From contig CACMGJ010000018.1 of the NCBI GenBank assembly GCA_902613175.1, forward strand, positions 1 through 44,512: 44,512 nt of DNA, in the 5' to 3' direction. This document shows positions 1-44,512 of the stretch, one piece after another; positions within the stretch are counted from its first letter, which is position 1, and every line of letters begins with the position of its first letter. Under the pieces are notes generated by a model. The model saw nothing but the letters and a program-made list of their open reading frames with translations, was not told the DNA's origin and made no database searches. The stretch is from Halieaceae bacterium. Lineage in GTDB: Bacteria > Pseudomonadota > Gammaproteobacteria > Pseudomonadales > Halieaceae. The position numbers were made by a program, and so were the translations under genes.

Positions 1-1755
1 AGCCTAAAGCGCAAAGGCTTTGCTGATAAGCGAATTGCCACCGTCATGGGTGACTCCGAAGCATCGGTGCGAGTGCACCGTCAGGCATTAGATTTACGAC
101 CGGTTTATAAGCGAGTCGATACCTGCGCGGCTGAGTTTTCCTCGGCGACTGCTTACATGTACTCAACCTACGAGGAAGAGTGTGAAGCGGCGCCAAGCGA
201 TCGAGAGAAAATTATTGTTCTGGGTGGCGGGCCAAACCGCATTGGCCAAGGTATCGAGTTCGATTACTGCTGTGTTCACGCGGCACAAGCCATGGCCGAA
301 GACGGTTATGAAACCATCATGGTCAATTGTAATCCTGAGACCGTATCGACCGATTACGACACCTCGGACCGGCTATTTTTCGAGCCTGTAACACTTGAGG
401 ATGTCCTGGAGATTGTCGACCTCGAGAAGCCTAAGGGTGTGATTGTACAGTTTGGTGGTCAGACACCCCTGAAGTTGGCGCGCGCCCTGGAGGCGGCTGG
501 TGTCCCCATTATTGGAACCACCCCCGACCAAATCGATAGAGCGGAAGACCGAGAGCGATTCCAGCAGATGATTCAGGCCTTGGGCTTGCTTCAGCCGGCA
601 AATACAACGGTGCGCAGTGTTGATGAGGCTGTCGCTGCGGCGCGAGAGATCGGCTACCCGCTGGTGGTGAGACCGTCGTATGTTCTCGGTGGCCGCGCTA
701 TGGAGATCGTGTACCGCGAAGATGACCTGCTTCGGTACATGCGCGATGCCGTTCAGGTGTCCGATGACTCGCCAGTGCTGTTAGATAGTTTCTTGAGTGC
801 AGCAATTGAGGTGGATATTGACGCGGTGTCCGACGGTGACGACGTAGTCATTGGTTCCATCATGCAGCACATCGAACAAGCAGGAATCCACTCGGGTGAT
901 TCCGCCTGCTCGTTACCGCCGTACAGCCTGCCCGCTGATGTGCAAGACAAGATGCGCGACATGGTGAAAGCCATGGCCGTGGCGCTTGGGGTCAAGGGAC
1001 TGATGAACGTTCAGCTCGCCTGGCAGGATGATGAGATTTACGTGATTGAAGTGAATCCGCGGGCGTCGCGGACCGTACCTTTCGTATCGAAGGCTATTGG
1101 TGTGTCCTTGGCGAAAATTGCAGCGCGGTGCATGGCGGGGCAAAGCTTGGAGTCGCAAGGCTTTACGGGCGAGGTAGTGCCGAGCTACTACAGTGTTAAA
1201 GAGGCGGTATTACCCTTCAATAAATTCCCTGGCATTGACCCTATATTGGGGCCAGAGATGAAATCCACGGGTGAAGTGATGGGTACCGGCCCCACGTTTG
1301 CTGATGCCTTCGCCAAGGCGCAGTTAGGTGCCGGCGATGTGACGCCTCAGTCAGGACTCGCCTTATTCAGTGTTCGCGATGCGGACAAAGCGGCTGCCGT
1401 TGAAGTTGCTAAGCGACTGGTATCAACAGGATTCACCCTTGCGGCTACAAAAGGCACGGCAAAGGCGCTTCAGCAGGCTGGTCTCGACGTCCGCTCTGTT
1501 AACAAAGTAGCGGAAGGACGTCCGCACATTGTCGATTTGATCAAGAACGACGAGGCCTCACTGATTATCAATACGACAGAAGGTCGCACAGCCATTTTGG
1601 ATTCAGCCTCAATTAGATCGAGTGCCGAGCAGCATCAGGTGTTCTACACTACAACGCTAGCAGCGGCCGAAGCCATTTGTATGTCGATGGAACAAGAGCC
1701 TGATGGGCAGGTTCGCAGGCTGCAGGATCTCCATGTGAGTTTGGCAAATGAATAA
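1..1755 (+). CDS. carB: Carbamoyl-phosphate synthase large subunit, 5' truncated by the window edge
   Basis: The reading frame is open from base 1, so only the C-terminal 584 residues of a protein usually near 1073 residues are present. It makes carbamoyl phosphate from bicarbonate, ammonia (delivered by CarA) and two ATP for arginine and pyrimidine synthesis. Visible are the start of the second ATP-grasp half ([15 protein letters not shown]), the ATP-grasp residues around [13 protein letters not shown], and the C-terminal MGS-like allosteric domain ([13 protein letters not shown] onward), which in E. coli binds UMP, IMP and ornithine. The stop codon overlaps the greA start by 8 bases (ATGAATAA), so the two are probably translationally coupled as in other gammaproteobacteria. 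Confidence 0.97.
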
Positions 1756-2224
1756 AGTTCCAATGACAGTCGCTGGCGAAGCGGCCCTCCGAGAAGAGCT
1801 GGAGCGCCTTAAAAAAGTCGACCGGCCCAGAATCGTTGCGGCGATTGCAGAGGCGAGAGAGCACGGTGATCTCAAGGAGAATGCCGAGTATCACGCTGCG
1901 CGGGAACAGCAGAGTTTTGCCGAGGGGCGAATCAAGGAGCTTGAGTACAAGTTGTCGAACTCGCAGGTTATCGATATTACAACTCTGGCTCACACCGGCC
2001 GTGTTCTGTTTGGTGCCACTGTCGAGTTGATCAATGCCGATGACGATACCGAAGTCTCTTACCGAATCGTTGGTGAGGATGAGGCAGACGTTAAACAGAA
2101 TATGATTTCTGTCAGCTCACCCATCGCTCGCGCTCTGGTTGGTAAGTCAGAGGGGGATGAGGTCGTCGTTAAGGCTCCCAGCGGCGACATCCACTACGAG
2201 ATCGATAAGGTTCGCCACGTCTAG
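1748..2224 (+). CDS. greA: Transcription elongation factor GreA
   Basis: 158 residues, the normal length. GreA enters the secondary channel of RNA polymerase and stimulates cleavage of backtracked transcripts. The N-terminal coiled coil carries the signature [21 protein letters not shown] with the acidic tip region, and the C-terminal FKBP-like domain ends in [13 protein letters not shown]. It starts inside the carB stop region, and the carB-greA order is widespread in gammaproteobacteria. Confident by motif, length and context. Confidence 0.97.
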
Positions 2225-2254
2225 TCCTGACGTTATCTGAGCTCGTCAGTACCG

Positions 2255-2518
2255 ATGTCCTCGAAATCAATGACATCCCTGTCGCTTTGGGAGCTCGCAG
2301 TTGGTGACTCCAGGGACATAGTCTCTGTTTGTGGTGATACCGCAGACGATGCAGTTCAGCGTCTGATCGACATCGGCTTTCGAGAGGGTCAGCAAGTCAC
2401 CTGTGTAATGCAGCCGGACTTTGGTGCCCCGCGTGCGTACGCGGTGGGTGGCGCTACCTATAGTTCAGACAAGCAAACCGCAAACTTTGTCAGGATTGCT
2501 GGCGAGCCCGGTCTATGA
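2255..2518 (+). CDS. feoA: FeoA-type SH3-fold protein of ferrous iron transport
   Basis: 87 residues with the FeoA pattern: a small SH3-like beta barrel, with [26 protein letters not shown] matching the family core (split here by position only; core begins near residue 37). FeoA is a small cytosolic partner of the FeoB ferrous iron permease. Its TGA overlaps the feoB ATG (ATGA), the usual coupled arrangement. Oddity: the downstream feoB is a pseudogene, so this intact gene has no obvious partner in the window. It may be a recent orphan or may still serve a second FeoB elsewhere. Confidence 0.85.
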
Positions 2519-4348
2519 CAGATGTACTTCTTGTGGGAGCGCCCAACTCAGGAAAGAGCGCTTTATTCAATCGGCTTACAGGGCTTAAGCATAAGGTTGC
2601 CAACTATCCCGGGATCATCATTGATGTCGGCAAAGGCTGTTTGAGTTCGAACCGCCAGGTGACACTATAGGATTTCCCCGGAACGTACTCGCTGAATCCG
2701 GTGTCAGCTGAGGAGCAGGTTGCGATCGATAGTTTACGCTCTGCGCTGCAGGACCCTCAGGACGCGCTGGTGGCTATGGTGCTCGATGCAACTCGGCTCG
2801 AGAAGGGCCTCACCTATTGTCTTCAGCTGGCGCGTGATGCAGCCATTGCCGGCAAGTGGTTTGTTGTCTTTTTCAATATGATGGACCCCATCGAAAGCGA
2901 TGCGCTCGAGCTCGACGTATCCGGCTTAAGCGCTGCTTTGGGCGTTCGGGTGTGCCCCGTCAGTGCCCGCACGGGCACTGGTATGGCAGAGGCAGAGAGG
3001 GCCATACAATAAGCAGGACTCGGCGTTGCGCCCTGGGCGGACACTCCAGATGCATTAATCACTGGCACGGCTCAGCAAATAGGTAAGCGTTTTTCCCCCG
3101 CAGGAGATCTTCTAGTCCGCCGTCAAGCTCGATTGGATCAATGGCTTCTCGGAACCGTCTCAGGTGGATTGACCTTCGTCATCATCATGACCCTATTTTT
3201 TCAGGCGATCTTCACATGGGCGGCTCCGCGGATGGATGGCTTTGAAGCACTTGTAATCGTCATTGGCTCGACAGTCGCGTCCGTTATGTCAGAGGGCGTT
3301 GTTGCCGATTTTATAAACGACGCTATCTTTGGCGGGCTCGGCGCATTCCTCGTCTTTGTGCCTCTCGTATTCATCTTGACGCTAATTATCGGTGCTCTCG
3401 AGGACTCGGGTTATCTCGCTCGTGCCGCGCTCATCTGTCATCGCCCGATCCGCGTGTTCGGCTTGTCGGGAAAAAGCTTTGTGCCACTTTTATCTAGGGT
3501 TGCTTGTGCGATTCCGGCTATTTACGCGGCCCGCACCCTATCATCGATGCAGGAGCGGTTGCTGACCTACGTGGCGATTCCACTTATGCCCTGCTCGGCA
3601 AGGCTGCCGGTTTATGCGCTTCTCATCGCCATTTTGATTCCCAACGAGACGGCACTGGGTGGGCTCATAGGCTGGCAAGGTCTGGTGATGTCAGGCATCT
3701 ACTTTTTTGGAATCACTACCGCGCTGACGGTTGCAGCGCTTGTTGGCCGGATGAGTAAGGAAGATCGCACCGGTCAGCCCTTTAGCCTCGAGTTACCGGC
3801 CTACCGATTACCTGTCGCTCGAACGATTGTTAGGACTGCGCTGAATCGTGCGGGGCATGTCGTGCAAAAGGCGGGTACCGTTATTTTCACTATAACGGTC
3901 TTGGTCTGGATTCTTGGCTATTTCCCCAACAGCGGACAAGACCTATCTAGCTCCTGGCTTGCGTCTACAGGGCGTTTCATTGAGCCCGTTTTTTCACCTC
4001 TTGGCCTAGACTGGCGGTACGGCGTTGCCATCATAGCCTCCTTCCTCGCGCGCGCTCGCGCGCGAGGTGTTTGTAGGCACCTTGGGCACTATCTTTGGTA
4101 TTGAGACAGTAGATGAGGACCCCGCTCCGCTTGCTGATCAGATTGCTGCATCGGGACTTACTGTCGCGTCTGGGGCTGCACTGGTGGTGTTCTTCACGAT
4201 TGCACTTCAGTGCGTATCTACAGTCGCGCGACTTGCGCGAGAGCCGAGGTCCGCGCGTTTTGCCGTGGTGCTGATGGCCGGCTATCTCGTCCTCGCCTGG
4301 TTGGCTGCGTTTGGGATTTATCAGCTAGCCGGAGGACTACTCAGCTAG
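2515..4348 (+). pseudogene. feoB: Ferrous iron transporter FeoB, broken by two stops and a frameshift
   Basis: Translation from ATG 2515 begins as a FeoB G domain (G1 [12 protein letters not shown] region) but meets an in-frame TAG at 2668-2670, just before the G3 sequence DFPGTYSL. The same frame continues through the G4-like NMMD to an in-frame TAA at 3010-3012, then resumes into the FeoB membrane domain (RLDQWLLG, gate region CAIPAIYAARTL and MPCSARLPVYAL). At 4045-4064 a perfect 10-bp tandem duplication shifts the frame; the C-terminus continues in frame 2 as EVFVGTLGTIFGIE. The switch I position usually holding Thr also looks changed (NYPGIII). Three independent lesions make function very unlikely; sequencing or assembly error would have to explain all three. 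Confidence 0.93.
4045..4064. repeat. Perfect 10-bp tandem duplication that frameshifts feoB
   Basis: CTCGCGCGCG occurs twice without interruption (4045-4054 and 4055-4064). Removing one copy restores the FeoB frame through SFLAREVFVGTLG. A slippage event in this GC-alternating stretch is the simple explanation. Confidence 0.9.
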
Positions 4349-4354
4349 ATGGGG

Positions 4355-4696
4355 CTAATCCCGGCTTCGCTGGAATAATTCTAATTCGGTGAGCAATAGC
4401 TGCGCGGCCATGCGAATCATGATCGAGTGGTGGTGTTGGCGCAGGGCCTCGACGCCCGAGCCAATTTCCTCTTGCAGCTGTTGCACCTCATCGATATCTA
4501 ATCCGTGGGGCAGGCTGACGCTAAAGGAAAAGTCTGATTCCCTCTGAAGGTCGCCATAGACCTTTGTCAAAAGCTCGGTGGCATGGGCTATCAGGACGTC
4601 GTCTGCACCCTTATCCCGCAACAACGATCCGAGTTGATCAGTTAGATAGGCGTAAGCCTGTTTCTCGCGACTGGGGAATTCCAGGACGTTGGACAT
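4355..4696 (-). CDS. Conserved small protein of unknown function downstream of yhbY
   Basis: 113 residues, not recognised. It starts at ATG 4694-4696, overlapping the yhbY stop by one base (TAATG), so it is probably translated from the yhbY message. The sequence is mostly helical and acidic to neutral with no membrane segment or Cys cluster; N-terminus MSNVLEFPSREKQAYAYL, and a C-terminal helix rich in His and Leu (ALRQHHHSIMIRMAAQLLL). It ends 7 bases from the convergent feoB remnant. Its tight coupling to yhbY is the main evidence that it is real. Confidence 0.6.
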   Translation of the reverse strand: MSNVLEFPSREKQAYAYLTDQLGSLLRDKGADDVLIAHATELLTKVYGDLQRESDFSFSVSLPHGLDIDEVQQLQEEIGSGVEALRQHHHSIMIRMAAQLLLTELELFQRSRD

Positions 4697-4998
4697 TAGA
4701 GAGGTCTTTGCAGATTCGACTTTCTTGGATCAGCATTTTCCGAATGACGCAGAAGCGTAGCCGTGTGACCAATTTGCTGAACCAGCTCTGCTCCGCATGA
4801 CGTGACCAATTGCTCGATCACAGCGTCACGTGCTTCACGGTCTCCGACGCTGACTTTGATCTTGATCAGTTCGTGGTCGGTCAGTGCCCGATCAAGCTCC
4901 GTTTCAATGCCACTGGTTAAACCTTGTCCACCGACGGTTACAATGGGGTGAAGTTTGTGCGCAATCGCGCGGTACTGTTTTAGTAATCGGTTTTCCAA
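4696..4998 (-). CDS. yhbY: YhbY-family CRS1/YhbY RNA-binding protein (start uncertain)
   Basis: The core KLHPIVTVGGQGLTSG then ELIKIKV and a C-terminal QIGHTATLLRHSE matches YhbY, a small KH-like protein that binds pre-50S ribosomal particles. The frame is open to 5169, but that would overlap divergent rlmE. E. coli YhbY is 97 residues, and a TTG at 4998 preceded by GAGAG gives 100 residues; ATG 5055 (119 residues) is the alternative. The gene is divergent from rlmE exactly as in E. coli. Function is well supported, start moderately. Confidence 0.85.
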   Translation of the reverse strand: MENRLLKQYRAIAHKLHPIVTVGGQGLTSGIETELDRALTDHELIKIKVSVGDREARDAVIEQLVTSCGAELVQQIGHTATLLRHSENADPRKSNLQRPL

Positions 4999-5075
4999 GG
5001 TGTGGCTCTCATTAGCTGCAGTTTGTGGATGAAGGCTTGCTATTCTAGCGAGCATTGTTTCAGGAGTCCCCAAAA

Positions 5076-5699
5076 ATGGCGAAGAAACGCGGGTCGAGCA
5101 AAGCCTGGCTGAAGGAGCATCGAGACGATGTTTACGTGCAGCGCGCACAAGCTGATGGTTATCGCTCAAGAGCCTGCTACAAACTCCTAGAGCTCAACGA
5201 GAAGGACCGATTCATCAAACCCGGCATGACAGTGGTTGATCTCGGCAGTGCACCCGGCGGTTGGTCACAGGTGGCCGCTCAACTGGTAGGCCATAAGGGG
5301 CGGGTCATCGCCAGCGATATTTTACCTATGGATGCTATTGCGGGCGTTGACTTCATACAGGGTGACTTTACCGAGCAGTCGGTCTTCGATGAGATTCAAG
5401 CGGTGATTGGCCCTGACCAACCTTCGGTTGTGCTTTCCGACATGGCCCCGAATATGAGTGGTATTGTCGATGTCGATCAGCCCAGGGCCATGTATTTGGT
5501 TGAACTTGCGCTCGATCTGGCGGTGCAGATGCTCCCAAAGGGCGGTGTCTTCGCGGCAAAAGTCTTTCACGGGGAAGGCTTTGATGACTGGCTGAAATCG
5601 GTTCGCAGCAACTTTCAGTCGGTGAACAGCCGAAAGCCAGCCGCCTCGCGACCTCGTTCAAAAGAGGTTTATGTGGTTGCTACAGGGTTCAAGGGTTAG
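5076..5699 (+). CDS. rlmE: 23S rRNA 2'-O-methyltransferase RlmE (Um2552)
   Basis: 207 residues (E. coli 209). It methylates the 2'-OH of U2552 in the A loop of 23S rRNA using SAM, a late 50S maturation step. Seen: SAM motif [28 protein letters not shown], and VKV-type [10 protein letters not shown]; the K-D-K-E catalytic set of the FtsJ/RrmJ family is in place. ATG 5076 is chosen over an in-frame ATG at 5055 because AGGAG lies at 5062-5066, nine bases upstream, and because the N-terminus [15 protein letters not shown] then matches the family. Neighbour of ftsH as in E. coli. Confidence 0.96.
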
Positions 5700-5707
5700 A
5701 CCCAGTT

Positions 5708-5720
5708 GGGAAAATTTCCC
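5708..5720. repeat. 13-bp perfect palindrome after rlmE
   Basis: GGGAAAATTTCCC lies 8 bases after the rlmE stop. It has no T-run, so it is not a convincing terminator; it might be an operator or chance. Confidence 0.3.
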
Positions 5721-5727
5721 GTAAAAC

Positions 5728-5756
5728 CTTGAAATAGCAACTTGGCGTCTCCATTT
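5728..5756 (+). promoter_or_regulatory. Sigma-32 (heat-shock) type promoter of ftsH
   Basis: CTTGAAA at 5728-5734, a 14-base spacer, then CTCCATTT at 5749-5756. The sigma-32 consensus is CTTGAAA, 13-15 bases, CCCCATnT, so only one -10 base differs. It lies 80 bases before the ftsH start; ftsH is heat-shock controlled in E. coli. A separate TATACT at 5788-5793 could be a vegetative -10, without a good -35. Confidence 0.6.
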
Positions 5757-5835
5757 CATTTGAGTGCGTTCCTAGCGAATACCCCGCTATACTGGTGGGC
5801 CGATAGGCGCCAAGGTCAGTCCGGAGGATGGTGAT

Positions 5836-7749
5836 TTGAACAATATGGCGAAGAATATGTTGTTGTGGCTAGCGATAGCGGCGGTGCTGCTGTCGGTGTT
5901 CAACAACTTCAATACCCAGGGCCAGAAAGAGCAGCTGGGTTACTCGGCCTTCATTCAAGAGGTTCAAAACAACCGTCTGTCAAAGGTGGTCGTCGACGGT
6001 TTGACGATTTCGGCAGAGCGAACCGATGGCTCCAGCTTTGAGACCATCCGACCTATGGTCGAGGATCCAAAATTAATGGATGACCTCCTTGCCCACAATG
6101 TAGTCGTCGAGGGTAAGCAGCCTGAGCAGCAGTCGGTTTGGACTCAGTTATTGGTTGCTAGCTTTCCGATCCTCCTTATTGTGGCGGTCTTCATGTTCTT
6201 CATGCGCCAGATGCAAGGTGGTGGCGGTGGCCGTGGTGGCCCCATGAGCTTTGGTAAGAGCAAGGCAAAGCTGCTCGGTGAAGACCAGATTACAACAACC
6301 TTTGCCGACGTTGCAGGCGTCGATGAAGCCAAGGAAGACGTACAGGAGCTAGTCGAGTTCTTGCGTGACCCCAGTCGCTTCCAGAAGTTGGGCGGACGTA
6401 TACCTCGCGGTGTCCTCATGGTGGGACAGCCCGGTACGGGTAAAACTTTGCTGGCTAAGGCGATTGCCGGCGAAGCTAAAGTGCCGTTCTTCTCTATTTC
6501 GGGATCAGATTTCGTCGAGATGTTTGTGGGCGTTGGCGCATCGCGCGTTCGCGATATGTTTGATCAGGCGAAAAAGCAGTCTCCATGCATCATTTTCATT
6601 GATGAGATCGATGCGGTCGGTCGTCATCGTGGTGCAGGGCTTGGCGGCGGTCACGATGAGCGAGAGCAAACATTGAACCAGTTACTGGTTGAGATGGATG
6701 GCTTCGGTGGAAACGATGGCGTAATCGTCATTGCTGCGACCAACCGTCCTGACGTACTGGACCCTGCGCTGCTTCGTCCGGGCCGTTTCGATCGGCAGGT
6801 CACCGTAGGACTGCCCGATATTCGAGGCAGAGAACAGATCCTCAGGGTGCATATGCGCAAGGTGCCGCTCGCAGAAAACGTGGAAGCATCAAAAATTGCG
6901 CGTGGTACGCCCGGCTTCTCCGGTGCGGACTTGGCAAACCTCGTCAACGAGGCAGCGCTTTTTGCAGCTCGAGCTGGCGTGCGAACTGTTGGTATGCAGC
7001 AGTTTGAGCTGGCCAAGGACAAGATCATGATGGGTGCCGAGCGTCGTTCCATGGTGATGTCCGAGAAAGAGAAGCTCAATACGGCTTACCACGAGGCGGG
7101 ACACGCGATTGTTGGACGCCTCATGCCAGAACATGACCCGGTATATAAAGTGTCGATTATTCCACGCGGACGCGCATTGGGTGTCACCATGTTCCTTCCC
7201 GAGGAAGATCGGTACAGCCACAGCCGGCGTAATATTGTGAGCCAGATTACGAGCCTGTTTGGTGGTCGAGTTGCGGAAGAGATGACCTTGGGGAGAGAGG
7301 GCATTACTACAGGAGCATCTAACGATATTCAGCGTGCGACCGAAATTGCCCGCAATATGGTCACCAAGTGGGGCCTTTCCGATGCCATGGGTCCTCTTAT
7401 GTACGACGAAGGCGGTGAGGAAGTGTTCCTGGGCCGAACGGCGGCACAACCGGCAAAAGCGATGTCAGATGAAACAGCGCTGGCGATCGATAAAGAGGTT
7501 CGCGCCATTATTGATGAGTGCTACGAGAAAGCGCGCGAGCTGCTCGAGGAGCATCGAGGCAAGATGGATATGATGGCCGAGGCTTTGATGCAGTACGAAA
7601 CCATCGACGCCGAGCAGATTGATGCGATCATGGAAGGCCGTAAGCCAAACCCTCCCTCTGATTGGTCCGATGGTCCATCTGATTTGCCATCAGATCCAGA
7701 GGCGTCATCTCCGAATGACGATGCTATGGGCGATCCCGTTACTCACTGA
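5836..7749 (+). CDS. ftsH: Membrane-anchored AAA+ zinc metalloprotease FtsH
   Basis: 637 residues (E. coli 644-647). FtsH degrades damaged or unassembled membrane proteins and short-lived cytosolic regulators such as sigma-32 and LpxC. Two N-terminal membrane segments (about residues 8-24 and 105-125) flank a periplasmic domain. Then come Walker A GQPGTGKT (Gln where E. coli has Pro), Walker [25 protein letters not shown], the zinc site HEAGH and the third-ligand region ASNDIQRAT. The tail is Pro/Ser/Asp rich and unconserved. TTG 5836 is chosen because GGAGG at 5823-5827 is eight bases upstream; ATG 5845 would be 17 away. A sigma-32-like promoter precedes it. Confidence 0.97.
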
Positions 7750-7754
7750 GAAAC

Positions 7755-8606
7755 GTGTCGGTGACTCTCCAGTGTGGTCAGCGAGTCTTATCGCTGGATA
7801 CACCTCAAATAATGGGCATCCTCAATGTGACGCCCGATTCATTTTCTGACGGTGGCCACCTGCTGTCTAATGAGGGGCTTCTTCACGATCGCCTGCTAGA
7901 GCGAGCTGCGCAGATGGTTGCCGATGGGGCAGCGATCCTTGATATCGGAGGAGAGTCCACTCGCCCAGGAGCCGCGCCTGTGTCATTACAGGAAGAGCTC
8001 GATAGAGTCATGGGCGCTGTTCAGCTAATTGCCTCCCGACTTGATGTCATTTTATCGATCGATACCAGCACGCCTAAGGTCATGCGCGAGGCATCGCAGG
8101 CGGGCGCAGGTTTACTCAACGATGTCCGGGCGTTCTCACGTGAAGGCGCTATGGCCGCGGCCGTGGCTTCGCACTTGCCTGTTTCCTTGATGCACATGCC
8201 TGATGAGCCAGATCGCATGCAAAAGCAAACGGAGTACGTTGATGTCGTCACCGATGTGAAGGCATTTCTCGTACATCGGATCGCAGCCTGCAGGGAGGCA
8301 GGTATTGCCAAGGATCAAATGATGATCGATCCCGGTTTTGGCTTTGGCAAAACGGTCGCGCAAAACTATGAAATGTTACGAAGACTCCAGGAATTTGCCT
8401 CATTTGACCTCCCGATCTTGGTTGGTGTCTCGCGAAAGTCTATGATCGGCGCAATCACTGGGCGTCCCGCTTCTGAGCGTGTGGTTCCCAGTGCTGTACT
8501 CGCTGTAATAGCAGTCGCTAGGGGAGCGTCCGTCATTCGCGTGCACGACGTGGCCGAAACAGCAGATGCACTGGGTGTTTGGCAGGCGACTGAGGGGGAG
8601 TTGTGA
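7755..8606 (+). CDS. folP: Dihydropteroate synthase
   Basis: 283 residues. It joins p-aminobenzoate to dihydropterin pyrophosphate in folate synthesis and is the sulfonamide target. Motifs: MGILNVTPDSFSDGG near residue 20, DIGGESTRPGA, SIDTS, MHMP, and DPGFGFGKT. GTG start at 7755, five bases after the ftsH stop; the stop overlaps the glmM GTG (GTGA). The ftsH-folP-glmM order equals E. coli. Confidence 0.96.
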   Translation: MSVTLQCGQRVLSLDTPQIMGILNVTPDSFSDGGHLLSNEGLLHDRLLERAAQMVADGAAILDIGGESTRPGAAPVSLQEELDRVMGAVQLIASRLDVILSIDTSTPKVMREASQAGAGLLNDVRAFSREGAMAAAVASHLPVSLMHMPDEPDRMQKQTEYVDVVTDVKAFLVHRIAACREAGIAKDQMMIDPGFGFGKTVAQNYEMLRRLQEFASFDLPILVGVSRKSMIGAITGRPASERVVPSAVLAVIAVARGASVIRVHDVAETADALGVWQATEGEL

Positions 8607-9943
8607 GTCGAAAATATTTTGGTACCGATGGCATCCGGGGTCGGGTTGGCGACGCGCCAGTAACACCTGATTTCATGTTGAAATTGGGTTGGGCGACGGG
8701 CAAGGTCTTCGCCAGTGAAGACGGCACCAAGCCAACGGTGGTCATTGGGAAAGACACGCGAGTATCGGGCTACATGCTCGAGTCAGCATTGCAGGCAGGA
8801 CTGGTAGCGGCGGGTGCGAACGTGAAACTGCTAGGTCCACTGCCGACCCCCGGGATCGCCCTTCTGACGCGAACACAAAAAGCGGACGCGGGCATTGTGA
8901 TCAGCGCCTCTCATAACCCGTACTTCGATAACGGCATCAAGTTTTTTAACGGGCAGGGTAGCAAGCTCTCGGATGAGCTGGAGCTCCAGATTGAGGCCAT
9001 GGTCGACAGCCCAATGGTGACCGTCGACTCGGAGCAGCTAGGTAAGGCCAGCCGCATTGTCGATGCGGCAGGTCGCTACGTCGAATACTGCAAGTCGACT
9101 TTTCCTGATGAGCTCAGTCTGAAAGGCATGAAGCTCGTCGTTGATTGCGCACATGGCGCCACCTATCACATCGCGCCTGCCGTGTTTGAAGAGTTGGGCG
9201 CCAAAACCGTTGTAATTGGCGCTACACCCGATGGCTACAACATCAACGATGGCGTGGGCTCCACAGAGCCCGCTGCGCTGCAGGCAAAGATGCGCGAAGA
9301 GGGCGCGGATATCGGCATTGCCTTTGACGGCGACGGCGACCGGTTGCAAATGGTCAATGCAAAGGGCGAATTACTAACGGGCGACGATGTACTTTACGTA
9401 TTGGCCATGCATCGCCTTGCCAATGGCGATTCTGATGCTGGGATTGTCGGAACGCTCATGACCAATATGGGATTGGAATTAGCGCTCGAGGCGAGCGGCC
9501 TTCGATTGGCACGCGCCAAGGTGGGCGACCGCTACGTAAAAGAGCTGATGGTTGCTGAGGGTTGGAGCTTGGGCGGCGAGTCATCGGGCCATATTGTTTG
9601 TGGAGACTTGAGTACAACCGGTGACGGTGTCATTGCCGCGTTGCAGGTGCTGGCGGCGGTCAGGGCCTCAGGAAAAAGTATCGAAGCACTTGCCTCTGGC
9701 TTCAATCCCTTGCCTCAGGTATTGGTGAACGTCCGCATCAAAAAGGGCTTTGATCTATCGGCACACCCCACGATTGCTCAAGCCTGCGGCCGCGTTGAAT
9801 CTGAGCTCAAGGGGAGGGGGCGTTTACTTCTGCGCCCATCGGGAACCGAGCCCGTCATCCGCGTGATGGTGGAGGGGGATGATACGCTCGCCATTGATGC
9901 GCTCGCCGACGAAATCGCGAACGCTATTCGACAGGCAGCATAA
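8603..9943 (+). CDS. glmM: Phosphoglucosamine mutase
   Basis: 446 residues, normal length. It converts glucosamine-6-phosphate to glucosamine-1-phosphate for UDP-GlcNAc, hence peptidoglycan and LPS. Seen: N-terminal YFGTDGIRG, the phosphoserine loop ISASHNPYFDNG (Ser near residue 103), the Mg site DGDGDR, sugar loop GGESSGH, and the phosphate loop RPSGTEPVIRV. GTG start overlapping the folP stop by 4 bases. Confidence 0.97.
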   Translation: MSRKYFGTDGIRGRVGDAPVTPDFMLKLGWATGKVFASEDGTKPTVVIGKDTRVSGYMLESALQAGLVAAGANVKLLGPLPTPGIALLTRTQKADAGIVISASHNPYFDNGIKFFNGQGSKLSDELELQIEAMVDSPMVTVDSEQLGKASRIVDAAGRYVEYCKSTFPDELSLKGMKLVVDCAHGATYHIAPAVFEELGAKTVVIGATPDGYNINDGVGSTEPAALQAKMREEGADIGIAFDGDGDRLQMVNAKGELLTGDDVLYVLAMHRLANGDSDAGIVGTLMTNMGLELALEASGLRLARAKVGDRYVKELMVAEGWSLGGESSGHIVCGDLSTTGDGVIAALQVLAAVRASGKSIEALASGFNPLPQVLVNVRIKKGFDLSAHPTIAQACGRVESELKGRGRLLLRPSGTEPVIRVMVEGDDTLAIDALADEIANAIRQAA

Positions 9944-9954
9944 CAAGATTAACC

Positions 9955-9983
9955 TTGCCCCTCGCGCGGCACTTGGGTAGACT
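9955..9983 (+). promoter_or_regulatory. Sigma-70 promoter with GC-rich discriminator upstream of secG and tRNA-Leu
   Basis: TTGCCC (9955-9960), exactly 17 bases, TAGACT (9978-9983), followed by CGCGCACCC. A GC-rich discriminator is typical of stable-RNA promoters under growth-rate/stringent control. The metY promoter at 23958 has the same -10 and the same spacing. Confidence 0.55.
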
Positions 9984-10001
9984 CGCGCACCCTTGGTAAT
10001 G

Positions 10002-10023
10002 ACGTTTTTCGGTGTAAAAACGT
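10002..10023 (+). promoter_or_regulatory. Hairpin in the secG leader
   Basis: ACGTTTTT (10002-10009) and AAAAACGT (10016-10023) form a perfect 8-bp stem with a 6-base loop, eight bases before GGAGA of secG. Its position suggests an effect on secG translation; function unknown. Confidence 0.4.
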
Positions 10024-10040
10024 TAATTTCGGAGAGACAC

Positions 10041-10409
10041 GTGAATCAAGTTATTTTGGTTGTCCATCTGCTGGTAGCGCTCGCGATCATCGGCCTCATT
10101 TTGCTGCAACGCGGCAAGGGTGCTGACATGGGTGCATCGTTTGGCGGTGGTGCATCACAGACGGTGTTTGGTTCGTCAGGTGGTGGTAACGTGCTGACGT
10201 CTGCGACCGGTTGGTTGTCGGCGCTATTCTTCGCGACAAGCTTTGGCCTGGCAATGATTGCGGACCAGCAGTTTGCAGATACCGACGACCTTGGTTTTGA
10301 GGTTCCGCTCGAGACGATCGAAGCGGCACCCTTGGCTCCTGCAGGTGATCTACCGCTTGCTGATGAGCCTAGCGAAAATTCTGGCGCAGACGATCTCCCG
10401 ATCGACTAA
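10041..10409 (+). CDS. secG: Protein translocase subunit SecG
   Basis: 122 residues. SecG is the small accessory subunit of the SecYEG channel. Two hydrophobic segments (about residues 3-21 and 53-72) flank the family signature LLQRGKGADMGASFGGGASQTVFG. GTG 10041 is chosen because GGAGA lies at 10031-10035 and the protein then begins MNQVILVVHLL; an upstream frame opening at 9993 lacks such support. The C-terminal 45 residues are acidic and low in complexity. The tRNA-Leu follows after 14 bases, as in E. coli. Confidence 0.93.
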   Translation: MNQVILVVHLLVALAIIGLILLQRGKGADMGASFGGGASQTVFGSSGGGNVLTSATGWLSALFFATSFGLAMIADQQFADTDDLGFEVPLETIEAAPLAPAGDLPLADEPSENSGADDLPID

Positions 10410-10423
10410 AGCCAACACAGATT

Positions 10424-10509
10424 GCGGAAGTGGTGGAATTGGTAGACACGCTATCTTGAGGGGGTAGTGGCCTATGGCTGTGGGGGTTCAAGTCCCCCCT
10501 TCCGCACCA
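10424..10509 (+). tRNA. leuU: tRNA-Leu (anticodon GAG)
   Basis: 86 nt including encoded CCA. The acceptor stem GCGGAAG pairs with CTTCCGC; the anticodon stem CTATC/GGTAG holds loop TTGAGGG with GAG; there is a long variable arm and a T loop GTTCAAGTC. Directly downstream of secG, the E. coli leuU position. Confidence 0.96.
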
Positions 10510-10516
10510 GCTGACG

Positions 10517-10543
10517 AAAAAGCCCCATTAACGGGGCTTTTTT
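10517..10543 (+). terminator. Intrinsic terminator after tRNA-Leu
   Basis: AAAAAGCCCC (10517-10526), loop of six, GGGGCTTTTTT. A 10-bp stem with a T-run, eight bases after the tRNA. Confidence 0.9.
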
Positions 10544-10614
10544 GTGCGTCTAAAAAAGGGTCTTCGGTTCTTATTTTTTCGGAGAGCCTCCCAAGTTACG
10601 GCCGGAAAGCTCAA

Positions 10615-11652
10615 TTAATCAGAATTTGCGCTTTCCAACCGATCCCGATGCTTCTCCTTGGCCAGTTCCTGCATGTCGACGACAGAATCACTCTCATCGA
10701 CAATTTCCTGGCCGAGCAGTGTTTCCAGAGCATCTTCCAAGGTCACTACTCCTGCGGTTTGACCGTATTTATCCTCAACTACAAAGAGATGCATTTGGTG
10801 AGTGATGAAGAGGTTGATGAGTTTATGCACGGACAATTTGTCTGAGACATAGACCACGTCGCGTCGCAATTCAGCGATGGTAGTATCACCCTTTCCGGCT
10901 CGCTCAGCCTCATACAAGTCACTGCGCAGCACATGACCCGTGATCGTATCGACAGAGTCGATATACACCGGCATTCGGGAAAAACGACGAGACTTCTCGA
11001 GGGTCAACGCGTCGTTCACGGTGGCGTTTTCATCCAGCATATGAACGACTGTTCTCGGTGTCAGAATATCTCCGGTGGTGACTGACCGCATGCGCAGGAT
11101 ATTCTGGAGGTAGTCGTTCTCCTGTGACATCAGTGCGCCATGCCGTTTACCTAGCGAGGCGAGCGCGAGAATTTCTTCGCGAGTCACGGTGCTCATATCC
11201 TTGTTTCCCATGATCTTGGTAAGCCGTGTGGAGACCCAGACCAAGGGGTAGGTAAGACGCACCAACCAAACAATGGCATGTGCTGCTGGTATGGCGAGAC
11301 TCCGCCAGTAAATTGCGCCTACTGTCTTAGGGATGATTTCAGAGAAATACAGAATGGCGAGCGTGAGAAGCACTGCTACGAGTGTTTCCATTTCGGGACC
11401 AAAGACGTTGAGTGCCTGTGCACCCACACCTGCCGCACCCATGGTGTGTGCAAAGGTGTTCAGTATCAAAATACTGGCCAGTGATTCATCCATGCGCTTT
11501 CGCACTTTCTGTACGACTGCACCCGCGCGGGGCCGGTCTTGCGCCAATCGCTCTACAAACGTAGGCGTCGTGGAAAGCAGCACCGCTTCAAGAATAGAAC
11601 ACAGAAACGAAACGCCGATGGCAATCGCAAGATAAACAATGAGAAGTGTCAT
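10615..11652 (-). CDS. CNNM/DUF21-CBS membrane protein (CorB-like)
   Basis: 345 residues. An N-terminal DUF21 (CNNM) membrane domain with about four hydrophobic segments up to residue ~140 carries SEIIPKTVGA, typical of the family. A CBS pair follows at about residues 190-320 (DILTPRTVVHMLDEN; VVTLEDALETLLGQEIVDE). The C-terminal CorC_HlyC domain common in longer relatives is missing. Family members take part in Mg2+/Co2+ efflux or resistance, but the substrate here cannot be told from sequence. It lies just past the tRNA-Leu terminator, on the opposite strand. Confidence 0.85.
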   Translation of the reverse strand: MTLLIVYLAIAIGVSFLCSILEAVLLSTTPTFVERLAQDRPRAGAVVQKVRKRMDESLASILILNTFAHTMGAAGVGAQALNVFGPEMETLVAVLLTLAILYFSEIIPKTVGAIYWRSLAIPAAHAIVWLVRLTYPLVWVSTRLTKIMGNKDMSTVTREEILALASLGKRHGALMSQENDYLQNILRMRSVTTGDILTPRTVVHMLDENATVNDALTLEKSRRFSRMPVYIDSVDTITGHVLRSDLYEAERAGKGDTTIAELRRDVVYVSDKLSVHKLINLFITHQMHLFVVEDKYGQTAGVVTLEDALETLLGQEIVDESDSVVDMQELAKEKHRDRLESANSD

Positions 11653-11723
11653 TGAGTATCCAAATCCCCCACATTATTGGTTTACTCGTATCTTTATAGC
11701 ACAGCCACCCGCCTGGGTCGGTT

Positions 11724-12119
11724 TTAAAGGACGGATTTGAGAAGTCGCCCCGCCGCGGCTATCAGCGGGAATAGGGTGAGAGCCGTCCCACCAATTCGCA
11801 GCGGCGTACTCGACATCATGAAGCCAAAACACACACCGTGCATGAGTCTGCCCAACAGGAAGGTGCCTCCAAGCACGTGTAGCGTCGTCGGGGTAACAGA
11901 TGTCCCGGGTAGCGTTTCCAGAAGGTAGAGCAAGATCAGCATGATCGGCGCGTACTCAGCCAAGTTGCCGTGAGCTCGAACTGCTCGTTCGAGCATCTCG
12001 TCTGGAGAGGCCCCAAGGATTAAGAAAGCGAACATTGGGTTGCGTCGCAATGCGATAACACGCATCGAGAGAAAGACAAACCAAAGCGAGAGCAGGCTGG
12101 CGTAAAGTGCTGTGATCAT
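11724..12119 (-). CDS. MAPEG-family membrane protein
   Basis: 131 residues with four hydrophobic segments. The stretch ERAVRAHGNLAEYAPIMLILLYLLE (near residue 45) carries the MAPEG signature, in which Arg, His, Asn and Glu line the active site. Eukaryotic relatives are glutathione transferases and eicosanoid enzymes; bacterial members are mostly uncharacterised. A strong AGGAGGT lies just upstream of ATG 12119. No functional link to neighbours is visible. Confidence 0.85.
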   Translation of the reverse strand: MITALYASLLSLWFVFLSMRVIALRRNPMFAFLILGASPDEMLERAVRAHGNLAEYAPIMLILLYLLETLPGTSVTPTTLHVLGGTFLLGRLMHGVCFGFMMSSTPLRIGGTALTLFPLIAAAGRLLKSVL

Positions 12120-12198
12120 GGGAGACCTCCTTTCGTTAATAGTCCCCGTACGCGATTAACCATAGGTCGGTTTTTCGTTGGTGCTAAGGGCGTTATCT

Positions 12199-13314
12199 TT
12201 AGACGAGCGAGGCGACTTTCTCGCCCAGGTGGCGGGCTGATGTCCACTTGCCACCAAAAATACTGATAAGACGATCTGATACCTCGATCTCCGAATCTCT
12301 ACTGGCAGAACTCATATCTCCGATAACCGCATCACGAGGGCGTACGATGGGTCTCACACCGGCAAAGGAAGATACGATATGGCTCGTCGATAGTGGTTCA
12401 GAAAGGTGCTGGTTCAGGATGCTCAGCAAATACTCGCTTTCAGCGTCTGTACAGACGATTGGGTTTGCCAAATCATGCGTGTGTTCCGTGGTGCCGAGGA
12501 GCGCGCGTTCACGATCGAGAGGGATCACAAAAACGATCCTGCGTTCTCCCGGCGCTTGCAGCACGAGTGCATTTTTCAGTGATAGGTTGACGATTAAATG
12601 TGAGCCGCGGACGTGGTCGATCGTAAAGTCGGACTCAATACGCGAATCCTCGAGTAACTTTGCCGCCCACGGCCCCGCGGCGTTGATTACCCGGTCGAAC
12701 TCGAGAGTCTGATCTGCTGTATCGATGCGACCGTCGGTATACAGGCGCTCGATGCGCGTATTTTCGACGATGCGCACAGCTTGCTTACTTGGCTCATCAA
12801 TGAGGCATTGAATCAGCGGCTCGTATTCCATGACGACATCACAGTAACTGGCTCCGCCGCGAAGGCCCTGAGGTGCTAGATTTGGGAAGACACGTTTGAG
12901 GTCCTCGCTGCTGTGTAACTGACTGGGTCCAACAGAGAACCGCCCCGCCAGCCACTGGTAAATCAATGTGCCTGCGAATAGCAGCCATCGCCCCCGCTTC
13001 GCCCCTTGGTAAACGGGGAAATAAAATCGCTCGACACGGGTCGCATCGGGAGCAAAGCGAAGCCAGCCATCGCGCTCGATCAATGCCTCGCGGACCAGCC
13101 CGATATGACCTTGCTCGATATAACGAATGCCGCCGTGAAGCATGCGTGAAGATGCGCTACTTGTCTGGTCAAAAGGCGCGCTTTCATCGAATAGCTGCAC
13201 ATGGTGACCGAGTGACGCACAGGCGGTCGCAATGGACACGCCATTGACACCTGCACCAACCACCGCAATTCGTTTTGCTGACACCGCAGACTCGCTCGTT
13301 AATCGCCTTAACAC
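12199..13314 (-). CDS. GlpD-like FAD-dependent glycerol-3-phosphate dehydrogenase family protein, short form
   Basis: 371 residues. A DAO-type FAD fold: VVGAGVNGVSIA near residue 18, SSRMLHGGIRYIEQG as in GlpD, NAAGPWA, and SSFAGVRPIVRP and FGGKWTSAR near the end. GlpD proteins are about 500 residues; this one stops before the C-terminal helical domain, so the natural substrate may differ from glycerol-3-phosphate. Start uncertain: the frame opens with GTG 13314 without a clear ribosome site, and GTG 13284 after GAGCGAG is an alternative. It is divergent from the methyltransferase cluster, with 248 bp between. Confidence 0.75.
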   Translation of the reverse strand: MLRRLTSESAVSAKRIAVVGAGVNGVSIATACASLGHHVQLFDESAPFDQTSSASSRMLHGGIRYIEQGHIGLVREALIERDGWLRFAPDATRVERFYFPVYQGAKRGRWLLFAGTLIYQWLAGRFSVGPSQLHSSEDLKRVFPNLAPQGLRGGASYCDVVMEYEPLIQCLIDEPSKQAVRIVENTRIERLYTDGRIDTADQTLEFDRVINAAGPWAAKLLEDSRIESDFTIDHVRGSHLIVNLSLKNALVLQAPGERRIVFVIPLDRERALLGTTEHTHDLANPIVCTDAESEYLLSILNQHLSEPLSTSHIVSSFAGVRPIVRPRDAVIGDMSSASRDSEIEVSDRLISIFGGKWTSARHLGEKVASLV

Positions 13315-13562
13315 TGGGTTATGTCACAACATTACCTCATGAACTGTTGCGATAGTGTTATCGACATTACAACGGGTCAAAATATCCTAGCGACTCGCTG
13401 ATTGGAGCACTCCGCCAGCCCTCAAAATAGGGCCATGAATACTTACCAAAAAGTGGTAGAAAAAAGTCTAATCTCTGACACGATTTTTCTGGCGTTGCCC
13501 CCCATTTATGACGTTAAAATGACGGCCGATTTGAGGCCTTAACGAATAAGAGAGAAAGTCGT
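13315..13562. other. Intergenic region between the GlpD-like gene and the methyltransferase cluster
   Basis: Two divergent genes share 248 bp. I see small dyads (CGATA/TATCG at 13350-13363) and a TAAAAT at 13515-13520, but no convincing -35 and no cobalamin riboswitch-like structure. GAGAGAAAG before 13563 is the ribosome site of the next gene. Confidence 0.4.
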
Positions 13563-15104
13563 ATGAGCGAGCGATCAGGACGGCGAAAAGGAGGCGGTCG
13601 CGCAGGTCGTCGTGAGGCGAGAGCCAATGCAGGACCGGCGAGCGAACCCTTCATACGGCGGAAGATTCCCTACGTTGAAATTCTGAGTGAAGAAGGCCTT
13701 CAACTGATCGAGAACAATGCGGATCGATTACTCGAGGAAGTCGGTATCGATTTTCTTGACGACCCCGAAGTAACAGAACTCTTCAGGGCGGCGGGTGCTA
13801 GTGTTGACGGAACTCGTGTGCGCTTTCCGCGAGGTATGTGCCGAGAAATTATTCAAGCTACTGCGCCCTCAGAGTATGTCCAGCATGCGCGTAATCCCGA
13901 ACGCAATGTCACGATCGGCGGCAAGAATACGGTGCTCGTGCCAGCCTATGGTTCACCGTTTGCTCATGATTTGGATAACGGTCGACGCTATTCGACCATT
14001 GAAGATTTCGGGAATTTTGTGAAGCTGGCCTACATGGCGCCTGGCATTCACCACTCAGGCGGAACCGTATGTGAGCCCGTCGACCTGCCGGTTAACAAGC
14101 GTCACTACGACATGGTCTACAGCCATTTCAAATACAGTGACAAGCCACTGATGGGTTCGGTAACACACCATCGTCGCGCACAAGATTCAGTTGATATGGC
14201 GAAGCTTGTGTTCGGTGATGAGTTCGTCGATCAGAACTGTGTATTTACTAGCCTGATCAACGTGAACTCGCCCTTGGTATATGACGGGACCATGTTGGGG
14301 TCGTTGAAGGTCTACGCAAGAAACAACCAATCCTGTGTGGTATCGCCATTTATTTTGGCAGGTGCCATGTCGCCTGTGACCGTCGCTGGTACTTGTACTC
14401 AGATTCTCGCGGAGGCGATGGCCGGTATCGCGCTGACACAGCTCATTCGGCCCGGGTGTCCGGTTGTTTTCGGAACGTTTGCGGCAGCGGTGTCGATGGC
14501 GACGGGCGCACCAACGTTCGGCACGCCAGAGCCCAGCCAGGTCATTTACGCCACTGCGGCGCTCGCACGTCGACTCGGTGTGCCATATCGAAGTGGTGGT
14601 GGCCTATGCGCCTCGAAACTACCCGACGCACAAGCGGCTTACGAGGCGGCGAACACCCTTCAAACGGCTGCTATGGCAGGTGTTAACTTCATGCTGCACA
14701 CGGCTGGCTGGCTAGAGGGTGGTCTTGCAGTGGGCTACGAGAAATTTGTTATGGACTGTGATCAAGCAAATATGATCGCGGTCTTGCTCGAGGGGATGGA
14801 TCTTTCCGAAAACGCCCAGGCAATGGAGGCATTCCATGAGGTGGGTCCGGGTAAGCACTTCCTAGGTTCTGCACACACATTGAGCAATTTTGAATCGGCG
14901 TTCTATCGTTCAACTATTGCCGATAACAACAGTTTTGAGCAGTGGTCAGCTGAAGGCAGCTTGGATGCAGCGCAGCGGGCAAACGGCGTATGGAAACAAA
15001 TGTTGGCGGACTACGAGCCACCGGCTCTGGATCCAGCCATTGATGAAGCGCTACTGGATTTCATGGCGCGTGAAAAAGCATCATTCGCCGATAGAGACTA
15101 CTAG
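13563..15104 (+). CDS. MttB-superfamily corrinoid methyltransferase without pyrrolysine (MtgB-like)
   Basis: 513 residues in one open frame with no internal TAG, so it belongs to the pyrrolysine-free branch of the trimethylamine methyltransferase (MttB) superfamily. Characterised members of this branch, such as MtgB of Desulfitobacterium hafniense, move a methyl group from glycine betaine or other quaternary amines to a corrinoid protein. Family features include the N-terminal LLEEVGIDFLDDPEV, the TIM-barrel core (FTSLINVNSPLVYDG; VVSPFILAGAMSPVT) and YRSGGGLCASKLPDAQAAYE. Residues 1-24 are a basic Arg/Gly-rich extension. The next gene is its corrinoid partner. Glycine betaine is the best guess for substrate because a dimethylglycine dehydrogenase-like gene is nearby. 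Confidence 0.9.
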   Translation: MSERSGRRKGGGRAGRREARANAGPASEPFIRRKIPYVEILSEEGLQLIENNADRLLEEVGIDFLDDPEVTELFRAAGASVDGTRVRFPRGMCREIIQATAPSEYVQHARNPERNVTIGGKNTVLVPAYGSPFAHDLDNGRRYSTIEDFGNFVKLAYMAPGIHHSGGTVCEPVDLPVNKRHYDMVYSHFKYSDKPLMGSVTHHRRAQDSVDMAKLVFGDEFVDQNCVFTSLINVNSPLVYDGTMLGSLKVYARNNQSCVVSPFILAGAMSPVTVAGTCTQILAEAMAGIALTQLIRPGCPVVFGTFAAAVSMATGAPTFGTPEPSQVIYATAALARRLGVPYRSGGGLCASKLPDAQAAYEAANTLQTAAMAGVNFMLHTAGWLEGGLAVGYEKFVMDCDQANMIAVLLEGMDLSENAQAMEAFHEVGPGKHFLGSAHTLSNFESAFYRSTIADNNSFEQWSAEGSLDAAQRANGVWKQMLADYEPPALDPAIDEALLDFMAREKASFADRDY

Positions 15105-15128
15105 GCGATTAGCACGGAGACATCAGTA

Positions 15129-15824
15129 ATGTCCGATGAAGAAGACATCATCCTTTCAGAGCTGTCCGATGAGGACCTTGTGCTACAGATGCACGACGAT
15201 CTGTATGACGGATTGAAAGAGGAAATCGAGGAAGGCACGCAAATTCTCCTCGATCGTGGCTGGACCGCTGAGCAGCTGCTTGGAAAGGCGCTGGTCGATG
15301 GTATGACGATTGTCGGTATCGACTTCCGGGACGGTATTTTGTTCGTGCCTGAAGTGTTGCTTGCCGCAAATGCCATGAAAGGTGGTATGGCTATTCTTCG
15401 ACCTTTGCTGGCGGAGACTGGTGCGAAGCCAGTGGGCACCATGGTCATCGGTACCGTGAAAGGCGACATCCACGACATCGGTAAAAACCTCGTTGCCATG
15501 ATGCTCGAGGGTGCGGGCTTTGAGGTCTATGACATCGGCATCAACAATGCTGTTGAGGATTACATTGCGGCGCTTGAGCGTCATAAGCCTGACATCCTTG
15601 GTATGTCCGCACTGCTGACCACAACCATGCCTTACATGAAGGTTGTGATTGATGCGTTGAAAGAGCAGGGCATCCGAGATGACTACATTGTCATGGTGGG
15701 CGGAGCGCCGCTTAACGGGGAGTTTGGCGAGGCCGCGGGCGCTGATGCTTACTGTCGGGATGCGGCTGAGGCTGCAACCACTGCCATTCGGCTAGTTGAA
15801 GCGCGTCGACTCGCTCAGGCCTGA
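15129..15824 (+). CDS. Corrinoid (B12-binding) methyl carrier protein
   Basis: 231 residues. An N-terminal four-helix cap domain (about 15-100; GIDFRDGILFVPEVLLAANAM) is followed by a Rossmann B12-binding domain with the base-off signature D113-x-H115-x-x-G118 (GDIHDIGKN), S160-x-L162 and a later VGGAP. His115 should be the lower axial cobalt ligand. It carries the methyl group between the MttB-like enzyme and the pterin methyltransferase encoded 1.1 kb downstream. It lies 24 bases after the MttB-like gene. Confidence 0.94.
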   Translation: MSDEEDIILSELSDEDLVLQMHDDLYDGLKEEIEEGTQILLDRGWTAEQLLGKALVDGMTIVGIDFRDGILFVPEVLLAANAMKGGMAILRPLLAETGAKPVGTMVIGTVKGDIHDIGKNLVAMMLEGAGFEVYDIGINNAVEDYIAALERHKPDILGMSALLTTTMPYMKVVIDALKEQGIRDDYIVMVGGAPLNGEFGEAAGADAYCRDAAEAATTAIRLVEARRLAQA

Positions 15825-15830
15825 TCCCAC

Positions 15831-16430
15831 TTGGGGCGCTTACTAGTCATTGGCTGTGGCGCCCTCGCGGAAGAGCTTTCAGCGCTCAAAAGAGCCAATC
15901 AGTGGACCGCGCTTGATATTAAGTGCCTTGATGCGGCATTACATAATCGTCCCGAGCGAATAGCCGACCGGCTGGAGTCGTTACTAGCCAAACATCATGC
16001 CGAGTACACCAATATATTGATTGCCTATGCCGACTGCGGTACCGGTGGTGCCGTTGATCGCGTTGCGCAGCAGTTCAACGCCCAGCGGCTACCGGGGGCT
16101 CACTGCTACGAGTTCTATGCAACCAGTCCCGTGTTTGAGGCGCTCGCAGAGGCAGAGTCAGGGACTTTTTATCTGACAGACTTTCTCGTACGTCACTTCG
16201 ATCGGTTGGTGATTGAAGAGATGAAACTGGACGAGCACCCGGAACTAGAGGAAATGTTATTTGGTCGTTACCGTAGGGTGGTGTATCTGGCCCAGGTCGA
16301 CAGTAGTGAGCTTCTTGACCAGGCAGAGCGGGCGGCTACGCGATTGAAGCTACCTCTAGAAGTGGTGACAACGGGCTACGGCTTGTTAGCGAAAACGGTT
16401 GAAGAAGAAGTTATTCGTATCATCGCCTAA
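15831..16430 (+). CDS. DUF1638 protein of the corrinoid cluster
   Basis: 199 residues, recognised as DUF1638 by the N-terminal LLVIGCGALAEELSAL, IAYADCGTGGAVD near residue 64 and FYLTDFLVRHFDRLV. The family has no proven function but recurs next to MttB-like and corrinoid genes. The conserved Cys residues (C9, C68) and Gly-rich loops suggest a small-molecule or cofactor handling role; that is inference. TTG start at 15831, six bases after the corrinoid gene stop, without a good ribosome site, so coupling to the upstream gene is likely. Confidence 0.8.
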   Translation: MGRLLVIGCGALAEELSALKRANQWTALDIKCLDAALHNRPERIADRLESLLAKHHAEYTNILIAYADCGTGGAVDRVAQQFNAQRLPGAHCYEFYATSPVFEALAEAESGTFYLTDFLVRHFDRLVIEEMKLDEHPELEEMLFGRYRRVVYLAQVDSSELLDQAERAATRLKLPLEVVTTGYGLLAKTVEEEVIRIIA

Positions 16431-16518
16431 TGTGCTTTGGTTGGCGTACAACAGGGTAAGAAGCCATTAATCCCGATTCACTTTAACCTCGAGCCGATCC
16501 ATAGGGAAGATTAACAAC

Positions 16519-16824
16519 GTGCAAAGAATAGATGTCTTATGGAGAGATATTCCTTCCCAGGTTCAGATCAAGCGCGGGCGAGAGCGCGGGAAATACCTTC
16601 TGGAGCACCGGTTTCAAGCGGCGATAGATCGCGCTGCAATGCGCGCGGGCAAGGGCGGCAGTGATGCTTATCTCGAGGAATGGCGCCGGATAATAACATC
16701 AATAGAGTCAGATCTTTCTCCGCAAGAACTGGCCGAACAAATAGGGAAAATCCTCGAAGCGGAGGTCAGTGACGAGGCGCTCAAGGCCATGGTTGCAAAT
16801 AAAGGTTTCAACGACGCGAATTAA
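16519..16824 (+). CDS. Small Virulence_fact (CvfC-like) domain protein
   Basis: 101 residues. IDVLWRDIPSQVQIKRGR and FQAAIDRAAMRAG with AYLEEWRR match the small domain labelled virulence factor/CvfC. No biochemical role is established. In this cluster it sits between DUF1638 and the pterin methyltransferase. The start is GTG 16519 with AGGGAAGA about ten bases upstream. It is charged, soluble and has no Cys. Confidence 0.75.
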   Translation: MQRIDVLWRDIPSQVQIKRGRERGKYLLEHRFQAAIDRAAMRAGKGGSDAYLEEWRRIITSIESDLSPQELAEQIGKILEAEVSDEALKAMVANKGFNDAN

Positions 16825-16927
16825 CTTGCATCCGACTCTATGAGGCGTTAAAAAACGCGCCTAAATTCAACCATCGTATTCGGTCGAGCGGTAAATACAC
16901 GAGCACATGGCTTTACAATAACTAGTG

Positions 16928-16952
16928 CACGACAATAGCGGTTTTGGTCGTG
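16928..16952 (+). promoter_or_regulatory. Hairpin directly before the ribosome site of the pterin methyltransferase
   Basis: CACGAC (16928-16933) pairs with GTCGTG (16947-16952); AGGAG starts two bases later at 16954. A TACAAT at 16914-16919 could be a -10, which would put the hairpin at the very 5' end of a transcript. Function unknown. Confidence 0.35.
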
Positions 16953-16964
16953 TAGGAGACACTC

Positions 16965-17861
16965 ATGACCACCACTATTATCAGCTCGGCCACCAAAGAA
17001 GTTCGCATCGGTTTCGATCAACCGTTCGTTGTTATTGGTGAGCGCATCAACCCAACTGGGCGAAAAATTCTCGCCGAGGAAATGAAGAACGGGGACTACA
17101 GTCGCGTCGAGGCTGATGCATTGGCTCAGGTCGCGGCAGGCGCCCAGATGTTGGATGTGAATGCAGGTATTCCGCTGGCGGATGAGCCTCGCATCCTGGC
17201 TGAAGCAATACAGTTAGTTCAATCAGTGACGGACGTACCATTGAGCATCGACTCCTCGATTGTTGAAGCACTCGAGTCCGGTCTCGCGGTCTACCAGGGC
17301 AAAGCCTTGGTTAACTCGGTTACGGGTGAAGATGAAGTCCTCGAGCGCGTGCTTCCGTTGGTTGCCAAACACGGTGCAGCTGTTGTTGCCATTTCAAATG
17401 ATGAGACTGGCATCTCTGAAGATCCCAATGTGCGTTTTGAGGTGGCTAAGAAGATTGTTGAGCGTGCCGCTGACTATGGAATTTCTGATCAGGATGTGGT
17501 CGTTGATCCGTTGGTGATGCCAATTGGTGCTATCAATCAGGCGGGTGTGCAAGTGATGGAGCTCGTGCGGCGACTGCGCACGGAGCTCAAGGTCAACACC
17601 ACTTGCGGCGCTTCCAACGTCAGCTTTGGTTTGCCCAACCGAAATGGCATCAATGCGGCATTTCTGACCATGGCAATGGGCGCGGGTATGACTTCGGCAA
17701 TCACGAGCCCATTGCATGCCGAGGTGATGCAGGCGGTTCGAGGTGGCGATGTCATGATGGGCCATGACCCAGATTGCGCGAATTGGATTAAGGCGTACCG
17801 TGAGCCTGCCCCGGAGGGAGCTGGCGGCCGTCGTGGTCGTGCTGGGCGTCGCCGAGGCTAA
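16965..17861 (+). CDS. Methyltetrahydrofolate:corrinoid methyltransferase (MtgA/AcsE/MetH-pterin domain type)
   Basis: 298 residues forming one pterin-binding TIM barrel. Motifs: VIGERINPTGRK near residue 23, MLDVNAGIP, LSIDSS, LVNSVTGE, VVDPLVMPIGA and GASNVSFGLPNRNGIN. It should move the methyl group from the corrinoid protein to tetrahydrofolate (or the reverse). The last 14 residues are an Arg/Gly-rich tail resembling the N-terminus of the MttB-like protein. AGGAG precedes ATG 16965. A 140-bp gap before it may hold its own promoter. Confidence 0.92.
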   Translation: MTTTIISSATKEVRIGFDQPFVVIGERINPTGRKILAEEMKNGDYSRVEADALAQVAAGAQMLDVNAGIPLADEPRILAEAIQLVQSVTDVPLSIDSSIVEALESGLAVYQGKALVNSVTGEDEVLERVLPLVAKHGAAVVAISNDETGISEDPNVRFEVAKKIVERAADYGISDQDVVVDPLVMPIGAINQAGVQVMELVRRLRTELKVNTTCGASNVSFGLPNRNGINAAFLTMAMGAGMTSAITSPLHAEVMQAVRGGDVMMGHDPDCANWIKAYREPAPEGAGGRRGRAGRRRG

Positions 17862-17871
17862 CGCGTAATAC

Positions 17872-19887
17872 GTGTCTAGCGAGCAGGTCAAAGTTCTTTT
17901 TTTACCATCGGGTAAGCGCGGTGAATTTCCGAAGCACACCCAATTGCTCGACGCTGCCCGCACCTTGGGCGTGGATATCGATTCGGTCTGCGGCGGTAGA
18001 GGTCTGTGCGGTCGCTGCCAAATATCCTGTATGTCGGGTACGTTCCAAAAGCACAAGATGACCTCAAGCCCAGCGCATCTGTCGCCTCTGGTTGCCACCG
18101 AAATAAAATTTAACGAGCGCAAGGGCCCATTACCCGAGGGACGGCGGTTGAGCTGTCACGCCGAGTTACTCGATGACGTGATTATTGACGTACCGCCCGA
18201 GAGTCAGGTGCACCGTCAAATCATTCGCAAAGATGCCGAGCATCGGGATATCCAGCTCAATACCGCGACGCGCCTCTATTTCGTGACCTTGCCAGAATCC
18301 ACGTTGGAAGATGCGCGGGGCGAAGCGAAACTGCTCATGGCCTCGCTGGAGTCCGAGTGGGGTTTGACCGACCTTCGCATTGAAACCAGCGAGCTGGTAA
18401 AGCTGCAGGTGGCACTGGCATCGGGTGACCGAGGTGTCACGGTAGCCGTTTTTGAATCAACACAGATTATTGGTGTCTGGTCAGGTCTCTTCGACGCGCC
18501 CCGGGGTGTTGCGGTTGACGTAGGCTCCACGACCGTCGCTGCGCACCTGTGTGACCTGGCCACAGGCGATGTGCTGTCATCGGCCAGCGTTATGAACCCG
18601 CAGATACCGTTCGGTGAAGACCTCATGAGTCGCGTCAGTTACATCATGATGCACCCCGAGGGTGCTGAGGAGATGAGCTCCGCCATTCAAACAGCGCTGA
18701 GCAAGCTTTTTGCAGAGCTGACCGAGCAACTGGGTGAGACGACCGACAATATTTTAGAGGTCTCATTGGTTGCGAATCCAATCATGCACCATTTGGTTTT
18801 GGGCATTAATCCAATCAATTTGGGGGGCGCGCCGTTTGCTTTGACCGTCGACGAGGCTGTCACTCTGAAAGCCCTTGATCTCGATTTCGATACCCACAGC
18901 CAAGCACGGTTATTTGTACTGCCTTGTATTGCCGGACATGTGGGCGCTGACACGGCAGGGGTCATCCTCGCCGAGAGCCCTGACAGTGATGAGGCGATGA
19001 GTCTCATCGTCGATGTGGGCACCAATGCCGAGATTGTGCTTGGTAATAAAGAACGACTTCTGGTTTGCTCGAGCCCAACTGGCCCCGCTTTTGAGGGCGG
19101 TGAAATTAGCGCCGGACAGCGTGCTACTGCTGGAGCAATCGAACGCGTGCGAATCGATCGTGAGACGCTAGAGCCAAACTTCAGAGTGATTGGTTCCGAG
19201 CTTTGGTCAACGGAGGCGGGTTTCGCGGATTCGACAAAGGAACTCAATATCACTGGCATCTGTGGCTCGGGCATTATTGAAGTCGTTGCTGAGATGTTCC
19301 TTGCAGGTATTGTTTCGGAGGATGGCATCGTTGATGGAGCTCTCGCAGAGCGCAGCTCACGCGTCCGGTCTCACGGAAGAACCTGGTCCTATGTACTTCA
19401 TTTTGTAGAGGATGAGACCCAGCGCGATATCGTCGTGACTCAGAATGATGTGCGCCAGATTCAGCTAGCGAAGGCTGCGCTCTATGCCGGTATTAAGTTG
19501 CTCATGGACAAGATGGGCGTTTCAGCAGTCGATCGTATTCGTCTTGCAGGTGCCTTTGGCAGTCACATTAGTGTCGAACACGCCATGGTGCTGGGACTGA
19601 TTCCCGACTGTGCTCTTGATCATGTGTCCTCTGCGGGTAACGCGGCGGGTGTTGGCGCTCGCATAGCGCTTCTTGATCAGGAGGCCCGTATCGCTATCCA
19701 GCAGACGGTGAACCGTGCCGAGCGAATTGAAACAGCAACGGAATCTGACTTCCAGGACTACTTCGTCGCGGCCATGGCATTCCCTCACAAGACGGATCCC
19801 TATCCACACTTGTTTTCCGCGGTAGAGCCGCCAGTGAAGAAAGTGGTCGAGCAAACTGACGGTCGACGGCGTCGACGGCGTTCTTAA
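17872..19887 (+). CDS. RACo-type reductive activator of corrinoid proteins (2Fe-2S ferredoxin + ASKHA ATPase)
   Basis: 671 residues. The N-terminal plant-type ferredoxin has C40, C46, C49 (VCGGRGLCGRC) and C95 (LSCHAEL). A linker is followed by an ASKHA ATPase domain from about residue 215 (GVAVDVGSTTVAAHL; VDVGTNAEIVLG; ICGSGIIE; LAGAFGSHI), the DUF4445 architecture. Such proteins reduce inactive Co(II) corrinoid back to Co(I) at the cost of ATP. It starts at GTG 17872, ten bases after the methyltransferase stop. The C-terminus ends in six consecutive Arg. The gene completes a self-sufficient corrinoid methyl-transfer set. Confidence 0.93.
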   Translation: MSSEQVKVLFLPSGKRGEFPKHTQLLDAARTLGVDIDSVCGGRGLCGRCQISCMSGTFQKHKMTSSPAHLSPLVATEIKFNERKGPLPEGRRLSCHAELLDDVIIDVPPESQVHRQIIRKDAEHRDIQLNTATRLYFVTLPESTLEDARGEAKLLMASLESEWGLTDLRIETSELVKLQVALASGDRGVTVAVFESTQIIGVWSGLFDAPRGVAVDVGSTTVAAHLCDLATGDVLSSASVMNPQIPFGEDLMSRVSYIMMHPEGAEEMSSAIQTALSKLFAELTEQLGETTDNILEVSLVANPIMHHLVLGINPINLGGAPFALTVDEAVTLKALDLDFDTHSQARLFVLPCIAGHVGADTAGVILAESPDSDEAMSLIVDVGTNAEIVLGNKERLLVCSSPTGPAFEGGEISAGQRATAGAIERVRIDRETLEPNFRVIGSELWSTEAGFADSTKELNITGICGSGIIEVVAEMFLAGIVSEDGIVDGALAERSSRVRSHGRTWSYVLHFVEDETQRDIVVTQNDVRQIQLAKAALYAGIKLLMDKMGVSAVDRIRLAGAFGSHISVEHAMVLGLIPDCALDHVSSAGNAAGVGARIALLDQEARIAIQQTVNRAERIETATESDFQDYFVAAMAFPHKTDPYPHLFSAVEPPVKKVVEQTDGRRRRRRS

Positions 19888-19976
19888 TTGACGGCCAGAG
19901 CTAGTCATTAGCTGTCAGTGAATAATCCATCACACTGCGGATACGCGACTTCTAAATCGGTCCACAATATCCGGTC

Positions 19977-20001
19977 AAAAAAAAGGAGCCCGGAGGCTCC
20001 T
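19977..20001 (-). terminator. Intrinsic terminator of the dimethylglycine dehydrogenase-like gene
   Basis: On the minus strand AGGAGCC, CCGG-type loop, GGCTCCT, then a run of eight T. It lies 12 bases past the stop at 20013. The same dyad may also stop plus-strand transcripts from the activator gene, less efficiently. Confidence 0.85.
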
Positions 20002-20012
20002 GTTCATAGACT

Positions 20013-22583
20013 TCAGCTTTTTGGTCGCTCGTTTGTTGGGTCCAACAGCGCACCGTAACCTACCTTCACTACTTTGGCTTCATAGTGCTCGCCAAAGTAC
20101 TCGATAAGTACCGTATCACCCTCTTTCGCCTTATCTGCAGGCAGATAACCCATGGCGACATTCGCACCGAGACTGGGGCCGAACGCCATACTGGTGGTGT
20201 AAGACCGACGACCGTGCGAATCGATGATGACTTCTTTCGACGCTGGGTCGAGGATGGGCCAGTTACCAACGGGGTAGCGCACGATGCCCTTACTGTCGGT
20301 TGTGTCTTGCAGAATAAACGTGCAGAGGTAGGCGGCTTGCTCGTCTAGCTCGCGCTGTTGTACATAGGCCTCTTTACCATGGAAGTCCGCAGCCTTGACC
20401 TTGGGTCGAGCTAGACCGGCTTCATACAGATTGTACTCAGTTTCCAAGTCAGCATTCTGGAGACGCAAACTCTTTTCGAGTCTTCGGCTGTTAGCGTAGG
20501 TCTCGATACCCACGGGTGTTACCCCGAGCTCAAACAATGCATCCCAGATAGCCAAGCCATCGGAGAATGGGAAGTAGAGTTCCCAGCCTTGCTCGCCAAC
20601 ATAGCTGATTCGGAAGGCCCAAACCTTGACGCCGGAGACTGTGATTTCCTTGGTCGTCGCGAATGGGAAAGCCTCATTAGAGATGCTCTCAGGGTCATCC
20701 ATCAGCTTGGCGAGCGTGACTCGCGCCTCAGGTCCCCACAGCCCCAGAGTCGCTAGCTCTTCGCTGCGATCATGGAATGTGACGTTAGCGAAGCCCTTGC
20801 GGTCACTCATATCACGCATCCAGATGTAGTCACGGTGACCGGTATCACCACCGCACACCACTCGGAAGCAGTATTCCGCGAGCCTGATGATTGTGAGGTC
20901 AGACCGGATACCACCCGCGTGATCGAGGAAGTGTGTGTAAACACCTTTTCCGATTGCGGTGTCCGCACCGACCTTGGCCACAGAGAGGTATTCCATCAGA
21001 CCTTCCGCGTCGGCACCTTCGACATCAAAGATGGCGAAGTGCGAGAGGTTGATCATGCCAACGCCGTCGCTCATGGCTAGCTGTTCCGCATTGGAGACCT
21101 CCCAGAAGTGACGGTTATCCCATTCAGCTTCTCTCGTTGGCACCTGATCGCGATACTTTGCCAGTAATGTCGCCTCGTTGGCCGCGTAACCGTGCGCTCG
21201 CTCCCAACCGGCAACTTCCATGAAGTACCCGCCCAGAGCTACTTCTCGCTCATAAAAAGGGCTGACGCGCATGCCGCGTGATGTGGTGAAAGGTTCGCGT
21301 GGGTGAACCGCAGGGGTATATATCTTTTGCGCAGACTCATAGCATCGGCTGCGGACGTAGTCATCGCCCTTCTGGATCGGATAATGACGCGCAGAATCGA
21401 CGCTGTGAATATCTTGCTTCGTGCGCCCATGCGTCATCCACTCAGCGAGCAACTTACCTGCGCCAGGGCCCTCTTTTACCCAAACTGCCTCACACAGCCA
21501 AAGGTTTTTGACCTCGGCTGATTCGCCGATGATGGAGCTGCTGTCCGGGGTAATAGAGAGAAGTCCATTAAACGATCGCCGCTCTTCCCAGCCAAGCTCT
21601 CCAAGAACAGGAGTCAGCTCGATCGCTCGCTCAAACGCTTCCATCACCTGTTCGAGCGTCATGTCGCGCATCGAGGGCGAGAGTCGTGCCTCTCTGGGTT
21701 CAGCGATGTCAGTTGGGTCTACCAGTCGAGGCTCAAACGGCTCGTAGTAGCCCCATTCCAACAGGCCACCTTCCGGAGTGGTGGGGTCTCCCGTATCTCT
21801 AATGTAGGCTGAGTTGCCTTGGTCACGCATCAACGGGTAGACGATATCTTTACCCGTTCCCTCGAGGTGATCCCAAGGTCCAAAAAACAATAATGGGTGC
21901 TCAAGTGGCATCAGCGGCAGTTTTACGCCCACCGTCTCAGAGACGAGGTTGCCCCAAATACCGACACACAGGACCACGTAGTCGGCCCGAATCGTGCCTT
22001 TATGAGTCTCAACTCCCTTGATCTCGCCGTCCTCAACAATAAGCTTTGTGGCGGGGGTATAGGCGAAGGCTTTTAACTTGCCCGATGCTACTGCCTCATC
22101 GACTAAATCGCCAGCTACTCTCTGTGAGCGAGGGGTCACAAGACCGGCATCGGGGTCCCACATGGCACCTTGGATTTGGTCTTCCTCCAACAGAGGGAAC
22201 TTCTCCTTCGCCTCAGCCGCAGAGATCATGCAAGCGTCGGTACCAAAAGCTTTACCTGACCCAACTTTCCGAATCAGCTCTAGCATCCGTTCGTCATCAT
22301 CTTTGCGGGCAACTTCGAGACCACCGGTCTTTATGTAGTTACCGCGCTTTGCATAGAACTCTCGGCTGTAATTAGTGATTTCGACATTCAGCTTGTCGTG
22401 AGACGTCATGTAGCAAAAGTCTGATGCGTGGGATGTCGAGCCGATATCCGTTGGAATCGCTGACTTTTCGAGGCCTACGATGTCGTCCCAGCCTTCTTTA
22501 ATCAGGTGATGAACCACCGATGCACCGACGATACCGCCTTGCCCGATGACAACGACCTTGGCGTGTTCTGGTAAAGCCGCCAT
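20013..22583 (-). CDS. Dimethylglycine/sarcosine dehydrogenase-like FAD + GCV_T flavoprotein
   Basis: 856 residues. An N-terminal DAO domain (FAD loop VVVIGQGGIVGAS; His52 in STSHAS is at the position that carries covalent FAD in dimethylglycine and sarcosine dehydrogenases), an FAO_M central region, then GCV_T and GCV_T_C folate-binding domains (GMINLSHFAIFDVEG; ISYVGEQGWELYFP; GIETYANSRRLEKSLR). Such enzymes oxidise an N-methyl group and pass the formaldehyde unit to THF. ATG 22583 is chosen over a longer frame because GAGGAG is seven bases upstream. Convergent with the corrinoid cluster, so the pair could take glycine betaine down to sarcosine or glycine. Confidence 0.9.
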   Translation of the reverse strand: MAALPEHAKVVVIGQGGIVGASVVHHLIKEGWDDIVGLEKSAIPTDIGSTSHASDFCYMTSHDKLNVEITNYSREFYAKRGNYIKTGGLEVARKDDDERMLELIRKVGSGKAFGTDACMISAAEAKEKFPLLEEDQIQGAMWDPDAGLVTPRSQRVAGDLVDEAVASGKLKAFAYTPATKLIVEDGEIKGVETHKGTIRADYVVLCVGIWGNLVSETVGVKLPLMPLEHPLLFFGPWDHLEGTGKDIVYPLMRDQGNSAYIRDTGDPTTPEGGLLEWGYYEPFEPRLVDPTDIAEPREARLSPSMRDMTLEQVMEAFERAIELTPVLGELGWEERRSFNGLLSITPDSSSIIGESAEVKNLWLCEAVWVKEGPGAGKLLAEWMTHGRTKQDIHSVDSARHYPIQKGDDYVRSRCYESAQKIYTPAVHPREPFTTSRGMRVSPFYEREVALGGYFMEVAGWERAHGYAANEATLLAKYRDQVPTREAEWDNRHFWEVSNAEQLAMSDGVGMINLSHFAIFDVEGADAEGLMEYLSVAKVGADTAIGKGVYTHFLDHAGGIRSDLTIIRLAEYCFRVVCGGDTGHRDYIWMRDMSDRKGFANVTFHDRSEELATLGLWGPEARVTLAKLMDDPESISNEAFPFATTKEITVSGVKVWAFRISYVGEQGWELYFPFSDGLAIWDALFELGVTPVGIETYANSRRLEKSLRLQNADLETEYNLYEAGLARPKVKAADFHGKEAYVQQRELDEQAAYLCTFILQDTTDSKGIVRYPVGNWPILDPASKEVIIDSHGRRSYTTSMAFGPSLGANVAMGYLPADKAKEGDTVLIEYFGEHYEAKVVKVGYGALLDPTNERPKS

Positions 22584-22754
22584 GAATGTCTCCTCTCGCA
22601 AATTATTCTCGTCGACAGGCGCGGAGTGTATGCCTTGTGGGCTTCAAACGAAATAGATTCGGTCTCGATTTAGCGGTGCTTTTCGACGCACTAATCGACG
22701 ATTAACCCCCACGTGTTAGCCTTGCGGTTATAGACACGAAATCGCCTGCTTTCT

Positions 22755-22820
22755 GTGCGTATTTTTGATGTTCTCTATGACGATCTGTATGACGGTTTGA
22801 GAGTCTGTTTGTCCGATTAA
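22755..22820 (+). pseudogene. Possible fragment of a corrinoid-protein gene
   Basis: A 17-base stretch, GACGATCTGTATGACGG at 22779-22795, is identical to 15195-15211 inside the corrinoid protein gene. In the same frame it reads DDLYDGL followed by a stop at 22818-22820, matching HDDLYDGLK of that protein. The short frame from GTG 22755 is 21 codons. It may be a remnant of a second copy or a rearrangement scar; chance is not excluded. Confidence 0.35.
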
Positions 22821-22837
22821 AGGTGCCTCTATTTCTG

Positions 22838-23836
22838 ATGGAAAACGCAAGCCTTACCGCCATCGCCGGAATTACCGCCGGGCATGTTACAGATGAATTG
22901 AATATGACAGGTGTCACCGTCGTGCGCTTTGCTGGCGACGGTGCGAGAGCTGCCGTTTCTGTGCAAGGAGCTGCGCCGGGAACACGTGAGACCGATTTAT
23001 TGGAGCCCGGTAATTTAGTCGAAAAAGTTCATGCCATTGTTCTGACTGGAGGCAGCGCCTACGGCTTGGATGCGGCGTCAGGTGTTATGGCGGCGCTCGA
23101 GGAGGAAGGCGTTGGATTACCCGTTTCCGAAGAGACGGTTGTTCCCATCGTGCCCGCGGCCGTCTTGTTTGATTTGAACGTAGGGTCATCGAGCGTAAGA
23201 CCCGGCATTGATTGGGGTTATAAGGCTGCTCAGGAGGCGAATGATTCGCCTATTGCATCTGGCAATGTCGGCGCAGGAATGGGTGCGACAGTTGGCAAGC
23301 TGTTAGGTCCCTCCCGGGCAACAAAGGGAGGCTTGGGTAGCGCGCGTGTTGACCTGGATAATGGCGTCGTTGTTTCAGCACTCGTGGCAGTCAATGCGGT
23401 GGGTGAGATTGTCGATACCGTCAGCAATACCGTTGTCGCCGGGATCCGGGCAAACGATATTGGTCATTATGACTCGGCCGTTGATGTAGCACTGGGGAAC
23501 ACTGCAAAAGCACCGGTTGCTGGAACCAACACCACCTTGGGTCTGATCGCGACTAACGCAAACCTGAGTAAAGTTCAGTTAAAAAAAGCAGCCGAAATGG
23601 CACATGACGGGATGGCACGGGCAATCCGGCCCATTCATACACAGTTCGACGGTGATACCGTTTTTGCTGTCTCTATGCCCAGGTCTGAGATCGAAACCAC
23701 CGCGGACGCGGATGCCCAGCTAAACAGCATTGGCATCGCAGGAGCGAGGGCACTTGAGCTCGCCATTGTTGATGCGGTCCGCTCCGCCAAATCAGTCGGT
23801 GATGTCATTGCCTGCTGCGACTGGCATAACGACTGA
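22838..23836 (+). CDS. P1-family (DmpA-type) aminopeptidase/hydrolase
   Basis: 332 residues from ATG 22838 (GTG 22823 gives 337; neither has a strong ribosome site). The P1/DmpA family are self-cleaving N-terminal-nucleophile hydrolases that release N-terminal D- or L-residues or open cyclic amides. Seen: ITAGHVTD near the N-terminus, VLTGGSAYGLDAASG, NVGAGMGATVGK and the cleavage region GTNTTLGLIATNA, in which a Thr is the probable nucleophile. The genuine substrate is unknown. It is divergent from the dehydrogenase gene. Confidence 0.88.
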   Translation: MENASLTAIAGITAGHVTDELNMTGVTVVRFAGDGARAAVSVQGAAPGTRETDLLEPGNLVEKVHAIVLTGGSAYGLDAASGVMAALEEEGVGLPVSEETVVPIVPAAVLFDLNVGSSSVRPGIDWGYKAAQEANDSPIASGNVGAGMGATVGKLLGPSRATKGGLGSARVDLDNGVVVSALVAVNAVGEIVDTVSNTVVAGIRANDIGHYDSAVDVALGNTAKAPVAGTNTTLGLIATNANLSKVQLKKAAEMAHDGMARAIRPIHTQFDGDTVFAVSMPRSEIETTADADAQLNSIGIAGARALELAIVDAVRSAKSVGDVIACCDWHND

Positions 23837-23896
23837 GATACGCTCACCAAGCCTGGGGCGAAATTGCTCGATACCTTGGCGTTACAACCTCAAAGA

Positions 23897-23914
23897 ACCC
23901 GGTTTGCGCCGGGT
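23897..23914 (+). terminator. Hairpin after the P1 peptidase gene, weak terminator candidate
   Basis: ACCCGG, six-base loop, CCGGGT. There is no adjacent T-run; a T-rich stretch occurs only about 25 bases later. Confidence 0.35.
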
Positions 23915-23957
23915 CCCAGCATTCGTCACAGACGCCCCTTTTTTGTGCGTTTCTCCC

Positions 23958-23986
23958 TTGACGCGGCACCCCTGACTCCCTAGACT
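23958..23986 (+). promoter_or_regulatory. Sigma-70 promoter with GC-rich discriminator for tRNA-fMet and the rimP operon
   Basis: TTGACG (23958-23963), 17 bases, TAGACT (23981-23986), then CTCGCCCC. The GC-rich discriminator fits stringent control of stable RNA. The start would be about 95 bases before the tRNA. The -10 hexamer and spacing equal those of the promoter at 9955. Confidence 0.6.
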
Positions 23987-24087
23987 CTCGCCCCTCAGTC
24001 GCGGGACCCTTGGCTTTAAACTCAAGGTGCCGTGTAAATGCCTTCAACGACACAGGCGTTGATACAAGGGGCATTGCTAAGACTTGA

Positions 24088-24164
<77 letters not shown>

Positions 24165-24243
24165 ACATAGCGCGTTTGTTGGCGCTGCATTCAAGGCCCC
24201 TTGTTCGGGCTTTTTTTGTGTCCGAAATTTGCCGAGGACGGCG

Positions 24244-24801
24244 ATGAATACGATGGGTGGTAAAGAGAGCCAGCTGCTCACCATGCTTGAACCAACAGTC
24301 GGTATGTTGGGGTATGAGCTGTGGGGACTGGAGCTGCTTAGCCCTAACCGGCGCCCGACTTTGCGTGTGTACATCGACAAAGACCAGGGCGTAACAGTGG
24401 ATGACTGTGCATCAGTCAGTCGCCACATTAGCGGTGTATTAGATGTTGAGGATCCTTTCCTGGGTGAGTACACCCTCGAAGTGTCTTCACCTGGTATTGA
24501 CCGTTTGCTGTTCAAGAAAGAGCAGTTCACGGCCTACCAGGAGCAGCCGATAGAGGTGAAGCTTCGATTCCCCTTTGAGGGGCGCCGTAAGTTTCGAGGT
24601 TGGTTTTTTGGGTTTAATGGCGACGATATTGTCGTTCGGGTTGATCAGCACGAGTACCTGCTGCCTTTGAGTAGCATCGACCGAGCTCGAGTTGAGCCCA
24701 CACCCGAGTGGATTGAGCGCGCTCGGCCTACCACGGTCAGTGCAGTGAATGAGAGTTTAAAAGAGGGCGATTCGGTCCTCGATGATGAGAGTGAGACATA
24801 G
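24244..24801 (+). CDS. rimP: Ribosome maturation factor RimP
   Basis: 185 residues, longer than the 150 of E. coli because of an acidic C-terminal tail. RimP helps 30S assembly. Seen: ELWGLELL, LRVYIDKDQGVTVDDCASVSRHISGVLD and YTLEVSSPGIDRLL. ATG 24244 is chosen because GAGG is six bases upstream; an upstream TTG at 24229 lies before that site. First gene of the rimP-nusA-infB operon. Confidence 0.95.
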   Translation: MNTMGGKESQLLTMLEPTVGMLGYELWGLELLSPNRRPTLRVYIDKDQGVTVDDCASVSRHISGVLDVEDPFLGEYTLEVSSPGIDRLLFKKEQFTAYQEQPIEVKLRFPFEGRRKFRGWFFGFNGDDIVVRVDQHEYLLPLSSIDRARVEPTPEWIERARPTTVSAVNESLKEGDSVLDDESET

Positions 24802-24804
24802 CGA

Positions 24805-26304
24805 ATGAGCAAAGAAATCTTGATGGTCGCCGAAGCCGTTTCTAACGAGAAAGGCGTATCCGAAGACATCATCTTTGAAGCTATTGAGCTGGCGCTAGCC
24901 ACAGCGACAAAGAAGCGATACGACGAGGAGCCTGATATCGAGGTGACAATCGATCGCGACTCCGGCGATTACGTCACCAAGCGTAAGTGGTTGGTCGTAC
25001 CCGATACGGAACTTGCGCTCTTAGGTACACAGTTTACGACTGAAGAGGCGATTGAAGTTGACGAAAACCTTCGCCCGGGCGATGTGCACGTAGAGATCGT
25101 CGAAAATGTAGGCTTTGGCCGTATCGCGGCGCAAACTGCCAAGCAGGTCATCGTGCAGCGTGTCCGAGAGGCTGAACGCGCACAGGTTGTGGACCAATAC
25201 AAGGACCGCATGGGTGAGCTTCTGGCAGGCACTGTGAAGAAGGTCACGCGCGACAACATTATTCTGGATCTGGGTAACAATGCAGAGGGCTTGCTGCCTC
25301 GTTCAGAGCTGGTCGGACGAGAGACATTTAGAATGAATGACCGCGTTCGGGCAATCCTTCTAGAGATTAATGAGGAATCACGAGGGCCACAGTTAATTCT
25401 CTCACGCGCTTGCAAGGAGATGCTGATCGAGCTCTTTAAGATCGAAGTGCCCGAGATCTCCGAAGGTGTCATTCAAATTCGATCGGCGGCGCGAGATCCT
25501 GGTTCTCGAGCAAAGATTGCTGTGAAAACCGGTGATCAGCGTATCGATCCCGTGGGTGCCTGCGTCGGTATGCGAGGGTCGCGGGTACAAGCGGTATCCA
25601 ACGAACTCGATACCGAGCGCGTTGATATCGTTCTGTGGGACGACAACCCCGCGCAGTTGGTGATCAATGCCATGTCACCTGCGGAAGTCGAATCCATCGT
25701 TGTTGATGAGGACAGCAACACCATGGAGGTCGCGGTTGCCGAAGACAACCTAGCGCAAGCGATTGGCCGCGGAGGGCAGAACGTTCGTTTGGCCTCAGAT
25801 CTCACCGGCTGGACCATCAATGTGATGAGCACAGACGAGGCGATCGAGAAGCAGGAGGCCGAAGCAGGCGAGATCATGGAGACCTTCATGAATGCTCTCG
25901 ATGTCGATGAAGATGTGGCTACTGTGTTGGTCGAGGAGGGGTTCACAACGGTTGAGGAAGTCGCTTACGTGCCTCTGGAAGAGATGGCTGGTATCGAAGG
26001 CTTCGATGAGGACATTGCAGAGGAGCTTCGCGCCAGAGCCAAGGATGCACTGCTGACCATGGCGATCGCGTCTGAAGAGGAGCTTGGTTCCAATGAGCCC
26101 GCGCAGGACCTCCTTGAGATGCGAGGCATGGGTAAGCAACTTGCTTATGTATTGGCAAGTATGAGCGTTATCACCATGGAAGATCTCGCTGAGCAGAGCG
26201 TGGATGAGCTCATGGATATTGAAGGTATGACTGAAGAGTGGGCTGCAGAGCTCATCATGACTGCTCGCGAGCCGTGGTTCGCGGAAGAGGGGGAGTCTGC
26301 GTAA
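24805..26304 (+). CDS. nusA: Transcription termination/antitermination factor NusA
   Basis: 499 residues (E. coli 495). NusA binds RNA polymerase and modulates pausing, termination and antitermination. Domains in order: N-terminal RNAP-binding (1-125), S1 (about 130-200; [19 protein letters not shown]), KH1 and KH2 (about 230-345; [15 protein letters not shown] and [19 protein letters not shown]), and two acidic C-terminal repeats with helix-hairpin-helix character (from about 360). It starts three bases after the rimP stop. Confidence 0.98.
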
Positions 26305-26359
26305 GTAGCGGATTAAGCGAAACGACAGACGAACAACAGCGAAATTAGAGAGAGACGAA

Positions 26360-29074
26360 ATGGCTGAAGTAACGGTAGAGCAGTTAGCAAAGACCGTGGG
26401 AACAGACCCCGATAAGCTGCTTTCGCAGATGAAGGATGCGGGTCTTCCGCATAAGAAAGCAGACGAAGGCGTCTCTGATGATGACAAGCGTACCCTGCTT
26501 GCCCATTTGAAGCGAAGCCACGGTACCGAAGAAGCGGCGCCTCGAAAAATCACGTTGAAGCGCAAGTCGGTGAGCACCCTCAAAACGGGTGGCAGCTCGG
26601 GTAAGCGCACGGTGAATGTTGAGGTCCGCAAGAAGCGGACCTACGTTAAGCGTCCCGAAGCGGTGGAGGTTGCCGAGCCTGAAGTTCCAGAGGTGGCGCC
26701 TGCTGCAGAGGCAGTAGCGGAGCCAGTGGCTTCTGCTGATCCCGTTTCAGAGGCGGATGCGCCGGAAGTGGCTGCTGAACCCACCGATACTGTGGAGACA
26801 GCCGAGCCTGTTGATGCACAGGACTATGCTGCGTCTTCGACTGACGTTGTCGAGGAGACAGAGGAAGATCTGCGTAATTTAGACCCTGAGGTACTTCGGC
26901 AGCGTGCAGCTGCTCGTCGACGTACCGAGGAGGAGGATCGTCAGCGTAAGTTGGATGAGGCGGTCGCCGCGCGAAAAGCGGACGAGGAACTAAAAAAGGC
27001 CGAGCAAGAGGCAGCTCAGAAGACGGCCACTGCCGAGAAAGCGGCATCAACACAAGGTGACAAGCGACCTAAACGGTTGCATGAGGCACCTTCTAAAGAT
27101 AGTGGGCGTGATTCGGATGATAAGCGGCGAAAGCCTAGCCGAGGTCGTTTAGATCGCTCGAATATGTCGGGTGGTCGCGGTAAGCAGAGAGGCCATAACC
27201 TGTCGCTGAGCGATATTGAAGCAGCTGAATCAGGGGTGGGACGTGCGCGTGGTGGTAAGCGACGACGCGGCGGCGACGAGCCGAACCAGCATGCCTTCGA
27301 GCAGCCTACCGAGAAGATTATTTACGACGTCGAGTTGCCAGAAAATATCAGCGTGGGCGATCTCGCGCAGCAGATGGCGGTGAAAGCGAGTGTGGTAATT
27401 AAAGAGCTAATGAAGCTCGGTGTAATGGCAACCATTAACCAGATGATTGATCAGGACACAGCCAGTCTCGTGGTAGAGGAACTCGGCCATCGTATTAAGT
27501 TAAAAAGTGATGATGAGCTCGAGGAGCAGTTGGAGGAGTCTCTGGCAAGCCAGGAGGGCACACCTGAACTTCGAGCACCTGTGGTCACTGTGATGGGCCA
27601 CGTCGACCACGGTAAGACATCGCTGCTTGACTACATTCGTAGCTCACGTGTCGCCGTCGGTGAGGCGGGCGGTATTACCCAACATATCGGTGCTTACCAT
27701 GTGAATACAGATATGGGCATGATCACCTTACTCGATACGCCCGGTCACGCGGCTTTTACGGCGATGCGCGCCCGTGGCGCTAAGTCCACGGACATCGTTA
27801 TTTTGGTGGTTGCCGCCGATGATGGGGTGATGCCGCAGACAGAAGAGGCGGTCCAGCATGCGCGAGCGGCTGGGGTGCCTTTGGTTGTTGCAATTAACAA
27901 GATGGACAAGGAGGGCGCTGACCCCGACCGAGTCAAAAACGAATTAGCAGCAAAAGAGGTGATTCCGGAGGATTGGGGTGGTGACACTCAGTTTATCCCG
28001 GTCTCAGCGCATACAGGTGAAGGCATCGATACCTTATTAGAGGCCCTGTTGTTGCAGTCGGAGTTGCTTGAGCTGAAAGCACCGGCTGACGTTCCAGCCA
28101 GTGGTCTGGTAATTGAGTCTCGGCTTGATCGAGGACGCGGTCCTGTGGCGTCGCTATTGGTACAGCAAGGCACACTGAATCAGGGTGATATCGTTCTCGC
28201 AGGATTACAGTATGGTCGTGTTAGAGCGATGCTGGATGAAAACGGACAGACAATTAAAGTCGCCGGTCCGAGCATCCCTGTTGAGATTCTAGGCCTTGAT
28301 GGAATACCAGATGCAGGTGACCCCTTCGTAGCCGTTGAGAGTGAAAAGCGCGCTCGCGAAATTGCGGATTTCCGTCAAGAGAAGCAGCGATCCAGCAAGC
28401 TGGCTCGTCAACAAGCCGCCAAGCTCGACAGCATGTTTGAGACGATGACGGCGGGTGAAGTACAAACGCTCAATGTTGTCATCAAGGCTGACGTTCGCGG
28501 TTCACTTGAGGCGCTTCAGTCTTCATTGTCTGACCTGGGCAACGAGGAGGTTAAAGTCAATGTAGTTGCCGGCGGTGTTGGTGGTATCACCGAGACTGAT
28601 ATATCGCTGGCTATAACGAGCAATGCGGTTATCTTCGGCTTCAATACGCGAGCCGACGCCAAGGCGCGTGACCTTGCTGAAAATGAAGGCGTAGAAGTTC
28701 GCTACTACAATGTCATTTACGATCTCATTGACGACGTTAAGGCAGCCTTGTCGGGTATGTTATCACCAGAGTTGCGCGAGGAGATTGTGGGTATCGCTGA
28801 AGTGCGGGATGTCTTCCGCTCGCCCAAGTTTGGCCTTATCGCCGGTTGTATGGTGACAGAGGGCACAGTCTATCGCTCCAAGCCTATCCGTGTTTTGCGA
28901 GACAATATCGTGATCTACGAAGGCGAGCTCGAATCATTGCGTCGCTTTAAGGATGATGCGAACGAGGTTCGAAGTGGTATCGAGTGCGGTATTGGCGTCA
29001 AGAACTACACCGACGTAAAAGTGGGCGACCTCATCGAGGTATACGATGTTAATGAAGTTGCCCGATCTCTGTAG
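26360..29074 (+). CDS. infB: Translation initiation factor IF-2
   Basis: 904 residues (E. coli 890). It brings fMet-tRNA to the 30S subunit and promotes subunit joining with GTP. An N-terminal IF2_N domain (1-55) is followed by a long low-complexity linker rich in Ala, Glu, Pro then Arg/Lys, a second IF2_N-like region near 325, and the G domain: G1 GHVDHGKTS near residue 413, G2 [11 protein letters not shown]3 DTPGHAAF, G4 NKMD, G5 SAHTGEGID. Domains II-IV complete the protein. Encoded close to its ligand, the initiator tRNA. Confidence 0.98.
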
Positions 29075-29084
29075 GTAAAACGCT

Positions 29085-29480
29085 TTGGGTCAAGAGTTCA
29101 GCCGAGCTGAGAGAGTCGCCGACTTTGTGCAGCAGGAGCTAGCAAAGCTCCTGCTGCACAGTGTTCGCGATCCGAGGGCCGAGTTTGTCAGCATTACTGC
29201 GGTCGAGGTTAGTCGAGATTTACGTTACGCGAAGGTCTTCTTCACCAAGTTAGGCCTAGAGGACGCTAAATCGGCAGAACAGGTGACTCGTATCCTCGAT
29301 AAAGCTGCTGGTTTTCTGCGTAGCGAAATCGCTCGTGAATCGACGTTGAGAACCGTGCCCAAACTCACGTTTAAATTTGACGAGAGCGTTGGGCGCGGTC
29401 GTCATATGGAAGCGCTACTGGGTAAGGCCCGTGCATCGGACGCTCAAAGCCGAGACCCCTCTGGCGTAGACGAGACCTAA
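29085..29480 (+). CDS. rbfA: 30S ribosome-binding factor RbfA
   Basis: 131 residues, KH-type fold. RbfA acts late in 30S maturation and cold adaptation. Seen: RAERVADFVQQELAKLL, VRDPRAEFVSITAVEVSRDLRYAKVFF and LRTVPKLTFKFDES. TTG start at 29085 with AGG about ten bases upstream; no ATG fits the family N-terminus. Ten bases after infB. Confidence 0.95.
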   Translation: MGQEFSRAERVADFVQQELAKLLLHSVRDPRAEFVSITAVEVSRDLRYAKVFFTKLGLEDAKSAEQVTRILDKAAGFLRSEIARESTLRTVPKLTFKFDESVGRGRHMEALLGKARASDAQSRDPSGVDET

Positions 29481-29481
29481 C

Positions 29482-30402
29482 ATGGCGCGCCGGCGGAAAG
29501 GGCGGGCAGTCACAGGTATTCTCGTTCTCGATAAGCCTATCGGCCCCTCATCAAATCAAGCACTGCAGCGCGTGCGTCACCTGTTCAATGCTTCTAAGGC
29601 GGGTCATACCGGTAATCTGGATCCGTTGGCGAGTGGCGTGCTGCCTATTTGTCTGGGCGAGGCAACCAAGCTCTCACAGTTTTTACTGGACTCCGATAAA
29701 TCTTATGACGCAACGGTCAGTTTTGGCATCAAAACGACCACTGGTGATAGTGAAGGTGAAGTCTTAGCGGAGAAGACTGCTGAGTTACTAATAACCGCTG
29801 AGGTCACTGCCGCGCTCGCCTCTTTTGTCGGCGAGTTTGATCAGACACCCCCTATGCACTCTGCATTGAAAGTTGATGGCCAGCCGCTTTACAAGCTGGC
29901 GAGACAGGGTAAGGAAGTTGAGAGAAAGGCGCGTCGGATTACCGTTCATTCGATTGAAATGACCTCATTTGCACCGGGCGTTATTGCAATATCGGATATT
30001 CGAGTGTCCTGTACTAAGGGGACCTACATACGAACGCTGTCAGAGGACATAGCGGAGGCAGTGGGACTGCCCGGTCATATGAGCGCTCTGCGAAGAACAG
30101 CGACCGGTCCTTTTGATCTAAGCCAATCGATTGATCTGCAGACGCTGGTCGATGTGGGCGAAAAGGAAGGGCCCGATGCACTTGACCAGTTTCTCATCGA
30201 TCCCGAGATTGCTGTGGGTCACCTAGAGAGGGTTGAACTTAGTGATTCTGCGGCTTTCTACCTAAAACAAGGACAACCAGTCCTAGTGCGAAATGCGCCG
30301 CTTAGTGGTATGGTGCGCATCGCTGAAGTGGGCGGGCCATTTTTGGGTGTCGGAGTGATACTGGACGACGGCCGAGTCGCTCCGAGGCGACTGTTTGTAT
30401 AG
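29482..30402 (+). CDS. truB: tRNA pseudouridine-55 synthase
   Basis: 306 residues. TruB makes pseudouridine 55 in the T loop of tRNAs. The catalytic Asp47 is in GHTGNLDPLASGVLP; further motifs are SYDATVSFGIKT, PPMHSALKVDGQPLYKLAR, and RVSCTKGTYIRTLSED. The C-terminal PUA-like domain follows. ATG is one base after the rbfA stop. Confidence 0.97.
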   Translation: MARRRKGRAVTGILVLDKPIGPSSNQALQRVRHLFNASKAGHTGNLDPLASGVLPICLGEATKLSQFLLDSDKSYDATVSFGIKTTTGDSEGEVLAEKTAELLITAEVTAALASFVGEFDQTPPMHSALKVDGQPLYKLARQGKEVERKARRITVHSIEMTSFAPGVIAISDIRVSCTKGTYIRTLSEDIAEAVGLPGHMSALRRTATGPFDLSQSIDLQTLVDVGEKEGPDALDQFLIDPEIAVGHLERVELSDSAAFYLKQGQPVLVRNAPLSGMVRIAEVGGPFLGVGVILDDGRVAPRRLFV

Positions 30403-30471
30403 CAGTCATTAATCAGCCCCCCTGTAAACCTGCACGGGTGGGCTCAGAGTAACGCAGGTTGGAGAAATATC

Positions 30472-30741
30472 ATGGCACTAGATGCAGCACGTAAAGCTCA
30501 AATCGTGGACGACTACAAGCAGTCTGATGGCGATACAGGATCGCCCGAAGTTCAGGTCGCTCTGTTGACCGCAAATATTGAGCAGCTACAGCAGCACTTT
30601 AAAGAGCATGCACAGGATCACCATTCACGTCGTGGTCTCATTCGCATGGTTAACCAGCGCCGTAAACTGTTGGATTACTTGAAGCGCAAGGACACATCTC
30701 GTTACGCAACACTGATTAAGCGTCTTGGCTTGCGCCGATAA
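30472..30741 (+). CDS. rpsO: 30S ribosomal protein S15
   Basis: 89 residues, exact family length. S15 binds the central domain of 16S rRNA early in 30S assembly. Motifs [24 protein letters not shown] and [22 protein letters not shown] (each part of the normal helical fold). GGAG lies eight bases before ATG 30472. In E. coli S15 represses its own translation through a pseudoknot; the 69-bp leader here is too short to judge. Confidence 0.97.
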
Positions 30742-30752
30742 AAACGACTTAA

Positions 30753-30771
30753 GGCCGGCTTTATGCCGGCC
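30753..30771 (+). terminator. rpsO-pnp intercistronic hairpin (attenuator)
   Basis: GGCCGGC, five-base loop, GCCGGCC, then AATTTATTTT. A 7-bp GC stem with an imperfect T-rich tail. In E. coli this gap holds the rpsO terminator and the RNase III site that controls pnp. Confidence 0.7.
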
Positions 30772-30793
30772 AATTTATTTTGGAGATAGTTAA

Positions 30794-33100
30794 GTGAACG
30801 TTGTTACTAAAACTTTCCAGTACGGTGGCCAAGAGGTCACGCTGGAAACAGGACGCATAGCGCGTCAAGCCTCGGGAGCCGTTATGGTGACCATGGGCAC
30901 TACCTCTGTGCTTTGCACAGTGGTAGCTCAACAGAAAGCAAAGCCCGGACAAGATTTCTTCCCATTGTCCGTCCACTACATTGAGAAAGCCTATTCAGTG
31001 GGCAAAATCCCAGGCGGATTTTTTAAGCGTGAAGGGCGACCTAGCGAAAAGGAAACCTTGACCTCACGTCTGATTGATCGGCCTATCCGTCCGCTCTTCG
31101 CTGATGGTTTCATGAACGAGGTGCAGGTTGTCTGCACGGTCATGTCGGCTGATTTGGACACGGATCCTGATATCCCCGCCATGATTGGTACGTCGGCGGC
31201 ATTAGCAATATCAGGCTGCCCCTTCAATGGCCCCATCGGTGGTGCTCGCGTTGGCTTTAGCGAGGCAGAAGGCTACGTACTAAATCCTGGCTACGCTGCG
31301 CTTAAAGAGAGCAAGCTGGATATGGTTGTAGCGGGTACCCGCGATGCGGTCCTTATGGTTGAGTCTGAGGCAAAAGAGCTCTCTGAAGACCAGATGTTGG
31401 GTGCAGTTCTCTACGCCCATCAAGAGATGCAAACGGTCATCAAGGCAATTGACGAGCTGGTTGAAGAAGCCGGTAAGCCACGCTGGGATTGGTCAGCGCC
31501 AGAGGTTGACGAGGCATTGCGAGCACAGGTTGAAGAAGCCGCAGGTGCTGATCTGGGTGAGGCATACCGCATTACTGAGAAAGCCGCGCGCTACGAGCGT
31601 GTAGGTCAGATCAAAGATGCAGTAGTCGAGGCACTTGCCGTTGACGGCGGTCCTTCTTCGGATGACATCAAGGACGAATTCAAGTCGCTCGAAAAGCGCA
31701 TTGTCCGTCAGCGTATTTTGGCGGGTGAGCCGCGTATCGATGGTCGTGATGGCCGTACGGTTCGCCAGATTGCTTGCGAAGTTGATGTGCTGCCAAACGC
31801 ACACGGTTCATCACTGTTCACGCGTGGCGAGACTCAGGCGATTGGTGCCGTGACACTCGGTTCAACCCGCGATGCGCAGATCATTGATGCGCTCGAAGGC
31901 GAGCGACGTGATCCTTTCATGTTGCATTACAACTTCCCTCCCTACTCTGTGGGCGAGGCGGGTCGCATTGGGGCAACTGGCCGTCGCGAAATTGGTCACG
32001 GCCGTTTAGCGCGACGTGGTCTGGCAGCGGTATTGCCAACCGATGAAGAGTTTCCTTATACCATTCGTGTTGTGTCCGAAATCACAGAATCCAACGGTTC
32101 CAGCTCAATGGCATCAGTCTGTGTAGGATCGCTCGCGATGATGGCGGCAGGCGTACCTCTGAAGGCTCCTGTCGCAGGTATCGCGATGGGTCTGGTGAAG
32201 GAAGGCAATCAGTTTGCGGTTCTCACCGATATTTTGGGTGATGAGGATCACCTGGGTGATATGGACTTTAAAGTCGCAGGTACCTCGGCGGGCGTCACTG
32301 CCTTGCAGATGGACATCAAGATTGAAGGCATTAACGAGCAGATTATGGAAGTGGCGTTGGAGCAGGCATTGCATGCTCGTCTACACATCCTCGGCCAGAT
32401 GAATGCGGTACTGGAGTCTGCGCGAGAGATCACATCCGAAAATGCACCGAGCATGGTGACCCTGAAAGTAGACTCGGACAAGATCCGTGACATCATTGGT
32501 AAGGGCGGTGCAACCATTCGTCAGATCACTGAGGACTCAGGTGCGACGGTTGATATCAATGACGACGGCACAGTGAAAGTCTTTGGTCAAAACCAGTCGG
32601 CGCGTGATGCGGCGGTTGACATGATCATGGCTATTACAGCTGAGGCCGAGGTTGGTGCGGTTTACACCGGCAAGGTCGCTCGTATCGTAGATTTCGGCGC
32701 GTTCATCACAATTCTGCCCGGCAAGGATGGCTTGCTCCATATTTCTCAAATTGCCAATGAGCGGGTTGAGAACGTGAGCGATTATCTGACCGAGGGACAG
32801 GAAGTCACCGTGAAGTGTCTCGATGTCGATCAACGCGGACGCATTAAGCTCTCTATCAAAGAGTTGCTGGAAGATGAGGCGGCTGATGAAACCCTATCAG
32901 CTGATGCTGAAGACGCTGAAGACTCAGTTGCTGAAGAAGCTGTGAGTGAAGAAGGGACCGAGGCATCGGACGCAGACTCAGGTGCTGCGGAAGAGGCTGC
33001 GGACGAGGCTGCGGACGAGGAAGCCACTGACGATGCGGCGGATGCCGAAGAGGCATCAGAAGATGCGGCTGATGATGCAGATGAGGATGAGGCTAAGTAA
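30794..33100 (+). CDS. pnp: Polyribonucleotide nucleotidyltransferase (PNPase)
   Basis: 768 residues; E. coli has 711. PNPase degrades RNA 3' to 5' with phosphate and is a degradosome member. Two RNase PH domains (first from residue 1, second from about 310 with [18 protein letters not shown] and [13 protein letters not shown]), a KH domain near 560-595 ([13 protein letters not shown]) and an S1 domain near 620-690 ([11 protein letters not shown]). From about residue 694 comes a 75-residue tail of almost only Ala, Asp, Glu and Ser. GTG start at 30794 with GGAG upstream. Confidence 0.97.
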
Positions 33101-33113
33101 TCACGCCTCACAT

Positions 33114-33142
33114 AAAAGGCCCGCAGAAGCGGGCCTTTTTTT
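33114..33142 (+). terminator. Intrinsic terminator after pnp
   Basis: AAAAGGCCCGC (33114-33124), loop AGAA, GCGGGCCTTTTTTT. Strong stem plus seven T; ends the rimP-pnp operon. Confidence 0.95.
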
Positions 33143-33199
33143 GCCTGAGCGATGGCTTGTGTCGGTGAAGGCTTGCCGCGCCTTGATCAAACTCGGCGA

Positions 33200-35134
33200 T
33201 TAGGCTGTGTCGCGACCGGCTATCAATTGCTCAACGACCGATGGGTCAGCGAGTGTAGAGGTATCCCCTAGGCTATCGAGCTCGTTTTCAGCAATCTTAC
33301 GCAGGATGCGGCGCATGATTTTTCCCGATCGTGTTTTAGGTAGGCCGGACGCCCACTGGATGACGTCAGGCTTTGCGATAGGACCAATCTCCCTCACGCA
33401 CAGCTGCACAAGCTCAGCGCGTAGCTCCGGCGAATCCTCTACGCCAGTCACCGGTGTGACATAGCAGTAGATGCCTTGTCCCTTGATCGGGTGTGGATAG
33501 CCGACCACTGCCGCTTCCGAAATATAATTGTGCAGCACGAGTGCGCTTTCCACTTCGGCTGTTCCCATACGGTGCCCTGAGACATTGAGTACATCGTCTA
33601 CGCGTCCGGTAATTCGGAGGTAGCCGTCCGCATCGCGCAGCGCACCGTCACCAGTAAAGTAGTAACCGTCATAGGTCGAAAAGTAAGTGTCGATCAGTCG
33701 CTGATGATCACCAAAGACTGTTCTGATTTGCCCAGGCCATGAGCGCTTGATGACAAGATAGCCCGCACCTTCTCCTTCAATTTCATTGCCTTGCTCATCG
33801 AGGAGGGCAGGTTCGACACCAAAGTAGGGGAAGCTGGCATAACCCGGCTTCATAGCGTGAGCCGAAGGCATTGGGGTGATCATCATGGCCCCAGTTTCTG
33901 TTTGCCACCAGCTATCGACAATGGGGCAGCGGCTATCGCCAACGACTCGGTGGTACCACTCCCAGGCTTCAGGATTAATGGGCTCTCCCACCGAACCGAT
34001 GATTCTCAGGCTCTTTCTCGAGTGCCGAGTAACAAAATCGTCCCCCAGAGCATGCAATGCACGAATGGCCGTAGGCGCAGTAAAGAAGGTATTGATTTGG
34101 TGCTTGTCGATGACTTCCCAGCAACGGCCTCCATCGGGATAGGTCGGGACACCCTCAAACATTACGGTGGTAGCACCATTCGCTAGAGGGCCATATACGA
34201 TATAAGAGTGTCCAGTGACCCAGCCGACATCCGCGGTGCACCAGAACACCTCGCCCTCACGGTAGTCGAATACGTACTTGAAGGTGCTCGCTGCCTGTAA
34301 CAAGTAGCCGCCGGTGGTGTGGAGCACGCCTTTTGGTTTTCCTGTCGAGCCCGAGGTGTAAAGAATAAATAGCGGTGCCTCGCTATCCATTGACATGGGC
34401 TCGAAGTCGGAATTCGCGGCACGAGTGCTTGCTCCGTACGAAATATCCCTGCCAGTGGTCCAGTCAATCGCAGCGCCCGTTCGCTCAAGCACAATCACCG
34501 TATCGACCGACGGACAATCTGCTAACGCTGCGTCGACATTTGTTTTCAGTGGAACCTTCTTGCCGCCCCTCGGGCCCTCGTCAGCTGTGATGACCATTCG
34601 ACAACTAGCGTCGTTGATTCGATCTTTAAGGGCCTCCGGAGAGAATCCTCCGAAGACAACCGAATGGATCGCACCGATCCGCGTGCAGGCCAACATCGCA
34701 TAGGCGGCTTCGGGCACCATGGGCATGTAAATGCAAACGCGATCACCGGCGCGCACACCTCGATCATGCATAACATTGGCGAGACGACAGACCTCGTCCT
34801 TGAGCATTTGATAGCTAATGTGTTGGCTTTCGCCGGGATCATCGCCTTCCCACAATATGGCGGTTTGCTCAGCACGAGCGGGCAGGTGCCGGTCAATACA
34901 ATTGACTGAGGCGTTCAGTTTCCCGCCGTCGAACCAGCATGCGTGGCCAATGGATAAATCGCTCTCGCAAACTGAATCCCAGGTCTTGTCCCATGAGAGG
35001 AATTCACTGGCTTGCTGGCTCCAAAATGACTCTGGATCCTCCAGTGATTGCCGATACATGTCGTGGTATTTCTCCGGCGTAATGTGCGCGTCGGAAAAAT
35101 TAGGTGGGACGGGATATAGGGCCTCGTTAGACAT
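33200..35134 (-). CDS. acs: Acetyl-CoA synthetase
   Basis: 644 residues. It activates acetate to acetyl-CoA through acetyl-AMP. Seen: [64 protein letters not shown] and, near residue 605, the Lys of TRSGKIMRR that is acetylated to shut the enzyme off in other bacteria. ATG 35134 is chosen over an open frame up to 35173 because AAGGA lies just upstream and [11 protein letters not shown] fits the family. Divergent from an SSS symporter that may import acetate. Confidence 0.96.
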
Positions 35135-35166
35135 GCAATGGATCCTTGTGTTTCTATCACTGCGCT

Positions 35167-35183
35167 GACGCAAAACCTGCGTC
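35167..35183. promoter_or_regulatory. Dyad in the acs / symporter divergent region
   Basis: GACGCA, five bases, TGCGTC: a perfect 6-bp inverted repeat between the two divergent starts. It could be a hairpin in the acs leader or an operator; undecided. Confidence 0.35.
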
Positions 35184-35260
35184 TTACCTCAAAAACAATA
35201 ATGCCGTATGTGTTTCTGTAGTGAAACAAAATGCGTTTGGAAAAGGGAGATATCCAGCGA

Positions 35261-35542
35261 ATGGCCGAGGATAAAAATTTAGAGCGACGGCAGCGATTCG
35301 CGGCTAGGGTGCGGAGCTTGATGTTACGCCTGCTGGTTGTCTGGTTCGTGGTCAGTTTCGGGTTTGGCATTCTATTGGTTGAGCCACTCAACGAGATAAG
35401 GATCGGTGGATACAAACTTGGGTTCTGGTTTGCACAGCAGGGATCTATCTTCATTTTTATCGCTCTGATCTTCGCGTTTTCCTCTGTCATGACGCGTCTG
35501 GAACGCGATTATGTAGATCGTGAGAAGGAGTCTGGAAAATGA
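35261..35542 (+). CDS. DUF4212 small membrane subunit of a sodium-solute symporter
   Basis: 93 residues from ATG 35261, chosen because GGGAGA lies at 35245-35250; an in-frame ATG at 35231 would add ten residues. Two hydrophobic segments (about residues 22-42 and 58-78) with charged ends fit DUF4212, a family encoded immediately before VC_2705-type SSS transporters. Its role is presumably assembly or regulation of the transporter. The stop overlaps the symporter start (ATGA). Confidence 0.85.
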   Translation: MAEDKNLERRQRFAARVRSLMLRLLVVWFVVSFGFGILLVEPLNEIRIGGYKLGFWFAQQGSIFIFIALIFAFSSVMTRLERDYVDREKESGK

Positions 35543-37287
35543 GTCTGACGGTTCTCACCTATTTGGTTGTTGGTTTTACTTTCGCGCTTTATATCGGAAT
35601 TGCGATCGCTACACGCGCATCGTCGACAAAAGATTTTTATGTTGCTGATGGCGGCGTACATCCGGTCGCTAATGGCATGGCGACAGCGGCTGACTGGATG
35701 TCCGCGGCATCGTTTATATCGATGGCCGGTCTAATCGCACTGTCCTACAACGGTTATGGTGGTTCGGTATTCTTGATGGGCTGGACCGGTGGTTACGTAT
35801 TACTCGCCCTGCTCATAGCGCCTTATCTGCGGAAGTACGGAAAGTACACAGTCCCTGACTTCATCGGGGAGCGCTACTACTCAGATACGGCGCGGGTAGT
35901 GGCGGTTATTTGTCTGATCTTATGCTCTGTGACCTATGTCATTGGTCAGATGAAAGGTGTGGGTGTGGCCTTCTCACGGTTCCTGGAAACCGACTATGAG
36001 ACCGGGCTTGGTATCGGCATGTTTATCGTCTTCTTTTACGCCGTCCTGGGTGGCATGAAAGGCATCACCTACACCCAGATTGCCCAATACGTCGTGTTGA
36101 TCACTGCCTACACCATCCCCGCGATCTTTATTAGCTTGCAACTGACGGGTAACCCACTGCCGCAACTAGGCTTAGGATCAACGCTCGCTGGTAGCGATGT
36201 CTATCTGCTCGACAAACTTGACATGATCTTGATGGATCTTGGCTTCCAGGAATACACCACAACCCTCCGCGGCAGTACATTGAATATGATGGCGTTTACA
36301 GCCTCCCTCATGATCGGCACTGCCGGTTTGCCGCACGTCATCATTCGTTTTTTCACGGTGCCCAGCGTGGCAGCTGCTCGGCGATCCGCTGGATGGGCGC
36401 TGGTATTCATCGCCATTCTCTATACGACGGCACCAGCAATTGCCGCGATGGCAAGGCTGAATATTGTCGACACTATGCAGCAGTCTGACGGACAGGCCCT
36501 CCTGATAGAGGAGAAGCCTGCTTGGTTTGAGAACTGGGAGCAGACTGGCTTACTCCAGGTCGAAGATCTCAATGGTGACGGTCGAATTGAATACACCGCT
36601 GACCCCGAGACGAACGAGTTAACAAAACTCGATAACGACATTCTGGTTCTAGCCAATCCGGAAATTGCCAAGCTGCCAAACTGGGTCATTGCGCTGGTGG
36701 CAGCGGGTGGTCTCGCAGCGGCACTGTCAACTGCCGCCGGTCTGCTGTTAGCGATATCAAGTGCCATCTCACATGACCTCTTGAAAAGCACCTATATGCC
36801 ATCTATTTCCGAGAAGGCCGAGCTCAGGGCTTCCCGAATCGCGATGGCCGTGGCGGTATTGGGGGCAGGTTACTTGGGACTGAATCCGCCGGGATTTGCG
36901 GCAGGTACGGTCGCGTTGGCATTCGGACTCGCCGCGTCCTCGCTGTTCCCAGCGCTACTGATGGGTATCTTCGCGCGCAGGGTCAATCGCGAGGGTGCAG
37001 TCGCGGGGATGCTTGCCGGGATATCAGTGACCTTGCTGTATGTATTCCAGCACAAGGGCATTATGTTTATCCCCGGTACTTCATTCCTTGGCGGTATGTC
37101 CCCGAACTGGTTCTTTGGGATCGAGCCCAACGCCGTTGGCGTCCTGGGAGCCATCGTGAACTTTGTTGTGGCGTTTACTGTGAGTCGATTGTTTGCGCCG
37201 CCGCCTAGTGAAGTAGAGGAATTACTGGAGTTTTTGCACGAGCCCAGCTCAGTGGCGTCGCAGGCACCTCTGGGGGCGGCTCACTAA
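35539..37287 (+). CDS. VC_2705-type sodium:solute symporter, probable acetate/short organic acid uptake
   Basis: 582 residues with about 13 hydrophobic segments. SSS family marks: FYVADGGVHPVANGMATAADWMSAASF near the N-terminus (sodium site region) and AALSTAAGLLLAISSAISHDL. A hydrophilic insert near residues 325-375 contains DLNGDGRIE, which looks like a calcium-binding EF-hand or dockerin loop. Divergent from acs and coupled to DUF4212, so acetate is the likely substrate (inference, ActP analogy). Confidence 0.9.
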   Translation: MSLTVLTYLVVGFTFALYIGIAIATRASSTKDFYVADGGVHPVANGMATAADWMSAASFISMAGLIALSYNGYGGSVFLMGWTGGYVLLALLIAPYLRKYGKYTVPDFIGERYYSDTARVVAVICLILCSVTYVIGQMKGVGVAFSRFLETDYETGLGIGMFIVFFYAVLGGMKGITYTQIAQYVVLITAYTIPAIFISLQLTGNPLPQLGLGSTLAGSDVYLLDKLDMILMDLGFQEYTTTLRGSTLNMMAFTASLMIGTAGLPHVIIRFFTVPSVAAARRSAGWALVFIAILYTTAPAIAAMARLNIVDTMQQSDGQALLIEEKPAWFENWEQTGLLQVEDLNGDGRIEYTADPETNELTKLDNDILVLANPEIAKLPNWVIALVAAGGLAAALSTAAGLLLAISSAISHDLLKSTYMPSISEKAELRASRIAMAVAVLGAGYLGLNPPGFAAGTVALAFGLAASSLFPALLMGIFARRVNREGAVAGMLAGISVTLLYVFQHKGIMFIPGTSFLGGMSPNWFFGIEPNAVGVLGAIVNFVVAFTVSRLFAPPPSEVEELLEFLHEPSSVASQAPLGAAH

Positions 37288-37294
37288 CTGCTGG

Positions 37295-38134
37295 CTATAC
37301 GATTCGGTTATCGATTAGGCGGGTAGTGCCGAGAAACGCCGCGCCGAAAATTGCGGTTTCCTGATTCAGTGACGAGGCTTCGGAGAGATCATAGGTGTGA
37401 CGCGCTTCGAGGTAATCCACCACGAAACCGGCGTTACCGAGTATGGCTTTGCCTTCTGCTATTAATGTTTCAATGTCGGAGCCCGACTCTGCGACTCGTG
37501 TAGCGGTCTCCTCGAGCGTTCGCGAAAACAGTGGTGCCAGCTTACGTTCGTCGTGGCTCAGATAGCCATTACGTGAGCTCATGGCGAGACCGTCGGGCTC
37601 ACGCACGGTAGGTACCACCTCGATCTCTGTATTGATCGAGAGGTCACCGACCATTTTTTTTATGACTAGCACCTGCTGGAGGTCTTTTGCCCCGAAGGCT
37701 GCAACATGTGGCCTCACAATACCCAAGAGCTTACTGACCACCGTTGTGACGCCACGGAAGTGACCCGGTCGCGAAGCGCCGCAGAGCACGTCAGTGAGTC
37801 CAGGGACATCGACCGCTGTATGATGAGATATACCGTCGGGGTAAATATCAGTCGTCGTGGGTGTGAATACAGCGGCAGTCCCCGCCGCTTCGAGCTGTGC
37901 TAGATCCGCCTCAAGTGTGCGCGGATAGGCGTCCAGGCCCTCATTGCCACCGAACTGCATGGGATTAACAAAGATAGAGGCGACGCCGACGTCACTCCGC
38001 TGCTTTGCGACATTAATGAGTTCGATGTGACCCGCGTGTAGGTTGCCCATTGTGGGTGCAAATCCGACATGTTGATCAGGTGCCAGCGAGGCGCGCCACT
38101 CGCGCATTGCATCAAGGCTGCGCAGAATTTCCAT
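37295..38134 (-). CDS. panC: Pantothenate synthetase
   Basis: 279 residues. It joins pantoate and beta-alanine using ATP, the last step to pantothenate. Motifs PTMGNLHAGHIELI near residue 29, FVNPMQFGGNED-like region, FGAKDLQQ and MSSRNGYLS. It starts two bases after panB, and its stop lies just 7 bases from the convergent symporter stop. panD is not in the window. Confidence 0.97.
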   Translation of the reverse strand: MEILRSLDAMREWRASLAPDQHVGFAPTMGNLHAGHIELINVAKQRSDVGVASIFVNPMQFGGNEGLDAYPRTLEADLAQLEAAGTAAVFTPTTTDIYPDGISHHTAVDVPGLTDVLCGASRPGHFRGVTTVVSKLLGIVRPHVAAFGAKDLQQVLVIKKMVGDLSINTEIEVVPTVREPDGLAMSSRNGYLSHDERKLAPLFSRTLEETATRVAESGSDIETLIAEGKAILGNAGFVVDYLEARHTYDLSEASSLNQETAIFGAAFLGTTRLIDNRIV

Positions 38135-38136
38135 AG

Positions 38137-38931
38137 TTACTGGTAAGTGTGCTGTGCTTTCGGATAGGAGCCGTTCTTAACCGCTCGAACGAAGGCGGCA
38201 ATTGCATCTTGAATAGAGTCAGCGCCTTCCATGAAGTTCTCCACGAACTTAGCCGGCTTTTCCGTTAGTCCTAGTAAATCGTGGAGCACAAGTACTTGCG
38301 CATCAGTACCCGCCCCTGCACCTATACCGATAACAGGTATATCAAGTTTGGACGAGATGTCAGCGGCGAGTTCCTCTGGCACACATTCAAGAAGCAAGAT
38401 ACTGGCGCCAGCATCCTGAATCTCAACCGCATCGGCAAGGATCGACTTTGCTTCCTTGGGTGTTCTGCCCATCACTCGATAACCACCAAATACGTTGACC
38501 GACTGAGGCGTTAGACCCAAGTGAGCGCAAACAGGTATACCGCGCTGTACCAGCTGGTGAATGGTATCACTTAGCCAGGTTCCACCCTCGAGTTTCACCA
38601 TCTGAGCGCCTTGCTGCATTAGCTCCATAGAGGCGGCAAGCGCGACGTCGGGAGATGAATAGGTCATGAATGGCAGGTCGGCAACAATCATCGACTTTGG
38701 ACGGGCACGGGCCACGCACTCGGTGTGATACACCATGGCTTCCAGAGAGACGGGCACGGTTGTCTCATGGCCCTGTAGCACCATACCGAGCGAGTCTCCG
38801 ACGAGAATACACTCCGCACCTGCATCGCTAACGAGCCTGGCGAATGTAGAGTCATAGGCTGTGACCATCACAAACTTTTCGCCAGAGGTTTTCATGGCTT
38901 CAAGCTTGCTCGTGGTTATTCGATCGGACAT
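38137..38931 (-). CDS. panB: 3-methyl-2-oxobutanoate hydroxymethyltransferase
   Basis: 264 residues. It adds a hydroxymethyl group from methylene-THF to ketoisovalerate in pantothenate synthesis. Seen: MVTAYDSTFARLVSDAG, LVGDSLGMVLQGH, MVKLEGG, and IPVCAHLGLTPQSVN; metal ligands Asp and Glu are in place. Operon with panC and folK, as in Pseudomonas. Confidence 0.97.
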   Translation of the reverse strand: MSDRITTSKLEAMKTSGEKFVMVTAYDSTFARLVSDAGAECILVGDSLGMVLQGHETTVPVSLEAMVYHTECVARARPKSMIVADLPFMTYSSPDVALAASMELMQQGAQMVKLEGGTWLSDTIHQLVQRGIPVCAHLGLTPQSVNVFGGYRVMGRTPKEAKSILADAVEIQDAGASILLLECVPEELAADISSKLDIPVIGIGAGAGTDAQVLVLHDLLGLTEKPAKFVENFMEGADSIQDAIAAFVRAVKNGSYPKAQHTYQ

Positions 38932-38967
38932 CGACCTGGCTGCTCCTTGACGGTTTTCTTAATTACG

Positions 38968-39648
38968 TTAATCGATGAATGTTGGGTTGAAATAGTGCCG
39001 TCCCGCTTTGATGTCGAGAGCATAGTCGACTAGTTGAGCAAAATCCTCATGTCGATTCACTAAGTCAATTTGGTTGGCGTTCACGATCAACAACGGCGCC
39101 GCATCGTAGTAGAGAAAGAATTCGCTATACACCTCATTTAACTCTTCAAGGTATTGCCGACTGATTGTCCGCTCCGACGCAATACCTCTACGGTCTATTC
39201 GCTCGAGAAGGCGGTCTACCGATGCCTGCAAGTAAATAACCAAATCGGGCGTTGGCGCGTCGACTGTCATTTGATTGTAGACCTTGCTATAGAGCTCGTA
39301 TTCATCGGCATCGAGATTGACCTGAGCGAATAGAGGGTCTTTGTCGATGAGGAAGTCAGCGATTCTGAGGGGTCTAAAGAGATCTTGCTGTTTCAGGTCG
39401 TCAATTTTCTGAACGCGTTGAAAGAGGAAAAATAGCTGTGTTGCCAACGCGTTTTGTCGACGGTTTTCATAAAACTTTGAGAGGAATGGGTTTTCGTGCG
39501 CGTCTTCAAGCAGCAATTGGTAGTCAAATAGCTCCGCAAGCTGCCGAGCTAGCGTTGTTTTTCCTACGCCTATTGGCCCTTCAATCGCGATGTAGGGCTG
39601 CGGAACTCGACCTCTAAGGTCAATTGGCTGTGTGGTTATATCTGTCAA
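38968..39648 (-). CDS. Deoxynucleoside kinase family protein (start uncertain)
   Basis: 226 residues from TTG 39648, which has GCAGG six bases upstream; a longer frame from GTG 39699 would overlap folK by 40 bases and has no ribosome site. P-loop IAIEGPIGVGKTTLA near residue 30, then the DRY/ERS-type LLERIDRRGIASERTISRQYLEELNEVY of the dNK (dGK/dCK-like) fold. Such enzymes phosphorylate deoxyadenosine or deoxyguanosine. Its insertion between folK and panB is a neighbour-type found in some marine gammaproteobacteria; in Pseudomonas folK meets panB directly. Confidence 0.8.
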   Translation of the reverse strand: MTDITTQPIDLRGRVPQPYIAIEGPIGVGKTTLARQLAELFDYQLLLEDAHENPFLSKFYENRRQNALATQLFFLFQRVQKIDDLKQQDLFRPLRIADFLIDKDPLFAQVNLDADEYELYSKVYNQMTVDAPTPDLVIYLQASVDRLLERIDRRGIASERTISRQYLEELNEVYSEFFLYYDAAPLLIVNANQIDLVNRHEDFAQLVDYALDIKAGRHYFNPTFID

Positions 39649-39659
39649 AAAATACCTGC

Positions 39660-40172
39660 CTAGGCCACTGTCGCAACGCTGATATCGATGTCCTGACACA
39701 GCGAAATCGAGTGATGTTTGAGTTCATGGCGAAGCGTACCAAGATCATCCAGTCCTGGCACCTTGTGATCAGCCCCAAGTAGCTCAATCATCGGTTCCAC
39801 GACAAAGAGGCGTTCACTGATACCCGGATGCGGAATCAGGAGGTCGATATCGTCTATCAGCTGCTCCCCCATTTGAATGATGTCTAGATCGATACAACGC
39901 TCACCCCAATGCCGCACTTTTACGCGCCCCATGGCTTGCTCAATCGCCTGAAGCTCAGCCAGAAGTTGTCTTGGTTCTTCAGTGTAGATGCAAGTCGCGA
40001 CCGCATTAAAAAACGGTGGTTGGTCCTGGGGGCCCATCGGAGGTGAGGTAAATACACTCGAGACACTTAATCGGGTGATGCCCTGTAATTGCGACAATCT
40101 GAGACACGCTTCTTTAAGCTGCTGAGGTGGATTGTCGAGATTAGAACCCAGCGCGATGACCGTTGGTGTCAT
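39660..40172 (-). CDS. folK: 2-amino-4-hydroxy-6-hydroxymethyldihydropteridine pyrophosphokinase
   Basis: 170 residues. HPPK, the step before dihydropteroate synthase (folP, also in this window). Motifs VIALGSNLDNP at the N-terminus, FFNAVATC, and RHWGERCIDLDII with LIPHPGISERLFVVEP. Its ATG overlaps the pcnB stop by four bases. Confidence 0.96.
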   Translation of the reverse strand: MTPTVIALGSNLDNPPQQLKEACLRLSQLQGITRLSVSSVFTSPPMGPQDQPPFFNAVATCIYTEEPRQLLAELQAIEQAMGRVKVRHWGERCIDLDIIQMGEQLIDDIDLLIPHPGISERLFVVEPMIELLGADHKVPGLDDLGTLRHELKHHSISLCQDIDISVATVA

Positions 40173-41536
40173 TGACTGCGCTTTCTCCGGCGAGGTCGTC
40201 GCTTGCGCTGTGGAATCTCAGTCGCGGGCAAACTGCCAACCATATCGGGAAAGAGCTGCTGCTGTTCTTCCCAAAATGACACAGTCGACTTCAGTTCATC
40301 CGATGACTCGGATCTTAGCGATAACAAATCAAATGCAGCTCTGAAGCGTCGTTGCGACAAGACAGACTTCACTCGCTTTGAAGAGCATTTTTCGAGCCTG
40401 GGCTGAAGTTCCCAAATTTCCCGCATGGGAATTGAGAATCGTTTGGGGATAGACACTCGTTGCAACGTGATCTTGAGTACCTGTTGGCCAGCTGCATTAA
40501 TGGGCGATCCCTCGTGGGCACCAGCTCTGGCGACATCACTACCCTTCGCAGCAACCGCAGGCCATAACAATGCACCGAGGAGGAAGGCCGGTGTCACGGG
40601 CTTTCCCCGAGCAATGCGTGCATCCGTATTCGCCATCGCCTTTAGAATAAGGCTTCTCGACGACGGGTCATTCATGGCGCGGATAGCCTCAGGAAAGAGA
40701 GGTCCCAGTAATCCGTGCTTTGCTAGATGCTCAATCGTGGGTGCTGCAAATCCGGCCATAAAGAGTTTGAGGGTTTCGTCGAAAAGACGCGCGGCGGGAA
40801 TATCGGCTAGCAGGTGCCGGCATTGGCTAATGGCCACTTGGCTCGTTTCCTCGATAGTGAAACCCAGTTTTGCCGCGAATCTGACGACCCGTAGCATTCG
40901 GACTGGATCTTCGCTGTATCGAGTAGCTGGGTTGCCTATGATTCGAACGAGCCGTTGTCGGATGTCTTCTATTCCATCGAGATCGTCCAGGATAAGTTTA
41001 TTGACTGGATCCAGGTAGAGCGCGTTGATGGTGAGATCTCGCCGCGCCGCATCTTGGTCGAGCGTCCCGTAGACATTATCGCGAAGTAATAACCCTTTCT
41101 GAGATTTAATCGCGGTTTGAGGGGCTCCATCATCATGGTGACCACGGAAAGTCGTTACTTCGATGGTTTCTCTGCCCATGCGTACGTGGACAATCTGAAA
41201 TCGTCGCCCAATGATGCGCGACCCGCGAAATAGGGCAACGACCTGCTCCGGGGTGGCATTGGTTGCCACATCAAAGTCTTTTGGTCGCTTGCCCAAGAGC
41301 AGATCTCTAACGGCGCCACCAACGATGAATGCGCTGTAGTCATTGTCACAAAGTCGCTCGACGACAGAGACCGCGGCGCGCGACAGCGCGGTGTGATCAA
41401 TCAGCTTACTGGAATCAATAGTTTGCAAATTTGAGGACTCGAAAGCGCCAAGCCGCGATCTTATCAACTCAGGTGCTGTGAAGGGAAAAAAGAAACTGGG
41501 GGAAGTTACCTTCCCCGCCCAGGTCCGTAGTGACAC
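40169..41536 (-). CDS. pcnB: Poly(A) polymerase I (start uncertain)
   Basis: 455 residues from GTG 41536 (E. coli 465). PcnB adds 3' poly(A) tails that promote RNA decay. Nucleotidyltransferase core: IVGGAVRDLLLGKRPKDFDVAT near residue 72, RRDLTINALYLDP, and RYSEDPVRMLRVVRFAAKLGF; a highly basic C-terminus (RKRRPRRRKRSQ). The first 20-35 codons overlap a terminator-like hairpin on the same strand, and family similarity begins around LIDHTALSRAAVSVVERL, so the real start may be TTG 41467 or TTG 41428. Follows cbrB as in Pseudomonas. Confidence 0.9.
   Translation of the reverse strand: MSLRTWAGKVTSPSFFFPFTAPELIRSRLGAFESSNLQTIDSSKLIDHTALSRAAVSVVERLCDNDYSAFIVGGAVRDLLLGKRPKDFDVATNATPEQVVALFRGSRIIGRRFQIVHVRMGRETIEVTTFRGHHDDGAPQTAIKSQKGLLLRDNVYGTLDQDAARRDLTINALYLDPVNKLILDDLDGIEDIRQRLVRIIGNPATRYSEDPVRMLRVVRFAAKLGFTIEETSQVAISQCRHLLADIPAARLFDETLKLFMAGFAAPTIEHLAKHGLLGPLFPEAIRAMNDPSSRSLILKAMANTDARIARGKPVTPAFLLGALLWPAVAAKGSDVARAGAHEGSPINAAGQQVLKITLQRVSIPKRFSIPMREIWELQPRLEKCSSKRVKSVLSQRRFRAAFDLLSLRSESSDELKSTVSFWEEQQQLFPDMVGSLPATEIPQRKRRPRRRKRSQ
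41486..41516 (-). terminator. Terminator-like hairpin near the 5' end of pcnB
   Basis: On the minus strand GGGGAAG, loop GTAA, CTTCCCC, three bases, then TTTCTTTTTT. A 7-bp stem with nine T in ten. It could end a short RNA started at about 41578, or be read as pcnB codons (SPSFFF). Confidence 0.5.
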
Positions 41537-41578
41537 ATATTATTTTTATTCGGCCGCTTATTCTTATTTTGGCTCTAT
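41486..41578 (-). ncRNA. Candidate CrcZ-like small RNA between cbrB and pcnB
   Basis: About 93 nt. It has its own sigma-54-type promoter, two (AAN)4 blocks on the minus strand (complement of 41557-41570 and 41537-41551, reading AATAAGAATAAG and AATAAAAATAAT), and a terminator-like hairpin. AANAANAA blocks are the Hfq/Crc-binding elements that let CrcZ and CrcY relieve catabolite repression in Pseudomonas, and CrcZ lies in this same gap there. It is shorter than Pseudomonas CrcZ (about 400 nt). The alternative is a regulated leader of pcnB. No sequence similarity to CrcZ could be tested here. Confidence 0.5.
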
Positions 41579-41587
41579 CACATTTAA

Positions 41588-41603
41588 TGCATTTGCCATG
41601 CCA
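41588..41603 (-). promoter_or_regulatory. Sigma-54 promoter (-24/-12) upstream of pcnB / candidate small RNA
   Basis: Minus strand TGGCATGGCAAATGCA. The consensus is TGGCACG, four bases, TTGCA; the GG and GC pairs and their spacing are exact, with two other mismatches. Start expected near 41578. The gene upstream encodes a sigma-54 activator. Confidence 0.65.
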
Positions 41604-41666
41604 CTCATATTTTTTATATTAAAAACAATACATTAGTTTTTTTTTGTCGCCTGACCAATAGAGTTT

Positions 41667-41705
41667 TGTTACAAAAGTGTTACCGAAGTAAACCCCTGAT
41701 GTTAC
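41667..41705. promoter_or_regulatory. Three phased TGTTAC sites, probable CbrB enhancer
   Basis: TGTTAC at 41667-41672, 41678-41683 and 41700-41705: spacings of 11 and 22 bases place all on one helical face. They lie about 90-130 bases upstream of the sigma-54 start. The middle one extends to a dyad, TGTTAC-CGAA-GTAAAC. Confidence 0.55.
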
Positions 41706-41725
41706 TTATCGCACCATGTGGTGTA

Positions 41726-43108
41726 CTAAGCAGCGCCTCGCTTACGCTTTCTGGGGAGGTCGAAGCGTTGTCTTCTCTCCCACAGGCACTTTCTGCTGAT
41801 GCCGAGCTTCTGAGCTAGTTCCGTTTCGTTCATCGCATCTTGGTTCTCGAGAACAAACCGCTGGAAGTAATCTTCGAGCGACAACTCCTCAGCGTCGGTT
41901 TCACCCCCGGCTCTCGATTGAGAGGCTTCAAGCTTAGACTCCTCGGCAGGTGCAGTGCTAAATGCTGATACAACGGAGGTATGACTAGGAAGGTTGAGAT
42001 CGCTCATGGCAATGACATGGCCATCTGCCATGACGAGCGCTCGTTCTATCGTGTGTTCTAACTCGCGCACGTTACCCGGCCAGCTGTAATCTGACAGCGC
42101 GTTGTAGGCCTCGTCTGATAATGCCTTGGGTTCCACCGCAAGGCGTTCAGCTACGCGTTTCACCAGCCAGTTGGTGAGGCCTTCAATATCGTCGCCACGC
42201 TCTCGTAACGGTGGCAATTCGAGTCGCAACACATTGATGCGGTGAAACAGGTCACGCCGGAAGGCATCGGTATTCTCAAGTTCCATGAGGTTCCTGTGCG
42301 TTGCGCAGATGAGCCTGACATTGACGCTGGCACTTTCAACCGAGCCAATACGTCGAATCTCTCCCTCTTGAATGAATCTCAGTAATCGGGCTTGGGCGGA
42401 GGGCGGAAGCTCCCCAATTTCGTCGAGAAACAGTGTTCCTCCATCGGCGGCTTCAATCAGTCCTACTCGCTGTGCATTCGCGCCAGTAAACGCACCTTTT
42501 TCGTAGCCGAATAACTCCGATTCAATCAATGTTTCGGGAATCGCAGCGCAATTGACCGAGATGATGGGTTTACTAGCGCGCTCACTGGTCTGGTGAATGT
42601 GGCGTGCAACGAGTTCCTTTCCGGTCCCCGTTTCACCAATAATTAAAACGGTCGAGCTTGCTTTAGCTGCCTTGTTTGCCATTGCCATCAAGGCACGCAT
42701 GGCTGTCGATTTGCCAACAAAGGCTTCTACAGCGGGCGCTGTGTTTTCCGCGCTTTGTGACGTGGCAAGCGACGCGCGTCGAATACCGTCAAGAACATCT
42801 CTAATAGGCGCAGGTTTCGCCCAGTAATCACGCGCACCTGCCTTCATGAGCTCTACTGCTGATCTTAGTGATGCGTGTTGTGCATGGATAAAGACGGGAA
42901 CGGGATACAAATCGGCTATTAGCTGGTTCGCGCCTGCCTCATTGCGTCCTGGATCTAGGATCGCAGCATCAACACGCTCCGCAGTCTTAATCGCCCCCAG
43001 CGCTGAAAACGGCAATGCTTTGATCACTTTCATTCCTTCAGTCGCTAGATCGTCAGCTGTATGTGTGGCACTGATGGGGTCATCGTCGAGCAAGAGAACC
43101 GTAAGCAT
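41726..43108 (-). CDS. cbrB: CbrB-like sigma-54-dependent response regulator
   Basis: 460 residues. A receiver (1-110) keeps the acidic triad D8-D10, a likely phosphate-accepting D52 and K98, but has Ala76 where a Thr/Ser normally stands. The AAA+ domain has Walker A GETGTGKE (158-165), GAFTGA (205-210, sigma-54 contact) and LFLDEIGELP (226-235). The C-terminal Fis-type helix-turn-helix (ETELAQKLGISRKCLWERR) closely resembles Pseudomonas CbrB from memory, as does the SLEDYFQ.FVLE linker. Position between gluQ and pcnB also fits CbrB, the carbon/nitrogen balance regulator. The partner kinase gene cbrA, expected between gluQ and cbrB, is missing. Confidence 0.88.
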   Translation of the reverse strand: MLTVLLLDDDPISATHTADDLATEGMKVIKALPFSALGAIKTAERVDAAILDPGRNEAGANQLIADLYPVPVFIHAQHASLRSAVELMKAGARDYWAKPAPIRDVLDGIRRASLATSQSAENTAPAVEAFVGKSTAMRALMAMANKAAKASSTVLIIGETGTGKELVARHIHQTSERASKPIISVNCAAIPETLIESELFGYEKGAFTGANAQRVGLIEAADGGTLFLDEIGELPPSAQARLLRFIQEGEIRRIGSVESASVNVRLICATHRNLMELENTDAFRRDLFHRINVLRLELPPLRERGDDIEGLTNWLVKRVAERLAVEPKALSDEAYNALSDYSWPGNVRELEHTIERALVMADGHVIAMSDLNLPSHTSVVSAFSTAPAEESKLEASQSRAGGETDAEELSLEDYFQRFVLENQDAMNETELAQKLGISRKCLWERRQRFDLPRKRKRGAA

Positions 43109-43164
43109 TACAACTCTTTCCTCCGAAAAATCGCCGAAGAGGCTAACACGAACATTTGCATAAA

Positions 43165-43180
43165 TGTCACCTAGGTAACA
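43165..43180. promoter_or_regulatory. 16-bp dyad upstream of cbrB, possible autoregulatory site
   Basis: TGTCAC-CTAG-GTAACA, 57-72 bases before the cbrB start. One base from a perfect TGTTAC-N4-GTAACA dyad, the same half-site found three times upstream of the sigma-54 promoter. Both places also share CTTATCG next to the site (41704-41710 and 43181-43187). Confidence 0.5.
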
Positions 43181-43197
43181 CTTATCGTGTTGAAAAG

Positions 43198-44040
43198 TTA
43201 CAGATTCTTTGAGTTTAGCGCATCGCGCCGCCAGTTGGCGGTCGCGAGATGCAAAATATCCTCAAGGCAATCCATGTCTTGTGGGGGTGTCGGCTGCCCT
43301 AAAAAGGCCAATGCGCGGCGAAGGTTAGCGTTGGGAGTATCCGTATCAATCGCCTGGGCGCCGGTTTGTTTACTGAGCTTATTTCCTGACTGATCGGTGA
43401 CGATGGGTAAATGGCCGTACTCGGGTGACAGGCGTCCAAGGGTTTGATGAAGCATCATTTGGCGGAGGCTCGATTCGAGCAGATCGGCACCGCGAATCAC
43501 ATGGGTATAGCCCTCATCGAGGTCATCGATTGCTGTTGCCAACTGATACGCGATCAGTCCATCCCTACGTTTAACAATGAAGTTACTGGGTAGAGCGGAC
43601 GCACGTTGTTCGCCAAGAAATAGGTCCTTGACTCGGTCGGGGGCATCATCTGGTACATGGAAACGGACGCTGCCTTCAATATCTTTACGATCCCTGCAAT
43701 CTGAAACGCATGCGCCAAGCTCACCCAAGGTTGCTCTGGTGCACAGGCAGTGGAACAAATGACCCGCATTTCTGAGTTTGGACAGCGCGTCCTCATGCGC
43801 GTAACGACGCTGGCTTTGGAAAATAATAGGCCCATCCCAAGTCAGGCCATGGCGCTCTAGGCAGAGGGGGATGGATCCGAAGCTCGATTTGTCGTGACGT
43901 GGTGGATCGATATCGTCAACGCGCAGGTACCACTCGCCCTCATGTGATCGAGCGTCGAGAAAGCTACCTAAAGCTGTGACCAAGGAGCCCATGTGAAGTG
44001 GGCCCGTGGGAGATGGAGCAAATCGTCCTCGATATATCAA
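43198..44040 (-). CDS. gluQ: Glutamyl-Q tRNA(Asp) synthetase (start uncertain)
   Basis: 280 residues from TTG 44040; another TTG at 44106 would overlap dksA by 46 bases. A truncated GluRS paralogue lacking the anticodon-binding domain; it attaches glutamate to queuosine in tRNA-Asp. Seen: YRGRFAPSPTGPLHMGSL (HIGH-type motif), VDDIDPPR, a Cys cluster (CLCTRA...CVSDC) for zinc, and NKLSKQ (KMSKS-type). Follows dksA as in E. coli and Pseudomonas. Confidence 0.93.
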   Translation of the reverse strand: MIYRGRFAPSPTGPLHMGSLVTALGSFLDARSHEGEWYLRVDDIDPPRHDKSSFGSIPLCLERHGLTWDGPIIFQSQRRYAHEDALSKLRNAGHLFHCLCTRATLGELGACVSDCRDRKDIEGSVRFHVPDDAPDRVKDLFLGEQRASALPSNFIVKRRDGLIAYQLATAIDDLDEGYTHVIRGADLLESSLRQMMLHQTLGRLSPEYGHLPIVTDQSGNKLSKQTGAQAIDTDTPNANLRRALAFLGQPTPPQDMDCLEDILHLATANWRRDALNSKNL

Positions 44041-44060
44041 GCCCGCAGCGCCCCCGCGTA

Positions 44061-44512
44061 TTAACCGAGCTCTTGGCGTTCCTTGATTTCTGCCAAGGTC
44101 TTGCAATCAATGCAAAGCGTCGCCGTGGGCCGTGCTTCCAACCGTTGAACGCCGATTTCGATACCGCAGGCGTCGCAGTAACCATAATCGTCGATTGAAA
44201 TTCGCTCTAAGGTGCTGTCAATCTTTTTGATCAGCTTGCGCTCACGATCGCGCGCGCGGAGCTCGAGGCTAAATTCTTCCTCTTGCGTCGCTCGGTCTGC
44301 TGGATCTGGGAAGTTCGCGGCCTCGTCCTTCATATGACCAACGGTTTTGGTTACTTCAGTTACGAGGTCGGCTCTCCAACTGCGCAGAAGCTGACGGAAA
44401 TGCTCCAACTGCTCCTCGTTCATGTAGCTCTCACCGCGCGACGGCTTGTATGGCTTGAAGTTATCGAACTTCTGAACCTCACCGATAGCGCGAGCCACAT
44501 TAGACGGTGCTT
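44061..44512 (-). CDS. dksA: RNA polymerase-binding transcription factor DksA, 5' end at or beyond the window edge
   Basis: The frame is open to the window end; GTG 44498 gives 145 residues, while E. coli DksA has 151, so the true start is probably just outside. DksA works with ppGpp in the RNA polymerase secondary channel. The coiled-coil tip NFPDPADRA retains the Asp, Asp and Ala needed for activity, and the zinc finger is CDAC...CIDC with the usual spacing. First of the dksA-gluQ pair. Confidence 0.96.
   Translation of the reverse strand, partial: APSNVARAIGEVQKFDNFKPYKPSRGESYMNEEQLEHFRQLLRSWRADLVTEVTKTVGHMKDEAANFPDPADRATQEEEFSLELRARDRERKLIKKIDSTLERISIDDYGYCDACGIEIGVQRLEARPTATLCIDCKTLAEIKERQELG

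Follow-up and report, generated by a model that had tools for sequence, protein, structure and literature searches.

The DNA analysed here, referred to as the window, is a stretch of 44,512 nucleotides that forms contig 18 of a 1.9-Mb Halieaceae genome of 58.6% completeness. Towards its end, the minus strand carries a gene with a Pfam tRNA-synt_1c match (43198..44106), which we take to be a gluQ-like gene, about 90 bp upstream of a gene for a CbrB-like sigma-54 activator of 460 amino acids (41726..43108, minus strand; Pfam Sigma54_activat, E 9.9e-70). The next gene on the same strand is pcnB. The first-pass annotation had placed a compact CrcZ-like RNA locus between cbrB and pcnB, and had counted the start of pcnB as part of the RNA region. 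The open frame of pcnB does extend to a GTG at 41536, but this is probably not the start of the gene. A TTG at 41428 is the likelier start (pcnB at 40169..41428, minus strand), as suggested by the relatives and by the element TGATAAGAT (41458..41466, minus strand), which resembles what we take to be the extended -10 consensus and which, from the reading of the window and its relatives, is a candidate for pcnB's own promoter. With a start at 41428, the small RNA need not overlap pcnB.

The gap between the two genes is densely occupied on the minus strand. A predicted promoter of the -24/-12 sigma-54 type, TGGCATGGCAAATGCA, at 41588..41603 matches 11 of the 12 scored positions of what we assume to be the sigma-54 consensus, and it is preceded by an IHF-like site at 41623..41635, predicted by reading, that agrees with 8 of 9 positions of the presumed IHF consensus. 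Further upstream lie three putative CbrB-like subsites with the sequence GTAACA (41700..41705, 41678..41683 and 41667..41672), spaced by 22 and then 11 bp, the third of which is absent from some close relatives; the CbrB subsites of P. putida are given as TGTTAC/GTAACA in a passage of PMC6296734. Downstream of the promoter, the promoter, the terminator and the conservation described below together delimit a predicted small RNA of about 93 nt (41486..41578), the start of which would lie near 41577. It contains two (AAN)4 blocks, at 41557..41568 and 41539..41550, and ends in an intrinsic terminator read from the sequence at 41486..41516, in which the arms GGGGAAG (41516-41510) and CTTCCCC (41505-41499) enclose GTAA and are followed by nine T among the ten positions 41495-41486. 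The phased TGTTAC sites, the promoter, the AAN blocks and the GC hairpin with its T-run had all been noticed in the first-pass annotation, and each was found again at the same position. The full set of elements, defined as a promoter score of at least 10/12 with at least two GTAAC/GTTAC sites upstream and at least two AAN blocks downstream, occurred in only 1 of 20,000 dinucleotide shuffles of 41486-41725; a -24/-12 element scoring at least 11 was on its own present in 194 of 20,000. The motif AANAANAANAA is found five times in the window versus 0.96 expected, and two of these five occurrences are the two (AAN)4 blocks.

We compared the predicted RNA with the Rfam model of CrcZ (RF01675). A cmscan search returned a match at 41573-41491 with 14.4 bits (E 1.2), as opposed to a curated threshold of 95 bits, and by score the window RNA is therefore a variant rather than a member of RF01675. 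The positive control, Pseudomonas fildesensis, gave a match of 349.6 bits at the same place after cbrB, and among the 18 sources scanned the gathering threshold was passed only by L130, L073, L074 and L058. The Rfam CrcZ search of the window's own genome returned no match, and it is uninformative, since the 14 control genomes were silent as well. The predicted fold places block 1 in the loop of a three-pair stem (GCC at 41573-41571 with GGC at 41555-41553), and block 2 is unpaired in the consensus fold. Folding of the RNA was no better than that of shuffled sequences (z 0.20), and among the 10 predicted pairs none had changed on both sides in the alignment of the genus. A model built from the family sequences, R1, found 41485-41579 as its sole match in the window's own genome and gave one match in 23 of the 25 genomes belonging to the genus; those that it missed are 83% and 54% complete. 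One genome contains a second R1 match away from cbrB (G037:C160:7904-7998, E 4.6e-5), which may be an additional copy comparable to CrcY. When run on 370 genomes of the class, R1 matched the window's genome only; because further members of the order among these genomes went undetected, the model is uninformative about other families.

The alignment of relatives bears out the expectation that the promoter and the RNA are kept and the rest drifts. Among 22 loci of the genus, the mean pairwise identity is 0.85 in the RNA (from AGAG to the end of the hairpin) and 0.72 in the promoter, as compared with 0.47 in the region 70-15 bp upstream of the -24 element, 0.41 between -12 and AGAG, and 0.40 past the T-run. 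Within the AAN blocks, A is invariant across the 32 family sequences at 13 of its 16 positions and is found in 29, 25 and 29 of them at the other three, and all eight N positions vary (alignments A2 and A4 exclude L043 and L046). A lack of AAN conservation in relatives, which according to the first-pass annotation would have spoken against the RNA, was not observed. The pattern of constant A and variable N is compatible with an Hfq distal face that recognises AA(R)N triplets, as described in a passage of PMC8395346. A further conserved stretch, GGACCTGG at 41519-41526 on the minus strand, has seven of its eight bases invariant in the 32 sequences and the eighth kept in 31, and neither the AAN blocks nor the core hairpin accounts for it. 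Two loci from sister genera, L033 and L036, have a second AAN-AAN-terminator unit about 360-470 bp after cbrB that lacks a clear -24/-12 element and is perhaps a differently driven copy.

The presumed protein partners are encoded as well. Hfq was found in 36 of 38 relatives, the window's own genome included, and in 24 of the 25 genomes of the genus (a partial copy in one case); the best solved relative of the own-genome protein is 1u1s, presumably the Hfq of P. aeruginosa. A 253-aa protein of the same genome has as its best solved relatives two chains named 'Catabolite repression control protein' (2.9e-50 and 4.4e-50; 173.8 bits), followed by 2myi, which is named Exodeoxyribonuclease III (1.9e-48, 167.9 bits), and the exodeoxyribonuclease 2jc5 (1.1e-37, 132.6 bits). 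A nuclease-like paralogue from G003, 31% identical to it, shows the reverse preference, as it matches 2jc5 (4.3e-91, 308 bits) better than Crc (4.4e-75, 255.4 bits). Judged by this relative best match, the 253-aa protein is probably Crc. Its orthologue is present in 22 of the 25 genomes of the genus, and the three without it are 65-80% complete.

The spread of the unit through the order had not been seen in the first-pass annotation. CbrB matches with E-values of 1e-90 or better were obtained in 239 of 293 genomes drawn from the order, and loci were taken from 32 of its 45 family labels. The CbrB search of the 38 relatives yielded 30 loci, with pcnB downstream in 27 and not at L025, L029 and L030. 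A scan of named genomes, among them Dasania sp. GY-MA-18 (L126), Gilvimarinus gilvus and Pseudomonas fildesensis, relied on AAA+-core patterns and retrieved mostly other NtrC-type genes, so that 5 of its 80 loci (L126-L130) were taken as orthologues. The full unit was present within 700 bp downstream of cbrB at 94 of 100 orthologue loci, a count that excludes L029 (contig end) and L126 (contig shared with L094), and in 30 of the 32 family-level groups examined, the missing groups being f8 and f10. The six loci without it are L025 (f10), L030, L063, L064 (f8), L129, for which only 334 bp of downstream sequence was available, and L127, from an uncultured Pseudomonadaceae MAG. One more locus, L218 (G058, f35), has neither the unit nor pcnB in the stretch examined and brings the total to 94 of 101. 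L025, L030, L063, L064 and L218 are cbrA-cbrB loci with neither pcnB nor the RNA unit in the stretch examined. As a negative control, 75 NtrC-type loci from many phyla, taken as non-orthologues by their lower score (L131-L205), were scanned whole on both strands (1,283,670 bases), and the unit was found in none of them. An order of this breadth would fit the reclassification that merged Cellvibrionales and Oceanospirillales into Pseudomonadales, as reported in a passage of PMC7498684.

The elements also keep their distances. In 67 of the 94 loci, 78-82 bp separate the last GTAAC/GTTAC from the -24 element, 104 of 187 neighbouring pairs of GTAAC-type sites over these loci are 19-23 bp apart, and the best IHF-like match is located 32-33 bp before -24 in 61 of 94. 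IHF-like matches in at least 8 of 9 positions were found at 59 of the 94 loci versus 7.4% of mononucleotide shuffles. Lengths, which our caller returned for 72 of 102 rows, are 79-91 nt for f9 and for the majority of f1, and 363-370 nt with 5-6 AAN blocks in the Pseudomonas-type loci L130 and L073; some other rows are longer still. At L068, three tandem promoter-plus-AAN units share one cbrB-pcnB gap, and two such units are found at L044, L056, L060, L066, L077, L085, L088, L089, L094 and L095. Between cbrB and CrcZ, matches to Rfam P36 are present at two Pseudomonas-type loci (L074 2437-2499 and L130 5770-5830). In a set of 276 genomes of the class, CbrB was matched at E 1e-90 in 23, 3 of which belong to the order. 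From the 20 genomes outside the order, nine loci (L217, L219-L226) were examined; a CbrA-like match precedes CbrB in all nine, and neither pcnB nor the AAN unit was found in the stretch examined of any of them. At L217, L224, L225 and L226, the CbrAB-like pair is followed by GTAAC/GTTAC sites and a -24/-12 element but no AAN blocks. The RNA may have arisen in this order upon an older CbrAB promoter arrangement.

Two further features that had gone unseen in the first-pass annotation concern the control of CbrB itself. At a cut-off of E 1e-40, CbrA was detected in 11 of the 38 relatives and in none of the 25 genomes of the genus, five of which are 97-100% complete; it was likewise not detected in G036 (f13) and G026 (f3). 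A laxer cut-off retrieved full-length CbrA in the genomes of L126, L128 and L130, and matches to the C-terminal part of CbrA only in G006, G016, G017, G036, G075 and G103. The position upstream of cbrB that cbrA occupies in most other families examined is taken in the window by the gluQ-like gene, and in the loci of the genus about 80-120 bp separate cbrB from the end of the gluQ match. The AAA+ and HTH parts of the window's CbrB are conserved according to Pfam and the alignment. Its receiver scores 24.1 bits with Response_reg, below the cut-off of 30.2, and, at the positions that we take to be conserved in receivers, it has retained the Asp and carries Ala in place of Thr. The phospho-receiver Asp of P. 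putida CbrB is Asp52, according to a passage of PMC7918813.

Of 102 CbrB rows, 77 have an upstream CbrA match, although that of L084 is a cbrA remnant only and many others are cut by the end of the locus, and in each of these 77 the five receiver positions are kept. The receiver differs in 24 of the 25 rows without a CbrA match, all from the genus and family f13: Ala replaces Thr in 9 rows (the window's group), Glu replaces Asp in 6 rows plus both rows of f13, and Asp, Thr and Lys are all changed in 7. The change from Asp to Glu occurs in two lineages. In some response regulators, exchange of the phosphorylated Asp for Glu imitates the active state. The exception is L096, which has no cbrA, an intact receiver and a cbrB close behind what is presumably a dksA-like gene. 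A piece of cbrA that contains a stop is present between gluQ and cbrB at L084, where the receiver is intact; this possibly represents a recent loss of the kinase. In a tree built on the AAA+ and HTH part of CbrB, the no-CbrA label had to change four times, with L096 on a long and uncertain branch. The CbrB receiver of the genus thus appears to have lost the look of a normal phospho-receiver. In the sister genera of the family that have CbrA, our caller put the RNA at 87-91 nt for 10 of 12 loci (longer for L032 and L041), and the short RNA is therefore a family trait that is independent of the loss of the kinase.

Taken together, the sequence evidence supports the compact CrcZ-like RNA locus of the first-pass annotation, in particular through its conservation and the presence of genes for Hfq and a probable Crc. 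We estimate the probability that the cbrB-pcnB interval encodes a compact (about 93 nt) decoy RNA of the CrcZ type for Hfq/Crc at about 0.8. According to this model, CbrB would bind the GTAACA sites, IHF would bend the DNA, and sigma-54 RNA polymerase would start near 41577 and stop at the terminator (41486). The two (AAN)4 blocks of the RNA would then bind to the distal face of Hfq, with Crc as a probable partner, in competition with mRNAs, as CrcZ does, and this binding would relieve the translational repression of catabolic and transport mRNAs. With CbrA apparently lost and the CbrB receiver changed in the genus, the output of the RNA is probably not set by CbrA and would depend on the amount of CbrB, on sigma-54/IHF or on a ligand. 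Several observations were counted against the decoy reading, namely the presence of only two AAN blocks, the low Rfam score, the lack of a folding or covariation signal, the closeness of the probable Crc to exodeoxyribonuclease chains, the intact receivers of L096 and L084, and the seven cbrB loci of the order that have no unit. A possible target was sought in the window, where AAAAACAATAA (35191-35201, plus strand) precedes by about 70 nt a small gene that is followed by one for a sodium:solute symporter. We take this small gene to be DUF4212-like. In the leader of the DUF4212-SSF genes, 15 of 29 relatives have AANAANAA close to the start, a number that has no chance control and was not counted.

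The conserved stretch next to the terminator could mean that the RNA is an Hfq-dependent base-pairing sRNA with GGACCUGG (41526-41519) as its seed and AAN blocks that only aid the loading of Hfq. The invariance of GACCTGG, which is preceded by G in 31 of the 32 family sequences, is indeed not demanded by a decoy; however, this stretch lies inside or beside the terminator stem in some folds of relatives, and the place, the activator sites and the AAN blocks are those of CrcZ, and we consider such a seed improbable. It is less probable still that the interval holds no separate gene and the signal belongs to pcnB, as its leader or attenuator, or to the cbrB mRNA, as a processed 3' end. A precedent exists in the read-through transcript of cbrB-crcZ that is processed to CrcZ in Pseudomonas (a passage of PMC8395346), but the -24/-12, GTAAC and IHF-like sites stand in the gap at fixed distances, the terminator comes before the -10-like element of pcnB, and the distance to pcnB varies widely.

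The least probable of the alternatives is that the locus is the decaying remnant of a larger CrcZ without a present function. The RNA is short and has two blocks, and the kinase appears to be lost, all of which could be expected of a remnant; decay is, however, difficult to reconcile with the high identity of the RNA relative to its surroundings at the 22 loci of the genus, and the shortness is shared by sister genera that keep CbrA. The decoy reading is preferred. On the evolution of the system we are evenly divided over a broader scenario in which CrcZ is ancestral to the whole order and, in the genus and separately in f13, the kinase was deleted, CbrB became independent of phosphorylation, with Glu substituted for its phosphorylated Asp in two lineages, and a minimal RNA with two sites buffers Hfq/Crc. 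If this is true, catabolite repression would be gated in these bacteria by the level of CbrB or by a ligand.

What is new in these findings is that CbrA was not found in the genus and that the CbrB receiver is altered there, and also that the unit is spread through the order. A unit in so many family-level groups would extend catabolite control by Hfq/Crc to many other bacteria. The RNAs of the window's family would be natural minimal decoys, suited to finding out the number of Hfq sites that such an RNA must have. Natural experiments on a response regulator that works without its kinase would be provided by lineages that appear to have lost CbrA and have a changed CbrB receiver.

CbrAB is called unique to Pseudomonadaceae in passages of a review (PMC8871633) and a research paper (PMC6296734), and the review calls the crcZ arrangement unique to this family too. 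Among the matches listed from the titles and abstract openings of the open-access literature, we found no crcZ gene outside Pseudomonadaceae, and the nearest described case among them is sRNA99 of Acinetobacter baumannii (PMC12802169). By its description in a passage of that paper, sRNA99 resembles the window RNA in having AAN motifs, three in its case, and its action on Hfq reminded the authors of CrcZ. CrcZ and CrcY of Azotobacter vinelandii share with the window RNA the CbrB and RpoN sites and a role in catabolite repression that is predicted here; unlike the window's bacterium, A. vinelandii belongs to the Pseudomonas family and has the kinase (a passage of PMC6292655). CrcZ of strain PAO1 is an Hfq decoy of 407 nt that lies in the cbrB-pcnB gap and is driven by RpoN, CbrB and IHF, as stated in a passage of PMC8395346. 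The window RNA differs from Pseudomonas CrcZ in its length and in its two AAN blocks (against 5-6 in the 363-370 nt of the Pseudomonas-type loci), in its 14.4 bits against a threshold of 95, and in the missing CbrA and the altered CbrB receiver that accompany it. It is like Pseudomonas CrcZ (RF01675, with CrcY and CrcX) in its position in the cbrB-pcnB gap, its sigma-54-type promoter with CbrB and IHF sites, its AAN blocks and intrinsic terminator, and its partners Hfq and, probably, Crc, here predicted from the encoded proteins. The RNA thus falls below the Rfam threshold and belongs to a genus in which CbrA was not found, yet it probably sits and works as CrcZ does.
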